Of a stretch of 64,000 bases of DNA, positions 1 through 64,000 are shown one piece after another (within the stretch, counting starts at the first letter, position 1; each line of letters opens with the position of its first letter). The notes below the pieces were generated by a model, which worked only from the letters and a program-made list of their open reading frames with translations, ran no database searches and was not told the origin of the DNA. Where the stretch lies: positions 1 through 64,000 of the IMG/VR virus record IMGVR_UViG_3300028569_002586, one strand, 5' to 3'. The position numbers and the translations under genes are program-made. The DNA is from a virus.

Positions 1-1
1 T

Positions 2-769
2 TTGAGTGGCTTGACTAATTTGGTAGATTTTCGTTGCAAGAACAATCCACTTGGTGGATCAATTCCTAGTTTGAGTGGTTTGAACAATTTGCAAAATTTT
101 CAATGTCAAATAAATTCATTAGTTGGGACCATTCCTGCACTCACAGGTTTTCCAGTGTTAAATACATTTCTGTGCCATGCAAATCAACTCACTGGACCCA
201 TTCCTAGTTTGAATGGCTTGAGTGCCATGCAAGATTTCCGTTGCTGGAGCAATCTGCTCACAAATTATGCAGGTGGTTCTGTTTCCAATACTTTAGGAAA
301 CTTTCAAGCACATAGCAATCAATTGAACCAAAGTGCGGTGGATGCCATATTATCAGCTTTTGATGCCACCACCAGAACCACAGGCACAAGGACTTTGACT
401 CTAAATGCAGGTACTAATGCTGCTCCCAGTTACACAGGAGGAACAACCACCACATCTGCAGGAACCAATTTCTCCAGATCTGGAACTTTGGTAACTGCCA
501 ATGTGACTGGCCATGGTCATCCCAATGGCAGCTTGGTCACCATATCAGGCATCACTGAGACAGCATTTCAAGGCACATTTGTCATAACTGCAGTGAATGC
601 CAATCAATTTCAATACACCACCCAAACATCTGGCACAGTCACAGGTACAGGCACAGCCACCATGAGAAGAACCACAGTAGACTCTGATGGATTCAGATAC
701 TATCAAAATTTGGCTCTAGTTACCAGGTTGGGTGGTTTTCCTTGGGGGGTAAGCATCAATTTCCCATAA
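2..769 (+). CDS. Leucine-rich-repeat tail/adhesin protein, C-terminal part (5' end outside window)
   Basis: The reading frame is open at the left edge, so only the C-terminal 255 residues are present. Residues 1-120 are plant-type LRRs of about 24 residues with the pattern SLxGLxxLxxFxCxxNxLxGxIP, closed by a cap-like segment (QSAVDAILSAF). Residues about 150-225 form a second domain around GHGHPNGSLVTISG and QGTFVITAVNANQFQY, a beta-sandwich pattern I associate with phage tail and fibre proteins. No membrane segment is visible. Such LRR proteins bind other proteins or glycans, so a receptor-binding or virion-surface role is inferred. The small gene at 774 follows after 4 bases and is probably co-transcribed. 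The family call is good; the exact role is not known. Confidence 0.75.
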   Translation: MSGLTNLVDFRCKNNPLGGSIPSLSGLNNLQNFQCQINSLVGTIPALTGFPVLNTFLCHANQLTGPIPSLNGLSAMQDFRCWSNLLTNYAGGSVSNTLGNFQAHSNQLNQSAVDAILSAFDATTRTTGTRTLTLNAGTNAAPSYTGGTTTTSAGTNFSRSGTLVTANVTGHGHPNGSLVTISGITETAFQGTFVITAVNANQFQYTTQTSGTVTGTGTATMRRTTVDSDGFRYYQNLALVTRLGGFPWGVSINFP

Positions 770-773
770 TGTT

Positions 774-974
774 ATGAACACATACACAAAAGCACTAATT
801 GAAGTCGCCCCTGATCAATGGGTGATGCTTTATGAACAACAATCCAAGATCATAACCATGGAGCCTCAACAAGCTGCAGGGTTTTATAATGCAGTGGATG
901 TCTTAGTTGTTGCAGATACTCATGAAGAGCTGGATCAGTACATTGCAGACCATGCATTGATATACCCAGATTAA
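774..974 (+). CDS. Small hypothetical protein (66 aa)
   Basis: This 66-residue acidic protein starts with MNTYTKALIEVAPDQWVMLYEQQ and has no recognised domain, signal peptide or membrane segment. It starts 4 bases after the LRR gene's stop, which suggests translational coupling and perhaps a role as a small fibre-associated or chaperone-like protein; that is context only. No late-promoter octamer lies directly upstream. It ends 10 bases before the displaced tmRNA 3'-end repeat at 984. The open frame, start position and tight spacing support a real gene. Confidence 0.6.
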   Translation: MNTYTKALIEVAPDQWVMLYEQQSKIITMEPQQAAGFYNAVDVLVVADTHEELDQYIADHALIYPD

Positions 975-983
975 CAGGTACCT

Positions 984-1001
984 GGAGGCGGCGGGGTTCG
1001 A
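984..1001 (+). repeat. Displaced copy of the tmRNA 3' end (direct repeat, left copy)
   Basis: GGAGGCGGCGGGGTTCGA occurs here and, identically, at 1652-1669. Read on the minus strand it is half of the T loop, the 3' side of the T stem and the 3' side of the acceptor stem of the tmRNA. In this copy the next minus-strand base (983) gives A, the usual discriminator base. The rest of the tmRNA does not adjoin this copy, so it looks like the original 3' end cut off from the gene by an insertion. Confidence 0.85.
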
Positions 1002-1024
1002 CAATGCTCAAAACTAATCAGCTC

Positions 1025-1032
1025 CATAAATA
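1025..1032 (+). promoter_or_regulatory. Late-type promoter CATAAATA
   Basis: The octamer CATAAATA lies exactly 5 bases before the ATG of the endonuclease gene at 1038. In T4 the late octamer spans -13 to -6, which would place the transcription start on the A of the start codon and make the transcript leaderless. Confidence 0.6.
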
Positions 1033-1037
1033 TCTAT

Positions 1038-1682
1038 ATGGGTGTGACTTACATAGATTTAACATGCAAAAATTGTAGTGAACTGTTTAAAGTAGAAAAG
1101 TGCTACTATAATCATAGAATTAAAAAAAGTAAACTTGTCATGTTTTGCTCTACAAGATGCAATAATGATTCTAGAATACACAAACGAATAAATAAAAAAT
1201 GTAAGTATTGCAGTAAGCTTTTTACTATTAGAGAAAACCAAGAGAAATATTTTTGCTCTCAAAGCTGCTCAGCAACATTTAATAATTGTAATAAAAAATA
1301 TGGTACAAGAGTATCAAAACTCGAAGTATGGGTAAAAGATAGGCTTACAGAATTATATTCTAAATTGAAAATATTATACAATGAAAAAGAGGCTATTAAT
1401 TCAGAGTTAGATATCTATATCCCAGAGTTAAAACTTGCTTTTGAATTAAACGGTATTTTTCATTATGAGCCAATTCACGGTAAAGATTTGCTTAAAAGAA
1501 TAAAAAACAACGATAATAGAAAATTTCAAGCTTGTTTAGAAAAAAATATTGAACTTTGTATTATAGATACAACATCACAGAAAGTTTTTAAAGAAAAATC
1601 TTCTGAAAAATACTTACAGATAATTAAAAATATTATTAATAAAAAACTTGAGGAGGCGGCGGGGTTCGAACCCGCGTCTTGA
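1038..1682 (+). CDS. Zinc-finger, Vsr-like (EDxHD-type) homing endonuclease
   Basis: The 214-residue protein has two Cys-rich zinc-binding motifs (CKNC...CSTRC at 10-41 and CKYC...CSQSC at 55-77) and then a Vsr/EDxHD-like nuclease core. In that core D125 of ELDIYIPEL, E136 of FELNG and H142 are likely catalytic, followed by a conserved Cys-lie region (CLEKNIELCII). Free-standing phage homing endonucleases have this build and cut DNA at a specific target to spread their own gene. It sits between two copies of the tmRNA 3' end. Its last codons (LEEAAGFEPAS) are the antisense reading of the tmRNA acceptor and T arm, and its stop lies inside the tmRNA. The start follows a late-type octamer at the usual 5-base spacing. 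The gene is AT-rich. The exact nuclease subfamily is less sure. Confidence 0.78.
   Translation: MGVTYIDLTCKNCSELFKVEKCYYNHRIKKSKLVMFCSTRCNNDSRIHKRINKKCKYCSKLFTIRENQEKYFCSQSCSATFNNCNKKYGTRVSKLEVWVKDRLTELYSKLKILYNEKEAINSELDIYIPELKLAFELNGIFHYEPIHGKDLLKRIKNNDNRKFQACLEKNIELCIIDTTSQKVFKEKSSEKYLQIIKNIINKKLEEAAGFEPAS
1652..1669 (+). repeat. tmRNA 3'-end direct repeat, functional (right) copy
   Basis: Identical to 984-1001 over 18 bases. This copy is continuous with the rest of the tmRNA, so it restores the T arm and acceptor stem after the insertion. The base that follows on the minus strand (from 1651) gives U instead of A at the discriminator position. Confidence 0.85.
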
Positions 1683-2063
1683 ACAATTTCACTCACAAGC
1701 ACTACAAGTTTATCTTAGTTGAATTTTCATAAGGATTAAACTAAACGAAAAGCCCTTACTGATAACAATTTTGTACACATGATCTATTAATTGTTATAAC
1801 CCAGATCATGCGAAGACCAGTTACACGCTCCATGTTACAGGTCTCAATCTACCATGGAACGCTTGAACTAGTTAAACTAACTCAAGGGTGGCTTCTGCAT
1901 CTTCAAAGCCAGCTGCTGCAAGAATTGCATCAGCCTCTTCTAGACTCATGGCCATGTCGAATGTTTCATCGGCATTTATTGTTGTTTTGCTATTGTTAAA
2001 CTGGCATGCCCCAGTACTTGCCCTCGCAAACTCCATCATTCAATCGATTCCAATTACGCCCCC
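1652..2063 (-). ncRNA. ssrA: tmRNA (ssrA), one-piece form
   Basis: Read on the minus strand, the gene starts GGGGGCG and ends CGCCTCC. These form a perfect 7-bp acceptor stem with a G3-U70 wobble, the alanyl-tRNA-synthetase identity pair of all tmRNAs. The T arm is GCGGG-TTCGAAC-CCCGC. The length of 412 nt suits a one-piece tmRNA. An internal open frame ends at TAA 1872-1874; a likely tag starts at a GCC codon (ADETFDMAMS...) and ends ...ATLELV, about 33 residues. That is much longer than the usual 8-20 and lacks the usual final LAA. The resume codon is inferred. tmRNA rescues stalled ribosomes and tags the unfinished proteins. No CCA is encoded. A sigma70-like promoter lies upstream (2087-2114). 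Confidence 0.88.
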
Positions 2064-2086
2064 AACATTGTAAAAGAACTACAATC

Positions 2087-2114
2087 AATATAACTCAATT
2101 ACTTATAAAGTCAA
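2087..2114 (-). promoter_or_regulatory. Sigma70-like promoter of the tmRNA
   Basis: On the minus strand, TTGACT (2109-2114) is followed after 16 bases by TATATT (2087-2092). Transcription would start about 15-20 bases before the mature tmRNA 5' end at 2063, leaving a short leader for RNase P removal. Unlike the neighbouring late octamers, this would be read by unmodified host polymerase. Confidence 0.5.
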
Positions 2115-2137
2115 CTGTTGATAATAGTAAAATTCAC

Positions 2138-2146
2138 TATAAAATA
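2138..2146 (+). promoter_or_regulatory. Late-type promoter TATAAAATA
   Basis: A late octamer with one extra A, 6 bases before the GTG at 2153. It drives the plus-strand glycan run, diverging from the tmRNA promoter. Confidence 0.45.
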
Positions 2147-2152
2147 ATTACA

Positions 2153-3406
2153 GTGAAAATATTCATATCCATTGCTTCCTACCGTGATCCACAACTGCCC
2201 ATAACTTTAAAAAATTGCTTGCAAAATGCCAAGCATCCCGAAAATCTAAGATTTTCTATTTGTTGGCAGAAAGATGAAACAGAAAACTTGGATGAGTTTA
2301 TTAATGACAAGCGGTTTACTATTATTCCTGTGGATTACAGAAAAGGCGAGGGTACATGCTGGGCTAGAAGCTTGATTCAAGAACATTACAAGAAAGAGCA
2401 GTATTACATGCAATTGGACAGTCACCACCGTTTTGAGAAACATTGGGATGAGACCTGCATTGGCATGATCAAAGATTTGCAAAAAGCTGGTTACAAGAAA
2501 CCCTTGCTGACTGCTTATATCCCTAGCTTTGATCCAGACAATGACCCTGCTGCAAGAATACATGTGCCATGGAAAATGAACTTTGATAGGTTTATTCCAG
2601 AAGGTGCAGTATTTTTCTTGCCTGCATCCATAGACAATTTTAAAGAATTGTCTCAGCCTGTGCCTGCAAGGTTTCTCTCAGCTCACTTCATCTTCACTCT
2701 GGGCAAATGGTGCAAAGAAGTGCCTTATGATCCTTATTATTACTTCCATGGTGAGGAGATCAATCTGGCTGTCAGGTCTTATACCTGGGGCTATGACTTG
2801 TTTCACCCTCACAAGGCAGTTGCTTGGCATGAATACACTAGAAAAGGCAGAACCAAGCATTGGGATGACGACAAGGAATGGCACATACGCAACAATGCAT
2901 CACACTTGAGAAACAGAAAACTGTTTGGCATGGATGGTGAAAAGAAGGACGTTGACTTTGGCAAGTATGATTTTGGTACCAAGAGATCATTGGCAGATTA
3001 TGAGAGGTATGCTGGTCTGTCCTTTGCAAAGAGAGCAGTGCAGAGATACACCATTGACAACAACAATCCACCCAATCCTGACAACTTCAAGAGTCAGGCA
3101 GAGTATGAGACCTCATTCTTGAAAATATTCAAGCATTGCATTGATATTGGATTGGCACAAGTGCCTGAAACTGATTATGACTTCTGGTGTGTGGCATTCA
3201 AAGACAAAGATGGCAAAGATGTGTACAGAAAAGATGCTGATAAAGATGAAATTGTGAGAATGAAGAATGATCCAGACAACTACTGCAAAGTGTGGAGAGA
3301 GTTCAATGCAGAAGAGTTGCCTGTGAGCTGGATTGTGTGGCCTCACAGCATAAGCAAAGGCTGGGCAGAGCCCATTACTGGTCAACTCAACAATGTGATA
3401 AGCTAA
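2153..3406 (+). CDS. GlcNAc-transferase-like glycosyltransferase (PF11397 type)
   Basis: The protein begins VKIFISIASYRDPQLP and has QLDSHHRF near residues 87-94, both hallmarks of the Skp1-type UDP-GlcNAc transferase family (GT-A fold); DSH is the likely metal and nucleotide site. It probably moves GlcNAc or a related sugar from a nucleotide donor to a protein or glycan in the cytoplasm. The GTG at 2153 is chosen because it begins the conserved core and follows a late octamer. A longer frame reaches 2006, but that part overlaps the tmRNA and has no family-like sequence. It is the first gene of a run of five; the next ATG (3407) directly follows its stop. Confidence 0.82.
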   Translation: MKIFISIASYRDPQLPITLKNCLQNAKHPENLRFSICWQKDETENLDEFINDKRFTIIPVDYRKGEGTCWARSLIQEHYKKEQYYMQLDSHHRFEKHWDETCIGMIKDLQKAGYKKPLLTAYIPSFDPDNDPAARIHVPWKMNFDRFIPEGAVFFLPASIDNFKELSQPVPARFLSAHFIFTLGKWCKEVPYDPYYYFHGEEINLAVRSYTWGYDLFHPHKAVAWHEYTRKGRTKHWDDDKEWHIRNNASHLRNRKLFGMDGEKKDVDFGKYDFGTKRSLADYERYAGLSFAKRAVQRYTIDNNNPPNPDNFKSQAEYETSFLKIFKHCIDIGLAQVPETDYDFWCVAFKDKDGKDVYRKDADKDEIVRMKNDPDNYCKVWREFNAEELPVSWIVWPHSISKGWAEPITGQLNNVIS

Positions 3407-4096
3407 ATGAATAGCTTTGCAAAAGAAGTTATCAAAAGAGCTTATGAGCTCAAAACAACTTCTGTTGCATGGAGAACCACCAGTTTGACTGGAGATGATC
3501 ATACGTTCAGGCGTTCTAAACCTGCTCCTTTTTTAAAGTTCTTGTATGGCATTAACAAGGACTATCCTTTTAAGAATATTGTTGAAATTGGATCTAACCG
3601 TTATGCTGTGACACAAAAATGTGTAGATTACTTCTTCCAGGAGCATCATGCCACAGAAGCACCTGCTTGCTGTGCAGATGGTCACTCCACATATTTCTTC
3701 AGTCTATTTGGTGGCAATGTACACACAGTGGACATAGATGTCAGTAGAATTGATTCTATCAATCATTGCTACCAGCATTTAAACCAGCAAGTTCCTTGTA
3801 ACCTTCACATACACATACCCAAAGATGGTATTGAGTTTTTAAATGAATTTAATGAGTCTATTGATTTGTTATTCCTTGATGGTTGGGATGTGGGTACACA
3901 TGACTATGCAGAGAATCATTTGCTAGCTTACCGCGCTGCTAAGGATAAGCTATCAGAAAATTGCATAATTGGCATAGATGACACAGATTTCACTGGTGAA
4001 GTGTCAGGTAAAGATAAATTATTAGGTGCAGCTCTTATTGAAGAAGGTTATGTACCATTCATCAAAGGAAGACAAGCACTCTTCATAAAGGTTTAA
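3407..4096 (+). CDS. Class I SAM-dependent methyltransferase-like protein
   Basis: In this 229-residue protein, VEIGS (59-63), HTVDID (106-111), LLFLDGW (154-160) and IGIDDTD (188-194) match the ordered motifs of class I methyltransferases of the small-molecule O-methyltransferase / cephalosporin-hydroxylase-like group. VEIGS would bind S-adenosylmethionine. The acceptor is not visible from sequence; its position inside a glycosyltransferase run suggests a sugar or glycan. The ATG follows the previous stop without a gap and the next gene starts one base after its own stop, so coupled translation is likely. Confidence 0.7.
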   Translation: MNSFAKEVIKRAYELKTTSVAWRTTSLTGDDHTFRRSKPAPFLKFLYGINKDYPFKNIVEIGSNRYAVTQKCVDYFFQEHHATEAPACCADGHSTYFFSLFGGNVHTVDIDVSRIDSINHCYQHLNQQVPCNLHIHIPKDGIEFLNEFNESIDLLFLDGWDVGTHDYAENHLLAYRAAKDKLSENCIIGIDDTDFTGEVSGKDKLLGAALIEEGYVPFIKGRQALFIKV

Positions 4097-4097
4097 T

Positions 4098-5273
4098 ATG
4101 TTAAAGATATCCATAGGTGATATTTTAGATAGACTGTCTATTTGCAAGTTAAAGTCAGATCGTACTGACATAGACTGCTCCAAAGAGATAAACATGCTTC
4201 AACAAGAAGTTAGCAATTATCCTGACACTTCAAGTTACTTGGAAAGGTTATACCAGATCAACGGTGAAATATGGAACTTAGAATCTGACATTAGAAAAGA
4301 AAAAGAAGCAACACTGGGCTTAGAAGAGGTTGGCAGAAGAGCAATACGCATCCGACAATTTAATAATCAAAGAGTCAGTATTAAAAATGAGATTAACTCA
4401 AAATTTAATGAAGGTTTTATTGAAACAAAAATAAATCATGGCAGCCAGCCATCAATTGAAGCAGTTGTTTCACTCAGCACAGTGCCTGAGAGATTGGTCC
4501 ATGACAGTGATGACGGTCTCAAGCTTGTGCTACAATCTCTATGTGAACAGACCTTTAAAAACTATGAAGTGCATTTCAATGTGCCTCATGTGTACAAGCC
4601 CACATGTGCACCTTACAATCTGCCTGATTGGCTGCCTGCATATCAATTAAAGTACCCGCATTTGAAGGTTTTTAGAACAGAAGATTATGGGCCACCTACC
4701 AAACTGCTGCCCACATTGCACAGAATTACCAACTCTGACACAGTCATCATAATCATTGATGATGATCTGGTGTACCATGAAGAACTTGTGCAAGAGCATA
4801 TCAATCACCACAAAAATATTCCTGGAGGTGTGTTTGGCTATGATGGGCGTACTAACTGTAATGCTCAACAACATGGTGATCTAAGAGATAGCTGGGTAGT
4901 ATGTGTGACTGTACCCACATGCACTCACATGGTGCAGCACTATAAATCTGTATCTTATAAAAGAAGTTACTTTGAGCAAGACTTCTTTGATGATTTTGTA
5001 GGTAAAACAAGGTCTGATGATGTGTTGGTCTCTTATTACTTCAGAACAAAGAAAAGACCTTTAATTATCATGCCCTATGAAAAGGATAACCATCTATATG
5101 ATACTTTTGAAAAATGGAATGCAAATCAGGGTGTTGTTGCTTTTCCTATTGTTCGTTATGCAAATAGCCCCATGAACACTGGTTGTAATAATGAGACATT
5201 TCTGCAGCAAGAACAAAGATTTTTTGTACCACCTATTTTTAATGAATGGTTAGTCAAGGCATTGAGCAGTTAA
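4098..5273 (+). CDS. DUF6165 domain fused to a GT-A glycosyltransferase
   Basis: Residues 1-110 match DUF6165 (MLKISIGDILDRLSICKLKS at the start, ...RQFNNQRVSIKNEIN at the end), a helical, coiled-coil-prone domain often found beside glycan genes. Residues about 120-391 are glycosyltransferase-like: VVSLSTVPER (123-132), DYGPPTKLLP (196-205) and IIIIDDDLVY (217-226), where the DDD should bind the metal and nucleotide sugar. The fusion suggests the DUF targets or organises the enzyme. It sits between two methyltransferases in the run. The family is good; donor and acceptor are unknown. Confidence 0.75.
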   Translation: MLKISIGDILDRLSICKLKSDRTDIDCSKEINMLQQEVSNYPDTSSYLERLYQINGEIWNLESDIRKEKEATLGLEEVGRRAIRIRQFNNQRVSIKNEINSKFNEGFIETKINHGSQPSIEAVVSLSTVPERLVHDSDDGLKLVLQSLCEQTFKNYEVHFNVPHVYKPTCAPYNLPDWLPAYQLKYPHLKVFRTEDYGPPTKLLPTLHRITNSDTVIIIIDDDLVYHEELVQEHINHHKNIPGGVFGYDGRTNCNAQQHGDLRDSWVVCVTVPTCTHMVQHYKSVSYKRSYFEQDFFDDFVGKTRSDDVLVSYYFRTKKRPLIIMPYEKDNHLYDTFEKWNANQGVVAFPIVRYANSPMNTGCNNETFLQQEQRFFVPPIFNEWLVKALSS

Positions 5274-5274
5274 T

Positions 5275-5964
5275 ATGTATCATGATTTAATTAAGAAATG
5301 GGATGAGCATCATTGTGCCCAGCATGTCAACAACTTGGCATGGAGCATTTCAGATTTTTTTAAACACAATGATGTAAATGAAATATCTTATATTGATGTT
5401 GGTGCTAATGTAGGCAAGGTGTATGATCTGCTTGCTGGGTTGATGACAGTTCAAAATGCATATTTTTTTGAAGCTAGTCCACTACTGTATGGTTACCTGC
5501 AAGAAAAATATAAAGACAACACCTCCATTGTCATGCATAATTATGCCATATCCAATACAGACTCTGAAGTCTGTTTTGATGAGTCATCAATGATACATCA
5601 ATTTCAAAATAATATTGAAAATTTAAATTTAGGGTTGTCCAAGATAACACACCATAGTGATGTAAGAGTAAGAGCAAGAAAAATTTCATCACTACTGCAA
5701 GAACTACCAGGTGCATTTGAATGTAAATTTATTAAGATTGATACAGAGAGCATGGATCTGCATATTTTGCAAGATCTTGTTAGCATTATAACCAAGTTCA
5801 AGACATTACCAGTTATTGAATTTGAAAAAAACTATAATGGTAATAATATAACAGATGAACAAGCTCAAGAAATTCTTAACTTGTATTGCCATGCAGGATA
5901 CAAGCCATTGAATATTCATGAATGTCATGGAGATGGGTTATTGATACCAGAATTCTATAAATGA
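5275..5964 (+). CDS. FkbM-type SAM-dependent methyltransferase
   Basis: This 229-residue protein carries YIDVGANVGK (39-48), FEASP (65-69) and KFIKIDTESMDLHIL (151-165), the motif set of FkbM methyltransferases, which usually O-methylate sugars or natural products. In a glycosyltransferase run it probably caps or modifies a transferred sugar. It starts one base after the preceding stop and overlaps the next ATG by 4 bases (ATGA), typical of coupled genes. No membrane or signal segments are seen. Confidence 0.8.
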   Translation: MYHDLIKKWDEHHCAQHVNNLAWSISDFFKHNDVNEISYIDVGANVGKVYDLLAGLMTVQNAYFFEASPLLYGYLQEKYKDNTSIVMHNYAISNTDSEVCFDESSMIHQFQNNIENLNLGLSKITHHSDVRVRARKISSLLQELPGAFECKFIKIDTESMDLHILQDLVSIITKFKTLPVIEFEKNYNGNNITDEQAQEILNLYCHAGYKPLNIHECHGDGLLIPEFYK

Positions 5965-7652
5965 AAAAGAATACTACAATAGTAACAGGCATTTGGAATT
6001 TAGGACGTGAAAATGCAGGTGAAGGATTCAAGAGACCTTTCAGCCATTACATTGAACGATTCAAGGACCTGTTAAGTGCTTTACATGAATACAAAGTGGT
6101 TGTGTACATTGAAGAAGAGCACAAGGATCTAGTCAAAAGCTTCTGCAATCCTGACAATACTATTATAAGAATCAAAGAAACAGATAGCTTTAAAACATCA
6201 TTTCCCTTTTACCAACAAGTACAAGACATTAGACACAATTGTGAATGGTACAGTCAGGCTGAGTGGCTAAGGAACAGTACTCAAGCCACTTTGGAGCTTT
6301 ATAATCCCTTGGTAATGAGCAAGATGTTCTTGCTTCATGATGAAAAGATCATGAACCCTTTCAATACAGACTATTTCTATTGGTTGGATGGTGGCATAAC
6401 CTCCACAGTGCATCCTGGTTATTTTTACAAGGATAATGTGCTATCTAAGCTAGATGATTTGGTTAAAAAGTTCATGTTCATCACTTTCCCATATCTTGCA
6501 TGCTCTGAGATTCATGGGTTTAAAAGAGATAAGATGGAAGAGTTAGCAGGAGAAAAAGTAGAACATGTTTGCAGAGGTGGGTTCTTTGGTGGTCACAAGA
6601 AAGATATCTCAGAAATTAATGCAAAGTATTATGACTTGTTGCACAACACAATAAGCCAGGGGTACATGGGTACAGAAGAGAGTTTGTTTACTGTCTTGAC
6701 ATACAAATACCCAGAATTGTTTCAATTGTACAAGCTCACTGAAGATCAGAGTGGAATCATAAGCCACTTCTTTGAGGATTTAAAGAACGATGCAGCTAAT
6801 ATTGAAGATTTGCAACCAATAGAGCAAAATACTGTTGTGGAGAGTATTCCAGGTAACAAAGTATGTGGTTATGTCATCACGTTTAATTCTATTAAACAGT
6901 TAGCAGCCATATATGAAAGCTGGAAAGATTTTGGTTTTGAAGCATTCTATGTTTTTGATAACAGTAATGATGAATCAATTATTGCACAGAATATTGAATT
7001 TTGTCAAGCTAACAATTTAGAGAGAATTGTCAGTGACAAAGGTAATATAGGTATATGCGGTGGCAGGCAATATGTTGCAGAGCATTTTGCTAGCACAGAA
7101 TATGATTATTATATTTTTATTGAAGATGACATGTTTTTAAATAAAAGTGATAAAACACTTTGCAGGAATGGATTCAGTGCTCATATTCATGATCTAAAAA
7201 CAAAGCTAATAAAGATCATGCAAAAAGAGAAGTTTGATTTCTTAAAATTATCTTTTACAGAATTTTTTGGTGACAACAAAACACAATGGGCTTGGTATAA
7301 TGTGCCTCAAGTTGTGAGAGAAAGGTTTTGGCCAGGTAAGATTAGATTGCCTGAAATAGGAATAGATCCTAATGCACCCAAAACAAATTTTAAAAATATA
7401 GATATAATGGATGGGTTGCCCTATATTACCGGTGAAGTGTATTATTGCAATTGGCCTCAAATAGTTTCCAAGCCAGGTAATGAGAAGATGTTTTTAAATA
7501 CTAAATGGTCGCATCCCTACGAGCAGACGTGGATGAGCTTTATGTATCAGGAGACCATGGAAGGTGATCTTAAACCAGGCTTGTTATTAGCATCACCAAT
7601 TACACATGACAGGTTTGATTTCTATAAAGGTGATTTGAGAAGAGAAAATTAA
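5961..7652 (+). CDS. HtrL/YibB-like domain fused to a second glycosyltransferase domain
   Basis: The 563-residue protein has two parts. Residues 1 to about 270 resemble the HtrL/YibB family (TTIVTGIWNLGR at the start, YWLDGGI and GGFFGGHK further on), found in LPS and capsule loci. From about 297 a second, GT2-like domain begins (VCGYVITFNS, then a YIFIEDDMFLN metal site near 385). This suggests a bifunctional enzyme adding two sugars in sequence. The start overlaps the FkbM gene by 4 bases. It ends the plus-strand run, and its stop overlaps the convergent gene at 7649 by 4 bases. Substrates cannot be named. Confidence 0.75.
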   Translation: MKKNTTIVTGIWNLGRENAGEGFKRPFSHYIERFKDLLSALHEYKVVVYIEEEHKDLVKSFCNPDNTIIRIKETDSFKTSFPFYQQVQDIRHNCEWYSQAEWLRNSTQATLELYNPLVMSKMFLLHDEKIMNPFNTDYFYWLDGGITSTVHPGYFYKDNVLSKLDDLVKKFMFITFPYLACSEIHGFKRDKMEELAGEKVEHVCRGGFFGGHKKDISEINAKYYDLLHNTISQGYMGTEESLFTVLTYKYPELFQLYKLTEDQSGIISHFFEDLKNDAANIEDLQPIEQNTVVESIPGNKVCGYVITFNSIKQLAAIYESWKDFGFEAFYVFDNSNDESIIAQNIEFCQANNLERIVSDKGNIGICGGRQYVAEHFASTEYDYYIFIEDDMFLNKSDKTLCRNGFSAHIHDLKTKLIKIMQKEKFDFLKLSFTEFFGDNKTQWAWYNVPQVVRERFWPGKIRLPEIGIDPNAPKTNFKNIDIMDGLPYITGEVYYCNWPQIVSKPGNEKMFLNTKWSHPYEQTWMSFMYQETMEGDLKPGLLLASPITHDRFDFYKGDLRREN

Positions 7653-8008
7653 CTCAAGGTGAGCAGGTATTTGAGTTGGTTGATTTCAGCTAGCATTTCA
7701 TCCCGGATATTAAGCAGCTCACTGTCTTTAACATCATCAAATTCCTGATTTAAATTGATTAAAAATTCTATGATACTCTCCAGATACTCATGATACTCTC
7801 CATCAAAATTTTCTAGCACAACATTGTATTTAATTTTTGCTCTGGGCACACCATATTTACCAGAATATACTTCAACAAAGTGATCAATTAGAACACCCAA
7901 GTTTTCATATGCTTTGCCAAAGGCTTTGTGCTGTGCGTAAGTCTTTGATTGCCAATGAAATATTCTTAACTGTTCTTGCAAGGAGATGAAGGGTGTTATT
8001 AATTTCAT
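7649..8008 (-). CDS. DUF5856-like small helical phage protein
   Basis: This 119-residue protein starts MKLITPFISLQEQLRIFHWQ and continues with AFGKAYENLGVLIDHFVEVY. This resembles a conserved small protein of T4-like cyanophages (DUF5856) with a ferritin/Dps-like helical look; the HWQ...H...D...E spacing could bind metal, but this is not shown. A Shine-Dalgarno-like GGAAG precedes the ATG. It converges with the glycan run. Confidence 0.65.
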   Translation of the reverse strand: MKLITPFISLQEQLRIFHWQSKTYAQHKAFGKAYENLGVLIDHFVEVYSGKYGVPRAKIKYNVVLENFDGEYHEYLESIIEFLINLNQEFDDVKDSELLNIRDEMLAEINQLKYLLTLS

Positions 8009-8035
8009 ATTTCTTCCGAATAATCTTGAAGTACT

Positions 8036-8043
8036 TATAAATA
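8036..8043 (+). promoter_or_regulatory. Late-type promoter TATAAATA
   Basis: Perfect T4 late consensus, exactly 5 bases before the ATG at 8049; predicted transcription start is on the ATG. Confidence 0.7.
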
Positions 8044-8048
8044 TTTAT

Positions 8049-8342
8049 ATGAAGTTAAACTTAAATATCACAAATAAACATATTCAGAACGGGACTTTCA
8101 GTGATCCCTCCAATTGTGCCATTGCAAAAGCCATGAAAGCCAAATTGGGTCAAGGAATCAAAGTTGGTGTCTTTCCTGATAGAGTTTATTTGGAAGTTAA
8201 GAAAAATAACAGCATAAGAAGATACAAAGGCACAGTGAGCAAAAAGATAACTCAGTTTATCAAAAGATTTGACGCTGGTCTGCCTGTTAGCCCATTCAAA
8301 CTAACCTTTAGTTTGAGCAAAGCTAAATCCATCTTAGTTTAA
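8049..8342 (+). CDS. Conserved-looking small protein (97 aa), function unknown
   Basis: The protein begins MKLNLNITNKHIQNGTFSDPSNC and is basic (many Lys/Arg) with no named domain. The IxxGxxxDxxNCAIAKAM pattern recalls small phage proteins of unknown role. The ATG at 8049 is preferred over an upstream one at 7986 because the late promoter TATAAATA lies just upstream and the longer frame would overlap the divergent gene. It ends one base before the convergent gene at 8344. Confidence 0.6.
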   Translation: MKLNLNITNKHIQNGTFSDPSNCAIAKAMKAKLGQGIKVGVFPDRVYLEVKKNNSIRRYKGTVSKKITQFIKRFDAGLPVSPFKLTFSLSKAKSILV

Positions 8343-8343
8343 G

Positions 8344-8784
8344 TTATTTTAGAGTGGGTACGTTGAACGCTTTGCAAATAAGCGTGGTGACATCTTTTTC
8401 TTTTACACCTTCATAGGCTTCATAATCACCATAAGGGTCATTGGAGGGTGTAACTGGTGTGTAAGGTAACTTTTTAATCTTGTCCAAAATTAGAGTCAAC
8501 AGTTGATTCAATGTCATGTCACTGTAAGCAGCACTCACAAACTCTTTGATGTCTTGAAAATTGAATTTGCTCTTCAAATCTTCAAAAGGATTTGCGTACA
8601 ACCCAAAAATGTAAATAGGAAGATATTTAGTTGCAGTCACTGCACAGTCTTGAATGACATGGTATGCAGCAGGATTTTGAATGGTCACTCCACTGTCAGG
8701 TTTTTCAGCAGCTTTTTGTGCAGGGCTATAGAGCTTGGCTTCTTTAACAGTGGAATTTTCAATTATGATATCAAGAAATCTCAT
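8344..8784 (-). CDS. Hypothetical protein (about 146 aa)
   Basis: The protein begins MRFLDIIIENSTVKEAK, is acidic, and has no recognised family. The start at 8784 is chosen because a TTTAAATA octamer (8790-8797) lies 5 bases upstream; the in-frame ATG at 8790 overlaps that octamer. It follows the dCMP deaminase gene closely and may also be read from it. Confidence 0.55.
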   Translation of the reverse strand: MRFLDIIIENSTVKEAKLYSPAQKAAEKPDSGVTIQNPAAYHVIQDCAVTATKYLPIYIFGLYANPFEDLKSKFNFQDIKEFVSAAYSDMTLNQLLTLILDKIKKLPYTPVTPSNDPYGDYEAYEGVKEKDVTTLICKAFNVPTLK

Positions 8785-8789
8785 AGACA

Positions 8790-8797
8790 TATTTAAA
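8790..8797 (-). promoter_or_regulatory. Late-type promoter TTTAAATA
   Basis: On the minus strand, TTTAAATA is 5 bases before the ATG at 8784. It overlaps the stop codon of the dCMP deaminase gene. Confidence 0.5.
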
Positions 8798-9203
8798 CAT
8801 GTTCCACAGTAATACCAGCTTTTTGAAGCAAATCAATGCCAGAATTAACTCTGTACATGTCTGAATAAACAACACGCTTAATTTTTGCTTGCACCAATAA
8901 TTTTGAACATTCAAAACAAGGTGACAGAGTAATGTAAGCTGTGGCACCCTCTGAAGAGTTGGTACTGGTTGCTAGCTTCATCAGAGCATTGCTCTCTGCA
9001 TGCAACACTTCAGGTTTGGTTACAAATTCTGCATCTTCACAGCTATTGTTGAAACCAGCAGGTGTGCCATTGAAACCATCACTGATAATTTGGTTGCCCT
9101 TCACTATGATGCAGCCCACCTGCATGCGTTTGGCTTTGCTCAATTGACTCCAACTGCGGGCAAGTTCTAAATATTTTTTATCAAGCTGCAGCTGACTTGG
9201 CAT
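8793..9203 (-). CDS. cd: dCMP deaminase
   Basis: The 136-residue protein has the zinc-dependent cytidine/deoxycytidylate deaminase signature: HAES (68-71, zinc ligand and catalytic Glu) and PCFEC (95-99, zinc Cys pair). It also has the GFNGTPAGFNNSCED stretch typical of phage dCMP deaminases. It converts dCMP to dUMP to feed thymidylate synthesis, and pairs logically with the dUTPase at 50731. It is shorter than T4 Cd (193 aa). Its start overlaps the nuclease gene by 23 bases. Confidence 0.9.
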   Translation of the reverse strand: MPSQLQLDKKYLELARSWSQLSKAKRMQVGCIIVKGNQIISDGFNGTPAGFNNSCEDAEFVTKPEVLHAESNALMKLATSTNSSEGATAYITLSPCFECSKLLVQAKIKRVVYSDMYRVNSGIDLLQKAGITVEHV

Positions 9204-9864
9204 AAGAAAGCATTTTCATGATATCAGAATACAGATAAGGGGTGTAATACACATGGAACTTGTTGTCAGCATCCAAGTACACAATGCCTAGCTTGCCAAT
9301 GATCTTGCCAGTCATGTTGTGATACATGTAGGCATACAAAGACAACTGCAAACTGTAGATGTTATATTCGCATTCACTCAAGTGATTCAGAGGCTCCAGT
9401 AGGAACGACTTGTATGCTGATACCAAATTAAACTTCTTGTTGGTCTTGAAATCATACACATTGAATGTGTTGCCTAAATCTTCAATAACATCAGCAGTAC
9501 CAGCGATTCTATATGTATGATTATAAACTAGTTCTTCACATTTAGATTTCTTAGGATTATACAAATCAATGCTCTCCAGAGACTCAAGAATATCCTTAAA
9601 CTCTGGGTCTATGTCCCCTGTTTTATTGTAGACATCAATGGCACTGTGTATGTTACTACCGCGAATCTTGCTCACTGCATTCATCTTGTTCCAGCGCTCC
9701 AGAACTTCTTTCTGTGAAATGCCTTCTTTTTCAGCTATTTTTTTGGAATAAAAATCAGAATCAAATTTCTTTTTGAACTTGTTAATCAGAGTAGTAGCAG
9801 AAACGTATTCTAAATCAGTGAAGGTATTTTTATATGAATGAGTAGCTTTGTCAAATTTGAGCAT
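9181..9864 (-). CDS. PD-(D/E)XK nuclease, RecB/Cas4-like
   Basis: The 227-residue protein shows SATTLINKF (22-30), RGSNIH (68-73), IAGTADVI (120-127, catalytic Asp) and VYDFKTNK (136-143, Asp and Lys), then a QLSLYAYM motif near 170. This is the ordered motif set of the Cas4/RecB-like exonuclease family. Phages use these in recombination, end processing or host DNA breakdown; which applies is not visible. A Shine-Dalgarno-like GAGG precedes the ATG. Confidence 0.82.
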   Translation of the reverse strand: MLKFDKATHSYKNTFTDLEYVSATTLINKFKKKFDSDFYSKKIAEKEGISQKEVLERWNKMNAVSKIRGSNIHSAIDVYNKTGDIDPEFKDILESLESIDLYNPKKSKCEELVYNHTYRIAGTADVIEDLGNTFNVYDFKTNKKFNLVSAYKSFLLEPLNHLSECEYNIYSLQLSLYAYMYHNMTGKIIGKLGIVYLDADNKFHVYYTPYLYSDIMKMLSYAKSAAA

Positions 9865-9886
9865 ACCTCATTATAAATGAAATGCA

Positions 9887-10111
9887 TTAATTATCAACTC
9901 TAGCTTTTGCAAGGATATAGGAGCAAGTATAGTTGTCAGCAATGGGTTGTTTGAACACAAGCTTGAAGCCTTTGGTGGCAAGCTTTTGATCCAATACTTT
10001 AAACCATTCTTTGGCCACATTCACAAGAATGGAGTGATTCCTTCTGTCAATTAACACAGTGTCTGTGAATTCTTCACAGATGGCCCGGATGTAATCAGTG
10101 TATGTCGTCAT
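9887..10111 (-). CDS. Small hypothetical protein (74 aa)
   Basis: The 74-residue protein begins MTTYTDYIRAICEEFTD and has no recognised domain. An ATTAAATA octamer lies 7 bases upstream of the ATG (10119-10126), a plausible late promoter. It belongs to a closely packed minus-strand group of tiny genes. Confidence 0.55.
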   Translation of the reverse strand: MTTYTDYIRAICEEFTDTVLIDRRNHSILVNVAKEWFKVLDQKLATKGFKLVFKQPIADNYTCSYILAKARVDN

Positions 10112-10130
10112 ACACTGATATTTAATCGGC

Positions 10131-10343
10131 TTAGTCTAAGTCTTCCACGTCCTCTTCGTCAACGTATGCAGAATTTACAAACTCTATTTCATCACTTCCA
10201 ACTGCACCAAATTTCACTGCTTTAATTAAGTTATCCAATTCTTCTGTCTTGAGATACAGAATACCCACTTCTTTGTCATCAATTTTTACAGCTATGTGAT
10301 ATGCAACTTCTGAACCACCTGCGTTAACTAGCTCCAATTTCAT
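10131..10343 (-). CDS. Small acidic hypothetical protein (70 aa)
   Basis: The 70-residue protein begins MKLELVNAGGSEVAYHIAV and ends in an acidic tail (DEEDVEDLD). The first half has a beta-strand-like pattern. Its ATG overlaps the stop of the preceding gene as ATGA, so the two are probably translationally coupled. No function is apparent. Confidence 0.6.
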   Translation of the reverse strand: MKLELVNAGGSEVAYHIAVKIDDKEVGILYLKTEELDNLIKAVKFGAVGSDEIEFVNSAYVDEEDVEDLD

Positions 10344-10519
10344 TTAGAATCAGAAACTGAAGACAGCACTGTTGCAATCTTGTTGTAAATCTGGCCAACC
10401 AGGGCCAATTCTTGTGCTTTGAATGCACCTCTCTGTGTGCATACTTCAATTAGTGTGGCAATGGATTTCATATCAGATACTGTCAAGTCTGTTGCAAGTT
10501 CAGTTGGTGTGTCACTCAT
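10340..10519 (-). CDS. Conserved small protein (59 aa)
   Basis: This short gene encodes MSDTPTELATDLTVSDMKSI followed by ATLIEVCTQRGAFKAQELAL and so on. The pattern LxVSDxxxIxxxIxxxxQRGAFxAxELxxVGxxYxK resembles a small conserved protein of T4-like cyanophages. The function is unknown; two helices are likely. It ends in an ATGA overlap with the next gene and fills what would otherwise be an unexplained 190-base gap. Confidence 0.65.
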   Translation of the reverse strand: MSDTPTELATDLTVSDMKSIATLIEVCTQRGAFKAQELALVGQIYNKIATVLSSVSDSK

Positions 10520-10533
10520 ATGTTGATATTATG

Positions 10534-10740
10534 TTATTTAATAGCTAGTTCCACTGGTTTTTTGTTACTAAGAATAATATCTATGTATTTTGATTTGAGT
10601 GTGGCTTCTTCACACCCTGTGCAATGAAAGTCTTTCAAATTGTCCTTTTCTTTTAGGAAATTGTTTCTGAGTTCATTGCAATTGTTTATTTCTTCAGGGC
10701 ATTTCTTATTGCAATCAAAAAAGTCCAATATCAGACTCAT
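10534..10740 (-). CDS. Small Cys-rich hypothetical protein (68 aa)
   Basis: The 68-residue protein has four or five Cys, including a CTGC pair (40-43) and CNKKC (10-14), that could bind zinc. It starts MSLILDFFDCNKKC. The start overlaps the stop of the preceding gene by one base, so coupling is likely. No family is recognised. Confidence 0.55.
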   Translation of the reverse strand: MSLILDFFDCNKKCPEEINNCNELRNNFLKEKDNLKDFHCTGCEEATLKSKYIDIILSNKKPVELAIK

Positions 10741-10937
10741 TAAACTTTGAAGCCTGCATTGATGTCATAGACCACAGTGCCTTCATGGTCTGTGATTTTC
10801 GAGATCTCCTGGTAATTGGAAGTTCTGTCATAAGCCTTCTTATGCACCTGCCAGGGGCAATCTTCTTCAATAATAAATTTAAAGTTTTTCTTATTGTTCA
10901 GATCTTTGACGAAGATTGTATATTTTTCAATGCTCAT
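10740..10937 (-). CDS. Small hypothetical protein (65 aa)
   Basis: The 65-residue protein begins MSIEKYTIFVKDLNNKKNFK and has an alternating beta-strand look. No domain is recognised. It is first of a five-gene minus-strand group of tiny proteins (10937 down to 9887). The short gap to 11005 contains AT-rich promoter-like sequence but no clear octamer. Confidence 0.5.
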   Translation of the reverse strand: MSIEKYTIFVKDLNNKKNFKFIIEEDCPWQVHKKAYDRTSNYQEISKITDHEGTVVYDINAGFKV

Positions 10938-11005
10938 TTGTATATGATAGTGTATAAAAGAGAGAGTTCCAGGTTATTTATGTGCAGTATTAAAAAATAT
11001 TAATT

Positions 11006-11677
11006 TTAGCTAGAGAGATTATATTTTAAATAGAGCGTTCTTCTTATTTTATTTTCTGTATATTCTGGGGACATGTGGAATACAGAGCCAAAATGAATAA
11101 CACAGTCTCCTTTTTTAGCAGGAACTTCAATAGCTTTTGATTCATCTATTTGTACACTGTCTATGAGATGAGTACCAGGTAGGTATTTTACTGCATCTAT
11201 GCCAGGTGCACTGTCTTCCAAATATATCCCTAAGATGAGTTTGTTGACCTCGCTTCTTGCTGAGTCTCTATGCCAATCAATGATCTTATTATCTTGCCTA
11301 TTTTTAAAGAAAAGGATACTATTTTTAAACCTATATCTGCTATCTATAAGATTCACATACTGATTGAGTTGACTGTTTAATAAAATTGAAGAAATGGATT
11401 TTAAATATTTGTGCGGATCCATTAAATTTACTAAATCAAAGCTGTTATCTCTTTTGATAAAGAAGGCTTCCCTGTGCACTGTGTCTACGTACAATTGTCT
11501 TGTATGAGTTTTATCTTTTGATAGCAGACTAGTTGAAACTTCTTGGCTGTAAGGCATGAATTGGGAATTTGTAAATTTTTTTATATATGCATCCAGTTCA
11601 CTAGTTAATTCAGAGATAGTTTCAGTAGCAAACCAGCTGCTCTTCACATCATATCCGTCAATTTTCAATTGGCTCAT
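11006..11677 (-). CDS. PhyH-type Fe(II)/2-oxoglutarate dioxygenase (paralogue 2)
   Basis: The protein has the phytanoyl-CoA-dioxygenase-like iron site: WHRD (H and D ligands), then FHMSP (second H), then RRTLYLKY (2-oxoglutarate-binding Arg). LPGTH, also conserved in PhyH proteins, lies between them. Such enzymes hydroxylate small molecules or amino-acid or sugar derivatives. The start MSQLKIDGYDV is chosen as the family-like N-terminus; the frame extends to 11740 but that part lies within the upstream gene. It overlaps the next PhyH gene's stop by 20 bases. The two are clear paralogues. Confidence 0.8.
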   Translation of the reverse strand: MSQLKIDGYDVKSSWFATETISELTSELDAYIKKFTNSQFMPYSQEVSTSLLSKDKTHTRQLYVDTVHREAFFIKRDNSFDLVNLMDPHKYLKSISSILLNSQLNQYVNLIDSRYRFKNSILFFKNRQDNKIIDWHRDSARSEVNKLILGIYLEDSAPGIDAVKYLPGTHLIDSVQIDESKAIEVPAKKGDCVIHFGSVFHMSPEYTENKIRRTLYLKYNLSS

Positions 11678-12362
11678 ATAAAAACCTATAGTATATAGTT
11701 CTTCTTGTGAATTTTGTGCTGTTAGTAACAGGTGATTCATGAAACACGCTTCCTACATGGACAATAGCGTCGCCTGGATTTGCCTCTACTGTTTCAGTAT
11801 TCTCTATCTTAAAATCAACCTCTTCAATTTTATGTGACCCTGTTAAAAAGCTGACTGCATCTCTTCCTTTGATAGACTCATCCAAATAAACTCCAACATT
11901 TATACTTTTACAGAAATTATCTTTACAAAATTGTGAATCTCTATGCCAATCCATTGAATGGTTATCACCTTCTGTCTTTTTTATGAGGTTTATTCTATCA
12001 AATATTAATCTCCCTTTAACCTGCAGTTCACTAAATACATTATCATAAATTGTATTGAAGAAAAAATCCTTAACTTCAGGATAGTCTACTTCAACATTAT
12101 GAATACAGATAAGAAATCTTTCATTATTTTTTTCATAAAACTCTAAATTTCCAACTAGTTTGCGCTCCTTATTTGATGTAAAATGAAATGACTGACTATC
12201 AGGAATGGATTTTACTTTAAATTCTTTATTCTGAATTTTATTTTTATTTTCTGCAAAAATTGAATCAAATTTTTTACTCAAAAAATCTAAATTTTTCTCA
12301 TCTAATATATTTTTATAATGCTCAAACCCCCTCTCTACTAGTCTCATATTATTATATAACAT
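11658..12362 (-). CDS. PhyH-type Fe(II)/2-oxoglutarate dioxygenase (paralogue 1)
   Basis: This 234-residue protein has MDWHRDS (H140, D142), FLTGSH, GSVFHESP (H208) and RRTIYYRF, the same ordered motifs as its neighbour at 11006. A tandem pair suggests two successive or alternative hydroxylations, or a heteromer. An alternative start at 12347 (MRLVERGFEHYKNIL) fits the family N-terminus and has a GTTATATA octamer 5 bases upstream. It diverges from the ParB-like gene at 12400. Substrate unknown. Confidence 0.8.
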   Translation of the reverse strand: MLYNNMRLVERGFEHYKNILDEKNLDFLSKKFDSIFAENKNKIQNKEFKVKSIPDSQSFHFTSNKERKLVGNLEFYEKNNERFLICIHNVEVDYPEVKDFFFNTIYDNVFSELQVKGRLIFDRINLIKKTEGDNHSMDWHRDSQFCKDNFCKSINVGVYLDESIKGRDAVSFLTGSHKIEEVDFKIENTETVEANPGDAIVHVGSVFHESPVTNSTKFTRRTIYYRFLYEPIEN

Positions 12363-12399
12363 GGAAAATAGTTTATTCTACATTAAATTAAGATAGAGC

Positions 12400-12795
12400 A
12401 TGAGAGTTGTAAATTACAAGGAGTTAAAAAAACTTATATACTTTGTACCGCAGCAATTAGATGTAAGCAAACAAATAGCTGCACTTAGACACATATTGGA
12501 AATTCTACGATCTGGATCAAAGGTGTTGTCAGATTCTCAACAAGAATATCACAATCTGTATAATTCAATTAAATCTGAAGGGATTAAAGAGCCTATTAAG
12601 TTTACCGAATTTTCTAGAGATAGTATTATATTGGTTGATGGTAAGCATCGATGCGCCATAAGCATTGAATTGCAACTTGATAATATTATTATAGATTTTG
12701 TAGATCCTCTAGAATCTATCTTCAGTAAGAATATATCTTCAGATGTTATAAAAAATATTCATAAAGAGATATTTCATGAAAACTGTAATAATTAA
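12400..12795 (+). CDS. ParB/sulfiredoxin-fold-like protein
   Basis: The 131-residue protein contains GIKEPIKFTEF followed by IILVDGKHRCAISIELQLDNI. This is the ParB-N core pattern (xGxxEPI...vvDGxHRxxAaxxLG), which binds CTP or acts as a nuclease or kinase in different members. There is no DNA-binding helix-turn-helix domain, so it is not a partition protein. Its last 20 bases overlap the sulfotransferase gene, linking it to the surface-chemistry island. Confidence 0.6.
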   Translation: MRVVNYKELKKLIYFVPQQLDVSKQIAALRHILEILRSGSKVLSDSQQEYHNLYNSIKSEGIKEPIKFTEFSRDSIILVDGKHRCAISIELQLDNIIIDFVDPLESIFSKNISSDVIKNIHKEIFHENCNN

Positions 12796-13489
12796 TGGAT
12801 TTAGAAGAGGTGGTACAAGCCTTCTTTGGAACATGTTGTGTAGTATCAAGGGCGCTTCTACATTAACTCTGCATAGAAATAACAGGCAAGAGAATGTTGA
12901 GATGGGTGAATATTTTGCTAAAAAAAATGAAAATGATTTCAAGGAACAAGCAAAAGCAACACCTCTGTTGATTGTAAAAGGTGTTGATGATGATATAAAA
13001 TACAATTCCTTAATTAAGCAATATAGTGAACAAGTGTTTGAAATAGGGCTATTAAGATCAAGATTTGCTGTGTGTGAGAGTTGGGTTAGAAGAGGCCATA
13101 CACTCGAAGAATTTATTGAAAAGTATAATAAATTTATTGATGATTTAAAAGCTAACAAGAATAATTTAGTACAATTTAATAAGCTTGTAGCATCTCCTTT
13201 TTATGCGTTAGAAAAAATATGTCAATTTATAAATGAGCCTTGCCCTGTAAATGTTACTATCATGAGCAAGTATATATGGAAAAATGCACATACAAGAGGG
13301 CCTGCTTTCAATAATGTTGGTGATTTTATTACATTTCCTTTTGGAGATCTAAAATTGAGTACAGATTACATAGATTGTAACATCGATCAGCGACATGAAA
13401 AAAATTTAAGTTCTGTTTTAAGAGATTATGTAGAGACAGCGTGCAAGGACTATACAACAGAATTTAATTCCTCTCTATATATACTGTAA
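12776..13489 (+). CDS. Sulfotransferase-family protein
   Basis: The 237-residue protein starts MKTVIINGFRRGGTSLLWNM, a P-loop-like 5'-phosphosulfate-binding motif of PAPS sulfotransferases (GxxRGGTSxLW). A later segment LLRSRFAVCESWVRRGH matches the 3'-phosphate-binding region (RxxxxxxxSWxRRG). It would move sulfate from PAPS to a sugar or other acceptor. Phage-encoded sulfotransferases are uncommon. It overlaps the ParB-like gene by 20 bases and converges with the GT8 gene. Confidence 0.75.
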   Translation: MKTVIINGFRRGGTSLLWNMLCSIKGASTLTLHRNNRQENVEMGEYFAKKNENDFKEQAKATPLLIVKGVDDDIKYNSLIKQYSEQVFEIGLLRSRFAVCESWVRRGHTLEEFIEKYNKFIDDLKANKNNLVQFNKLVASPFYALEKICQFINEPCPVNVTIMSKYIWKNAHTRGPAFNNVGDFITFPFGDLKLSTDYIDCNIDQRHEKNLSSVLRDYVETACKDYTTEFNSSLYIL

Positions 13490-13526
13490 TAGTAGTTCAT
13501 GTTACGTACTTGATTAATATACTGTG

Positions 13527-14294
13527 TTAGAAATTGATGATGTTGTTAAATTGGTTAAATTCATCTCTGTAGTCTTTTAGGATTTTTATCAAGAGTGGAT
13601 CCCCTACAACATTTCTCACATACTTGCAGAAGCATTCATCTACTGTTTTTCCGTCTAGAGGTTTCTTCTCACCTATAAAGTGTATTATTTTAGCTAAACC
13701 AATATTTTCTATAGAAATAAAGTCTGTAGTAAGGTTATATTTTATATTTAAAAAGTAATCAGGAAAAAGAATTTTATTAAAAATCTTTTGATTTCCATTA
13801 TATATTTTCTTCTTAGCTTCATGTAATAACATATTATGTGTTTGATCAGTCAAATATTTTTTAGAGATTAACAATACTCCTGCGTTATATCCTTTTTGAT
13901 CACCAAACGCATAATGCTTGTTTGTTAGATTATGCAGTTCTGATGCACAAAAATCATAATCTAGGTCAAACAACTCATCAAAGTTATCTTTTATGTGAAT
14001 ATCGGTGTCGAGATATAATATTTTGTCAAAATTAGTAAATGTTCTAAACATTTCAAATCTATAGCTTGGGTTAAAATTCCATATTCTATTTTGATTTTCG
14101 AAAACTATATTGTCACATTCGGTGTTATTAATTTGTATAAAATTTACGCTATTTTTGTATTGAAAATCGAACAATTCACTTGATAGTACATATATTGGTA
14201 TTCTACTTTTTACTTTGTTTAAACAGTAGATACAAAATTCCAGATACCTTTTATTGGTTTTATTGCATATGAACACTATACCATATTGCTTCAT
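13527..14294 (-). CDS. GT8-like glycosyltransferase
   Basis: The 255-residue protein has KILYLDTDIHI (91-101, the DxD metal site), DNFDELFDLDYDFCA, KGYNAGVLLIS near 133-143, and a late H-x-x-G-x-KKP stretch (IHFIGEKKPL). This is the ordered motif set of glycosyltransferase family 8 (glycogenin/LgtC type), retaining enzymes that use UDP-sugars. Its ATG overlaps the stop of the amidotransferase gene as ATGA, so the pair is coupled. Confidence 0.82.
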   Translation of the reverse strand: MKQYGIVFICNKTNKRYLEFCIYCLNKVKSRIPIYVLSSELFDFQYKNSVNFIQINNTECDNIVFENQNRIWNFNPSYRFEMFRTFTNFDKILYLDTDIHIKDNFDELFDLDYDFCASELHNLTNKHYAFGDQKGYNAGVLLISKKYLTDQTHNMLLHEAKKKIYNGNQKIFNKILFPDYFLNIKYNLTTDFISIENIGLAKIIHFIGEKKPLDGKTVDECFCKYVRNVVGDPLLIKILKDYRDEFNQFNNIINF

Positions 14295-15550
14295 ATATTG
14301 AACCCGCGTTTTATATTTTCTTCAAAGGGAAATTTATGTTTTTTAAAGAAGTTGTGTATCGGTGATTTGTAGTTTTTATTTTTAAGTTCAGGTTTAATAT
14401 TTAAAAAATTCTGAACTACATTTATATTTAAGAAAGGATATCTAGCTTCAACTCCATGAACTCCGCATACGGATTCTTCTTTGTATAAATATTTCTCTTG
14501 AGAGCCATGAAAAAAATTATTCCATGGAAATATTTCATCTAAATTTTTAGGAAAAATACCATTTAAAGTAGAGTTATTTTGAACACATCTGCCATGTATG
14601 CCATAATCGCTCATTATTTCATCACACCCTGCTCCTGATATCAGTATGTTTCTTGAATACTTCTTGGCTTCCTCACATATTATGCTCAATCCTATGGAAG
14701 CTTTATCGCTCTTATAGTTATAATAATCTTTATTAAAAATATAATTATCACCAAAAATGTCAATTAAATTATGGTGTTTATTTATAATTAAATTGTTTGT
14801 TTCAACAAAATTAACTTTTCCTAGATACTTGTCTCTTTCATCTAATATGCTTTTTGATTCATTCTTAGGTATACTAAAATAGTGCACGTTTTTGTTTAAT
14901 AGCTTACAACCAAGTGCAATTGCTCCTGAATCATAACCACTACTAATACCCATAAAACACCTGTCTGCAGGTATCAATGCATCTAAGCACTCGAGAAATG
15001 ATTTTTCCCATAAGTCAAAGCTATCTATATGTTGCTCAACGTTCAGTGAGTAAATGCTATCAGCTTTATTAGTTTTTAAATTTAGGATTGAATTGTTAGC
15101 CATTTTGTTAATATTATTAAATCCCAAGTCTTGCAGCACACCATGATACGAGGATATTCCTATTTCTCCATTCTCGTGACTGTAGAACATGGGCTTGGTG
15201 TTGAATAGATCAGCAAACAGGTACAGACAGCCTTTATCAATAAAAACACCTGAATATTCACCAATAATTTCTTTTAAATGCATATCTTTACACAGTTGAT
15301 TGAAAAGGTAGGGGCCATCAGAGGGGTAGCTATTGCAATAGCCATAAATTTCTCCATTATATACCATGCATGAATTATCCTTTATAAATGGCTGTGTTGT
15401 TTTTTCACCTGTGATATGCAACAAATTGTGCACAATATTGAAGTTAGAAATCTTGCTAACACTGGTGCTATCAGGCCCGCGCCTTTTTAATCTTCTATTC
15501 AAGTTATCAATGTTTGTTAATTCTTTTGTTGTGATTAGAAATGAGCACAT
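14291..15550 (-). CDS. Asparagine-synthetase-like glutamine amidotransferase (AsnB type)
   Basis: The 419-residue protein has both halves of class B asparagine synthetases. The N-terminal Ntn glutaminase has Cys2 as nucleophile, RRGPD (23-27) and YNGEIYG (64-70). The C-terminal ATP-pyrophosphatase half has SGYDSG (204-209, PP loop) and SGAGCDE (305-311). It is shorter than E. coli AsnB (554 aa). Related enzymes amidate sugars, peptides or uronic acids. Beside GT8, sulfotransferase and methyltransferase genes, an amide-forming step in surface glycan assembly is more likely than free asparagine synthesis. A TTTAAATA octamer lies 7 bases upstream. Confidence 0.82.
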   Translation of the reverse strand: MCSFLITTKELTNIDNLNRRLKRRGPDSTSVSKISNFNIVHNLLHITGEKTTQPFIKDNSCMVYNGEIYGYCNSYPSDGPYLFNQLCKDMHLKEIIGEYSGVFIDKGCLYLFADLFNTKPMFYSHENGEIGISSYHGVLQDLGFNNINKMANNSILNLKTNKADSIYSLNVEQHIDSFDLWEKSFLECLDALIPADRCFMGISSGYDSGAIALGCKLLNKNVHYFSIPKNESKSILDERDKYLGKVNFVETNNLIINKHHNLIDIFGDNYIFNKDYYNYKSDKASIGLSIICEEAKKYSRNILISGAGCDEIMSDYGIHGRCVQNNSTLNGIFPKNLDEIFPWNNFFHGSQEKYLYKEESVCGVHGVEARYPFLNINVVQNFLNIKPELKNKNYKSPIHNFFKKHKFPFEENIKRGFNI

Positions 15551-15585
15551 CTATTCTTATTTAAATTGACTTTGCTCATATTCTA

Positions 15586-15593
15586 GTTAAGTA
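15586..15593 (+). promoter_or_regulatory. Late-type promoter GTTAAGTA
   Basis: A variant octamer lies 5 bases before the ATG at 15599. The same TAAGTA variant precedes genes at 56713, 58914 and 60605 on the other strand. Confidence 0.4.
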
Positions 15594-15598
15594 ATTTG

Positions 15599-16369
15599 AT
15601 GGATGTAGAACAAATACTACATAAAACGGAATTTAAAGAATTTTATAATTATTCTAGAGATATTTTTACTCCGCATAAAAATTTTAAATATAAAAATTGC
15701 ATATCGGTCAATTATAAAGACACCGAAATACATTCTGTAAAATTGTATTTTGCCACATTCATACCGTATTTAGAAAAGGACATTAGGTATTTTGATTATA
15801 ACAAGCTAAAGTATCTGTATAGTATCTGGGATACAGATAATCTGGATAATAAAGGCTTGTCATTTTGTATCAAATATTATCCTAGTTCGAATCAGTTTAA
15901 ATATCAAATGCACTGCAAGGTGAAGCCTGCACCTGCATTCTCCAAGCTATCCTTTTCTAATAATAATTGCAGATATGGTGTTGGTATTGAAAATGAACAA
16001 ATTAAAAATTACATCAATCTAAAAGATAAGAAGGATAAAATTGAAGTTGCTAGGTTATTCAACATGCCTTATTTAAGTTTTTTTGAAGAATTAGAATATT
16101 GTGAATTAGAGAGCAATGTAGCTAAAGTAATAGCAAGCTATGCTAGTAAAGACAAGGATAAGATGTGTGTCTTAATCAAGAAGTATACAGAAGAAAAAAT
16201 TTATAAAGAATTAGACAATTTACTCAATGAGTATAACATAAGAGCTAGGAATATAGGATTTTATAGCAAAGGTAATGTTAAAAGCTATTACCTCTATTCC
16301 CAGCAAACTGATATTGGTGTGGATACATATGGTACGTTTTTAAATAAGAATATATGTTGGACAAGATAA
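15599..16369 (+). CDS. Hypothetical protein of the surface-chemistry island (256 aa)
   Basis: The protein begins MDVEQILHKTEFKEFYNYSR, is rich in Lys, Tyr and Asn, and shows no domain I recognise. It has no signal peptide or membrane segment. The ATG is chosen over an in-frame TTG at 15596 because of the octamer spacing. It overlaps the methyltransferase by 16 bases, so the two and the following radical SAM gene form one coupled unit; a substrate-binding or carrier role is possible but unproven. Confidence 0.6.
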   Translation: MDVEQILHKTEFKEFYNYSRDIFTPHKNFKYKNCISVNYKDTEIHSVKLYFATFIPYLEKDIRYFDYNKLKYLYSIWDTDNLDNKGLSFCIKYYPSSNQFKYQMHCKVKPAPAFSKLSFSNNNCRYGVGIENEQIKNYINLKDKKDKIEVARLFNMPYLSFFEELEYCELESNVAKVIASYASKDKDKMCVLIKKYTEEKIYKELDNLLNEYNIRARNIGFYSKGNVKSYYLYSQQTDIGVDTYGTFLNKNICWTR

Positions 16370-17091
16370 ACTCTTATTACGATAGATCAACCGATGCATG
16401 GATAAACTTGTTTAATTCAAATAGAATTGAAGCATTTAGATTTTTTGAGTCAGAAGAGGAACATGATAATGTTATTAGTAATGCTTTGAATTTTGCTCCT
16501 GGTGAAAATGTTTTAGATGCAGGGTGTGGAGTTGGATATCCAGGTATAAATTTTGCAAAGAAATTTAGTAAAACAAATTTTTATTTGCTTAATATCAATG
16601 ATTACCAATTAAATAGAATCCCACAACTTGAGAACGTTTTTAAAGTTAAACAAGACTATCATGATACAGGTTTTGAAGATAATTTCTTTGACAAGGTTTA
16701 TTTCCTTGAAAGTTTTTCGCACAGTATTTACAAGAAAAAATTAATTAATGAGATTTTTAGAATTTTAAAACCAGGAGGAAGATTATTAATTTTAGACTTT
16801 TGTAGAAAGAAAAACATAAGTAAAGACACATTAAATGTTCACAGAACAATATATAGCCATTTTCCTATACTGTCTACTCTAATGAAAAAGCTATTTTTGC
16901 CAAAATTTAAAGAAATTTTCTTTTTTGAGAATTTAAAGAATAATATTGTACCTAATAAAGGCTACGATAAGGAAAGATTTTTCTGTTACAATGGCAGTAG
17001 TATTACTGATTTTGGTAAAGTTCATCTGGAGATACATGAAAAAAATGCACATGCACAATATCCAGTTTTTATGATGTATAGCAAAATATGA
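16354..17091 (+). CDS. Class I SAM-dependent methyltransferase
   Basis: This 245-residue protein has ENVLDAGCGVGYPG (51-64), the S-adenosylmethionine-binding glycine-rich loop, and a later ILKPGGRLLILDF segment (post-motif II). This is the layout of Methyltransf_11/25 enzymes that methylate small molecules. It overlaps the gene before it and overlaps the radical SAM gene by 4 bases (ATGA). The acceptor is unknown. Confidence 0.82.
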   Translation: MLDKINSYYDRSTDAWINLFNSNRIEAFRFFESEEEHDNVISNALNFAPGENVLDAGCGVGYPGINFAKKFSKTNFYLLNINDYQLNRIPQLENVFKVKQDYHDTGFEDNFFDKVYFLESFSHSIYKKKLINEIFRILKPGGRLLILDFCRKKNISKDTLNVHRTIYSHFPILSTLMKKLFLPKFKEIFFFENLKNNIVPNKGYDKERFFCYNGSSITDFGKVHLEIHEKNAHAQYPVFMMYSKI

Positions 17092-18125
17092 AATGTAATT
17101 TTTTAAAAAATTCTGCTTATGTGACATTTAAAGGGCAGGTATTGCCATGTACTATGGCTTCACAGGAAGGGGTTTTCGGTAAAATATGCAATGACTCCCT
17201 TGAGGATGTATTTTTAAAGAGAATAAAGAATGACACCATGGACAATACATTTTGTAAGCGATGTATACAAAATGAAGCATATGCTTCAGTTTCTTATAGT
17301 AGATGGAATAATTCAGACGACCCCTTTTATTTTTTAGACTTAAGACTGGATAGTATGTGTAACTTTCGGTGTGTGACATGCGATAAGTATACATCTTATG
17401 GGTTTAAGAAAGAAGATGATACAACTAAGCTATACGATGTTTCAGAAGTAATTTTTAAAAATATGGATTTTATTAGAAAATTTAAAAGAATATACCTAGG
17501 TGGCGGTGAACCATTCCTGGAAAGAAACACCCTAAAATTCTTGCAGCACCTCAATACAGAGCAAGAAGTATTAATATCCTCAAATATAAGCATTTTAAAT
17601 GAAGATACAATACAAGAATTAAAGAGATTTAAACGTGTTATATTCTATCCAAGTATAGATGGTGCTGGTGAAATAGGAGCTTATATACGGTTTGGGTTTA
17701 ATGAAGATACATTTAAAACAAATTTTTTCAGGCTAAAAAATGATTTTGAATGCATACCTGTTGTAACAGTGAGCGCACTCAACATTATGCACTTAGATGA
17801 TATTTTAGTTTTTCTTAGAGACATAACTAGCGAATATAATAAAGTTTATTTAAATATTTTAGAATATCCAGACCAGATGAGGATTAACATTTTACCTAAT
17901 TTCTTAAGGGTTAAAATTTTACAAAATTTAGAAACATTGCTGTTACAGTCTGATGCTTCGTATATAGTAGATGCACCCTATAATTTATATAGTGGAATAA
18001 AATTACTTCAAAAAAAATTAGTGGAGCCGTCAATTTTGAGCTTTAACCATCTGAGAGATGCATTAGTTCAAACGGATATATTGAGAAAAAATACATACAA
18101 AATTTTATTTAAAAATCTTTTATGA
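17088..18125 (+). CDS. Radical SAM enzyme with N-terminal SPASM/twitch-like Cys domain
   Basis: The 345-residue protein carries CNFRCVTC (C91, C95, C98; CxxxCxxC), which binds the catalytic 4Fe-4S cluster, and LGGGEPFL (137-144) for SAM. The first 60 residues have Cys3, Cys21, Cys34, Cys56 and Cys59 in a SPASM/twitch-like pattern that could hold an auxiliary cluster; here this comes before rather than after the barrel. Such proteins are seen in phage and surface-polysaccharide loci. The reaction is unknown. It is coupled at both ends by 4-base overlaps. Confidence 0.82.
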   Translation: MKCNFLKNSAYVTFKGQVLPCTMASQEGVFGKICNDSLEDVFLKRIKNDTMDNTFCKRCIQNEAYASVSYSRWNNSDDPFYFLDLRLDSMCNFRCVTCDKYTSYGFKKEDDTTKLYDVSEVIFKNMDFIRKFKRIYLGGGEPFLERNTLKFLQHLNTEQEVLISSNISILNEDTIQELKRFKRVIFYPSIDGAGEIGAYIRFGFNEDTFKTNFFRLKNDFECIPVVTVSALNIMHLDDILVFLRDITSEYNKVYLNILEYPDQMRINILPNFLRVKILQNLETLLLQSDASYIVDAPYNLYSGIKLLQKKLVEPSILSFNHLRDALVQTDILRKNTYKILFKNLL

Positions 18126-19015
18126 AGATATATTTCTTGAGTGATATTGATCTGCCTAACTATCTGGAAGATAGTGATTTTTATTCATATATGAATTATG
18201 ATGACATAAAAGAGCATGCCTTAAGGAAAAAGCTCTTTAACTATAGCTTTACAGGAAAATATATTCATACAAATTATGCTTACTGGCTCTGTAAAAACAA
18301 TGGTATGGATGTACATCTAATTAAGAATACCAAAGATGTAGAGAAAGGTGCGCTAGTTTTCTTTCATTTTGATCATAAACATCTTATTTATAAAAAAGAA
18401 AATATAGTGTTAGTGCAGATTATTGCAGACAGACCTATTATACCTAATATTGATTTCTATACATCTTCATCAAAATATTTTATTAAAGATAATATTTTGT
18501 ATTTACCTGAACCAATTCCTGCAAAAAATTTAATTGTGCATGAAGATAATGAGTGTACAATCCCTATTAATTTTAGATTTCTTGGAATGAGACACAAGCT
18601 GCCTGGTTTTATAGATCATAAATTTATACAAGATATGAAAGCTAAAGACATTTCCATTAAAACTGGTGACAGCAAGGCATTTATTGACAAAAATGATGAT
18701 GTGTTTTTTTATTTGAGAGATGAAAGTGAGAATATATTTTTAAAGCATGGCAATAGAGTTAAATTGAGTTATCTTTTAAGAAAGCCTTACATAGGCAACA
18801 TAAACAGAGCTGAAGAAGAGTGTATTTTAACTAGTACTGATATAATTAGTATACCTTATAATAAAAATGATCTTGTTGATCAGATGTTATATTTAAAAGA
18901 TCCTGCTGTTTACAAGCAATATAAGATTAATCTTTCTGTACATCGTGACACTATTCTTAATGAATTTCTAGCATCTATTAAGAATGTTATTTCTCAAATA
19001 CAATTGTCTCTTTGA
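18122..19015 (+). CDS. Possible glycosyltransferase (GT-B-like), function uncertain
   Basis: The 297-residue protein starts MKIYFLSDIDLPNYLEDSDF. The NYAYWLCKNNGMDVHLI segment, a VLVQIIADRP strand-turn near 99-108, and a late CILTSTDIISIPYNKND stretch recall GT-B type glycosyltransferases, but no definite motif is present. It is the last gene of a four-gene plus-strand coupled unit. Its end overlaps the convergent gene at 18987 by 29 bases. Confidence 0.5.
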   Translation: MKIYFLSDIDLPNYLEDSDFYSYMNYDDIKEHALRKKLFNYSFTGKYIHTNYAYWLCKNNGMDVHLIKNTKDVEKGALVFFHFDHKHLIYKKENIVLVQIIADRPIIPNIDFYTSSSKYFIKDNILYLPEPIPAKNLIVHEDNECTIPINFRFLGMRHKLPGFIDHKFIQDMKAKDISIKTGDSKAFIDKNDDVFFYLRDESENIFLKHGNRVKLSYLLRKPYIGNINRAEEECILTSTDIISIPYNKNDLVDQMLYLKDPAVYKQYKINLSVHRDTILNEFLASIKNVISQIQLSL

Positions 19016-20156
19016 GTAAGGAATAAGGGTCAGCAATAGGCTCAGCTTTAAGCGCTTTGAATTCAAAATTATCTAGATTAGATTTTATAGTGAGCTCATC
19101 ATCATTAATGAGTGTCAGTTCCCAATCATATGCCTTTAAGCCTAAATTGTTTGTTTCAAATACATAATCATTATCTTTAAAATTAATAAAAGTCAAATTG
19201 TTTACAAAATATATATTGCTAATACCATACTCACCACTAGAGAGCGTGTTTCTATCTAAGGGAAAACTAAAATAATGCAATGCATTGCCATCTTTTTTAA
19301 TTGCAATGGCTTTCTCACTCTGGTTGAACTCACCGTTTATAGTGCCGTAAATGTTGTATTTATAAAATTTAAAATCTTGAGCTAATGTTTCTAGGATTCT
19401 ATCTAGATAAAGTCGTTTATACTCAGAGTCTAATAAATCTAGATTTGAGCTTACTATAAAATCTGGTTTGGGGTTTAAAATATCCGGCCAATATTGTATA
19501 ATATCTAGTGGGGTATGTAGATTGAATAATGGTTTTCGATAGTCATATGCCTCCAATTTTGAAATAATTTCTTCGATTTCCTTGGAATTATTTTTATCGT
19601 AGCTAAGATAATTTACTATTTTTTCTTTATGTTCAATTATTTTCTCCAGCCATGCTCTCTTGCACTTGCCGACAATCTTTGGATTCTTACTGTTTAAATG
19701 CAAATCACTTATACCTAATACTTTTAATGCATTTTCAACGTTTGTACAATACTTGGTGTTTACTGGGTCAATATAAATTTTGCTTGACTCTTTTTTGAAA
19801 ACTGTATTATCTAAAATCTCTTTTTGTGCATTCAGTATTTTAGTTTGATCTTCAAGTGATAGATTATTTTTTTCAATATAAGCTGGATTATAATCCTCTA
19901 AATAAGGTAACCCTGCAGAGTGTATGAGTGATAAATAACATTTTATAAATCTTTTCTCTTTTACATCAAAACCAACAATTGAATTTTCAGTTTCAGTTGG
20001 TATGGAGAGATTTGGTACAGTCTTGTCTTGGAGTAAGAAATCTATAGCTAGATTATTATTAGTAAAGTAGATCTCTTTTCTTGATACCCCAATGTTATTA
20101 TATTCAAATTTTAAAATAGCTTTTTTAGCTAAATTTTTGTATATATCTTTAATCAT
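18987..20156 (-). CDS. Hypothetical protein (389 aa)
   Basis: The protein begins MIKDIYKNLAKKAILKFEYN, is rich in Lys, Asn and Ile, and shows no recognised domain. A central Lys/Glu-rich stretch (KRAWLEKIIEHKEKIVNYL) may be coiled. It follows the fibre gene at 20153 with a 4-base overlap, so it is probably made with the fibre set (assembly factor or fibre partner) although its composition resembles the island to its left. It converges with the gene at 18122. Confidence 0.55.
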   Translation of the reverse strand: MIKDIYKNLAKKAILKFEYNNIGVSRKEIYFTNNNLAIDFLLQDKTVPNLSIPTETENSIVGFDVKEKRFIKCYLSLIHSAGLPYLEDYNPAYIEKNNLSLEDQTKILNAQKEILDNTVFKKESSKIYIDPVNTKYCTNVENALKVLGISDLHLNSKNPKIVGKCKRAWLEKIIEHKEKIVNYLSYDKNNSKEIEEIISKLEAYDYRKPLFNLHTPLDIIQYWPDILNPKPDFIVSSNLDLLDSEYKRLYLDRILETLAQDFKFYKYNIYGTINGEFNQSEKAIAIKKDGNALHYFSFPLDRNTLSSGEYGISNIYFVNNLTFINFKDNDYVFETNNLGLKAYDWELTLINDDELTIKSNLDNFEFKALKAEPIADPYSLLKETIVFEK

Positions 20157-22471
20157 GGGTAAGTTGCATTAAAAGCTCTGGTTAGTGGGGCCACATTTTC
20201 ATTTATTCCATAACCATTAGAATCAACTATCCATACATTATATGCTTGAACTGAACCATTGTTTACCACGTTATTATATGTCACAGACGGTGAAGCAATT
20301 TGCCAGCCTGACGGTATTCCACCTGTAGCAGGTGTTATTTTCACATAAAATGTACTTGTGACCATGTTACTAACACCAGTCACCACCACTGTGCCTTTAT
20401 TTGTCCTATTTGTTCCTGCACAATTAGTGCATCCTGGGTTTGAATTGGATGTGTAGCCAATGGAAAACCAGGGGCTAAACCATTTATATGCCCCTCTAAA
20501 TTCACTAATTCTGGCTGGTCTAAATGTACCGCCAGGCCCTGTGGGTGTCCAATTTGGTTTAGTTCCAATACCAGCCACTGTAATTGTGCCCATTTCAAGC
20601 TCATTGAGCAGCACCACGACTGATGGAGAGGATGCAAATGATCCTACATTTGTTGCAGGTTTTTGATCTAACGCCATGGCATTATTTTCACGAGTGTTGA
20701 GAGATGAATTAGTAGAATTAGTATCTATACCTGAATAATTACGTAAAAACTGGTTTATAGACCTGTATAGATTGGGAGAACCTGCTCCATACCCTGCAAT
20801 TGATAAAAACCCGGCAGAAGGCAATATGGTATTGTTACCTGCCACTGCAGATGACTGCACATCTACATAGATACTGTTGCTGGTGATAGTATTATTGAAG
20901 TATGTGTTAACTGCGTTAAAGGCACTCACACTGTAGAAGCCGTCATCTGTCAAATTGCCAATGAAAGTATACACCCTGTCTGTAGCCCCTGGTATAAAAG
21001 CTCCATTTTTTAGCCAATTATAAGTAGGAGCAGGATTACCAGAGTATTGTGTTGCTATAAAAATTTGATCACCATCAGTAGCTAGTAAAGTAGAAGGGGC
21101 AAATGCTGTTACAGAATTTGTGAATGCATATGGTTGTGTTACAACTGTAGCAGAAGTAAAGGTATCTATACCATCCGTATTTAACACATCTAAACCATTA
21201 TAAGAATAAGAGAGAGAGGCAGCAGATACAGGTAACAAAGCTCCTGTGGTGTTGCTAGCTGTTATTAGAGTATAACTAGGTGATGCATGAATGTTACTAC
21301 CAAATTGATTTCCAGGTGCAGAAGGTGACTCACCAAATGATAATCCTATGGTGTTGTTTAGCGTGACGGCATCTGTAGTTAAATTATAATTGTATACAAA
21401 TACCCCGCCTCTTTGAGGCAATCCGTTATCAAGATTAGGACACCCTACAAAAATATTTACTATGTTAGGAGTGCTTGGGTTGATTTGACTCACATCAACT
21501 GAATATCCAAAATATTGACTCTTGTTATTCCAAGGAGCAGGTGGTGTTAATACGTTTGTTTCAGTTAAATTAATTCCGTTCTTTCTATATAAGTAAACTT
21601 TACCATCACTAACTGTTTGTCCTGGAGCTCCAATAGCCAGGACATTATGATTGAAGCTTATGCTTGTACCAAAATTCTGATTGCTGGCTTTTGAGGATCT
21701 GTTTAGTGCAGTTGATGTTAATAACCCTGTGGCAGGGCTTGATGGGTTAAAAGTATATACAAATGCAGTGCCTGTCTCAGTAAACGTACTTTCAGTTCTT
21801 AAGTTATCAGTAACAACTATTAAATTATCATACCATGCAGAATCATATCCAAATTTACCTTGTGTGGAGGAATGACAGCGTAAAGGCAGCGGTGAAGTCA
21901 ATGTTTTATTATCTGTAGCCACAGAATATACCCATGCACTTCCAGGCACTGTAGCTGTGCTTCTCTCGGTAATTAAGACATATGCATTTGTTGGTGTTGA
22001 AGAAAGGGAAATGGAGTGTCCAAAAAAACCTGTTGGAGCAGATCTGGGTGATTCAAGTGTCTGATATCTTGCAAAAGAATTAAAACTGTTTGCACTTAAA
22101 ACATACACGTACCCAAATTCATTAGGTATAGATAAATTTGCAGCTATGGGTTCACTTGCTATTAGGAAAAAATTTGATGCACTTAGATTGGCTGTCTTGC
22201 CTATTAAATTAGTACTGATTCCAAAATACCCACCTAAATTGCCATTTGGGGGGTTGATTGATTGTTGTTCAATCCATTTGCCACCTATCATTTGATAGTT
22301 ATAAATCTTGCCGTTGTTAAAAATAGAGCTAAATTTTTTAAAAGGTGCGCCAAGAGTTAAGTAATTGGTACCACCTACTTCTAGAAAGGTTCTTCCTTTG
22401 CCTATGCCCAGTCCATCAGTATAGGTAGTGTTAAAATCAGAGTTAAATATAGCTTGATTGTATGTTGCCAT
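20153..22471 (-). CDS. Tail fibre/adhesin with FG-GAP-like repeats and an Ig-like domain
   Basis: The 772-residue protein has repeated FG-GAP-like units in residues about 10-420 (FGTSISFNHNVLAIGAPG, FGYSVDVSQ, FGSNIHAS), each beginning FGxS and including strands like VYLYRKNG, as in integrin-type beta-propellers. Residues about 440-545 are Ig-like (PAPTYNWLKNGAFIPGATD... DDGFYSVSAFNAV). The C-terminal 200 residues are Gly/Thr-rich with a CTNC pair. Adhesive modules of this kind imply receptor binding at the fibre tip. It sits next to the S74 fibre gene, 4 bases apart. Confidence 0.72.
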   Translation of the reverse strand: MATYNQAIFNSDFNTTYTDGLGIGKGRTFLEVGGTNYLTLGAPFKKFSSIFNNGKIYNYQMIGGKWIEQQSINPPNGNLGGYFGISTNLIGKTANLSASNFFLIASEPIAANLSIPNEFGYVYVLSANSFNSFARYQTLESPRSAPTGFFGHSISLSSTPTNAYVLITERSTATVPGSAWVYSVATDNKTLTSPLPLRCHSSTQGKFGYDSAWYDNLIVVTDNLRTESTFTETGTAFVYTFNPSSPATGLLTSTALNRSSKASNQNFGTSISFNHNVLAIGAPGQTVSDGKVYLYRKNGINLTETNVLTPPAPWNNKSQYFGYSVDVSQINPSTPNIVNIFVGCPNLDNGLPQRGGVFVYNYNLTTDAVTLNNTIGLSFGESPSAPGNQFGSNIHASPSYTLITASNTTGALLPVSAASLSYSYNGLDVLNTDGIDTFTSATVVTQPYAFTNSVTAFAPSTLLATDGDQIFIATQYSGNPAPTYNWLKNGAFIPGATDRVYTFIGNLTDDGFYSVSAFNAVNTYFNNTITSNSIYVDVQSSAVAGNNTILPSAGFLSIAGYGAGSPNLYRSINQFLRNYSGIDTNSTNSSLNTRENNAMALDQKPATNVGSFASSPSVVVLLNELEMGTITVAGIGTKPNWTPTGPGGTFRPARISEFRGAYKWFSPWFSIGYTSNSNPGCTNCAGTNRTNKGTVVVTGVSNMVTSTFYVKITPATGGIPSGWQIASPSVTYNNVVNNGSVQAYNVWIVDSNGYGINENVAPLTRAFNATYP

Positions 22472-22474
22472 AAT

Positions 22475-24085
22475 TTATTGTTGGTTTTCTATTAATTTTT
22501 TTACTGCATCTAATAAAATAGGAATTAACTTAATGTAATTGACTCCTTTTTTACCATCATCTCTTTGAGAAACAATTTCTGGTAAATATTTTTCTACTTC
22601 TTGAGCTATGACACCATAATCATCTGTTCCGCTAAGATGATTATATGAATCTTTATTCCAAGTGAATTTATAAGAATTTAAATTTTTGAGTATATTAAAA
22701 GAATCAATTTCTTTTAAATTGCTTTTAAGTGTTGCATCAGAGGTATAATAAGCTACCACATCTGCTTTTGCAAAGACATTCCCTGAAACTAGAACATCAC
22801 CAACAACGTTTGTTGTGCCACCGGTAGACCCTACATTCACCACATTGCCTGAAAGATTTAAGTTATTTGTTGTTGTGTAACTGCATATGCCTGTGCTGGA
22901 AAGAAGAATTGAACCTGTGTTTAAAACTTTAAAGTCTGAACTGCTTCCAAAGAAAAGTGCATTTCCATTATTAACTAGTTTATATGTTTGGTTAGTACCT
23001 GGATCGTAATTAATAGCAACAACAGGACCATCTTTTACAACAAGATAAGGAAGAACACTGGTACCCTCAATTCTTAAGATACTTTGATTGACTCCTGATC
23101 CACCTTGTTTAATGACAACTGTGTCTGCATTTTCATTGTAATTAACAACACTCAGGGTGCTGGTAACAGTAACAATGGTATCCAGATAAGTCAAATCACC
23201 TACAACAGAGAGATTGCCAAATATTGTGGCATCTGTGGAAAAGAAAGCGGGGTCTCTGAATTGAGCTCTTCCATAAAAATCAAAATCTGGCACACCCACC
23301 ACACCAGTTCTTGCAGATGAGAAGCTCACCGTATGATTGCTGTTGCCAGTTAAGAATTTCTTCTTGCCAGCAAACAAGTTCAAAGTGGACTTGCCTTGAA
23401 TATCAAAATTACCAGAAACTGATTCAATGGTGGTATTGTTTGAAGCAGGTCTTGTGGTGATGCAAATCTGATTGGGGCTCACATTGGAGTCATTGATAAA
23501 CAAACTATCAGACACATTGACTCTGGCATCAAAATTGTTTCTTACTGTGCGGTTACCCACATTACCAAGGTAAAAACTGTTGTTGGCAGCACATAAAGAC
23601 ATGTACTGTGCATCAAATTGTATTTGACCAAATATACTTTGAATGGTGTACTGTGGGAATACCAATGGTGTATCAGGGAAGCCAAGAGCAAACCCCTCAC
23701 CCATGGCATCAGGAGAAATTCTAATCTTATTTTCAGCAGGATCTTGTTCAATGGTGAACAATCCATTGAGCAAATTTTGATAGAATTTTGGACCTATGTT
23801 AAGCCATGTGCTATTGCCATTGTAAGCATAGGGTATATTGTTTTCGTAAATGGTGTCGCCTATAGTGGCATATGCTACATATGCAGATTTGTCACCAGTT
23901 TCGCCCAAGAACTTGTTTCCTGCAGGTGAACCACCCAGAGACACACCATCACCCACAAAAAGTCTTCTGGTGTCAATAGAGTAACCAAGCTCACCTTCTG
24001 TGAGTACTGTTTGTAATCTTTCAGATTCTAATCCTCTGCGAACTAGAATTTTGATAATACTATCTGATGTGATTTGAACTGCCAT
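22475..24085 (-). CDS. Tail fibre with C-terminal S74 intramolecular chaperone
   Basis: In this 536-residue protein, residues 8-60 are an attachment-type module (RRGLESERLQTVLTEGELGY, then LFVGDGVSLGGSPAGNKF), shared with the next gene and seen at the start of many phage fibre proteins. The centre is beta-rich fibre. Residues about 445-536 are a peptidase S74 domain (SDATLKSNLKEID, DDYGVIAQEVEKYLPEIV, NYIKLIPILLDAVKKLI). S74 trimerises the fibre and then cuts itself off at the SD site. This therefore encodes a homotrimeric fibre or tailspike. Confidence 0.88.
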   Translation of the reverse strand: MAVQITSDSIIKILVRRGLESERLQTVLTEGELGYSIDTRRLFVGDGVSLGGSPAGNKFLGETGDKSAYVAYATIGDTIYENNIPYAYNGNSTWLNIGPKFYQNLLNGLFTIEQDPAENKIRISPDAMGEGFALGFPDTPLVFPQYTIQSIFGQIQFDAQYMSLCAANNSFYLGNVGNRTVRNNFDARVNVSDSLFINDSNVSPNQICITTRPASNNTTIESVSGNFDIQGKSTLNLFAGKKKFLTGNSNHTVSFSSARTGVVGVPDFDFYGRAQFRDPAFFSTDATIFGNLSVVGDLTYLDTIVTVTSTLSVVNYNENADTVVIKQGGSGVNQSILRIEGTSVLPYLVVKDGPVVAINYDPGTNQTYKLVNNGNALFFGSSSDFKVLNTGSILLSSTGICSYTTTNNLNLSGNVVNVGSTGGTTNVVGDVLVSGNVFAKADVVAYYTSDATLKSNLKEIDSFNILKNLNSYKFTWNKDSYNHLSGTDDYGVIAQEVEKYLPEIVSQRDDGKKGVNYIKLIPILLDAVKKLIENQQ

Positions 24086-24086
24086 G

Positions 24087-24776
24087 TTATGGTGCCACCT
24101 TTATTATGTTGCCTGCTCCTACATCTCTCCAGAGCTGACCAGAACGCAACCCACCAACACTTGTGGGCAAGCTAGAAATTGCAAGATCTGTGCCATTCAT
24201 TGTTTTTCCTGAGTAATTGAAACTATTAATATTTAAGTTTGCTTCGTTCACTGAAAGAGCACCACTGATAATCTGAATTTTTACATTATCATAATTCACC
24301 TTCACAGGGCTTGTGGATGTGGTTCTTGCCAGGCCTTGTGTCAGATCATATGCACTGGAATTGATTTGTGCTGCACTGACCCCATTTGTGCTTACTTGCA
24401 GATTGCCACCTGCAGTGTAAGAAATAGTCAATCCATCTGTCTTGGCTCCTACAAATTGATATGCATCAGGATTGGAATAATCAGGGAAATTAAAAGCATC
24501 AGAACCTGACAAGGTGTAAAGCTTGCCAGTATTAACACTGAAGACCAAGTCACCTACTTGAGCAGTTGTTAATCCTGCACCTGTATTGACATTAGCATTG
24601 TAATAGAACTTGTTTCCAGCAGGAAACCCACCTTTTGTGACACCGTCACCCACAAAAAGACGGCGAGAAGCTGCATCTGTTACATAGCCCAACTCACCAT
24701 TATCTAGTGTTACTAGCTTTCTTTCAGAATCTAAGCCTCTGCGCAATTTGAGCTTAATGACATTTACTGTGGCCAT
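24087..24776 (-). CDS. Short fibre/attachment protein with the same N-terminal module
   Basis: The 229-residue protein begins with the anchor-like module LKLRRGLDSERKLVTLDNGELGYV...LFVGDGVTKGGFPAGNKF, closely matching residues 8-60 of the S74 fibre next door. The rest is Ser/Thr/Gly-rich beta sequence with no S74 domain. It may be a short fibre, a truncated fibre or an adaptor. An AATAAATA octamer lies 6 bases upstream of its ATG. The S74 gene follows after one base, so the two are probably one transcript. Confidence 0.7.
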   Translation of the reverse strand: MATVNVIKLKLRRGLDSERKLVTLDNGELGYVTDAASRRLFVGDGVTKGGFPAGNKFYYNANVNTGAGLTTAQVGDLVFSVNTGKLYTLSGSDAFNFPDYSNPDAYQFVGAKTDGLTISYTAGGNLQVSTNGVSAAQINSSAYDLTQGLARTTSTSPVKVNYDNVKIQIISGALSVNEANLNINSFNYSGKTMNGTDLAISSLPTSVGGLRSGQLWRDVGAGNIIKVAP

Positions 24777-24782
24777 TAAAAT

Positions 24783-24790
24783 TATTTATT
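24783..24790 (-). promoter_or_regulatory. Late-type promoter AATAAATA
   Basis: On the minus strand, the octamer lies 6 bases before the ATG at 24776, heading the fibre genes to its left. Confidence 0.55.
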
Positions 24791-24808
24791 AATAAACACC
24801 GATTTTCA

Positions 24809-26434
24809 CTAGCTTAATGTAATAATTGCACCAGATAAAGGTCTGTAAACCACTTCATCTCTGAGCGCATCCAATAGATTAGCCTGAATATTGTAGATAT
24901 CTGTGAAGCACCTGTTGACTACAGCATTTTGAAACACTTCATCCTTGCCAACAAACCCTTCAATATCAGATTGAAAGAAAGTGCTGTTTCTCTCCTCAAT
25001 GGTGAGATAGCGGGTAAACTTAAACACCAGATTGCCTCTGCTATCTCTACTGAACAAGAATTTGCCAATGATTTGGTCTCTCAAACGCATGAGATTCAAT
25101 AAAAGCTTGGATATGGATTTATTGAACACCCAGCTTTGCACATACTCTTCATTGTCCAGTTTAATTTCATCAAACGTATACACATCAAAATCAGGTATGG
25201 TGAGTACATCATACAGATTTGCATTATCAAAGAAAGAAGCAAATGTTCCTGTATTATTGTATGTGGAGTAAAGTATGTTTCTGTCTCCACCACCATTAGA
25301 TATGGAAGTGAACCCACGAATCAATTGTGGGGTATTAAATTTGTACAAATAGAGCAAATATCTTCCCACAGTTTCTAAAGGCAAATTAACAAACTTTTTA
25401 TAAACATTCTTATCACTTACAACATAAAAGATATTATCATCTGATTGTGAGAAAACTATGTCACGAAATGTTTCAGGTTCCACAGATGTACCAGTTAGGG
25501 AAATTACTGTTTTAGTTTTAAATTCACTATCATATTTAAAAATTGTGAGATTTCCATTGAGAATGTACAAGTTGCCAGAACTGTCCACTCTGATTTTAAT
25601 AGGATTTGTGCTCAGAAGATCTCTCTGCAGCCCATAAGTGGCTTGCCAGTTTAAATTTTCATTGTATGTCTTAACACATGCATTTCCTGCGTCCAATACA
25701 TACACTGTGTTTTCATGAGAGCATATGCTGTTGGGGTTTAAAAATTCTAGTTTATCATATATGGTGCCTAGGCCGCCTATGGATTTTTTAAAAAATAGTC
25801 TGTTCTTAAGAACTGTGTCACTGTTCAAATACCCTGTGGCATCATATTGGTAGAGTATATGTGCACTTAGATCAATGACAAGCAAGCTGTTGTTTGGACC
25901 AAAAGACAAATCACTTACTTGCTGAAAGTTTATTGCTGTGTAAAACTCTGTATCATAACTTTCAGAGCTAAGAACCACTGCAAAGCTAGTTTCATTTTTA
26001 TCAGAATTAATGGTGATGATGTCTCTTCCTGTGCTGGCAAACATGGAGTATCGATTCTCTTCAGTATTATTTGCAGCAATGAGTGTATTGATATTATCTA
26101 ATTTATTCAAGGCTACAGTTGCAAAAGGATCAAACTGTGAAGTCGATAAATTCCTGCACCAAGTAGCTGCATTGCTTGAAGATGAAACACCAGCAATGGC
26201 AGTAGAAGACACAGGAATAATATTAGAAGATATTTTGCATGATTTGTACAGATACAAGAAATTATCATACAAATGCTTGAGTTTTAGGTTGACCAATCCT
26301 GCAGTGACTGTGTCATTTGGCGCAATAACAACCTTTTCAAGATTGTATGGCAGGTTGATACCATAACCAATGAATCTGTCATACAGCAGCCCTGAGTTAT
26401 TGAATTCTGTTTGTATGTTCATTAGTTGCTCCAT
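24809..26434 (-). CDS. Large virion structural protein with NHL-like propeller
   Basis: The 541-residue protein's middle (about 160-330) has propeller strands such as FGPNNSLLVIDLSAHILYQYD, NSICSHENTVYVLDAGNACVKTY and DSSGNLYILNG, the NHL/beta-propeller repeat pattern. The C-terminus is helical (LLLNLMRLRDQIIGKFLF, NIQANLLDALRDEVVYRP). It overlaps the 1111-residue gene by 13 bases. Together they look like baseplate-periphery or fibre-connector proteins. No T4 counterpart is recognised. Confidence 0.6.
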   Translation of the reverse strand: MEQLMNIQTEFNNSGLLYDRFIGYGINLPYNLEKVVIAPNDTVTAGLVNLKLKHLYDNFLYLYKSCKISSNIIPVSSTAIAGVSSSSNAATWCRNLSTSQFDPFATVALNKLDNINTLIAANNTEENRYSMFASTGRDIITINSDKNETSFAVVLSSESYDTEFYTAINFQQVSDLSFGPNNSLLVIDLSAHILYQYDATGYLNSDTVLKNRLFFKKSIGGLGTIYDKLEFLNPNSICSHENTVYVLDAGNACVKTYNENLNWQATYGLQRDLLSTNPIKIRVDSSGNLYILNGNLTIFKYDSEFKTKTVISLTGTSVEPETFRDIVFSQSDDNIFYVVSDKNVYKKFVNLPLETVGRYLLYLYKFNTPQLIRGFTSISNGGGDRNILYSTYNNTGTFASFFDNANLYDVLTIPDFDVYTFDEIKLDNEEYVQSWVFNKSISKLLLNLMRLRDQIIGKFLFSRDSRGNLVFKFTRYLTIEERNSTFFQSDIEGFVGKDEVFQNAVVNRCFTDIYNIQANLLDALRDEVVYRPLSGAIITLS

Positions 26435-29400
26435 TTGATGTTGTTGACTTTAATGTAAGCAGGCACTGTCTTGGCCAACAAAGTGTAGATGCGCTTTTCA
26501 ATTTCAAAGCGAAGATCCTTGTTTGTAATGCCACTGTTCTTCAGCACGATGTTCATCAATGTAGATTTATTTCCAGGTATCTGGAATTTAAAGTATCTTT
26601 CTATCTCTTCTAAATAATTTCTGCGTCCACAGGCCATATCAAAGATCAAGTCTTGAATATTTGCACTGTTAGCTTTGGCATGAAAAGCAATATCAAAATA
26701 ATTCAAAGCATCACTGTACAGGTAGAAGTTTTTAATGGATATGTTTCTTGTATTAAAATCATTGTCTTTGATGTATTCAAAAAGTGGTATGGAATTGGAG
26801 TAAGGGCTTGTGCCTACAAAGAAGGGCCTCTCAATAATACCAGAAAATCCATATTTTCTTGGAGCAAATTCTTGATACCCAACAATCTGATTGTCAATGA
26901 GAAAGTATGCATTCCCATAATATGTATCAACTCTGAATACAAAATTATGCCACCCTGGGTCAACTGCTGACAAATTGTAAACCATGTTCAAATAGCTCAC
27001 ATCAAAAGGATTGAAAGCATTGACAAATTTCAATTTGAAGTTTAAATTGGCATCTGGGTACAAATCCCGTACATATTCTCTTAGAAAATCAGTGTTGATT
27101 AATGGCAGGGTAACAGCAGAAAGATTGTAATAATTGAATGTACTGACCAAAGTACCGTAGCTATTGTACTTGTAAAAAGCAACATTCTTGGATGCAACAG
27201 AAGACATGGCATACACAATGGCATGGCTGTCCAGACCATTGTTGTTATCCAATTCATATGTGAAATCTATGTCCAGTCCAACACCACTCAAGTTGGGTAT
27301 GTAACCAGATATCTGAAATACATGGCTGCTGTTAAATTTTGCAAATTGATTATTGCTATAAAGAAGCCAGATGTTACCATCCATGTCAATGTTGAAGCTG
27401 TTGATCTGTGTACTTGAAGCAAACACTTGTGTTACATTCTTATTTGCGACATTTAAAATATTTTCCCATTTATAAACTGCATTTGTACCTATTTTAAAGT
27501 AGATGTCTGTGCCTATTCTTCTTGCTTTGCTTCCTCCTGTGAGATACAAAGTGTCATCATAGACGTTTAATGTGGTTGCATTAGACAATGAGGTCAAATA
27601 CCGCTCATAATTAATTGTGGCTGTCACGTCTTCTACTCTGCCAGTGTCAAGGTACACTTGATACAGCAATCTGCCTGGATGAGTATTAACCAAGAAATAA
27701 GCATTATCCTCATCATGATCATAATCCACTATGCTGGCCAGTGCAGGTGTATTAAATGCATACACTTGAACATTGTTATTGTTGTACTTGGCGAATGTGC
27801 CATCAGTAAATAATACAAAATAGTCATTGAATCCTTCTCTTCTGATGATTGCTGTGGCAGAAGCTGGCATCTCCACAGTGTGCAATGTGTCAAAATTGAG
27901 ATTTGTTATGTTCAAAGCGCTTCCAGCAAACATGAATATGGTGGGGGTGAGATAGTTTACATTGTACACACCAAAACCATCATTGGAATAGTTGCCTAAC
28001 AGTTGATAAGCAAAAGGTCTGGTCCAGTCACTGTTGTATGCATCAAAAATTACTGTGAAATTGTTGCTGTCTTGAATTGCAGATAGATTATTCGTTATGG
28101 CATAGCTGGTTTTATTGAAAGTGTATATGCCATTATTCTCCAGGTCTGCACCATTCACATTTTTATATGTGTCCAGATCTTTTTGAACTAATTTTGCTGT
28201 TAATGACTTGAGGAAATTGTTGCTAAATTCTGGTCCAATGTGTTGATAAGCATAATAGGTGCCTGCTTCAAACATGACACTGGATGGCACATCAAACACT
28301 GCAACATCACCTGCTCTTTGTTGCACTTCACTTAAGAAGCATTCAAACACAGAATTGTATTCAATGGCATTGAATGTTGCAGATGTGAGAGCATTGATAT
28401 AAGAAGTTTTATCTGGGTTGTAGTATCTGTCCACCCATGTGGGTTTGACTGTGGGGTCAATGCTGCCAGAAAGCCATGCACACAAGAAATCACCAGATGT
28501 TTCTTCAGCAGTATCACCAAAATAGCTGGTGGCTTTGTAATCTGCTTTTTTCTTGAACACTTTGTCTGCTTTGAGTGGATGATCACCAGCAATGGCACCT
28601 GCTTCTATGAGTCCAGAATCATTGATGTTCAATCTCTTGAATGGATAAAAATTTTGTGGTATGTGAAAGTAAGTTACCTTGTCTTTTTTGAAAGTGATGT
28701 TGGATGTGTAACTCTCATAGTTTGTAGTGACATTGTCATTACCAAGTGTTTGATTGGAGCCAGTGAACAGAGATTTATAATCTCTCATGTTCACTCTCTC
28801 TTCATCAAAGAAAGGATTGTTTCTGGATTGATAGTTCTCTGGGGTATTGGTATTTTTAAGGGAAAGAAGATTCACATTCAATGTGTTGCCTGAAATGGTG
28901 AAATATTCATTATTGACTAAGAAATTATCTTTGGTATCTGCATAGCTCAAATCAGGATTAACAGGCAGAGAGTTGTTTTTTAAATTCTTTTGGTATGCAA
29001 CCCATGGATCCACTAACAAGGTGCTGTTGGGTGCTTCATTTCTTGCAACACATCTGAAGATGGAATTGTTACCATATGCTTGAGTGCTGCCAGTGAGTGT
29101 ATCCACAAGTGTGATGGCAGCCAGATCTGGATTATAAGTAACATACTTGATGATGTCATTAATATTTTTTTGTAACACAATGAATTCATTGCTTCTGTCA
29201 TAAATGTACAGGAAAATTTGAGGAGAATATATGCCCAACCCATCTGTACCTGCATCTTTGACAAAACTCAAATTGCCTGTGTAATCAATGGTCAAATATC
29301 TCTTGACACCATTATTTTCATGAGCAATTTTGCAGAGCACATCATTGATGAACACAATTTCAACAAAGTATCTGTTGTCAATTTTTTCATAAGTGCCAGA

Positions 29401-29757
29401 AACTGCCACATTGGCCACATTTATACCAATGTCAGGTTCTTGTACCACCCAGAATCTGGAAAGAGGTGTGATGAAATTCAATGCATTGGCTGCAAGATAT
29501 GTGGAGAATCCTTCATCTGGAAGTGGATCTAGTGCTTCCAATGTAACATAATCATTTAATCCTGCTTTTTTACTCAGATACAGATTGGAATAGTTGTTGG
29601 TTGCAGTGTCATTTGCTTCTTTGAAAAGGTTTGCAAATGAGAAGTTTACAGTGTTTTCAGTGTATACAATGTTGCTGTCTATCTTGAGGTTTTTATCAAA
29701 AGAATAGTTAGCAGTTAAAGGTACAAAGCTTCCAGATAATAAGCCGAATACTTGCAT
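26422..29757 (-). CDS. Very large virion structural protein with LamG-like domain
   Basis: This 1111-residue protein has no full-length family I recognise. Near residues 950-985 WHNFVFRVDTYYGNAYFLIDNQIVGY is a LamG/concanavalin-like strand pair, often seen in phage adhesins. Residues about 700-860 look propeller-like (NSFNIDMDGNIWLLYSNNQF). The last 70 residues are helical (GNKSTLMNIVLKNSGITNKD). Its size, location and strand suit a baseplate or fibre component. A late octamer within a 30-bp repeat precedes the ATG. Confidence 0.6.
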   Translation of the reverse strand: MQVFGLLSGSFVPLTANYSFDKNLKIDSNIVYTENTVNFSFANLFKEANDTATNNYSNLYLSKKAGLNDYVTLEALDPLPDEGFSTYLAANALNFITPLSRFWVVQEPDIGINVANVAVSGTYEKIDNRYFVEIVFINDVLCKIAHENNGVKRYLTIDYTGNLSFVKDAGTDGLGIYSPQIFLYIYDRSNEFIVLQKNINDIIKYVTYNPDLAAITLVDTLTGSTQAYGNNSIFRCVARNEAPNSTLLVDPWVAYQKNLKNNSLPVNPDLSYADTKDNFLVNNEYFTISGNTLNVNLLSLKNTNTPENYQSRNNPFFDEERVNMRDYKSLFTGSNQTLGNDNVTTNYESYTSNITFKKDKVTYFHIPQNFYPFKRLNINDSGLIEAGAIAGDHPLKADKVFKKKADYKATSYFGDTAEETSGDFLCAWLSGSIDPTVKPTWVDRYYNPDKTSYINALTSATFNAIEYNSVFECFLSEVQQRAGDVAVFDVPSSVMFEAGTYYAYQHIGPEFSNNFLKSLTAKLVQKDLDTYKNVNGADLENNGIYTFNKTSYAITNNLSAIQDSNNFTVIFDAYNSDWTRPFAYQLLGNYSNDGFGVYNVNYLTPTIFMFAGSALNITNLNFDTLHTVEMPASATAIIRREGFNDYFVLFTDGTFAKYNNNNVQVYAFNTPALASIVDYDHDEDNAYFLVNTHPGRLLYQVYLDTGRVEDVTATINYERYLTSLSNATTLNVYDDTLYLTGGSKARRIGTDIYFKIGTNAVYKWENILNVANKNVTQVFASSTQINSFNIDMDGNIWLLYSNNQFAKFNSSHVFQISGYIPNLSGVGLDIDFTYELDNNNGLDSHAIVYAMSSVASKNVAFYKYNSYGTLVSTFNYYNLSAVTLPLINTDFLREYVRDLYPDANLNFKLKFVNAFNPFDVSYLNMVYNLSAVDPGWHNFVFRVDTYYGNAYFLIDNQIVGYQEFAPRKYGFSGIIERPFFVGTSPYSNSIPLFEYIKDNDFNTRNISIKNFYLYSDALNYFDIAFHAKANSANIQDLIFDMACGRRNYLEEIERYFKFQIPGNKSTLMNIVLKNSGITNKDLRFEIEKRIYTLLAKTVPAYIKVNNIKWSN

Positions 29758-29759
29758 TA

Positions 29760-29789
29760 TAATTATTTAAAGAAAAAACTGCATTTTAA
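29760..29789. repeat. 30-bp exact direct repeat, copy 1 (contains late promoter)
   Basis: Thirty bases here are identical to 30828-30857. The repeat contains the octamer TTTAAATA (minus strand, 29764-29771) plus an upstream TTTTTTC tract and GCAG. It sits directly upstream of the 1111-residue gene and, with copy 2, bounds the segment holding tRNA-Gln and the gene at 30043. Confidence 0.9.
29764..29771 (-). promoter_or_regulatory. Late-type promoter TTTAAATA
   Basis: Octamer 6 bases before the ATG at 29757 on the minus strand. Confidence 0.55.
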
Positions 29790-29877
29790 CAGGATAACTT
29801 ATGATGTAATGAAGAATGTTATATTATCAAGGGTGGGATGCTTTGTATGCATCAAACTCTTGTTTGAGCTCTTGTAT

Positions 29878-29948
29878 GGCCTTGTGGTGTAATGGTAACA
29901 CAGCGGTCTCTGAAACCGTTTTTCTACGTTCAAGTCGTAGCAAGGCAG
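29878..29948 (+). tRNA. tRNA-Gln (anticodon CUG)
   Basis: A full cloverleaf folds: acceptor GGCCTTG/CAAGGCA (six pairs, with G1-A72 unpaired), D stem GTGT/ACAC with loop AATGGTA, anticodon stem GCGGT/ACCGT with loop CTCTGAA (anticodon CTG at 29910?-29912, that is bases 110-112 of the block), variable TTTT, and T arm CTACG-TTCAAGT-CGTAG. The discriminator is G, as tRNA-Gln requires, and a weak 1-72 pair is a known GlnRS identity feature. CCA is not encoded. It is the only tRNA found and lies on the strand opposite the surrounding tail genes. It would read CAG codons. Confidence 0.85.
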
Positions 29949-30042
29949 AGCTTACATCTAACATATTATGGCACACTACCAGATGCTCAAAGCCAAGAAG
30001 ACGTTTAATAAAAATTAAGCTGACCAATCTTTTAGCTCAATG

Positions 30043-30825
30043 CTATGGTGTGATTGAAGGTGCAGGTGTATTGGATGGTGTTTGTGTGGGGGTAGGTGTT
30101 ACAGTGGGTGTGGGCGAGGGTGTGGGTGGTATGAGAGCAGTTAGCAGCTTGAAGTTGGTAATGTATTTGTCTGCACCTGTCTGCATCACAACCATGTTGT
30201 TGTACACATTGTTGCTCAAGCCCACTTTGTTGAGCAGATTCACATCATCTATGTCATAAAAAGAAAGAGGCACAGAGCTCAAATTGATTTGAAATATGTG
30301 AAACACTGAATTGCCATCCACAACAGAAATCATGGTGGTGTAAGTGGTGACTGCACTATTCATGGGATAATAGTCATGAGACACATTGGTGTATATGGGA
30401 TTGCCTGGATCTGACCCCAGGGCGTAACTGGCAATGTTCACTGTCTTGTAATCCACAATGATGTCTTTCTCCACAGTTTGTGTGGTGCCTTCACCAAAAT
30501 CATACACAATCTTGATGGTGGTGTAAATGGAATTGTCTACTGCAGAAGGCACATAAGTTATGGTGTAAGGTCCTTTGAGAATGCCTAAATCTATGGTTGT
30601 AAATGTGTTCTGCACAGGATACCCCCAAGGAAAGAACAAACCACCATAGGCAGTGAATGGGTACACAAATGTGCCAGTGGTGGCATAAAAGAAGCTGCCA
30701 TTGGCAATGTTGGGATATGCAAAACTGGTGCCAAACACAGGATCCAAGAAAAAATAGTGATTCAGGTAATTGGGTACACCTGGTATCTGCTGAGAAGTGG
30801 ACAACACTACATTTAGAGAATTCAC
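30043..30825 (-). CDS. Fibre-like protein ending in a bare Pro-Thr linker
   Basis: The 260-residue protein starts at GTG (30825), 6 bases after a TTTAAATA octamer. Residues 1-215 are beta-rich with no recognised family. Residues about 228-260 are a Pro-Thr linker ([18 protein letters not shown] and on) that stops without any distal domain. In the neighbouring proteins this linker joins domains, so this gene may have lost its distal head. The stop lies 95 bases from the tRNA-Gln gene. Confidence 0.6.
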   Translation of the reverse strand: MNSLNVVLSTSQQIPGVPNYLNHYFFLDPVFGTSFAYPNIANGSFFYATTGTFVYPFTAYGGLFFPWGYPVQNTFTTIDLGILKGPYTITYVPSAVDNSIYTTIKIVYDFGEGTTQTVEKDIIVDYKTVNIASYALGSDPGNPIYTNVSHDYYPMNSAVTTYTTMISVVDGNSVFHIFQINLSSVPLSFYDIDDVNLLNKVGLSNNVYNNMVVMQTGADKYITNFKLLTALIPPTPSPTPTVTPTPTQTPSNTPAPSITP

Positions 30826-30827
30826 TT

Positions 30828-30857
30828 TAATTATTTAAAGAAAAAACTGCATTTTAA
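30828..30857. repeat. 30-bp exact direct repeat, copy 2 (contains late promoter)
   Basis: Identical to 29760-29789, including octamer TTTAAATA at 30832-30839 on the minus strand, here driving the gene at 30043. A partial relative (AATTATTTAAGAAAAAA) lies upstream of the gene at 60640. Confidence 0.9.
30832..30839 (-). promoter_or_regulatory. Late-type promoter TTTAAATA
   Basis: Octamer 6 bases before the GTG at 30825 on the minus strand. Confidence 0.55.
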
Positions 30858-30962
30858 ACTGGGTTAGTTAATATATTAGACAGGTGTAAAATTGTATACA
30901 TTTACAATTGAGCCTGGCGCGTTAGAGGTATCTTCAGTCTTTACTATTTTTTTATTTAAGAG

Positions 30963-32120
30963 TTAAGAAATATATGTTCTAAAATTAGATAAGTAGCGTG
31001 GGCATCCGGAGCCTCCATCATATATAGAATCTGAATAGTTAGTCGTATTAACAGGTGTAATGCAATTATCCTGAGCAACAATAGCAAGTGGGTTTGGAAT
31101 ATTGGTCCTTAAGTTTTGAAAATCAAGAACTAAATAAAAAGACTCTCCAGCAGTGCACGGAATACTCACATTATAACAAGCAAATTCTGTATTTACATTT
31201 GTACAATAACCTTCTGGAATTTGATACCCTGGACGTCCAGGATCAGGTATGGAAGGACAGTTGCATTTTATATTTATAGGGGTATTTAATACTAGTGTGC
31301 CGCCTGCATTAGTCCCTCTGTAAATTAATAGGTTAGTAACTCCGTTTAAATAATGACTAAACCACCTGAAACATATAGTCCTTAAAGTGCCGGTTTGCGA
31401 TGTTTTAAATCTATAATATATGCTACCGAAGTTTGGCCAACCAGTTCCTCCATGATTTTGAGGTACATTGATATCATTATTTCCTATTATTGTACCTGGT
31501 GTTAATACAGTAAGGGTGGATGTAGGTGTCACAGTGGATGTGGGTGTAGGGGTTTTAGTGGGTGAAACAGTAGGCGTTGGTGTTGGTGAAGGAGGCACCA
31601 CATTTACAATATTAATGCTGCCAGCCATGCCGCCATGGTATTGGCAATTGTAGTACAGAGTGGATGGAGCATCATACGGAACAACAAATGTCAATGTGCC
31701 ACTCTGTGTGCCATTGCCTGTTACACCTGTATTGTATGCATTGCCGGTGCCTGTGGATGAAATGGTCTTTATCCAGAAAGGATGGCCTGAAGCATTCACA
31801 TTGAATATATAAGTTTCGCCTTCTGTAAGAGTAAGGGTAGGGTTTGATTGTCCGTTAATTACGTAAGCTCCTGATCCTGCATTACTCACATTAAAAATAT
31901 TTGATGCTGTTGTGGGTGTTATTGTGGGCGTTTGTGTTAATGTAGGGGTTCTTGTCACAGTGGGTGTGACTGTTTTGGTTGGTGTTATGGTGGGGGTGAC
32001 TGTTTTGGTTGGTGTCATGGTGGGGGTGGGTGTGGGTGAAAGATCAGGTGTGGGTGTCACAGTAGGTGTGACTGTAATGGAAGGTGTCACTGTAGGTGAC
32101 ACAGTTATGGAAGGAGTCAC
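30963..32120 (-). CDS. Distal part of an interrupted adhesin: Pro-Thr linkers, cupredoxin-like and C-terminal domain
   Basis: This frame continues, in phase, from the RCC1 gene at 32136 across a single TAA (32136-32138). Its first possible start, GTG 32120, lies inside the Pro-Thr linker with no octamer or Shine-Dalgarno, so it is unlikely to be an independent gene. After the linker come a cupredoxin-like domain (FNVNASGHPFWIKT... LYYNCQYHGGMAGSINIV, residues about 80-175), another PT linker, and a Cys-rich C-terminal domain (CNCPSIPDPGRPGY... CNVSIPC-like). Either the TAA is read through or the distal part is no longer made. Confidence 0.6.
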   Translation of the reverse strand: MTPSITVSPTVTPSITVTPTVTPTPDLSPTPTPTMTPTKTVTPTITPTKTVTPTVTRTPTLTQTPTITPTTASNIFNVSNAGSGAYVINGQSNPTLTLTEGETYIFNVNASGHPFWIKTISSTGTGNAYNTGVTGNGTQSGTLTFVVPYDAPSTLYYNCQYHGGMAGSINIVNVVPPSPTPTPTVSPTKTPTPTSTVTPTSTLTVLTPGTIIGNNDINVPQNHGGTGWPNFGSIYYRFKTSQTGTLRTICFRWFSHYLNGVTNLLIYRGTNAGGTLVLNTPINIKCNCPSIPDPGRPGYQIPEGYCTNVNTEFACYNVSIPCTAGESFYLVLDFQNLRTNIPNPLAIVAQDNCITPVNTTNYSDSIYDGGSGCPRYLSNFRTYIS

Positions 32121-32280
32121 AGTGGGTGTTGCAGTTTAAGTTGGGGTAACAGTGGGCGTGATGGTGGGTGTTGTAGAAGGGGTTGCAGTGGGTGTTTTGG
32201 TTTGAGTAGGTGTGTTTGTTACTGTCTCTATAGGCGTATAAGTTGGTGTGGGTGTGACAGTGGGTGTGGGCACTGGTGAT
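31900..32280 (-). repeat. Pro-Thr linker-coding repeat DNA spanning the TAA
   Basis: Degenerate short tandem repeats of the GTG-ACN-CCN-ACN type code for (P-T-[VIKMQ]-T) linkers such as [12 protein letters not shown]. Similar tracts occur at about 30060-30130, 31500-31600, 32540-32900, 34690-34990 and 35230-35510. On the opposite strand they give long frames rich in Val-Gly, which are artefacts. Confidence 0.85.
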
Positions 32281-33938
32281 GCACCAATGATATCCAATGT
32301 GTAGGGCCAGGTATTGGAATCAAATGTGTATGTTTCTTGTGCATTTAACTGTGCAAGAGAATTGATCTTGTCTTGTGGTCTGTATTGCACAAAGTATTGA
32401 CCATTTTCAGATACACCTACAACTCTGTTCATGTTTGTAAATGTGTTGGCAGATGTGAGCACATAATTGTGACTGGAATTGTTCTTGGATATTTGATACC
32501 TGCCAACAATGGCAAGATGTTGATCATATGGTATGCCTGGTGTTAACGAAGGAGTGGGTGTCACAGTGGGTGTCACAGTGGGTGTGATGGTGGGTGTTGC
32601 AGAAGGGGTTGCAGTGGGTGAAGGTGCAGGTGGACCAACAGAGGGCGTGACTGTTTTGGTGGGTGTTACAGTGGGTGTAGTTGTTGGAGTAGGAGTGGGC
32701 GTTGCTGTTTTCGTAGGTGTAACAGTTGGTGTGACAGTTGCAGTAGGTGTGGGCGAGGGAGTCACTGTAGGTGACACAGTTATGGATGGTGTAACAGTAG
32801 GCGATAGGGTGATAGTCGGTGTCACAGTGGGGGTGACTGTTTTGGTTGGTGTCATGGTGGGGGTGGGTGTGGGAGAAGGAGATGGGGCAGGGGGTTCAAC
32901 AGATAATGCCATAGTATAATCAATACCACCAACCACTTGTGACCAAACACCTGTGAGTAGTGTGAATACATTTCTATTGCTGTTGTTACCTAATCCCAAT
33001 TGCCCATCGCTATTGTCTCCAGTGCCAAACCATTTAGTAGTACCTGCACTCAGTGCCATGGTTTGGTGACCACCACAAACCACTTGTGACCAAACACCTG
33101 TGAGTGGTGTGAATGTATTTCTAGGGCTATAATAATCGCCAAGACCCAATTGACCATCAGTATTACGCCCTGTGCCAAACCACTTGTTAGTATCAGCACT
33201 CAATGCCATAGTGTGTAATTGACCACATGCCATCTGTGACCAAACACCTGTGAGTGGTGTGAATACATTTCTATTGCTGTTGTCACCTAATCCTAATTGA
33301 CCATAGAAATTGTATCCTGTGGCAAACCACTTGGTAGTACCAGCACTCATGGCCATGGTGTGATTGTTACCACAAACCACCTGTGACCAGTTGCCAGTCA
33401 ATGGTGTGAGGGTGTTTCTGTCAGTACCAAAGCTACTGTTGCCCAATCCCAATTGACCATAGAAATTGTATCCTGTGGCAAACCACTTGGTAGTACCAGC
33501 ACTCATGGCCATGGTGTGATTGTTACCACAAACCACCTGTGACCAATTGCCAGTCAACTGTATGAATGTGTTTGTGCCAATTATATTACCTAATCCCAAT
33601 TCACCTCGGCTATTGTCTCCAGTGGCAAACAATTTAGTAGTACCTGCTGATAGTGCCATTGTATACCATGTACCAGTTATTATTTGACCCCAGTTACCAG
33701 TAAGTGGTTGGAATGTGTTTACATCACTGTTGGTACCAAGACCCAATTGACCATCAGTATTACGCCCTGTGCCAAACCACTTGCCAGTGTCTGCTGATAG
33801 TGCCATGGTATGAAGACTATTATTACAAACCACCTGTGACCAAACACCTGTGAGTGGTGTGAATACATTTCTATTGCTGTTGTTACCTAATCCCAATTGC
33901 CCAAAGAAATTCCGCCCTGTACCATATAATAAACTCAT
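32136..33938 (-). CDS. RCC1-type seven-bladed propeller adhesin with Pro-Thr linkers
   Basis: Residues 1 to about 350 are seven near-identical RCC1 repeats of about 50 residues, each with a [GQE]LGLG core (GQLGLG six times, GELGLG once), a [13 protein letters not shown] strand and [12 protein letters not shown]; seven is a full propeller. A Pro-Thr linker (about 353-465) leads to a small domain ([14 protein letters not shown]... [11 protein letters not shown]) similar to one in the gene at 33985, then a second PT linker ending at TAA. RCC1 propellers usually bind proteins, so a host-receptor role is inferred. The AGGAG before the ATG gives a normal ribosome site. Unusual for a phage. Confidence 0.82.
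32915..33935 (-). repeat. Tandem RCC1 repeat DNA
   Basis: About 150-base units, nearly identical at the DNA level (for example around 33061, 33221, 33361, 33511 and 33841), code for the propeller blades. Low divergence between units points to recent duplication or gene conversion. Confidence 0.8.
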
Positions 33939-33984
33939 ACCCTTATGTCTCCTGTGATAAAATGATGGTCATACATATAATTTA

Positions 33985-36036
33985 TCATGATATGGCTCCT
34001 AAATACTGTCCTGTGCCTCCTGGAGTCACAGCATAGCCATTCAGATTAATACATTTACCAGCAGCACCACCTCCGTAGTTTGATGTCTTTGACCCAGCAC
34101 AACCAGCCCCCGCGCCCGCAGCTCCTAAGCTTCCACCAGCTCCCAATAGCTGGGCGCCTTTGGCACCGCCTGTTTTGTAAGTACCAGCACCACCATTACC
34201 GTTCGAACCGCCTGTACCTGCAGTACCAACTGTAATACCCGCGCCACCAGCTCCTGAACCACCTCCACCAGGGCATTGTTGATATACACCGCACCAAGGC
34301 CAATTACACCCACCTGATCCACCACCACCACCGCCAATAATGCCACTATTTTGTATAGTTAGATTATAATTTAAATTGATGGCAGGTCCACCAGCTCCAC
34401 CACTTGAGTTTGTTCCCCCAGCATTACCACCTTTGCCAGCTACCATACCATTAGCAGGTGAATTTGTTGCATCAGATACTGCAGGTACAATGAGCGTAAC
34501 AGTGGACCCCGCAGGCCATACACCTGTGTCCAATGCAGCAGTTGCAGAAGAAGAACTACCAATGTTGCCTGCCACAGTGAATTCCACATTTCTTGCACCT
34601 GCAGGCACTCCGTAGGTTGCCACATATGCATCATACAGATTCACATTGTTGGTGTTGGTACTGGCTGCACCTATTGTCACAGATTGTGTGGTGGGCGATG
34701 CAGTAGGTGTCACTGTGGGTGTGGGTGTGCGTGTCACTGTGGGGGTGGGTGATACTGAAGGTGTCACAGTGGGTGTCACAGTTTTTGTAGGTGTTACAGA
34801 AGGTGTAGGTGTCATGGTGGGTGTTTTTGTAACTGTAGGTGTGTTTGTTGGTGTGGGAGTTGGTGAAGCGTCCATTGTTTTGGTGGGGGTGACTGTGGGT
34901 GTGAGTGACACAGATGGTGTCACAGTGGGTGTTCTGGTGGGGGTGGGTGTCATGGTGGGTGTTCTGGTGGGAGTGAGTGTGGGCAATACTTTGAGACGCA
35001 AAGAATATGGCACTTTTCTGCTTGTGATCAGATAAGCAGATCCAGGTTGCATCACGGTCAATGTATTTTCAATTTGCAATGGATCATATTCATCAAATTC
35101 AACAAGTGAGGATTGATCTGTGCTGGTGCCAATCACCTTGATGGTGTTGCTCATATCTATGCCAGGTAGATAATTTTCATAGTCTATATTTTGAATGTAC
35201 TGAACATATTCAGTAATTTGCACATTGGCAAAAATGGGTGTGGTGGTTGGAGTAACTGTGGGTGTAGGTGTCCTGGTAGGTGAAACTGTTATGGAGGGTG
35301 TAACTGTGGGTGAGACTGTTTTAGTAGGTGTCACAGTTGGAGTGACTGTTTTAGTAGGTGTCACAGTTGGAGTCATTGTAGGGGTAGCAGTAGGGGTAAC
35401 TGAAGGTGTTATAGTAGGAGTTATAGTAGGTGTAACAGAAGATGTTGGTGTTACTGTAGGGGTTACTGTAGGTGTAGGTGTTTGAGTGGGTGTAGGTGTA
35501 GGGGAAGGAGTTGGGCAAAGATTAGACTGAGCTACAGTTGGCAGTCCACCAAAGGTACTACCAAAACCTGTAGCTACTGTACAGTAATAGACTGTGCCTG
35601 TAACAAGTATACCTAAAGAATTGAGAGTGAGGCTAGGTGCAGTACTACCAAGAAAATACCAACTCACCATGCTAGCACAATAATCAAATGTAGTGTATGG
35701 TATGATGGTTATATTTTTGCCAATGGTAATAGTTGTCATGTAGCTACAGTCACTAAATACCTGAGTGCCAAGGCTAGTAACACCATTGCCTATGGTTGCA
35801 CTGATTAGATCCTGGCAGTTCATGAACGCTGAATTTCCAATACTTGTCACATTGTCAGGAATAATGAGACTGGTTATCCGTGTACTAGCAAATGCAGAAT
35901 TACCAATACTGGTTACTTCATTACCAAATGTAACTGCGATTAATGGTGATGGCACAAATCTATTATAACTACTTTGTGTTATAATGGTATCAGTACTGGT
36001 AGAAGTGGTACCATTAAGATAATAAAATGTTGTCAT
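33985..36036 (-). CDS. BspA-type LRR protein with Pro-Thr linkers and polyglycine tip
   Basis: This 683-residue protein has, at residues 30-150, BspA/LRR_5-type leucine-rich repeats (VTSIGNSAFASTRITSLIIP, SIGNSAF, SLGTQVFSDC). Then come a Pro-Thr linker (about 178-270), a small domain (EYVQYIQNIDYENYLPGID... LVEFDEYDPL) related to one in the RCC1 protein, and another PT linker. A C-terminal glycine-rich region follows (GGGGGSGGCNWPWCGVYQQC and on). Polyglycine tips are seen in phage adhesins such as T4-type gp38. Its start overlaps the preceding LRR gene's stop by 4 bases. Probably a receptor-binding fibre part. Confidence 0.78.
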   Translation of the reverse strand: MTTFYYLNGTTSTSTDTIITQSSYNRFVPSPLIAVTFGNEVTSIGNSAFASTRITSLIIPDNVTSIGNSAFMNCQDLISATIGNGVTSLGTQVFSDCSYMTTITIGKNITIIPYTTFDYCASMVSWYFLGSTAPSLTLNSLGILVTGTVYYCTVATGFGSTFGGLPTVAQSNLCPTPSPTPTPTQTPTPTVTPTVTPTSSVTPTITPTITPSVTPTATPTMTPTVTPTKTVTPTVTPTKTVSPTVTPSITVSPTRTPTPTVTPTTTPIFANVQITEYVQYIQNIDYENYLPGIDMSNTIKVIGTSTDQSSLVEFDEYDPLQIENTLTVMQPGSAYLITSRKVPYSLRLKVLPTLTPTRTPTMTPTPTRTPTVTPSVSLTPTVTPTKTMDASPTPTPTNTPTVTKTPTMTPTPSVTPTKTVTPTVTPSVSPTPTVTRTPTPTVTPTASPTTQSVTIGAASTNTNNVNLYDAYVATYGVPAGARNVEFTVAGNIGSSSSATAALDTGVWPAGSTVTLIVPAVSDATNSPANGMVAGKGGNAGGTNSSGGAGGPAINLNYNLTIQNSGIIGGGGGGSGGCNWPWCGVYQQCPGGGGSGAGGAGITVGTAGTGGSNGNGGAGTYKTGGAKGAQLLGAGGSLGAAGAGAGCAGSKTSNYGGGAAGKCINLNGYAVTPGGTGQYLGAIS

Positions 36037-39000
36037 AGCACTAAATCTCCTGCTGTGAAGTAGTTGACATATGTATAATTTATGGGTGCCCGGTAATAGG
36101 TAAACACTTCATTTGCATAAATGGGGTCAAATAGCACATTGGCCACAAGCTGCGTTCCAATGTATAGATTCATAGTTTCTGGTATTGTGAGAGCAGATAG
36201 GCCATTGTAACTCAGAACATCTTGACTGCCATCTGTGGTCAGGGTGACACCACTTAGACCAATGGGCCCTGGGCCTATAAGAGATGTATCCAAGTTTAAT
36301 CCAGGATCAGATGTACCCACATCATTCAAATAGAAACCATTCACATTGAAGTTCTTAATCATCATTTTGGTTGCAGACACACTGGAGCTGAATGACAAGC
36401 ATGGTTTCACATACCTGGGCAATGCTTTTGTCAAGGCATAATTGGCATATGTGTGGAACTTTTCTTGATCAGGCTTCTTATGCTGCACAATGACTTGTCT
36501 GCCCAAATTGGCAATACGCACTCTGACTCTCTTGAATTCAGGTGCACCAGCAGTGATGTACTGATAGATGGTGAATGGTTCTGCAAATGCAGAAAGTGTG
36601 GGTGTTCTGTACAGTGTTTGATATGCTTTGAAGAATGCATCTCTGATGGTAATAGAGTTCGCTACACTGGAACTGTATCCTTGTGTGTTAAAACCTTGCA
36701 AGCCAAAATTACCATTGATGTCAAATCCAACACCCAAAATACCACCAGAAAGACCTGCATAATTGATAAAATCAGCTTCATTGAGTGCATTGGCACTGAT
36801 AAATGTTGCATTGGTGTAGTTTAATCCAGGTCCAGGTGCCCCTCCTGCAGTTTGTGCTGTGTATCCCAAGAAAGATACACAGAATCCTTCACCAGCTTGC
36901 TGTTGATCACCATGGCAAGCATAATCAAATGTGACTACCACATCTTTTGTTGTGTCAAACCCACTGCTTGCATATATGATGGTGCTCACAGATTCTGGGG
37001 TGAGCTCATAATACCCAGAAGGGTAAATGGTCAAGGTAGTTGTTGCAGACCCTGTGAAATTGTCGTTTGTAACTACAGCACTCACAGTGTAGGTGCCAGT
37101 GCTAATGGGCAACACTTGGGTATTGCCTTGCAAGTAGTAAGTGTTGAATGTCAATCCACCATATGCAGCTGCATAAGCAGTCACAGTTTGAACTGTGCCA
37201 TTGTAAATGTAATTGGGTGCAGGTGGATCAAAGAATATTGCATTGGAAATATCCAATTTTTGAAGTGCAACAGTTGTTTGTGCAGTCACTGGTACAAATA
37301 TGGATGTGGAAGCAGAACTCAATAGCAGTGTCACTGTGCCAGAACCACTCAGAGCAGAAAGTGTATTTGTGGCCACCATGACACCAGGGCCAGACAACAC
37401 TGAAGCATACACTGGAATGTCATTGGTAGAGAAATAGTAGGCAGAAACACGGGTCACTGCAGTCTGCAGGTATCCCAATGTTGCAGGCACATTAATTATG
37501 TTAATTTCTGGTGTGGCTCTGGGCACAGAACCAGGTGGTTCATCTGGTGTAATGAATGCTGCATTGCTTATCAGCGTGGTGTATGCACTGTCAGTATATG
37601 CTGTTCTGCCTTGTGGGTTGCCAGTATAATAAAAAGACAATCCAAAATTAGTAGGATCAGCACTCAATTGCAAGTACAGGCTGTCTATGGCTTTGGAGCT
37701 CAATTGGCAATTTTGTACTTGCAGATCATATACAGAGGATATGTTTTGATGCAGAGTGATGGCAGTTAGTGGGTTATTGTTGCAATACAAGAAGTTTATG
37801 TTTTGTATATTGGATAAATTGAGTGCAGATAATTGATTGTTAGAAAGGTGGAGGTACTCAAATGAAGCAGAGTTTAGATTGATCTGAGATATTTGATTGT
37901 CATAAAGATATAACGTTACATAATCTTGACTCTGCGCATTGAAATTTACACCTGTTAGCTGATTAGAATTTGCATAACATTGTGTTAAATTGGGGTGTGA
38001 ATTGATTGTTAATTGTTTTAATTGATTATCATGCAGGTACAATGTATCCAAATTGCTGCTGTTGCAGTCAACAAAAGAAGATAACTTATTTGCATATGCA
38101 TACACTGTTACAAGAGAATTAAAATTACTAATATCCAGGCTTGTTATGGAATTATTATTACAAATTAAGCTGGTTAAATTGGTGGCTTGTGGCAAGTTTA
38201 CTTCATTGAGTTTGTTTTGTGTTACAGACAGGCTAACTAAATTTTTTGTGTTTATTTGTGGAGGGAGAGCAGTCAGACTTGTAAGACCAATTGAAACCGC
38301 GCTTAAGAAATTGGTGTTGGTTAGATCAATGGCAGACAAATAGTAGTGCTGGTTGCTAAGGGTAAGGCCACTTAAAGAAGGGTTATTGACAAGTGATATG
38401 GCAGATAATGAATGCCTGTTGGCTGGTGAGCTAGAAGTTGTACCTGCAATTCTAACTGTGTGGAGAGAGGGGTTATTATTAAGATTGTATCTTGGCACGT
38501 TGCGATTGGTAGAAGAATTAAAATATTTTAAACTGGGAGAATTGAAGGTCACTGCGGAACTTAAGTTGGCATTAACGGTTAAATTTACAGTTCGAAGAGA
38601 ATTGTAAGTGAGGTTGGTGTTGAGTGCAGTTAATCCAGGATTGAATTGTATGTCAATGATTTGCATTGCACTCAGCCTTTGTAAATTCAAGTCATAAGGT
38701 GCAGATGCAGATCCCATTGTGTAGAAACGGAGCCAATTTAGAGCAGAAAGTCCAGAAAAATCAAAAGAAGAAAGCTTTGGGATATTGCTGAGGTACAGTT
38801 GTTGCAAGTTTTGCAAATATGTTATATTCAAGCTGGTCAAGGAAGGCAGATTGGTAAAACTAAGGAAGTATACTTTGTTAAAATTATTAGGTGAAGACAG
38901 ATTTATAGCTGCATCAGGATTTCCATCCAAGAACAGTGAGCCAGTTCCATTGTTGGGGTATATGACGTTGGTTAATTTTGAGCAGCCATTAAGATACAGA

Positions 39001-40175
39001 TCTCCTAGGCCAGTCAAAGGTGTTAAATCCACTGAGGACAGATTTGAGCAGCCAGCAAGGGTTAAATAACTGTTAGGGAGGCTGATGGGAGGTGCAGGAT
39101 CATTGTCCAGATGCACATTACTGAAGTAGATGCTTGTTAAAGATGGGCAAGATTGTATTTGAAGATTGTACAGTCTAGTTGAACTGGGTATTTCTGCAAA
39201 ATTTAAATCAACAAGATCAGGAGAATTGCTTACATTTAGAGCCCTTAAGCTGGATAAACTGGCAATGCCTTTGATTGCACTCAAAGCACTCAGAGAACCC
39301 AATCCAGATATATCCAAATAATATAACCCAGACAATCCATCTAATGTAATGTTGTTTGCAGAAAGGGTGTATTGTGGGTCATATGGTGCTATTTCACCGC
39401 TGTATCCCCTGCCGCCCAGATACAAGTACTTCAGGGTGGGAAAATTAGGAATATTAACTGCAGTTAAGTTGTTGTTTGCCAGACTTAATATTTCAATTGA
39501 GCTTAGAGGTCCAGTAAGGTTGAAGGAATTTAATTTTCTATTGGAATATGAGACGGAATTCCAGCGACTGATTGTAAAAGTTCTTAGGGCAGATAGAAAC
39601 TGTGTGTCACACAGAGAGAAGTCTTTGACCTGTAATTGATTTTGCCCTGCATATACATTTGGAATTTGACCACCTTTGAATTCTAATGCAGAAAGAGATC
39701 CATCTGACATATTCAAACCATTAGAAAATTGACAACCACTGATATTAAAGGTTACCAAATTACCCTGTCTGAGATCTATGTAATTGATATTCCTGTTAAA
39801 TACACCTGCAATCCTCACTGCAGTAAGATTGCCATAGTAATTTCCAGCCCACATGGTAAGATTTGTAAGATACTGATTGTATCTCAAATCCAAGTCTCCC
39901 CTCATGTATGTGCCTTCTGCAAATATTCTGGCAAGATTGGGGAACAAGTCAAAATCTATGTAAGTTGCATATTGAGGGCCTCGGGGTGCAAATTGACCAG
40001 AATAAATTTCAGTTATTAGTGCAAGTTTTGAGGAAGCATTGTTGAGATATAATGTGGAGCTACTATTTGCATCTACATAGTAGTCTGTGCCAGATATGAG
40101 ATGTACATTGCTATTAAAAAACCCTGATGATGTGGTTAGTAGTGTGTTGGATGTTGCTGCTGGTACAAATGCCAT
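36033..40175 (-). CDS. Giant LRR protein with an L-type-lectin-like domain
   Basis: The 1380-residue protein has about 850 residues of irregular LRRs (LxxLYLSNIPKLSSFDFSGL, LDISNFNSLVTVYAYANKLS and similar), ending in a cap (SSKAIDSLYLQLSADPTNFG) like that of the left-edge LRR protein. A strand-rich MBG-like domain (IYNGTVQTVTAYAAAYGG) follows near 1000. Residues about 1070-1290 look like an L-type (legume) lectin: VVVTFDYACHGDQQQAGEGF, GPGLNYTN, GILGVGFDINGNFGLQG. The C-terminal 90 residues are compact beta. Protein- and sugar-binding modules on one chain imply a dual receptor-recognition role. Confidence 0.78.
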   Translation of the reverse strand: MAFVPAATSNTLLTTSSGFFNSNVHLISGTDYYVDANSSSTLYLNNASSKLALITEIYSGQFAPRGPQYATYIDFDLFPNLARIFAEGTYMRGDLDLRYNQYLTNLTMWAGNYYGNLTAVRIAGVFNRNINYIDLRQGNLVTFNISGCQFSNGLNMSDGSLSALEFKGGQIPNVYAGQNQLQVKDFSLCDTQFLSALRTFTISRWNSVSYSNRKLNSFNLTGPLSSIEILSLANNNLTAVNIPNFPTLKYLYLGGRGYSGEIAPYDPQYTLSANNITLDGLSGLYYLDISGLGSLSALSAIKGIASLSSLRALNVSNSPDLVDLNFAEIPSSTRLYNLQIQSCPSLTSIYFSNVHLDNDPAPPISLPNSYLTLAGCSNLSSVDLTPLTGLGDLYLNGCSKLTNVIYPNNGTGSLFLDGNPDAAINLSSPNNFNKVYFLSFTNLPSLTSLNITYLQNLQQLYLSNIPKLSSFDFSGLSALNWLRFYTMGSASAPYDLNLQRLSAMQIIDIQFNPGLTALNTNLTYNSLRTVNLTVNANLSSAVTFNSPSLKYFNSSTNRNVPRYNLNNNPSLHTVRIAGTTSSSPANRHSLSAISLVNNPSLSGLTLSNQHYYLSAIDLTNTNFLSAVSIGLTSLTALPPQINTKNLVSLSVTQNKLNEVNLPQATNLTSLICNNNSITSLDISNFNSLVTVYAYANKLSSFVDCNSSNLDTLYLHDNQLKQLTINSHPNLTQCYANSNQLTGVNFNAQSQDYVTLYLYDNQISQINLNSASFEYLHLSNNQLSALNLSNIQNINFLYCNNNPLTAITLHQNISSVYDLQVQNCQLSSKAIDSLYLQLSADPTNFGLSFYYTGNPQGRTAYTDSAYTTLISNAAFITPDEPPGSVPRATPEINIINVPATLGYLQTAVTRVSAYYFSTNDIPVYASVLSGPGVMVATNTLSALSGSGTVTLLLSSASTSIFVPVTAQTTVALQKLDISNAIFFDPPAPNYIYNGTVQTVTAYAAAYGGLTFNTYYLQGNTQVLPISTGTYTVSAVVTNDNFTGSATTTLTIYPSGYYELTPESVSTIIYASSGFDTTKDVVVTFDYACHGDQQQAGEGFCVSFLGYTAQTAGGAPGPGLNYTNATFISANALNEADFINYAGLSGGILGVGFDINGNFGLQGFNTQGYSSSVANSITIRDAFFKAYQTLYRTPTLSAFAEPFTIYQYITAGAPEFKRVRVRIANLGRQVIVQHKKPDQEKFHTYANYALTKALPRYVKPCLSFSSSVSATKMMIKNFNVNGFYLNDVGTSDPGLNLDTSLIGPGPIGLSGVTLTTDGSQDVLSYNGLSALTIPETMNLYIGTQLVANVLFDPIYANEVFTYYRAPINYTYVNYFTAGDLVL

Positions 40176-40178
40176 ATG

Positions 40179-43100
40179 TTATGCAAATATAAAATTGCCT
40201 CCAGTGTTGCCAATGCTGCTGCCCACAACAGAATATGTATTAAACTGTTGATAGCTGCTTGGGTTGCTAAAATTAGTGTGCAGAGTTTCAATGGTGGGTG
40301 TGTACATGGTGTTGATCACATTGGCTAATATACCGTTAAAGTATTTAAAGTCAGTATTGAAGATATAAAACATATTAGATGTGTCTTTTCCAAGATATGT
40401 AATGCTATATGTGCTTGTTTCTGAGTTGAATCTCAAAATGGGCTTTTCCACAGTCACAATATCAATGTTTAATCCAGTACCTGATAGTGTGAAGTCAATC
40501 ACATCACTGTATTGTATGTCAGCAACACGCATGTCAGGGTAAATTTGCACCAAATTGAAGGTGTTTAAATTCAATGCATAGATCACAGGATAAATGGCTT
40601 TGAAGTTGGATGCACTCAGTGTGGGGTGCAGTATTGTCTTGGCCAAGATGAGCTCATTGTTCTTCTCATCAAACCAAACAGTGGAGAATTTTTCTATATT
40701 TTCATTGAGGTTACCCCTGGTAACATATGTTTCATTGTTTGAAGATGTTCTGACACTATTATCTGTATAGTCAAATTCTATTTTATCAAACACCAGGTGG
40801 TTTTGTGTTTCAAGTTGCAGGGTGTCATAGTAGATATCAAAATTGATGATCTTTGTGTTGATTTCATCTAATATACTGGAAGGGTACTTCAGGAAGACAC
40901 CAGATAATGCACTGGACACTGGTTGAATGATGGAGCTGTTGGAGTTCCTAAAATAAAGATCACCATAATTAATATATTTTGTTTGGTAAATGGTTTGTTT
41001 TTCATTTAACCCTGGTAGAGTTGGCACATAAGCTGTGTCTCTGTTGGGCAGGACTATATTAAAGAACCTGCTGTACAACACAAAATTTGATGGATCATAA
41101 AACTCATCATTGCATGGGGTGAATTGATCTGTGAAAGAACTCACAACAAAGTAATATGCATAATAGTTGGTTAGTGCTGATGGTGGGGGTGTGAATGTGT
41201 AAACACCTGCAAAGGCAAAGTTGGCTCTATAATCAGGCCCACTGGGATTGACACCACCATCTGCAAGGATATCATAATAAACAGGAGATGTTATGGGGTC
41301 AAATGAGGGATCATCAGAAGATGCATCTACTAACAGATCACCATTGGGAGAGATGAAGCTGAAACCATCACGCACATTGCAATCAAAGAAGATATTAATT
41401 GTATCAGAGCAGAAGCGTTCAGGTTGCAGTCGGTAAGAAACAATGGAGAAAGGTTCTCCTGAAAGTGCAAACAAAGGTATGCCATTATCATACTGTGAAG
41501 CGGAAAGCGGTGATGCACCTGTGATGCTGCTAGCATGTGTGAAGTATCCTGATCCAGGTGGAATTTGTGTTATAGTTCTGGCAATTACACCAGAATAATT
41601 TTTAGCTGGATCAACTTCTGTATAATCAAAGTTAAATCCACTTGTAAAGTCATAAAAAGTGTGACCGTCCAGTATCAAGCAATTTTTATCTTGATTTTCT
41701 ATGCTAATTGTTGACAGTATTGCTGATGTGTTTTTGTATGGTTCAGTTAATTTGTAGAGTCCGTAGTCATTGCCATACACATCTGATTTGTATTGTACCA
41801 GTGTCTTGTTGATGCTCAACAAGGTCTCCAAACGCGTTTCAATGGGAAAGAAAATTGAAGGCACAAGAGGGTACACATCTGAATTTGCCCATCTATTTTT
41901 CAGCAGATCCTCAAAAAAATCTTGTGGATCCACATGTCTGGATATGCCTTGATTGGAGAAATCTATGGACTGTTCTCTGGCTTGATAAGCTCTGAAGGTA
42001 TGCAGCAATGGATCACTCTTCACGTCACCAAATTTATAACAATTAGAATAATCAATCTGTGTGAAGCTGTTGTCTTCTATGAAAGTTAAAGGTGAAAATT
42101 GATCTTGTTGTGTATTACCAGAAATATTTCCAAATTTATTTGGGTCAGGAAAAATATAGACTGTATTTGTCTGAAGAGAGGTTACATTGACGTTGTAAGT
42201 GAAATTAAAATTGTTAAAGTTTAAAAACCCCACCCGATCTGGCTTGAAGAACAGACCTTGTTGCTTTGCAGTTTTTAAATTTGCTTCATTAGGAACAAAA
42301 GCTACAGTGGGTGATAATTTGTTCAAATAATTTGCAAAAGGGCTTTGAGCTTGAAAAAGCATTCCTGAGGCAACATTTGTGAGACTGTTACCAGTTGATA
42401 CATAATAAAAATCTGTGCCTGTGTATTTCTTGTTAAGTTCAGAAAGAAGATTTAATTTTAAATTGTTTTCTGTGTTGTTGTTGATGAGATTGATGAAATC
42501 TCTGTCTTTTAGTAGGTCCAGCCTGGAGGGATCAATTGCAGGTAAAACTGAAAAATTATTTGTTCCAATTTCAGTTAAAAAGAATGGGTAGCTTGTTATG
42601 GCATTTACTATGGAACGGTCAAAATTAAGATACAGTTCAGCATCAATGTTGAATATGTTTAAAACAAAATCAGTTTCTCTGAGACCAGATGCATTGTATG
42701 CTGAAGCAGGCAGTGTGCCCAGATCAAAATAGTCAGAATAGTTGTCATACAATTCTTCAAGTTCAACTAAAGTATCATTGCGTATGGATGAAATGGAAAG
42801 GTTCAGTGTTCTGATCAGGGCAGTTAAATCCTGTGCTTCCAAGGTTTTAGAGATTTCATTATAAATGAGTCTTTCCAATCCAGAATTGCTTCCCTTGAGA
42901 TTGTATTCCACAACAGCTGTTTTAGCTGTATCTCTAAGAGTGGAGAAGTATATGCAAATATCTTTAATTTTCTTTGCAAAGAAGGGAACTGCAATTGCAA
43001 GATCTCTATTGTTTGTATAGTCAATATTTTTTAAAAATCTTCTCTCATCCACAGATGTAAAGTTTAAAACAATTTCATTAATAAAATCTAGGTAATATGT

Positions 43101-43334
43101 TTTAACCACATCTTGTGCAGCAGTGGGTGTATAGTTCTTTGCTTCAAACCAATTGTTCAGATAGCTGTTGTAACGTGCAAACAGCTCTTCGGATGTCAAA
43201 GCTAATGAAGAATTGAATTTGAGCCATTCAATGAAGCTAATTGGATTGGTTCTGTCTATGGGTGTTTCTGCCAGGACATCTTTAGTAATAGAATTATCTA
43301 GTGTTTCATCAACAAATCTATTGATATCAAGCAT
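40179..43334 (-). CDS. Large baseplate-associated structural protein (1051 aa)
   Basis: The protein starts MLDINRFVDETLDNSITKDV, with an octamer ATTAAATA 5 bases upstream. The first 200 residues are helical (LKFNSSLALTSEELFARYNS, FFAKKIKDICIYFSTLRD); the rest is beta-rich with repeated aromatic/Asn-rich strands. No family is recognised beyond a general likeness to large structural proteins downstream of gp6 in T4-like marine phages. Position suggests a gp7- or gp8-type wedge or a connector to the fibres. Confidence 0.6.
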   Translation of the reverse strand: MLDINRFVDETLDNSITKDVLAETPIDRTNPISFIEWLKFNSSLALTSEELFARYNSYLNNWFEAKNYTPTAAQDVVKTYYLDFINEIVLNFTSVDERRFLKNIDYTNNRDLAIAVPFFAKKIKDICIYFSTLRDTAKTAVVEYNLKGSNSGLERLIYNEISKTLEAQDLTALIRTLNLSISSIRNDTLVELEELYDNYSDYFDLGTLPASAYNASGLRETDFVLNIFNIDAELYLNFDRSIVNAITSYPFFLTEIGTNNFSVLPAIDPSRLDLLKDRDFINLINNNTENNLKLNLLSELNKKYTGTDFYYVSTGNSLTNVASGMLFQAQSPFANYLNKLSPTVAFVPNEANLKTAKQQGLFFKPDRVGFLNFNNFNFTYNVNVTSLQTNTVYIFPDPNKFGNISGNTQQDQFSPLTFIEDNSFTQIDYSNCYKFGDVKSDPLLHTFRAYQAREQSIDFSNQGISRHVDPQDFFEDLLKNRWANSDVYPLVPSIFFPIETRLETLLSINKTLVQYKSDVYGNDYGLYKLTEPYKNTSAILSTISIENQDKNCLILDGHTFYDFTSGFNFDYTEVDPAKNYSGVIARTITQIPPGSGYFTHASSITGASPLSASQYDNGIPLFALSGEPFSIVSYRLQPERFCSDTINIFFDCNVRDGFSFISPNGDLLVDASSDDPSFDPITSPVYYDILADGGVNPSGPDYRANFAFAGVYTFTPPPSALTNYYAYYFVVSSFTDQFTPCNDEFYDPSNFVLYSRFFNIVLPNRDTAYVPTLPGLNEKQTIYQTKYINYGDLYFRNSNSSIIQPVSSALSGVFLKYPSSILDEINTKIINFDIYYDTLQLETQNHLVFDKIEFDYTDNSVRTSSNNETYVTRGNLNENIEKFSTVWFDEKNNELILAKTILHPTLSASNFKAIYPVIYALNLNTFNLVQIYPDMRVADIQYSDVIDFTLSGTGLNIDIVTVEKPILRFNSETSTYSITYLGKDTSNMFYIFNTDFKYFNGILANVINTMYTPTIETLHTNFSNPSSYQQFNTYSVVGSSIGNTGGNFIFA
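40180..40190. other. Short gap without a gene
   Basis: Only three bases separate the genes at 36033 and 40179. No octamer precedes the LRR gene, so it is read from the promoter upstream of 43334. Confidence 0.5.
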
Positions 43335-43339
43335 TAAAT

Positions 43340-43347
43340 TATTTAAT
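43340..43347 (-). promoter_or_regulatory. Late-type promoter ATTAAATA
   Basis: Octamer exactly 5 bases before the ATG at 43334 on the minus strand. Confidence 0.5.
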
Positions 43348-46300
43348 TGTTGAATACAATATCAACAGCACTAGTGAAGAGCTTTAATCCCTTGGTAATC
43401 TCATAGCTGAGTAGATTTTGCATGATGCCATCTGTTTTGGACCAGTCTCTATAGGAGCTCAAACTGGGGTTTAATAGTGTTAATGGGTCATACCAATTGA
43501 TTATATTGTTGTAATAGCTTCCCTGTATGCCATCAATGTATTCATTGAAACTGTAGTAATTTGCAATATCAGTACCTGAGACACTGCGGGGAGCAACCAA
43601 GCCCCATCCCCAATTGTAAGAAAACGTACTGAGAGGGACAACATCACCAATAACGTAGCCTGGTATGATGTTTGTGTTGGCCAGGCTGTATAAGTCAGAG
43701 AATGTCTCCAACACTACAACCGGCACGCCAACTGTAATTGCACCAGAAACAGGGGAAATTTTATTGCCGAGATTGCTGCCGTACAAGGGGTTATTTAAAT
43801 ATCCTTTTTTATCAAAATTGTTATTGAAGGTGTTCTTCTCACCCCATAGCAGTTTGTGCTTGATGCTCAATATATCGACCAACCGTCTCACTTGTGGTGG
43901 AAAAGGGTAATTGTACTGTTCAAACTGCAAGCTCACTTCATCACAGAATGATAATAACCTGTCCAAGTTGCATTTGTCAATATCAGCATTATTGGACACA
44001 AAATTAGCAATTTTTTCATATACTACTTTTCCAAGTTCATATGGCTGAGCGCTTATGTCACCTACTATGGTGCCAAGAAAGTTATCAAAAAATAGTTTTT
44101 TATCATCTAGTGATTCTTGATACCTGAGATTTTTATAGAATTGACTTGCATCAAAATCTTCATTAATTTTTGTTATGTTGTATTTGCCAGTGTCGGGGTA
44201 TATGTTGAAAAGCTCAGATTCACCGGTCACTGTTCTCACCACTGTGTAGGGCACCATGTACTTGTTGATCCATCTGGACCCATTCCAATCCCCATAAGAT
44301 TGAAAGAGTTGCTCAGTAAATGCTGATACAGGGTTTGCGGGGCTATTAGCGGGAAATGTGAGTGTAATGTAATCAGTGCTGCATAGAGATGTGAGATTAG
44401 TTGTGTAACTATCAATATAATACATTTTGTTATCGAAATTATTAATTGTCCAGATGTAATTGCTGGTGTCAGAAGCTATGCCGCCAATACTGCAAATATA
44501 ATTTGTTTGATTTAGTCCAGAGCCAGCAACATAATATCTTAATTGTGCAGTATCACCATCTATTCTAACAATAGTTTCTCTGTCATCTGCCACATAAGCA
44601 TTTTGACCACCATCAACAGTTATGTTGCCTGCCAGCCTGAAGCCTGACAAAGGATAGCCTGCAAGCACATTGCCAATGCTGTCAAATTTATAGACAAAAT
44701 CATTCTTGCCTGTTAATGAAGGTGAAGGTGAATTCAAATTGAGAGCTGTTAACCAGACATATTTGTTTCTATCCACTACAATTTCAACTGGTGAGATCAA
44801 GCTGGTGAGTGGTTTGGCGATTAGTAGGTTGCCGTCTGTGTCATATTTGATTAAGAAATTGGACACAGGGTGGGTGTAGGCAACCCAAATATTATTTTCA
44901 CTGTCTGTGTCTAAGGATGCAGGTAATAGAGCATTTTCACCTGCAAAACCACTCAATTCAGGAATATTATAATCAGAACTCAATGCATATACAGCATTCA
45001 TTAAGTTGGGGTAAGCAACAGCTTTCAAGTATCCTGTGTACCGGTCTATTTTAATGCATGAAACAGAATCAAACAGCGATATCCATATGTCACTGTTTCC
45101 ATCTAAGGCAACACTGTTTGGAGCTGCACTGGATAATTCCTGGGACTGCAGATCAACTGTGTTGAATGCATCCAATGGGTAAGCAGATAGGCTAAAAGCA
45201 GAAAGTATTTCACCGAAAATAGTTATTTTATAGATTTTATCTGCATTACCATCTGCAACCCATGATTGATAATCTTCTCCAGCTCCTGCACCTGAAGGTG
45301 CAACAGCAATGGCATAACTCTCTGTGCTGCCTGGTGTGGGATAATCATTAATGTACGCAGAAAGAATAACATTCATTGCACCTGCGCAAGAATCATAGAA
45401 TGTAGTTTTAAATATTCTTTTGATATAGAAATGTTGTGGTTCTGCCACCCAACCTACCAAGCTATCTTTAGGAAAATTGACTGGGTCAACAATTGCCATG
45501 CTTGCTGTGAGTTTCACATTTTCAGTGCTCTCATGTGGTATGATGTATCCTTTGTAGAAGCTGCCTACTGACTGAGGTATATCTACACTAAAATCACTAT
45601 AGAATGACAGGTTGGTAAGACATGCTGTTGCAGTGCCAGTATCTTGCACAAGTGAAATTTCTAAATTATAAGCAGATAAACCAGATAGAGAAGGGTCCAC
45701 TGTGGCAGATGAAAGAGGGGGATAGGTTCTGGTTGTGTATCCTGTTTCATCTTTCATTCTGATGACAAAAGGTATTTCAGTATTCTGCCAGCTTATGTAA
45801 GGCATGTTAAAGTTTGTAGCTGTGAGAGGCCCTTCACCGTCAATGCCGTTTGTTGTGATGGCTAATTTATTTGCAGGGTTGTGTCTTACTTTGATGATAG
45901 GCAACACAGCAGGTTGCAGATTCTGATACCCTGCAGGTGGGTAGCCAATGTAATTCTGCACATCAGTAAGCACAGCATATGCATCCTTGAATTTTGCATT
46001 ATCAAAAGTCGCCATGATCAGGATGGGTGGCTCCCTTGAGGTGTAATTTTTTGTTTTATCATCCACATAGTAAAAATCTGCATAACCTGTGGTCCCTGCA
46101 AAGTATGCTCCTGCATCTTCTTCCCTGCATGCTTCAATGCTGTTGTTGACTATTCTTGCATATACGTCAGTATCTTTGGTATTGACATGATCAACAATAA
46201 CAAATTCATCATTATCACCTATGGTTTGCACTTCATAAAAGCGGGACAAGCTTCGAAGATGGCTCCATTTATCATTGATAAAAGAATTGTAATCAATGTA

Positions 46301-46789
46301 GCTGCCTGCAGCTCCTGATGCATACAGATTAATGGTGTATGTGCCGCTCAAAGCATCATATGATTGCCAGCTGTTTTGGCGCTGGATGGTCAAGGGCTCT
46401 ATGATTCTGCTTGCAGGTACGTCATATATGAATCTCTTGAAATCTTTAAACTCAAGCTTATCTGCAACAAAGTCATGTATTTGTATTGTGGGCTGGTAGC
46501 TACTGTCATATGCATTGCCATAGTTGTCAAAAACAGTTAAACGTGGTTTGTAATTGCCAGGCCATCTGTAAACATGTGAAGCAGTGAGATCATTGGAAAA
46601 GGTACCATCACCAAAATTCCACTCAATTTTTTTATTACTAAGCACCACAGCTCCAGTTAGCAAGGGTGAGGATGTAAAATCAGGAATAAAAGTAATTGGT
46701 GTAATGTCTAATGTATATGAAGATAAAACATTATTACCGGTATAATCATTACTAAAGAAAAAGAGGTAAGAAAAATTAACAGAAGCCAT
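43343..46789 (-). CDS. Large wedge-associated protein with PKD and NHL-propeller domains
   Basis: The 1148-residue protein has a PKD-type beta domain in residues about 25-105 (KKIEWNFGDGTFSNDLTASH and YRWPGNYKPRLTVFD: the WNFGDG and PGxYxxxLTV signatures). Residues about 500-780 carry NHL-like propeller blades (PNSVALDGNSDIWISLF, PASLDTDSENNIWVAYT, PVEIVVDRNKYVWLTAL). The C-terminal 300 residues are helical-plus-beta (LDRLLSFCDEVSLQFEQYNY). Its gene abuts gp6 by one base, the place of gp7 in T4, but homology is not shown. Confidence 0.65.
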   Translation of the reverse strand: MASVNFSYLFFFSNDYTGNNVLSSYTLDITPITFIPDFTSSPLLTGAVVLSNKKIEWNFGDGTFSNDLTASHVYRWPGNYKPRLTVFDNYGNAYDSSYQPTIQIHDFVADKLEFKDFKRFIYDVPASRIIEPLTIQRQNSWQSYDALSGTYTINLYASGAAGSYIDYNSFINDKWSHLRSLSRFYEVQTIGDNDEFVIVDHVNTKDTDVYARIVNNSIEACREEDAGAYFAGTTGYADFYYVDDKTKNYTSREPPILIMATFDNAKFKDAYAVLTDVQNYIGYPPAGYQNLQPAVLPIIKVRHNPANKLAITTNGIDGEGPLTATNFNMPYISWQNTEIPFVIRMKDETGYTTRTYPPLSSATVDPSLSGLSAYNLEISLVQDTGTATACLTNLSFYSDFSVDIPQSVGSFYKGYIIPHESTENVKLTASMAIVDPVNFPKDSLVGWVAEPQHFYIKRIFKTTFYDSCAGAMNVILSAYINDYPTPGSTESYAIAVAPSGAGAGEDYQSWVADGNADKIYKITIFGEILSAFSLSAYPLDAFNTVDLQSQELSSAAPNSVALDGNSDIWISLFDSVSCIKIDRYTGYLKAVAYPNLMNAVYALSSDYNIPELSGFAGENALLPASLDTDSENNIWVAYTHPVSNFLIKYDTDGNLLIAKPLTSLISPVEIVVDRNKYVWLTALNLNSPSPSLTGKNDFVYKFDSIGNVLAGYPLSGFRLAGNITVDGGQNAYVADDRETIVRIDGDTAQLRYYVAGSGLNQTNYICSIGGIASDTSNYIWTINNFDNKMYYIDSYTTNLTSLCSTDYITLTFPANSPANPVSAFTEQLFQSYGDWNGSRWINKYMVPYTVVRTVTGESELFNIYPDTGKYNITKINEDFDASQFYKNLRYQESLDDKKLFFDNFLGTIVGDISAQPYELGKVVYEKIANFVSNNADIDKCNLDRLLSFCDEVSLQFEQYNYPFPPQVRRLVDILSIKHKLLWGEKNTFNNNFDKKGYLNNPLYGSNLGNKISPVSGAITVGVPVVVLETFSDLYSLANTNIIPGYVIGDVVPLSTFSYNWGWGLVAPRSVSGTDIANYYSFNEYIDGIQGSYYNNIINWYDPLTLLNPSLSSYRDWSKTDGIMQNLLSYEITKGLKLFTSAVDIVFNN

Positions 46790-48651
46790 TAGAACTCTCT
46801 TTCAATAGATTGTATTGAAGGAGTTATGACATTAATTTTATTGATGAAATCGAGTTGGTTGTTGAGGAAGGGGAATTTAAAGAATGGGAGTGCAGTGTCT
46901 TGTGTTATAATGGCTATATCGTCATAGGGATAGACCGGATTATATACAAGCAGACTGACTCCAGGTACTTTTATTGTACTTCCATTAACTGTACGTACTG
47001 TATTGATTTCATTTACTCCTTCAATCTGTAGTATACTGTTTGATATATCAGTAAGAGATATTGTTAAACCTAAATTATTTTTTGTTGTAGAGAAATAATT
47101 AATAAAGATTTCTGCAATCTGTTTTTTAAGTGTTTCAGGGTTTCTCCTGGCAGTAACACTTCTTGAGATTTGTAAGAAAGTAGTATCAGCAATTGATGGT
47201 GCAAGATCTTCACCTGAAGCTTTTAGCCCAAGATCAACAAGCACATAAACAGGGTCAGCAACGACCACTTCAGCAGTTGCTAGCTTAGTACTGTTCACAT
47301 CGTTGAGGATGACTTGTTTTTGTGCGCTATTTAAATAGTTTGCTCTAGTTGTAAGTGAAGTGACTTTTTCAAGTCTGGGAACTGCATAAACATACACGTT
47401 ATTAAAGTTACATGAATCAGAAAATTTAACTTGATTGAATAATACTCTGGATTCAATATTTGGTTTTTCAACTCCGATATCAAAATAATACTTCACATGT
47501 TGGCTTAGAAAGTCCCAATTGTTAACTACTTTAGCTGAAGCAAGAATGTTGCTGTAATTTTTAAGAATATAATTTGTAAAATCCTCAGCAGTAATCAAAC
47601 GGTATTGGCTCTTGAATGTATTGATGGAGTTTTGTTTTATGCTGGTGACACTCTCTGCTTCAACGTAGTTGGTAGATGGGTCACTGTTTGTAAAGGTAAT
47701 ATAAGAAGCTTGTGTGGGTGTTATGACAGTTAGATTAACAGGTGTAGTATCATTCTTGATTTCATTGAATCGTGTTGTTGCATAGGAAAATAAGTTGTTA
47801 TTGTTTAGAATATTTGGTCCAATTTGTCCTGATGTGCCACCAGACTTGAGATAGTATATGGCCACCTCATCACCCGCATTGAGTTGCTTGCCATTAATAT
47901 TATTACCAAACTTTATTTCATATCGCCCACTTTCATTGAGTCTAATTTCATATTTCAAAGAATTGGACCTTTCAAGGAACAGCGATGCTGTTGGGCTCCA
48001 TTTGGACCATGTAGGATTTGATGTGGTATTGTCTCTGACATACACATCAATATTAAAATGGTCAATAACAATATTATTACCTGCATTATCAACAACTGTG
48101 AGTGTAATGACTTCAAAAGGTTCCCCAGCAGCGACATACGTAGGGTATTCAACATATGTTCCTTGATAGAGGAGATTTTGACTACTAAAGTCAGATAAAA
48201 ATTCTGTTCCTGAAGTGGCTTTTGTAAATGATATGTCGTTATTAAAAGAATAGTTAACACCGTTTACAGTAAAATAAGAATATCTTTGAATGGTGTAGGT
48301 CTCAGGTACTAGCTGTTGTGAGGCAGTTGCTTGAAAAGGCAATATGGATGTTTGATTGCCCACAGGGCTGTAGTTGATTAGCTTAACAATTTTATTGATG
48401 TTTTCATAAAGCTCAGCATTTGTAAAAGAACTTTCAGAGCTTGTACGGTTAAGATAGAATAACAACACATGGTATGCATAAGCAACAATATCAATGATAG
48501 AAGAGATGTTGCTACCTTCAAAATTTTGATCAGTGAAGACGTCATTGCTGTTTAATCTCTTGATGATGAGGTTTTTCAGGGATAGTGCGTCAAACGCTGC
48601 ATAGCCATCAACATTCAGATTGAAATTATTAAATGTGTTTTGTGTTGCCAT
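46789..48651 (-). CDS. 6: Baseplate wedge protein gp6-like (baseplate J family)
   Basis: This 620-residue protein begins MATQNTFNNFNLNVDGYAAF and has the gp6/J-like order: N-terminal LIIKRLNSNDVFTDQNFEGS and SSIIDIVAYAYHVLLFYLNR, then SPVGNQTSILPF, ending in a domain with NNLGLTISLTDISNSILQIE and VYPYDDIAI. T4 gp6 (660 aa) forms the inner ring of wedge dimers. It lies next to gp25, as in T4. Only a weak AT-rich motif precedes the start, so it is probably made from the gp25 transcript. Confidence 0.88.
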   Translation of the reverse strand: MATQNTFNNFNLNVDGYAAFDALSLKNLIIKRLNSNDVFTDQNFEGSNISSIIDIVAYAYHVLLFYLNRTSSESSFTNAELYENINKIVKLINYSPVGNQTSILPFQATASQQLVPETYTIQRYSYFTVNGVNYSFNNDISFTKATSGTEFLSDFSSQNLLYQGTYVEYPTYVAAGEPFEVITLTVVDNAGNNIVIDHFNIDVYVRDNTTSNPTWSKWSPTASLFLERSNSLKYEIRLNESGRYEIKFGNNINGKQLNAGDEVAIYYLKSGGTSGQIGPNILNNNNLFSYATTRFNEIKNDTTPVNLTVITPTQASYITFTNSDPSTNYVEAESVTSIKQNSINTFKSQYRLITAEDFTNYILKNYSNILASAKVVNNWDFLSQHVKYYFDIGVEKPNIESRVLFNQVKFSDSCNFNNVYVYAVPRLEKVTSLTTRANYLNSAQKQVILNDVNSTKLATAEVVVADPVYVLVDLGLKASGEDLAPSIADTTFLQISRSVTARRNPETLKKQIAEIFINYFSTTKNNLGLTISLTDISNSILQIEGVNEINTVRTVNGSTIKVPGVSLLVYNPVYPYDDIAIITQDTALPFFKFPFLNNQLDFINKINVITPSIQSIEREF

Positions 48652-48652
48652 A

Positions 48653-49132
48653 TTAATTATTGAAGTAGAACCCAGAATTACTTAATGTTCCTATGAGCTT
48701 AAAGGATGTATTTGTTATGCGTGGAGCAGATACAGTTAGTGTGATAATGTACTGGCTGTTCACCTCATCCACCACAATGTCTATCTTCTTGATAGAGACT
48801 CTTGGTTCAAAGGTGGCAATACCATTTAAAATCTCATTACCAATTGAATTGGCAATATTCTTGCTCACAGGGTCAAACAGATATTGTACCAAGTTTAGTC
48901 CAAAATAGGGGTTTAATATCTTTTGGCCTGGTATAGTGGTAAACAAGTTGAAGATGCTTGTTTTAATAGCATCATAATCAAGACTATTGATGGAATCTTT
49001 GATTTCTTGTGTCTTGAGCAACTCATTGTTTCTTGTGTAGTCAAATTCTAAATCAAGCTTTATATCAGAATATGTGAATCCTTGGTATGTTTCTGCAGGT
49101 TTTTGAACTGTCTTTATATTGATAGAAGCCAC
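48653..49132 (-). CDS. 25: Baseplate wedge protein gp25-like (GPW/gp25 family)
   Basis: The 159-residue protein shows FNLFTTIPGQKILNPYFG (62-79) and NPYFGLNLVQYLFDPVSK, then IGNEILNGIATFEPRVSIKKI, the signature of the gp25 family: a sheath-like lysozyme-fold piece that starts sheath assembly on the baseplate. It starts at GTG (49132), 5 bases after a perfect TATAAATA. It is a little longer than T4 gp25 (132 aa) because of an extended N-terminus. Confidence 0.9.
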   Translation of the reverse strand: MASINIKTVQKPAETYQGFTYSDIKLDLEFDYTRNNELLKTQEIKDSINSLDYDAIKTSIFNLFTTIPGQKILNPYFGLNLVQYLFDPVSKNIANSIGNEILNGIATFEPRVSIKKIDIVVDEVNSQYIITLTVSAPRITNTSFKLIGTLSNSGFYFNN

Positions 49133-49137
49133 AAAAA

Positions 49138-49145
49138 TATTTATA
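49138..49145 (-). promoter_or_regulatory. Late-type promoter TATAAATA
   Basis: Perfect consensus octamer 5 bases before the GTG of the gp25-like gene; predicted start of transcription is the G of GTG. Confidence 0.65.
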
Positions 49146-49179
49146 TTTAAAATTAAATTAAGAAACTTATATCTTATAA

Positions 49180-49187
49180 GATAAATA
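49180..49187 (+). promoter_or_regulatory. Late-type promoter GATAAATA
   Basis: Plus-strand octamer 5 bases before the GTG at 49193. It diverges from the octamer at 49138, making a compact two-way promoter about 60 bp wide. Confidence 0.6.
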
Positions 49188-49192
49188 TTAAT

Positions 49193-49798
49193 GTGGAAAT
49201 GAAATTTATTAAACTATATGAAGCTGCTATTAGCAGATACAACAGAGGTGGGTTTCTAACAAGTGATAGAGTTAAGTTTGTTGACGGTGTTTTGAAGAAT
49301 GACTTCTTTAAAAACCAGCCAGACTCCATCAAAACAGCTGTAAAATCACTGATTGACTCTGGTTTAAACCTCAGAGTGAAGAATGTCAAATCAGCAATGC
49401 CAGCAGTAATGGGTGCTGGTAATCCTGATAATTTTGGTTATAGCTTTTCCATTGAAGTAGTGCCTGAGATTGCTCCAGGTCGATTTGATTACAACAGAAC
49501 AGTAGTAGTACCTGCAAACTTTCTTTCCCATCAGAATGATGGCATCAATCTGCCTCCAGTGCCTGATCAGTTCAAATACGACAACAAAGTTCAAATTGAA
49601 CCAACAGAAGTGGAAGTACATGATACAAAGAATCATTACACACCTCAGCAGCAAACACACATGTCAGATCTTGGCAACAAAAAGCTTGCTACAGGTGATA
49701 GAGAGTTAACAGATAAAAATACAGTCATCCCCAGCTCACCAGCAGTGGGTCATAGGGACCCTGCTTCATACACTGCTCAATATTTACCGAAAAACTGA
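49193..49798 (+). CDS. Conserved-looking T4-type phage protein, function unknown (201 aa)
   Basis: The protein starts (GTG) MEMKFIKLYEAAISRYNRGG and contains an N-terminal helical part, a beta-rich middle (GYSFSIEVVPEIAPGRFDYN) and a Gln/Pro-rich tail. It resembles uncharacterised proteins of marine T4-like phages, but I cannot name it. An in-frame ATG lies two codons later. It is divergent from gp25, and its last 15 bases overlap the end of the clamp loader gene on the other strand. Confidence 0.6.
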   Translation: MEMKFIKLYEAAISRYNRGGFLTSDRVKFVDGVLKNDFFKNQPDSIKTAVKSLIDSGLNLRVKNVKSAMPAVMGAGNPDNFGYSFSIEVVPEIAPGRFDYNRTVVVPANFLSHQNDGINLPPVPDQFKYDNKVQIEPTEVEVHDTKNHYTPQQQTHMSDLGNKKLATGDRELTDKNTVIPSSPAVGHRDPASYTAQYLPKN

Positions 49799-50734
49799 AA
49801 ATAGGCTTGGGTCTGCAAGAAGGATAAAACAACTAAAACAATTGATCTCTTGATCTGCAACAAAAGCTGATCTGTACAAATGTTCAGCAACAATCACAAG
49901 AAATTTTCTTTTTAAATCAACATCCTGTTCTTCTTCTTCAATATACTTGAAAAGATTGCGCAATAACGACACATAATCAGAATTGAACGCATGTTCATTT
50001 TCAATCAAAGCTTTTCTCAAGGCATTCACATTTTTAGCTTTAATCTCTTTGTATACCAATGAAACCAGTTCATTGTTATTGAAATTAGAAATGTTTAGCT
50101 TGCCGCTAACAGAGAACTTCTGCAATTCATTTATGCAAAATCTCAGATCAGGGTAGCATGATTTTACAAAATCAATTAAAATTGATTTTTGGTCTTCATT
50201 TATTTCAATCTTTTCATATTTTAAGATGGACACACATCTCTTCAAGACACCATTCAAAGGTGGAGTCACATCAAAGCTCTGACATCTGCTTTGCAGAGCA
50301 GGTATGATTCTGTATTTGTAATTAGCGGTGAGAATAAAGCGTGTGATGCCAGCAAACTCTTCCATGGTATTGCGGAGTGCCCGCTGGCCTTCTAAAGATA
50401 TGCCATCTGCTTCATCCAAAATGACCACCTTGATGTTACCATCAAAGCTCTTGGTCTGCGCAAAACTAGTGACCTTGGTTCTTATGGTATCAATGCCATT
50501 CTCATCACTTGCGTTGATATACAGGTATTGACACTTTAAAATATCATTAACAATAATTTTGGCTAGAGATGTTTTGCCCAGGCCTTGTTTTCCAGCCAGG
50601 AGGATGTTGGGAATTTGATTCTTCTTTGCAAAGCTATTGATAATCTCCAGATTTGTATCTGATACAACGAAATCTGTGAGTGTTTTTGGACGGTATTTTT
50701 CTATCCAAAGATTTGAAAAATCATTTATGTTCAT
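49784..50734 (-). CDS. 44: Sliding clamp loader ATPase subunit, gp44-like
   Basis: The 316-residue AAA+ protein has WIEKYRPKTLTDFV at the start, Walker A GKQGLGKTS (48-56), Walker B VVILDEAD (103-110), sensor 1 FILTANY and the SRC arginine finger (LQSRCQSF, 147-154). It matches T4 gp44 (319 aa) in length and order. Four such subunits plus gp62 load the sliding clamp gp45 onto DNA. gp62 and gp45 are not in this window. Its place inside the tail cluster is not the T4 order. Confidence 0.93.
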   Translation of the reverse strand: MNINDFSNLWIEKYRPKTLTDFVVSDTNLEIINSFAKKNQIPNILLAGKQGLGKTSLAKIIVNDILKCQYLYINASDENGIDTIRTKVTSFAQTKSFDGNIKVVILDEADGISLEGQRALRNTMEEFAGITRFILTANYKYRIIPALQSRCQSFDVTPPLNGVLKRCVSILKYEKIEINEDQKSILIDFVKSCYPDLRFCINELQKFSVSGKLNISNFNNNELVSLVYKEIKAKNVNALRKALIENEHAFNSDYVSLLRNLFKYIEEEEQDVDLKRKFLVIVAEHLYRSAFVADQEINCFSCFILLADPSLFSVFR

Positions 50735-51183
50735 TTACCAGAGGAACCAAATCCCTTGTCACCGCGTGAAGTTTCCTGTGCAGTGCCCCATTCAACATGC
50801 ATGTGAATATTAAAGTATATGGCAAATTGTGCAATGCGATCGCCTATTTTAACTTGGTAGTCAGTATCTGTATGGTTGTAGAGCTTGACACCAGCATCAC
50901 CTCGGTATCCATTATCAATGATTCCTGGGTGTGCTGAGATGCCATGTTTGAACCCCAAGCCACTTCTGCTCTCAACTTTAATCCAATAACCTTCTGGTAT
51001 ATCAGCAAACTTAAAGCCCACATTTATCACACCACTGCCTCTTGCAGGTATTGTCTTGTCTTCAATGCTATAAACATCATAACCTGTATCAGATTCATGG
51101 TTTTTTGAGGGAAGCTTGGCATCCGGATGTGTCTTTTCAAACTTTAAAACAGGCATATAGGCAAGGTTGGGGTCTGCATTCAT
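50731..51183 (-). CDS. dut: dUTP diphosphatase (dUTPase)
   Basis: The 150-residue protein has all five trimeric dUTPase motifs: SDTGYDVYS (31-39), RSGLG (73-77), GIIDNGYRG (87-95, catalytic Asp), GDRIAQ (114-119) and RGDKGFGSSG (140-149). It hydrolyses dUTP to dUMP, keeping uracil out of DNA and supplying thymidylate synthesis together with the dCMP deaminase. Its stop overlaps the clamp loader start by 4 bases, so both are probably co-expressed. A TTATAATA sequence lies 5 bases upstream. Confidence 0.95.
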   Translation of the reverse strand: MNADPNLAYMPVLKFEKTHPDAKLPSKNHESDTGYDVYSIEDKTIPARGSGVINVGFKFADIPEGYWIKVESRSGLGFKHGISAHPGIIDNGYRGDAGVKLYNHTDTDYQVKIGDRIAQFAIYFNIHMHVEWGTAQETSRGDKGFGSSGK

Positions 51184-51222
51184 AATCCTATTATAATATA
51201 AGTTTATAAAAACTCAAACGTT

Positions 51223-51230
51223 AATAAATA
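51223..51230 (+). promoter_or_regulatory. Late-type promoter AATAAATA
   Basis: Plus-strand octamer 7 bases before the ATG at 51238; a leader of about two bases is predicted. Confidence 0.5.
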
Positions 51231-51237
51231 TTTTATA

Positions 51238-51714
51238 ATGAGTGATGAATTGAATGAGATGGTGGGTGATCTGTTGAACCAACTAAATGATGCGCAACAG
51301 GTTGCAAAAAAAGTTGAAAAAGAGAATAACCCTCTCAAGAAAGAGAATTTAGAAAAATTTGTTGTAGAGAGAGCTGGAACACTTGTGGAAGAGAGCCTTG
51401 CCATGCTGCAAAACGTAAAGGATTACATTGTCTCAGCTCCAGAGAATAAGGATGTAGCAGCTTTTTCAGATTTAGTTGCAGCCACATCTTCTGCCATTGA
51501 AACTCTTAATAAAATCTTGATGAGTGACAGAAGAAATGAAACACTTGTACAGGTTAAGAAGATGGATATTGATTCTAAGAGAGAGCTCAAACAGGAAGAC
51601 ACATCACAGAAGCTGTTGGCAACCAGAGAAGAAGTATTTAAGATGCTTATGAATAATGTTAAGGTAACTGAAAAACAAGCAATAGAAATTGAGCCTGATC
51701 TTCCCAATAGTTAG
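51238..51714 (+). CDS. Helical protein, possibly small terminase subunit-like
   Basis: This 158-residue, all-helical, charged protein begins MSDELNEMVGDLLNQLNDAQ. Its centre (EESLAMLQNVKDYIVSAP... AFSDLVAATSSAIETLNKIL) and end (LLATREEVFKMLMNN) recall the helical core of T4-like small terminase subunits (gp16), but this rests on pattern alone. Coiled-coil assembly is likely. It is a plus-strand gene inserted between dut and the hub genes; its end overlaps the gene at 51711 by 4 bases. Confidence 0.5.
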   Translation: MSDELNEMVGDLLNQLNDAQQVAKKVEKENNPLKKENLEKFVVERAGTLVEESLAMLQNVKDYIVSAPENKDVAAFSDLVAATSSAIETLNKILMSDRRNETLVQVKKMDIDSKRELKQEDTSQKLLATREEVFKMLMNNVKVTEKQAIEIEPDLPNS

Positions 51715-53366
51715 CACTTGGCAACACCATCAATAAACTTATTAAACGATTTAACAATCTTATCTCCAAAGTCTTTTGCTGTTTTCTCTAAAGTCTGATC
51801 AATATTTCCTAATCCAGAGAAATCAAACTTAGGTAGTACACTCAGAAGTTTATTGGCTATGTCATCAAAACTAACATTGAAATTAAAGTTAGGGAAATCT
51901 GATAGATTGAAGTTTGGTGGCAAAAAATTACATATAACTCCTTTGATCTGTTGCGCAGTATTGTATATGGACATTGGGTCGTTAAAGGATGGGAGCCCAC
52001 CATTTATTAGCCCTATGACATCATTTATCGATGTCCCAATTGTGTTGGGCAATAGGAACTGAGCTGTCTCTGTTACAAGACCGGGGATATTATTGCCCTG
52101 ACTAGCAATATTAGTAAGCTGTGACAGCAATGCATTGTCCTGTGATGGTAAGAAATTGGGTATATTAGGCATTTGTATGGCACTGAAGATGGAGTTTGTA
52201 ATAGGTTCTGCAGGTATTATATTAGAGAATTGATACCCAGGTATAAATTTGTTTATGCCCAACTGATCAGTGAATGATGTAATATATTTTGTAGTGTCAA
52301 CATTTAAATTGGAGAGTCCATCAGACAATTTTGTTGAAATTTCAGTTATTTGATCAAAAGCTGCAGGTATTGCAAGGTTTTGCACAGATGGGACACGATT
52401 TACACTTTGGGTGGATTGTTCTTGAGCAGATGTGAGCATATTTGAAAGAACTTTTTTTATGGTTTGCTTGGACCGAACATCTTTAATTTTATTTTGAAGA
52501 AGATCCATATTAACATCAGTGCCTTCCACATCCATTGCAAAGTAAGCATTGTCAATTTTCTGTAAATTTGATTTCTTGATATCTCGCAAATTACATGCAA
52601 TACCATTTGCTATGTTATTGAAATATTGAATGTAGGTGAAAGTTGTGCTGTACAGATCAATTAATCTAAGAAACACCTGGCCAAAGACTTGTGTGTAAGA
52701 AATGTAGTACTTGTAATCAGGTACTAAGTTGAGACCATGGGAGGTCGTGGCATCGACATATGGTGGTGTATCTGAGCTCACAAAATAAACATTGCGTAAA
52801 TTTGCTCTCATGAGCGCAGTTGTTTTTTTGCTCATGTCTTTTGTTAAATTGGATGTGGTTGGGGACACCTTATTTCTCAACTGTACTGGTATGTAGTCTG
52901 GTGCACCGTATATGGTACAGTACATGTCATAAATGGGTGTAACTGAATCATCAAGTTTATTTTCAGTATTAACCAGGGTGCCAATGGAATCACTTATGTT
53001 TTCAAGGTAGTTCTTCTTATTAGATATCTTTTCCTTGATCTTGTCTTTGATTGGTTGAATTAAGCTATCATACCTTTTGGACCAAAATTCTATGTATTCA
53101 TTATCAAGACTGGTGAATTTGTTGTTGTTTAAATCTATAAAAAATTCAGATAAATCTGTAACAGGGTCTCCAGACTGAAGAGAATTATAGTACGATAGGC
53201 TCACATTAACTTGATTTTCAATATCAGCTATTTGATCAAGGTAATCTGAAAAATCTTTTAGTAAGGCAATATCAGAGGTGTAGTTTATATCAGCAAGCTT
53301 GGGCTTGGTAGTTTTTACTACAGTTTTGACATTGGTCTTTTGAGCATTAAATTCTGGTGTAATCAT
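51711..53366 (-). CDS. Hub-cluster structural protein of unknown role (551 aa)
   Basis: The first 300 residues are mostly helical with coiled-coil potential (SDYLDQIADIENQVNVSLSY, YDSLIQPIKDKIKEKISNKK). The later part is Asn/Pro/Phe-rich (NIPNFLPSQDNALLSQLTNI, NFLPPNFNLSDFPNFNFN). It starts 4 bases inside the gp27-like gene, which argues for a hub or central-spike partner. No gp5-like lysozyme or spike motif is present. I do not recognise the family. Confidence 0.6.
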   Translation of the reverse strand: MITPEFNAQKTNVKTVVKTTKPKLADINYTSDIALLKDFSDYLDQIADIENQVNVSLSYYNSLQSGDPVTDLSEFFIDLNNNKFTSLDNEYIEFWSKRYDSLIQPIKDKIKEKISNKKNYLENISDSIGTLVNTENKLDDSVTPIYDMYCTIYGAPDYIPVQLRNKVSPTTSNLTKDMSKKTTALMRANLRNVYFVSSDTPPYVDATTSHGLNLVPDYKYYISYTQVFGQVFLRLIDLYSTTFTYIQYFNNIANGIACNLRDIKKSNLQKIDNAYFAMDVEGTDVNMDLLQNKIKDVRSKQTIKKVLSNMLTSAQEQSTQSVNRVPSVQNLAIPAAFDQITEISTKLSDGLSNLNVDTTKYITSFTDQLGINKFIPGYQFSNIIPAEPITNSIFSAIQMPNIPNFLPSQDNALLSQLTNIASQGNNIPGLVTETAQFLLPNTIGTSINDVIGLINGGLPSFNDPMSIYNTAQQIKGVICNFLPPNFNLSDFPNFNFNVSFDDIANKLLSVLPKFDFSGLGNIDQTLEKTAKDFGDKIVKSFNKFIDGVAKC

Positions 53367-54919
53367 ATGGTATTTTTGTTTAAGAATATGTCTTCATTTA
53401 AGTATGTTTTGACACAAACAACATCATTAAAGTAATTGGCGTTTTCAAATATGTGTTTGACATTCACTATTAAATACACTCCAAGTACTTTTTTATCAAA
53501 ATCAGAGCCTGGCAGGGATGTATCGCGTGTGATGGAGATGAATCTGCCTGCCTGTCTGTGAGTTGATCCTATGACTCTGAAGATAAACACATTATTATTC
53601 ATTACATAGTCATTGAAAAATTTTGATCTGCCAAGAGACAGGCGCTGATCTGCAGATGTTTCAACAGAAGCAAAAATATTTTTAGTATTTTTGTTTGTTT
53701 CTCTATAATTGCCTGCAAGAATTGTGGGGCTGAATTGGCCATTGAAACAATTGATGTAATTGTTTTGTAGTGCATCGAATGTCTGTTTAGAGGCATTGCG
53801 TTCGCTATCAATTTCAAATTGTTTATCATTGTAGCTGTAGAAATGTACTATTTTAGGCACAAGTTCATCTTGAGAAAAGAGACCTGCCATGTTATCAAAG
53901 GAATATGTGCTTATGTTTCCAATGGTTCTAAAGTAAGGAGCAAATTGTGGGCCATAATTTGTACTGAAATTATATGAAGATGATCCGTCTTTGCTTGCAT
54001 TGTAGCCAGTTATTTTATATTCTTCTAAAAAGTATACACCCGGGGCTCCTGTGGCTTTATCCACTGCATTATCAAAATATTTTTTAAGGCTTATGAGAGA
54101 AAATTCTTTGGGGTAGCGTTCAAATCTTAGAACTCCAGGATCAAAATTTGATTCTCTATTAGAGACATGACGAGATAACAGATAATTGAGACTGTCAATA
54201 GCTTTGTATTGTGCTGGAGCAGAAAAAAAGATGGACGTTGATCCTTCATCAAAATCTTTACTGAAAGCAGGTATTGCTCCTTCAGCATCATCAAAAGAAT
54301 TCTTTAAGAGCTCCTTGATTGCAGTACCTGTTTTAATTGCTCTATCACCATTGGACAAATCTTCAATGTCTGCTGTGTCTACTGTATTAGCTGTTGAAAA
54401 GTATGAATTTTTTTCACGTAAAATTTCATAATTATAATCCCAGAAATAGAATTTTTTAAGTTTGGTATTTAAGCTGTCCCCTTTGATATCTTCTTCATTG
54501 TAAATCGAAAACTCAAAAAACAGTAAAAAATGCTGCAAAACATCCTCACTGTAATTGTAACTTGTATTTTCATCGAGCTTGGGTAATACCACAACACGCA
54601 GAACATCTCTGCAATCGCCTTTGAGAAAAAATTGATCTGTTGACGTGTTTTGTGAAGCACCAGGAATATAGGATTGAGGGTTGCCTGTTTCTTTTAAATT
54701 TAAATAGGTTTGCTCCAGGTTATCAAATTTATTATCCAGTACTATGTACCCTTTGTGAAAAGGAGATTCAAAATCATCCTCAATGACTAATTGTTTGATG
54801 GAATCAGGGTTTACTTGCTTCAATCTGCCATCAAATGTCACCAGATGCACATTAAACAGGTAATAGTTGTTGTTAATCTGATAAGGGAAGTCATTAAATA
54901 AATTTTGATCAAGTTTCAT
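53363..54919 (-). CDS. 27: Baseplate hub protein, gp27-like
   Basis: The 518-residue protein ends with the gp27/D-type hub pattern: STHRQAGRFISITRDTSLPG followed by KKVLGVYLIVNVKHIFENAN and YFNDVVCVKTY (the xRxAGxxIxLxxxS...GxYLIxxVxHxF motif). Upstream are two tube-like domains, as in T4 gp27 (391 aa), with an insertion. The hub trimer joins the tail tube to the central spike. The neighbouring genes (gp53-, gp48-, tape measure- and gp26-like) fit. Confidence 0.82.
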   Translation of the reverse strand: MKLDQNLFNDFPYQINNNYYLFNVHLVTFDGRLKQVNPDSIKQLVIEDDFESPFHKGYIVLDNKFDNLEQTYLNLKETGNPQSYIPGASQNTSTDQFFLKGDCRDVLRVVVLPKLDENTSYNYSEDVLQHFLLFFEFSIYNEEDIKGDSLNTKLKKFYFWDYNYEILREKNSYFSTANTVDTADIEDLSNGDRAIKTGTAIKELLKNSFDDAEGAIPAFSKDFDEGSTSIFFSAPAQYKAIDSLNYLLSRHVSNRESNFDPGVLRFERYPKEFSLISLKKYFDNAVDKATGAPGVYFLEEYKITGYNASKDGSSSYNFSTNYGPQFAPYFRTIGNISTYSFDNMAGLFSQDELVPKIVHFYSYNDKQFEIDSERNASKQTFDALQNNYINCFNGQFSPTILAGNYRETNKNTKNIFASVETSADQRLSLGRSKFFNDYVMNNNVFIFRVIGSTHRQAGRFISITRDTSLPGSDFDKKVLGVYLIVNVKHIFENANYFNDVVCVKTYLNEDIFLNKNTI

Positions 54920-55281
54920 CTTAAATTGTTACCAACTTCATTTAATACATTCTTAACAGCATAAGGGTTCAGTATCTTCAATACAGTTCCTATGGCAGGT
55001 GCTTTGATAGGATTATCAATCTTATTAAGCAAACATATTAACCACCACAATTCAATGGTTTGATACACATTAAAACTTATCGCTGTCCAGGGCAATGATT
55101 GTTTCACTGTGATATATGTAATTTGTGTGTTATCAATATTGTCTGGAAAGTTTATAGATTTGAGAAGATTGTAATAGTATTGCCCAGTCTTCAGATCATA
55201 CACTTTAAAGATATTTTCATACCTCTGGTTGTTAAGTTTGGGCAGATCTTGAATAGAATTCTGGTATTTACCTAAATCCAT
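54916..55281 (-). CDS. 53: Baseplate wedge protein, gp53-like (short)
   Basis: The 121-residue protein has YQTIELWWLICLLNKIDNPI, the LysM-like core of the gp53 family (ExWWxIxxxNxIxDP), then GTVLKILNPYAVKN. T4 gp53 is 196 aa, so this is a short form. It joins wedges in the baseplate. Its stop overlaps the hub gene by 4 bases. The ATG is 6 bases after a CATAAATA octamer. Confidence 0.68.
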   Translation of the reverse strand: MDLGKYQNSIQDLPKLNNQRYENIFKVYDLKTGQYYYNLLKSINFPDNIDNTQITYITVKQSLPWTAISFNVYQTIELWWLICLLNKIDNPIKAPAIGTVLKILNPYAVKNVLNEVGNNLR

Positions 55282-55287
55282 ATGAAT

Positions 55288-55295
55288 TATTTATG
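55288..55295 (-). promoter_or_regulatory. Late-type promoter CATAAATA
   Basis: Octamer 6 bases before the ATG at 55281 on the minus strand. Confidence 0.55.
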
Positions 55296-55327
55296 AATAA
55301 ATGTATTTTATAAACTCATAGACCAGG

Positions 55328-56713
55328 TCAGATGAGGTTATTGAGTGCTTCTGAACTAGCCGTATTCTGTGGAGATGAGGCATTATCTGATATGAATGTG
55401 TTGTTGAAAAGGTTATTGCCATTGGTATCAGTAACATTCACTATATTTTGTTGTGCAGCAAGGTTATATGTGTAAGCCATGAAATTCTTTGTCTCAGCAA
55501 CTAATGACTGCAGGGTAATTTTGACTTGATAAGCATCAGGTATGATGGCTTCAATTTGTTGATCACTGTATGTTACTTGTTCACTTATGATCTGTCTTCC
55601 AGGCACAAAGCTGTTGGGTGCACCATTGGATTGACCAGATGTTGTGGGTGACACAAAGATGGAGTTGCGTTGAGGCAGTGAAAAGTTGACAGTTCTTCTG
55701 GATCCTTTGAAAGATACCTGCATGTCTGAAATATAACAGTAGGGTAGAAACTTTTGACCTGGTATTTCGACTTGATACAGCACAGGTGGTTCAATAACAG
55801 TACGATTCAATCTTGAAGGCTTATTTTGATACAGCAACAAGAATATTAACTGCCAATTTTTAATGACATCATCAAATGTAGCAGAACCAGTGTTGATCAA
55901 GGGAAAAGAAACTGTGAGTGATTCACCTGTTTGTGGAAAATTGTAGAATTTGGCTCTTTCTTGAAAGGAGAATCCAAAAGGTTGTTGAACAATGCCGGCA
56001 AGGGAAGCAAATTCAGCGATCCCGCCTGCAATATTGGCAAAAGGACTGGCAGGTGAATCATCACCAAATTGGTTGCTGCTGCTATTGAGATAATCCTCAA
56101 AATATGGTAGTATATAAGTGAATCCAGTTGGTTCTGTGATATAAAGATCTTTGTACGCCTTTAATAGCTCATTGTTCATTAAAAAATTATCATCATCTGT
56201 TGCATTCTTGATGTCTTGCACAATTTGTGAATTACCAGCTACATTTTGAAATGTTTGACTGCCTGCTTGCTGTAAATTGGATGCAAGGCCTTGAAGAGTT
56301 TTAAAGAAACTGGAATTAGCTATGCCTTGTGCCACAGTTGAACTGCTTTTGATGTAATCTATGACTCTGGATGTACCTTCAATGGAAGCACCAAATGATG
56401 ATTTGATTTGTGAAATTAAGGAGTTAGTTTTTAATCTTTTTTCTCTCAAATATATGGCTGGTACCTCCAGTCTGTTGGGTGTTCCTTTTTTGGAATATGT
56501 CCAATAAAAATCATTTACTACGTCAATAATTTGAGAAGATCCACCAGGTGGTTTTAAAACAGGTGGGTTGCTTTCAAGGACTTGTTGTTGTTGTGTTGCA
56601 AGTAGATTGCTATTAGAATTATTAACAAAACCGCTTACATTAGGCCCAGAACCAAGCAATCCATAGAAAGGATTCGAGGCAGTAAAGTCCTTGACAAATA
56701 AAGATTCAGCCAT
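55328..56713 (-). CDS. 48: Baseplate tail-tube cap protein, gp48-like
   Basis: The 461-residue protein has a variable first half (Ser/Asn/Gln-rich) and a tube-cap-like second half: LVSFPLINTGSATFDDVIKN-type strands, YCYISDMQVSFKGSRRTVNF and IPDAYQVKITLQSLVAETKN. The ending resembles T4 gp48 (364 aa), where a similar strand pair precedes EITMREIITLNR. gp48 caps the hub and starts tube growth. Its context between the tape measure and gp53 supports this. It starts at ATG 5 bases after CCTAAGTA. Confidence 0.68.
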   Translation of the reverse strand: MAESLFVKDFTASNPFYGLLGSGPNVSGFVNNSNSNLLATQQQQVLESNPPVLKPPGGSSQIIDVVNDFYWTYSKKGTPNRLEVPAIYLREKRLKTNSLISQIKSSFGASIEGTSRVIDYIKSSSTVAQGIANSSFFKTLQGLASNLQQAGSQTFQNVAGNSQIVQDIKNATDDDNFLMNNELLKAYKDLYITEPTGFTYILPYFEDYLNSSSNQFGDDSPASPFANIAGGIAEFASLAGIVQQPFGFSFQERAKFYNFPQTGESLTVSFPLINTGSATFDDVIKNWQLIFLLLYQNKPSRLNRTVIEPPVLYQVEIPGQKFLPYCYISDMQVSFKGSRRTVNFSLPQRNSIFVSPTTSGQSNGAPNSFVPGRQIISEQVTYSDQQIEAIIPDAYQVKITLQSLVAETKNFMAYTYNLAAQQNIVNVTDTNGNNLFNNTFISDNASSPQNTASSEALNNLI

Positions 56714-56718
56714 AATAA

Positions 56719-56726
56719 TACTTAGG
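56719..56726 (-). promoter_or_regulatory. Variant late promoter CCTAAGTA
   Basis: TAAGTA-type octamer 5 bases before the ATG at 56713 on the minus strand, overlapping the end of the tape measure gene. Confidence 0.4.
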
Positions 56727-58914
56727 CAGGCATTCCTGGACTACGTCCTAGCCGGCTCCTGTAAGTTGATCCAGTATAAGTATCAGCATTAATAATATTG
56801 TTGTTTACTGAGTTGTTGACGAAGGCGCCACCTGTTCCAGCTTGATCTGCCATGGTCTCATTAGAAGATACAAGCTTTCCAAGCAGTTCTGTATGTTTTC
56901 TGTTCTCAAGTACACTGCTTTCAGTTAATTTTTGCTGGTCAGCAAAAGTTTTTTGAATCATTTCAGCAATTTTTCTGTAGTTAGCATCAATCTTGCCCTC
57001 AATGGAGTCAAAGATATTGGTTTTCTTAAAAGCTACTACAGTATCTTGACTGGAGAATGCAATAGGTGGTTGATTGGGACGGGATATGAAATCTTGCTGC
57101 ACTTTTGCAGGTAGCCCAGGCTGTGTAGGTGCAGGTAGCCTAGGCTGTGTAGGTGCAGGTAGCCCAGGCTGTGTAGGTGCAGGTACTGTGGTGATATTGC
57201 CTAGTCTATCGAGTTTTAAGTTGTTTAAATTCTCGATTGCACGTTTTACATCATCTCCACCGCCCATGCCAATGGCCTTGAATAAATTTTTAATTGATTC
57301 TGCGTTTTTATTCAATCGATCACCATCTAGTTGTTCATATTTTCTGATGGTTTCATATGGTGATTCTTTGCCAGTGACCCAATTCATGAATTTAGTAACG
57401 CCTCCTGTTAAAGCAGTTGCAAATCCGCCTATGGATTGCAGAGTTAATGCACCAAATAGTGCTGTGATGCCACCAGCAACACTCATTAAATTGCTGCCAT
57501 CCATTTTGGAGTACTTTTCAAACAAAGCTTGTAAGTCGTAATATGAATCCATTGTATAGTCTAATGCTTTGCCGATCATCAAAATGGAACCAGCAATTGC
57601 TGCACCACCCAAGAAGAAGACTCCTATGCCTTGAAGTGCAGCTGGACTGGCTAACAATCGTGCAGCTGCAAGCCCACCAAAGAGAGCAGTAAGTGCAGCA
57701 CCACCTTTGCCTATAGTCTCCCAATCAATGCCTTGAAATTTTATTAAAGCGTCAGCTGTGCTGTCAAGATATTTAACTACAGTGAATGCCATGCCACCAA
57801 CAGCAAAAAACCCCAGGAGATCTTTGAAGTTTGCTCCTTGAAATGATTTGCTTGTGAAAGTCAATGCAGCAAAGAGCCCAGCAATTGCTACTGCGCCTTT
57901 GCCTATGGTTTCCCAAGAAATGTTTTGATACATGGCAAAGCTTTCTGCTAGTTTTTTGAGACCTTCGGCAATTAACAAGAAAGCACCACCAGCAGCTAAT
58001 CCTTTCCAGCTACCCAATGTACCGGTTACTAGACTCAAGGCTTCCTTTGCTGCAAACCATACTCCAACAGCCACAGCAATGGTACTAATCTTATCAGCAA
58101 TGGTGAGTTGATTGAACTCTTTGCCCAATTCAATTAAATCATGTGCAAAACCTGTGACTGTTTCTCTTATGACTGGTAATTTGGTTAATAGTATATCTAA
58201 CAGCTTTGGCAAGGCATTGGTAAAGAAACTATCAATGCTAGTCATGACTCTATCGAACAAGCTTTTGATAGTAGCATCAAGCTCTTGCAAGAAAGGTAAA
58301 ATATTCTTTGATAGAGTATCAGCAATTGTAGGTAAATTTTCCTTGCCAGATCTTAACATCAGGTCTACAGCCTTAGCAATTTTTTCTATATTTTTTACAA
58401 TGTAGAAAGCTAGTGCCAATCCACCTGCAGCAAGTAAAAATGGTACAATCTTGTTTAATGCACCCACAGCTCCAAATGCACCGCCAATTATGTCGCCAAG
58501 GAAACTGAATATACCACCTTTGCCACCAGCAGCTTTCTTGCTATCCTTTGAAAGCTGATCAAAAAAATCAGGCAAAACTGTTTTTAAAGTTTTTTCCAAC
58601 CCTTTAAAACTTTTTTTATCAAGAGTAACCAGTAGAGGTGTTGTCTTGTCTTTGACTTGCTGTTTACCATCAGCATTAGCTGTTAAATCTAACTCTTCAA
58701 ATTCTTTTTTAAAAATTTTTGCTATTTTTTGAATCTTCTTCTTTTCCCTGCCTGTCATTTTATCAGTATCTTTATCAGTCTCAAGCGCAGAAACCATAGC
58801 AGCGGTAATATCTTTTTCAGAGAGCTGCTGAGGCTTGCTTTTGGCAAGCTTATCTAAAGAAGATGATATGCTATCAAGCTTCCTTATGAGAACTTCAAAA
58901 TCTTGTGGGTCCAT
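56722..58914 (-). CDS. Tape measure-like protein (gp29-like position)
   Basis: This protein of about 730 residues has N-terminal coiled coils (MDPQDFEVLIRKLDSISSSL) and several hydrophobic Gly/Ala-rich helices (PFLLAAGGLALAFYIVKNIE; later repeated GKGAVAIAGLFAALTF and GKGGAALTALFGGLAAARLL), features of tape measure proteins. Near 600-625 lies a repeat of the 8-residue unit APTQPGLP. T4 gp29 is 590 aa; tail length could scale with this longer protein. The ATG at 58914 is preferred over an upstream TTG. Sequence homology to gp29 itself is not evident. Confidence 0.65.
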   Translation of the reverse strand: MDPQDFEVLIRKLDSISSSLDKLAKSKPQQLSEKDITAAMVSALETDKDTDKMTGREKKKIQKIAKIFKKEFEELDLTANADGKQQVKDKTTPLLVTLDKKSFKGLEKTLKTVLPDFFDQLSKDSKKAAGGKGGIFSFLGDIIGGAFGAVGALNKIVPFLLAAGGLALAFYIVKNIEKIAKAVDLMLRSGKENLPTIADTLSKNILPFLQELDATIKSLFDRVMTSIDSFFTNALPKLLDILLTKLPVIRETVTGFAHDLIELGKEFNQLTIADKISTIAVAVGVWFAAKEALSLVTGTLGSWKGLAAGGAFLLIAEGLKKLAESFAMYQNISWETIGKGAVAIAGLFAALTFTSKSFQGANFKDLLGFFAVGGMAFTVVKYLDSTADALIKFQGIDWETIGKGGAALTALFGGLAAARLLASPAALQGIGVFFLGGAAIAGSILMIGKALDYTMDSYYDLQALFEKYSKMDGSNLMSVAGGITALFGALTLQSIGGFATALTGGVTKFMNWVTGKESPYETIRKYEQLDGDRLNKNAESIKNLFKAIGMGGGDDVKRAIENLNNLKLDRLGNITTVPAPTQPGLPAPTQPRLPAPTQPGLPAKVQQDFISRPNQPPIAFSSQDTVVAFKKTNIFDSIEGKIDANYRKIAEMIQKTFADQQKLTESSVLENRKHTELLGKLVSSNETMADQAGTGGAFVNNSVNNNIINADTYTGSTYRSRLGRSPGMPA
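57107..57184 (-). repeat. 24-bp tandem repeat (three copies plus part of a fourth)
   Basis: Units start at 57107, 57131, 57155 and (partial) 57179. They encode the 8-residue unit APTQPGLP (one copy with R for G). The repeat length is a multiple of three, so copy-number change keeps the frame. Confidence 0.85.
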
Positions 58915-58948
58915 GCCTATCAATACTTAGTAAAAAGTACCAATAGAA

Positions 58949-59716
58949 CTATTCTTTAAAGAAGAAAGCGGAATCAATTGTTATGTTGTATTTTTCTTGT
59001 GCGTCAACCACTTCTAGAAGTTTTAACTCTGTCTCTCTTACAGCAGTCACGTGTTTTACAAGTTTGTAATTAAGAGACATGGGCAGGGTTTCAAAGGTCT
59101 TTAATTTTTGATCAAAGCTGAGTGTGTTTAGATCAATCTTTACCATGTCTGTGCCACTTTTAAAATTAATTTCTTTAACATATTTGATTAGTTCAATGAC
59201 AAACAGCTCACCTATTACTTCTCTAAGCTTCTGCTCATCCTTAAGCTTGTCAAAAAGCTTTTTAACTTCTAGATTTATTTTGGTATCTTCATCCAATGTT
59301 GGTGTTTTTGTTGTTAAGGAAATGTCTCCTTCCTCGAGAATGGGGTGATTAGCATTTGTTGGTACATTTGCATTTGCAATGACACTAGTAATAGTGGTTT
59401 TAAACTCTTTGCCGTCCTTAGTGAGTGTAATGTCGTCTCCAACAGATTTTTTACGCAAGTTGAGAAGAATTAGAGGTTTATCTGTGACAAGGTATTCTTT
59501 TGGTTCTGCGCTGTTTGCTTTGATTATGTCATTGGTTGCTATGGAGAATGTTAATGATGCAAGCAAGCCATCCACTGCAGATTTGATTATCTCTTTTTGT
59601 TGCTTGATGTTGAGCGGGTGAAACTTGGCAGTTGCACCAGCAGAAGGCACATAACTCTCCACCCATTCAGAAGACACAATTTGTTTGAGCTTATCTAAGG
59701 AAGTTAAATCTGACAT
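58949..59716 (-). CDS. 26: Baseplate hub-assembly protein, gp26-like (T4_baseplate family)
   Basis: The 255-residue protein begins MSDLTSLDKLKQIVSSEWVE and has AKFHPLNIKQQKEIIKSAVD (26-45), the conserved start of the phage T4_baseplate family (KFxPLxxKQQKxLLxSxxDG). The later part is helical (VKKLFDKLKDEQKLREVIGE). The gp26 type (208 aa in T4) belongs to the hub assembly. The order with the tape measure and gp51-like gene fits. Octamer TTTAAATA lies 6 bases upstream. Confidence 0.75.
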   Translation of the reverse strand: MSDLTSLDKLKQIVSSEWVESYVPSAGATAKFHPLNIKQQKEIIKSAVDGLLASLTFSIATNDIIKANSAEPKEYLVTDKPLILLNLRKKSVGDDITLTKDGKEFKTTITSVIANANVPTNANHPILEEGDISLTTKTPTLDEDTKINLEVKKLFDKLKDEQKLREVIGELFVIELIKYVKEINFKSGTDMVKIDLNTLSFDQKLKTFETLPMSLNYKLVKHVTAVRETELKLLEVVDAQEKYNITIDSAFFFKE

Positions 59717-59722
59717 TACTAT

Positions 59723-59730
59723 TATTTAAA
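59723..59730 (-). promoter_or_regulatory. Late-type promoter TTTAAATA
   Basis: Octamer 6 bases before the ATG at 59716 on the minus strand. Confidence 0.5.
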
Positions 59731-59738
59731 CTAGGTGT

Positions 59739-60605
59739 CTATTTTGCAACATTTTTGCCGAGTGGCACACTCTTGGTTTCATTAGCTCTCTTTATTTCTT
59801 CTTGTTCTTTTATGTATAGATTTAGCATAAGTGTTGATTCAGCAGGTGTTAATTCATAGTAATCAGAAAGACTTGCATGAATTTTATTTGTAAAGATATA
59901 CATCAGATTGTAGAAATTGAGTAAGCTGTCTTTGAATACACTGGATAGCAATCCAAATCCTGTATTTTTAAACAGACTCAAATCTATTTGTTCCAGTTGA
60001 AAATTTTTATCTTCTTTTATCAAAGGGTATTTGTTTAAAATATTTTCTAGATTATCAAAAAAATGTTTTGCTTGAGTGAAAATAGTGCCTGGAAGATTGT
60101 TGATGTATTCTTTTTTTATTTGTGCATCCAATTTGCTAAAAAATATGGTTTCCCTGTCAAGGGTGATATATTCTATGCAATCTTCAATTATGTTATCAAA
60201 AGAAGGGTAATACAACTCTTTTGGTATATTGAACCCCACAACAATGTTGCTACAGTCTACAGTGGCTTTTAGCTGTATTGTCTCAAGTTGTTTGTAAATT
60301 GAATAAATGTCAATTTTTTTACTAAATTTAATTTTATCTTTGGATTCAAATTCTATATCTGGTGCAATGCAAATGCTTCTCAGTGTTAGAAGGATGATTA
60401 GCTTATCTATAAAATTTAAATTTACATATTCACTTTTTTCAATAACCAAATCAAATATAATGGAATTAAAGTAGTCATTTAAATTGTTAAAATCTTGATT
60501 TTGTATGAACTTGAGCAAGTTGAAATACTGTTTATTCTTAAGTTGTAAGAAATTTATAGTTCTGTTGTCTGTAATCTTTATGGGTATGAAGAAATCTTTG
60601 ATCAC
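59739..60605 (-). CDS. Hub-assembly protein, possibly gp51-like
   Basis: The 288-residue protein starts at GTG (60605) as MIKDFFIPIKITDNRTINFL, is Lys/Asn/Phe-rich and mostly helical, and ends with a Glu/Lys tail (LMLNLYIKEQEEIKRANETK). Its place between gp26-like and tube genes is that of T4 hub-assembly factors such as gp51 (249 aa), but similarity is only contextual. A TTTAAGTA octamer lies 5 bases upstream. Confidence 0.5.
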   Translation of the reverse strand: MIKDFFIPIKITDNRTINFLQLKNKQYFNLLKFIQNQDFNNLNDYFNSIIFDLVIEKSEYVNLNFIDKLIILLTLRSICIAPDIEFESKDKIKFSKKIDIYSIYKQLETIQLKATVDCSNIVVGFNIPKELYYPSFDNIIEDCIEYITLDRETIFFSKLDAQIKKEYINNLPGTIFTQAKHFFDNLENILNKYPLIKEDKNFQLEQIDLSLFKNTGFGLLSSVFKDSLLNFYNLMYIFTNKIHASLSDYYELTPAESTLMLNLYIKEQEEIKRANETKSVPLGKNVAK

Positions 60606-60610
60606 ATGAA

Positions 60611-60618
60611 TACTTAAA
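60611..60618 (-). promoter_or_regulatory. Variant late promoter TTTAAGTA
   Basis: TAAGTA-type octamer 5 bases before the GTG at 60605 on the minus strand. Confidence 0.4.
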
Positions 60619-60639
60619 ACAAAGTATCAAAATAACAAA

Positions 60640-61548
60640 TTATAAGAAAGCGTAAGGGTTTATTGAGCCAATACCGTTTTGGAAGGAAGTTATTCTTGGA
60701 ATTTGGCCAGTTGATATTCTGTTGATAATATCTGCAACAGGCAGATAAAGATTGTTTTCAACAGTATAGTTGCTGTATGTCCAGCGTGTGTTGTAAATCT
60801 GTTGCTTTTCATCAGAGTACTCCAAAGTCTGTGTACTGATACTGTAAGGAGCACAATTGTAAAAGGTATACACTTTGCGAGGTATCATAGACACACCATT
60901 GTATGTTCTAGTGTATTGTAACAAGGTCATGTTAGCTTTCATGTTATACTGATCTTTTTTTCCTGGCCTGTCACCTGGTCTGGCAGCCAATCCAAAATGA
61001 GAGGTGAGAATTGTCCAGGGTCTCAGGACAAAGTCAACAAACGAAGTATTTGTTTCGCGAAAATCAATTGCTAATTCAGGAAATGTGTCTGTTCTTCTGC
61101 CTCCTAAAATACCAGGTAAGAATCCTCTGTTGTTTGGTACACTGATTGATTCAGGTGCAAATTCTTCCACAGGAACTGTAACAGAATATGCAAAAAGACA
61201 TCCAACTATTTTCTGCAATGGGAAGCTTTTTAAAATGGTAGCAGCAGTGGATATATCAAAACCTTTTTTACTGCCATCTACTCGTTCCAATCCTTGTATG
61301 ACTTGTGTTCTTATGGCTGCTGGATAGTTGTCAATGACAATAACCCATTGGGTTGACATGGGAATCGAGGTAAACCAAGATTCCATTTGTGTGAGAAAAT
61401 AATCTCTAACACTAATAATGGGCACACCAGGAATATTGAAGCCAAATAGATTGATTGCTTGAGGTGCAAATAGTGTGTTGGTACCATTGCCAAGGCCGGT
61501 AAAATTCTGTCCAAGCGAATTTAAAGCATCGGTAAGAGGGTTATTCAC
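60640..61548 (-). CDS. Tail-tube-fold protein (gp54-like tube initiator or second tube subunit)
   Basis: The 302-residue protein starts at GTG (61548) with MNNPLTDALNSLGQNFTGLG. Strands such as ISVPNNRGFLPGILGGRRTD, FVDFVLRPWTILTSHFGLAA and RKVYTFYNCAPYSISTQTLE follow the tube-protein fold (outer and inner sheet with RPW...SHxGL). T4 gp54 (320 aa), which starts tube polymerisation, is tube-like and of similar size. It lies directly beside the tube gene, which argues for a tube-end role. A CTTAAATA octamer lies 5 bases upstream. Confidence 0.6.
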   Translation of the reverse strand: MNNPLTDALNSLGQNFTGLGNGTNTLFAPQAINLFGFNIPGVPIISVRDYFLTQMESWFTSIPMSTQWVIVIDNYPAAIRTQVIQGLERVDGSKKGFDISTAATILKSFPLQKIVGCLFAYSVTVPVEEFAPESISVPNNRGFLPGILGGRRTDTFPELAIDFRETNTSFVDFVLRPWTILTSHFGLAARPGDRPGKKDQYNMKANMTLLQYTRTYNGVSMIPRKVYTFYNCAPYSISTQTLEYSDEKQQIYNTRWTYSNYTVENNLYLPVADIINRISTGQIPRITSFQNGIGSINPYAFL

Positions 61549-61553
61549 CTAAT

Positions 61554-61561
61554 TATTTAAG
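61554..61561 (-). promoter_or_regulatory. Late-type promoter CTTAAATA
   Basis: Octamer 5 bases before the GTG at 61548; flanking AT-rich sequence resembles the 30-bp repeat at 29760 and 30828. Confidence 0.5.
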
Positions 61562-61574
61562 AAAAAATAATATT

Positions 61575-62123
61575 TTAGGTAACATTTCTCCAATAGTGAT
61601 AGGAGAGTGTAGCAGCAAATTCAATAGTGTTACCAGTTCCATCAGAGATGTTGTATGTCAGAGCACCAACGCTTCTTACTGATACACCCACTAGCTGATA
61701 CTGTGCAACCTTATTCATTTGATTGTCCAGCTGAACAAGATCAATGACTGCAGTCTGATTGGGTGAAAAGTAATTACCTGTGCTGGTGGCGTCATTGAAA
61801 ATATCTTGTGACCAGGTTTCAAATTTCTGACGGATCTTGGACTGTGCATCAGCGTAGAATGTCAATGTGTAAGCATCAGAGCCAGGATATGTTGCATTGC
61901 CAGGGAGATTGAAGTTTAATCCCATGTATGGCACAGAAACATTGGTAATGCTTCTTTCTGGTAATGAAGCTGTCTTCACATAAACGAGATCATTATCATC
62001 AAATGTGACAGTACTTGCACCACCAGTGCTGATGGAAAGTACTCTGAAGTTATAATCACGAGTAAACTCGCGATTTTGTGCTACTCTGTAGAAGTCCTGA
62101 ATGAGTTGATTTACGTCTGCCAT
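61575..62123 (-). CDS. 19: Tail tube protein, gp19-like
   Basis: The 182-residue protein (MADVNQLIQDFYRVAQNREF...) has the contractile-phage tube pattern: YNFRVLSISTGG, VKTASLPERSITNVSVPYMG, FNLPGNATYPGSDAYTLTFY and a late VGALTYNISDGTGNTIEFAA. T4 gp19 is 163 aa. Hexameric rings of this protein form the inner tube through which DNA passes. It is directly behind the sheath gene as in T4. Confidence 0.9.
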   Translation of the reverse strand: MADVNQLIQDFYRVAQNREFTRDYNFRVLSISTGGASTVTFDDNDLVYVKTASLPERSITNVSVPYMGLNFNLPGNATYPGSDAYTLTFYADAQSKIRQKFETWSQDIFNDATSTGNYFSPNQTAVIDLVQLDNQMNKVAQYQLVGVSVRSVGALTYNISDGTGNTIEFAATLSYHYWRNVT

Positions 62124-62128
62124 ATAAT

Positions 62129-62136
62129 TATTTATC
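62129..62136 (-). promoter_or_regulatory. Late-type promoter GATAAATA
   Basis: Octamer 5 bases before the ATG at 62123 on the minus strand, just past the end of the sheath gene; gives the abundant tube protein its own promoter. Confidence 0.65.
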
Positions 62137-62137
62137 C

Positions 62138-64000
62138 TTAAGCAACAATCTCCTGGAAATTAACACCGGTTCTTGTTGCATAGAAGTTAGCAAGAATATA
62201 TTCAGCTGTTCTCACAGGCTTGATGTAGATATCTATCACCAAGGTATTATCATCCACAACAGATGGTGGGTTGTTTCTTTCGTCACAAATTAACAAGTAG
62301 TCATATATGCCTTGTGTATTCTTTGCATTTTCAAAGATGGGTGTCAAGGTGTTAACAACTTGTGTTCTTGTGAAGAGTGTGTTGGGTTCAAACACAAAGT
62401 ACTTGATGGTATTCTTTGTGGCTGTCTCAAGATTCAAGAACAATCTGCGTACATTAATTCTATCAAATGCACTGGGTCTCTGTTGTAGTGTCTTTTGACC
62501 GAAGATTACAAATCCTTCTGCAGGGAAGAAAGCCACAGGGTTGAGACCCTGTTTGTAAAGATCATCTCTTTGTTTCTGCTTAGGATATATGGCGAGATCA
62601 GTTATTCCTGTTACAACACCGCGGGTAAACCCAGCAGGTGCATACCAAGGTTGATAATTTGTGTCAGTGTTTGCAAAGCTAGCTGCAGCAAACCCAGAGA
62701 ATGGTACCCACACATCTAGATTTGCGGCAATATCGGATACTCTCACACATGTTGCAAATGTACAAGTGTAATTTGAATCAATTCCAGAAAATTGATTCTT
62801 TAGCGGCCAATATATGTCTGTTGAGAATGCTTTGGCAGGGTTATCAATTGTCTTGAGCCCACCAGAAACAAGAATGTTTGTCAAAGGATCAAGTATCGCC
62901 ATGTTGTCTTTGCGTGCATTCTGTGCAAAACTAACTAGCTCTGTGGCTACTTCAAGATATTTTGAAGCAGCATTAGGCAATGTAGTTGATCTCTGAGCAG
63001 TTAATGCATTAAATGCTGAATCATATGGCACAGAATCATCAAAGTAACCTGATGTTGCAGGGTTAAATGAGTTGACATACACTGTTCCCAGGCCTGCCTC
63101 AACAACAATATTGAGAGGATACAGATCAGAGTTATCAACCTTACCAAACAATTTCTGTAGCTTGGTTGGTACACTGCCAATCTTCTTTGTGTTAAGGTCT
63201 TGACTTGTATAGTCCCCAATTGGGAACAATGCATCAGTATCACCAATAAGATTTCTAAAGGCATTTACTGTTGCTTCTGGTGCACCAACACGTGTTGTGT
63301 AATCACCAGCGCTCTCACCATCCAATGGCTGTGCTAGACGTGTGCTTAGGAAACGGGTCTTCTTGGTAGGAACACCATTGACATTAAGCCATGTTGGTCC
63401 ATTCTTATTGGAAATGTATGGATTAATAAGAGTTATGATCTGTAAAGACTGGTCATCTTTATTCTCCATGAAAAAGCTAATGGCAGGGCCACCATTTTGA
63501 CTGTTAATCTGTCTGTTAGCATCAAATGATGCAACATAACTCTCTTCTAGAACAAATCCTAATGCAATTGTATCAGGAGAGAACACAGTTTGACGGAGTT
63601 TGAATACACCGAACACTGCTGTATCATCATACAGATCATTGCTAATTGGAAAGGTGGGGATATCTTCTAGAACTTGTGAAATGCTTCCAGCAGGGCTAGA
63701 TTTTGTAGCAGAAAGAACAAAGTCTAATCTTGCTTGTGGTAGCTCCACATAATTGGTTGTAAAGAGATTTGAGTTATTGATAGAGTAAACTTGCTGAACA
63801 GTATCATATTCTGTTGCAGGGTTGAGATTAGTATTATCTATTGCACCAAGATAATACCCTTCAAATCTGCTATTGATTGTGGATTGTGATTTATTCAGTA
63901 CAACCATTCCAGCGTATTGGAAAGAATCAATAGTACTAAATGCTGTGGCACCACCGTAGCCAGATGTATTAGCAGACCATGTAAAGGCATCGCCTCTTAG
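62138..64000 (-). CDS. 18: Tail sheath protein, gp18-like (5' end outside window)
   Basis: The reading frame stays open to the right edge (it continues upstream of the ATG at 63907 as ...STIDSFQYAGMVV), so the true start is outside. At least 620 residues are present. The C-terminal domain has GFVIFGQKTLQQRPSAFDRI and NVRRLFLNLETATKNTIKYF, FVFEPNTLFTRTQVVNTLTP and the IDIYIKPVRTAEYILANFYA ending, all typical of the contractile sheath protein gp18 (659 aa in T4). It polymerises around the tube and contracts on infection. Confidence 0.94.
   Translation of the reverse strand, partial: LRGDAFTWSANTSGYGGATAFSTIDSFQYAGMVVLNKSQSTINSRFEGYYLGAIDNTNLNPATEYDTVQQVYSINNSNLFTTNYVELPQARLDFVLSATKSSPAGSISQVLEDIPTFPISNDLYDDTAVFGVFKLRQTVFSPDTIALGFVLEESYVASFDANRQINSQNGGPAISFFMENKDDQSLQIITLINPYISNKNGPTWLNVNGVPTKKTRFLSTRLAQPLDGESAGDYTTRVGAPEATVNAFRNLIGDTDALFPIGDYTSQDLNTKKIGSVPTKLQKLFGKVDNSDLYPLNIVVEAGLGTVYVNSFNPATSGYFDDSVPYDSAFNALTAQRSTTLPNAASKYLEVATELVSFAQNARKDNMAILDPLTNILVSGGLKTIDNPAKAFSTDIYWPLKNQFSGIDSNYTCTFATCVRVSDIAANLDVWVPFSGFAAASFANTDTNYQPWYAPAGFTRGVVTGITDLAIYPKQKQRDDLYKQGLNPVAFFPAEGFVIFGQKTLQQRPSAFDRINVRRLFLNLETATKNTIKYFVFEPNTLFTRTQVVNTLTPIFENAKNTQGIYDYLLICDERNNPPSVVDDNTLVIDIYIKPVRTAEYILANFYATRTGVNFQEIVA

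What the first reader, a model, noticed from the sequence alone, without database searches (positions are those of the whole stretch)
984..2063. A homing endonuclease gene has landed at the 3' end of a phage tmRNA and carries a replacement 3' end
An exact 18-bp direct repeat (984-1001 and 1652-1669) of the tmRNA T-arm/acceptor 3' half flanks a 668-bp segment holding a zinc-finger Vsr-like endonuclease. The right copy completes the tmRNA, and the left copy looks like the original end, now cut off. This resembles how integrating elements use tRNA/tmRNA 3' ends, but here the cargo is one endonuclease and no integrase is seen. The endonuclease frame ends inside the tmRNA on the opposite strand, so one stretch of DNA encodes both the protein C-terminus and the RNA acceptor arm.
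Basis: partly seen in the sequence, partly recalled or inferred. Interest (0 to 1): 0.85.

Follow-up and report, generated by a model that had tools for sequence, protein, structure and literature searches.

The report
Selfish endonuclease rebuilds RNA-gene ends
A selfish DNA-cutting gene in a phage has inserted itself into the end of the phage's tmRNA gene and supplies a spare copy of that end so the RNA stays whole; dozens of relatives do the same to tRNA genes, a self-sparing way for mobile genes to live inside them.

Summary
In this 157-kb phage record an exact 18-bp repeat (984-1001, 1652-1669; no other copy in the record) flanks a 668-bp insert with a zinc-finger/Vsr-fold endonuclease gene (1038-1682). 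The right copy completes the tmRNA (minus strand, 1652-2063). I found 27 related phage tmRNAs without the gene. All 26 readable 3' ends have discriminator A73 and 12 continue AGG, like the window's left copy (CCTCC-A-GGTACC); the right copy has U73 followed by endonuclease DNA. So the left copy is the native 3' end, now displaced.

It is not a one-off. Of 72 distinct relatives of the gene, 45 lie directly beside a tRNA pointing towards them (0 in the other orientation), covering 16 identified tRNA kinds, and many keep a displaced tRNA 3' half upstream. One filled/empty pair (L022/L180) shows a clean 717-bp insertion in a tRNA-Leu T-loop. No integrase, resolvase or group I intron was found.

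It works like the fungal mitochondrial mobile ORFs that bring a replacement gene 3' end, but on RNA genes, with a Vsr-like nuclease, at the universal T-loop. Cleavage and homing are inferred. Whether the window's second 3' half was imported or duplicated is open.

The parts
976..983 (-). native 3' flank of the tmRNA: A73 (position 983) followed by GGTACC, now cut off from the gene
   Evidence: 26/26 uninterrupted relative tmRNAs have A73; 12 continue AGG, L206 AGGTAC
984..1001 (-). left copy: displaced native tmRNA 3' half (T-loop from T55, T-stem 3' strand, acceptor 3' strand)
   Evidence: exact 18-bp repeat; pairs 12/12 with the tmRNA 5' acceptor and T-stem strands
1002..1669 (.). inserted element, 668 bp: leader, endonuclease gene, second tmRNA 3' half
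   Evidence: distance between the repeat copies; same layout in the filled/empty pair L022/L180
1038..1682 (+). endonuclease gene (214 aa): N-terminal treble-clef zinc fingers, Vsr/EDxHD-like nuclease; stop codon lies inside the tmRNA
   Evidence: 72 distinct family members
1652..1669 (-). right copy: the 3' half that now completes the tmRNA (U73 at position 1651 instead of A73)
1652..2063 (-). tmRNA gene (Rfam match 1648-2063)
   Evidence: RF00023, 94.6 bits, E 1.4e-35; 70-90% identical to 27 relatives
774..974 (+). 66-aa ORF ending 9 bp from the native tmRNA 3' end; convergent neighbour, separated from the working tmRNA end by the insert
   Evidence: L184, L187, L188 and L191 have a convergent gene ending 12-22 bp from the tmRNA

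Best explanation
[quoted passage not shown] Inferred: its Vsr/EDxHD-like enzyme, guided by zinc fingers, cuts endonuclease-free tRNA/tmRNA genes at the T-stem/T-loop junction, the most conserved stretch of any tRNA gene, and phage recombination repairs the break from an endonuclease-bearing copy. Shown: the gene sits convergently to the RNA gene; next to its 3' end lies a complete substitute T-loop/T-stem/acceptor 3' half, so the RNA is whole without splicing; the original 3' half with its flank is left stranded on the far side of the endonuclease. In this window the target is the phage's own tmRNA. Because the target is common to all tRNAs, related cassettes occur in many different isotypes.
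For: (1) Native versus new end: 26/26 uninterrupted relative tmRNAs carry A73, and 12 continue AGG like the left copy; the right copy has U73. (2) Filled/empty pair: L022 has a 717-bp insertion after ACTCGAA in a tRNA-Leu T-loop; L180 lacks it, with 934 nt identical on the left up to the junction and the tRNA body identical on the right; 17-bp repeat; both 3' halves pair 7/7 with the 5' acceptor. (3) Family-wide: 45 of 72 distinct members have an ARAGORN tRNA in convergent orientation within -45..+115 bp of the gene end, 0 in the same orientation; T-arm motif 56/72 versus 0-14 in shifted windows. (4) Displaced 3' halves upstream fit their own downstream tRNA: mean 7.5/12 versus 6.70+-0.16 permuted, 0 of 20,000. 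(5) L001: displaced half pairs 7/7 with the tRNA 5' acceptor, the attached half 2/7, so the attached half came from another tRNA. (6) Target isotype is almost unlinked to phylogeny: 24 changes versus 26.6 shuffled; near-identical L063 and L066 sit in tRNA-Glu and tRNA-Ile. (7) Vsr-like fold. (8) A different endonuclease, T6 SegB, cuts inside phage tRNA genes with motif RAWTSGAAC (PMC13096335); that this equals the antisense of the T-loop GTTCSAWTY is my reading.
Against: No cleavage or homing has been measured. The filled gene still contains an intact T-loop with 18 bp identical to the native site, so an enzyme reading only the T-loop would cut its own carrier; recognition must reach past the acceptor into the 3' flank or be blocked otherwise. 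Up to 16 of 72 members show no T-arm by the motif test; some of these do have a tRNA by ARAGORN, but several (e.g. L037, L056, L064, L074, L081) have none. Only one clean filled/empty pair was found, and L180 could also be a loss by recombination between the 17-bp repeats. In many copies the displaced half has decayed or is missing.
Confidence: 0.86

Rival explanations
1. The repeat is a target-site duplication: insertion at a long staggered break duplicated 17-20 bp of the recipient's own 3' half, so nothing was imported.
For: In the youngest-looking cases both copies are near-identical over 17 (L022), 18 (window) and about 20 bp (L068).
Against: In L001 the attached half differs from the displaced native half and does not fit the tRNA (2/7 versus 7/7 acceptor pairs). 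L063 and L066, in different isotypes, share the acceptor stretch TAGCCCA next to the gene. Repeat length varies and tracks the tRNA 3' end. No transposase-type gene lies in the insert.
Confidence: 0.12
2. A group I intron with an endonuclease gene sits in the tmRNA T-loop, as in intron-form tmRNAs; the left copy is the 3' exon.
For: Group I introns are known at four positions in the tmRNA T-loop, about 4% with an endonuclease gene (PMC11915505).
Against: No group I intron match in 900-2150 even at E<=5; the endonuclease gene is antisense to the tmRNA; the tmRNA is already complete without splicing.
Confidence: 0.02
3. Remnant of a site-specific integrating element (attL/attR at a tmRNA 3' end) that lost its integrase.
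For: Direct repeat of the tmRNA 3' end on both sides, as with genomic islands.
Against: No tyrosine or serine recombinase in the record; dozens of relatives with the same gene in the same orientation, in many tRNA kinds.
Confidence: 0.02

Closest known systems
Mobile ORFs (mORFs) in fungal mitochondria: Allomyces atp6; Glomus atp6, atp9, cox2, nad3 (PMC3630166)
   Same: Endonuclease ORF in the 3' end of a gene, brings a replacement 3' end; the native 3' end stays stranded downstream
   Different: Protein-coding host genes, LAGLIDADG or GIY-YIG enzymes, organelles; here tRNA/tmRNA genes in phages, Vsr-like enzyme, convergent orientation, target shared by all tRNAs
T4/T6 SegB (PMC13096335, PMC2988022)
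   Same: Free-standing phage homing endonuclease in tRNA clusters that cuts within tRNA genes; its motif RAWTSGAAC reads as an antisense T-loop
   Different: GIY-YIG enzyme sitting between tRNA genes; no displaced or replacement tRNA 3' half is described in the passages I read
Group I introns in the tmRNA T-loop (PMC11915505)
   Same: Same loop invaded, sometimes with an endonuclease gene
   Different: Self-splicing intron restores the RNA; here no intron, restoration by a second 3' half
EDxHD homing endonucleases, I-Bth0305I (PMC3943268)
   Same: Phage-type homing enzymes; the Vsr-like nuclease fold of that family is from my own knowledge, that of the window protein from the fold search
   Different: The family here is free-standing, with N-terminal zinc fingers and a tRNA/tmRNA T-loop address
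Genomic islands integrated at tRNA/tmRNA 3' ends
   Same: Element supplies a replacement 3' end, leaving a direct repeat
   Different: Integrase-driven; no integrase here

Membership tests
Vsr/EDxHD-like homing endonuclease | Vsr-like nuclease fold | tested here: met
   AlphaFold2 model pLDDT 85.7; Foldseek top hits PvuRts1I, AbaSI, Vsr, probability 0.89-1.00, E 0.002-0.06
Vsr/EDxHD-like homing endonuclease | conserved acidic/His active-site residues | tested here: inconclusive
   E96, E123, D125, E136, N138, H142, E144, K162 invariant in 55 members; not mapped residue by residue onto I-Bth0305I
Vsr/EDxHD-like homing endonuclease | site-specific DNA cleavage and homing | not testable with these tools
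   inferred from the filled/empty pair only
mORF with replacement 3' end | endonuclease ORF at the gene 3' end flanked by two copies of that end, native copy outermost | tested here: met
mORF with replacement 3' end | host gene is protein-coding | tested here: not met
   host is a tmRNA/tRNA gene
mORF with replacement 3' end | hybrid gene is expressed | not testable with these tools
   no expression data
Group I intron (tmRNA intron form) | group I intron structure at the T-loop | tested here: not met
   no hit up to E=5
tRNA/tmRNA integrative element | encoded integrase | tested here: not met
   no PF00589 or PF00239 in the 157-kb record
SegB | GIY-YIG nuclease domain | tested here: not met
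   no GIY-YIG match; Vsr-like fold

The most novel reading that the evidence does not exclude
A widespread, undescribed family of phage homing cassettes is dedicated to the universal T-loop of tRNA and tmRNA genes. Each carries its own tRNA 3' half, so insertion makes hybrid tRNA genes and lets the element hop between isotypes without killing its target.
Probability: 0.78. Interest if true: 0.85.

Novelty: new variant of a known kind. Interest (0 to 1): 0.78.

Why it matters
It is a third way, beside introns and integrases, for a mobile gene to live inside a tRNA or tmRNA gene without destroying it: bring a spare 3' end. It offers an explanation for tRNA fragments and hybrid tRNAs in phage tRNA clusters and a route by which tRNA 3' halves are shuffled between phages and isotypes. 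It suggests that at least two unrelated endonuclease families (Vsr-like here, GIY-YIG SegB) settled on the same universal DNA address. No full-length member was found in about 50,700 phage records, which may be why it has not been described. It makes a concrete puzzle testable: how the carrier escapes its own enzyme when the rebuilt T-loop looks uncut.

Tried and rejected
Neighbouring glycosyltransferase as a route to relatives: 80 loci but no tmRNA beside it. The exact 22-mer of the tmRNA 3' end: only L090, another phage's tmRNA with a different flank. L001's left-hand gene and L078's left-hand gene as routes to empty sites: no usable empty site. A predicted excess of poorly paired acceptor stems in invaded tRNAs: not found (0.79 versus 0.79 non-Watson-Crick pairs per acceptor stem, p=0.52), so most invaded tRNAs still fold (biased by ARAGORN's own criteria). 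ARAGORN alone misses the window tmRNA. Group I intron: rejected. Integrase: rejected. Literature searches for tRNA/tmRNA genes split by a lone endonuclease with a duplicated 3' half found none in the open library; subscription papers and the 2008 SegB paper could not be read. L073 was set aside because its acceptor register is ambiguous.

Full report
WHAT IS THERE. The window is the left part of a 157,011-bp virus record. A tmRNA gene lies on the minus strand at 1648-2063 (Rfam RF00023, 94.6 bits), the only one in the record. Its last 18 bases (acceptor 3' strand, T-stem 3' strand and most of the T-loop) lie at 1652-1669, and an exact copy lies at 984-1001. With up to two mismatches the 18-mer occurs nowhere else in the record, and the reversed control gives no match. 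Between the copies lies a 214-aa ORF (1038-1682, plus strand, convergent to the tmRNA) whose stop codon falls inside the tmRNA.

WHICH END IS ORIGINAL. Using the tmRNA's tag reading frame as a query I found 27 related phage tmRNAs (70-90% identical to the window's); Rfam confirmed 14 of the 15 scanned. None has the endonuclease gene in the DNA held. Of 26 with a readable 3' end, all end ..CTCC (once ..TTCC) followed by A, the discriminator base 73; 12 continue AGG; L187, L188, L191 and L210 read CCTCCAGGT, and L206 reads CTCCAGGTAC. The window's left copy, read on the minus strand, is CCTCC-A-GGTACC. The copy that now completes the tmRNA reads CCTCC-T-CAAG, that is U73 running into endonuclease DNA. 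The native end is therefore the left one. In L184, L187, L188 and L191 a convergent gene ends 12-22 bp from the tmRNA 3' end; in the window the 66-aa ORF 774-974 ends 9 bp from the left copy, so the insert has come between the working tmRNA end and that neighbour.

THE PROTEIN. It has N-terminal zinc-finger motifs (zf-FCS) and matches phage HNH/homing-endonuclease families in PHROGs. An AlphaFold2 model from 55 sequences (pLDDT 85.7) matches PvuRts1I, AbaSI and E. coli Vsr (probability 0.89-1.00), so the nuclease domain is Vsr-like, the fold that I know from the EDxHD homing endonucleases. Candidate active-site residues are invariant (E96, D125, E136, H142, K162 among others). The conserved part ends near residue 201; the final EEAAGFEPAS is the antisense of the RNA. 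In 25 of 45 relatives with a convergent tRNA the stop codon likewise lies inside the tRNA. The dual coding is real but a by-product.

IT IS A FAMILY HABIT. Searches of IMG/VR and GTDB genomes gave 72 distinct members including the window. In 45, ARAGORN finds a tRNA in convergent orientation directly after the gene, and in none one in the same orientation. A T-arm in the convergent orientation is found in 56 of 72, against 0-14 in shifted windows. Sixteen named isotypes are hit, plus the tmRNA. On a tree of 38 labelled members the target needs 24 changes against 26.6 for shuffled labels (23 of 500 shuffles as low). L063 and L066 carry near-identical genes, one in tRNA-Glu and one in tRNA-Ile, and share the acceptor stretch TAGCCCA.

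DISPLACED 3' HALVES. Upstream of many members lies a tRNA 3' half ending in the T-loop (TTCGAA), mostly 20-50 bp before the start codon (the bare motif is present in 35 of 65 against 19 expected from a Markov model). These fragments fit the 5' acceptor and T-stem strands of their own downstream tRNA better than those of others: mean 7.5 of 12 versus 6.70+-0.16 by permutation, not reached in 20,000 permutations. In L001 the displaced half pairs 7/7 with the tRNA's 5' acceptor strand while the half now attached pairs 2/7: there the attached half came from another tRNA.

A FILLED/EMPTY PAIR. L022 and L180 are sister phages. L180 reads ..ATGAGATAGCCGCACCCGGACTCGAA|CCGGGAAGCC.., an uninterrupted tRNA-Leu(UAA) T-loop. 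L022 is identical for 934 nt up to the bar, then has 717 bp with the endonuclease and a second ..GACCGCACCCGGACTCGAA, after which the tRNA body continues identically. Both 3' halves pair 7/7 with the 5' acceptor. Direction is not certain: loss in L180 through the 17-bp repeat would look the same. For the tmRNA the 26 uninterrupted relatives make gain in the window's lineage the natural reading.

HOW IT PROBABLY WORKS. Shown: the arrangement, which end is native, the family-wide orientation, the insertion point in the T-loop. Inferred: the enzyme cuts endonuclease-free tRNA/tmRNA genes at the T-stem/T-loop junction and homology-directed repair copies the gene and its attached 3' half. An independent parallel is T6 SegB, a GIY-YIG enzyme, shown to cut inside phage tRNA genes with motif RAWTSGAAC (PMC13096335); my reading is that this is the antisense of the T-loop GTTCSAWTY. 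Unsolved: the filled gene keeps an intact T-loop with 18 native bases, so the carrier's protection must come from sequence beyond the acceptor or from another source.

RIVALS. A group I intron is excluded as far as Rfam can tell, although the same loop hosts such introns in other tmRNAs (PMC11915505). An integrase-driven element is unsupported. A pure target-site duplication would explain the window and L022 equally well, since their two halves are nearly identical and U73 would follow from either model; it does not explain L001 or the L063/L066 comparison. I give it about 12%.

WHAT IS KNOWN. The closest precedent is the fungal mitochondrial mORF, where an endonuclease ORF at a gene's 3' end brings a replacement C-terminus and strands the native one (Allomyces atp6; Glomus atp6, atp9, cox2, nad3; PMC3630166). 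I found no description of this for tRNA or tmRNA genes in the open literature searched, and no full-length member of the enzyme family in about 50,700 phage records or any in PLSDB plasmids. I file it as a new variant of a known kind.

Noticed in passing
window 1872-1976 (-) and L184-L210: The phage tmRNA has a long tag frame, about 33 aa (ADETFDMAMSLEEADAILAAAGFEDAEATLELV if the resume codon is GCC as in L090), without the usual LAA-type end; related frames occur in 27 phage tmRNAs.
   Followed up: partly
L001:5639, L009:3647, L014:3626, L020:3647, L022:3635, L030:3662, L051:3641, L067:3676, L068:3638: A conserved motif (CCACGTGCAGGTA / CTACGTGGAAGTA) within a likely hairpin lies between the endonuclease gene and the tRNA in nine members; function unknown, possibly an RNA processing element or part of the enzyme's target.
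   Followed up: partly
L022:3662-3782 and L180; L008, L082: The tRNA-Leu(UAA) of L022/L180 appears to carry a 38-nt intron in the anticodon loop; L008 and L082 have about 199-nt introns at the same place, perhaps large and shrunken group I introns.
   Followed up: no
L022 versus L180: A 934-nt tract left of the insertion is 100% identical although the surrounding DNA is only about 93-95% identical; suggests recent recombination at the site.
   Followed up: no
L087, L088, L089: Members of the endonuclease family occur on contigs of the cyanobacteria Tolypothrix and Microcoleus and a cyanobacterial MAG, two of them in arrays of 26-29 tRNAs.
   Followed up: no
L037, L056, L064, L074, L081, L026/L054: Family members with no recognisable tRNA next to them; their insertion sites are unexplained.
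   Followed up: partly
upstream of the start codon in many members, e.g. L001, L020, L068: A conserved GTATTTATAT stretch, including TATTTATA, lies shortly before the start codon; possibly a promoter element.
   Followed up: no
L003:1122-1581: A GOLLD RNA lies in the same tRNA cluster as one family member.
   Followed up: no
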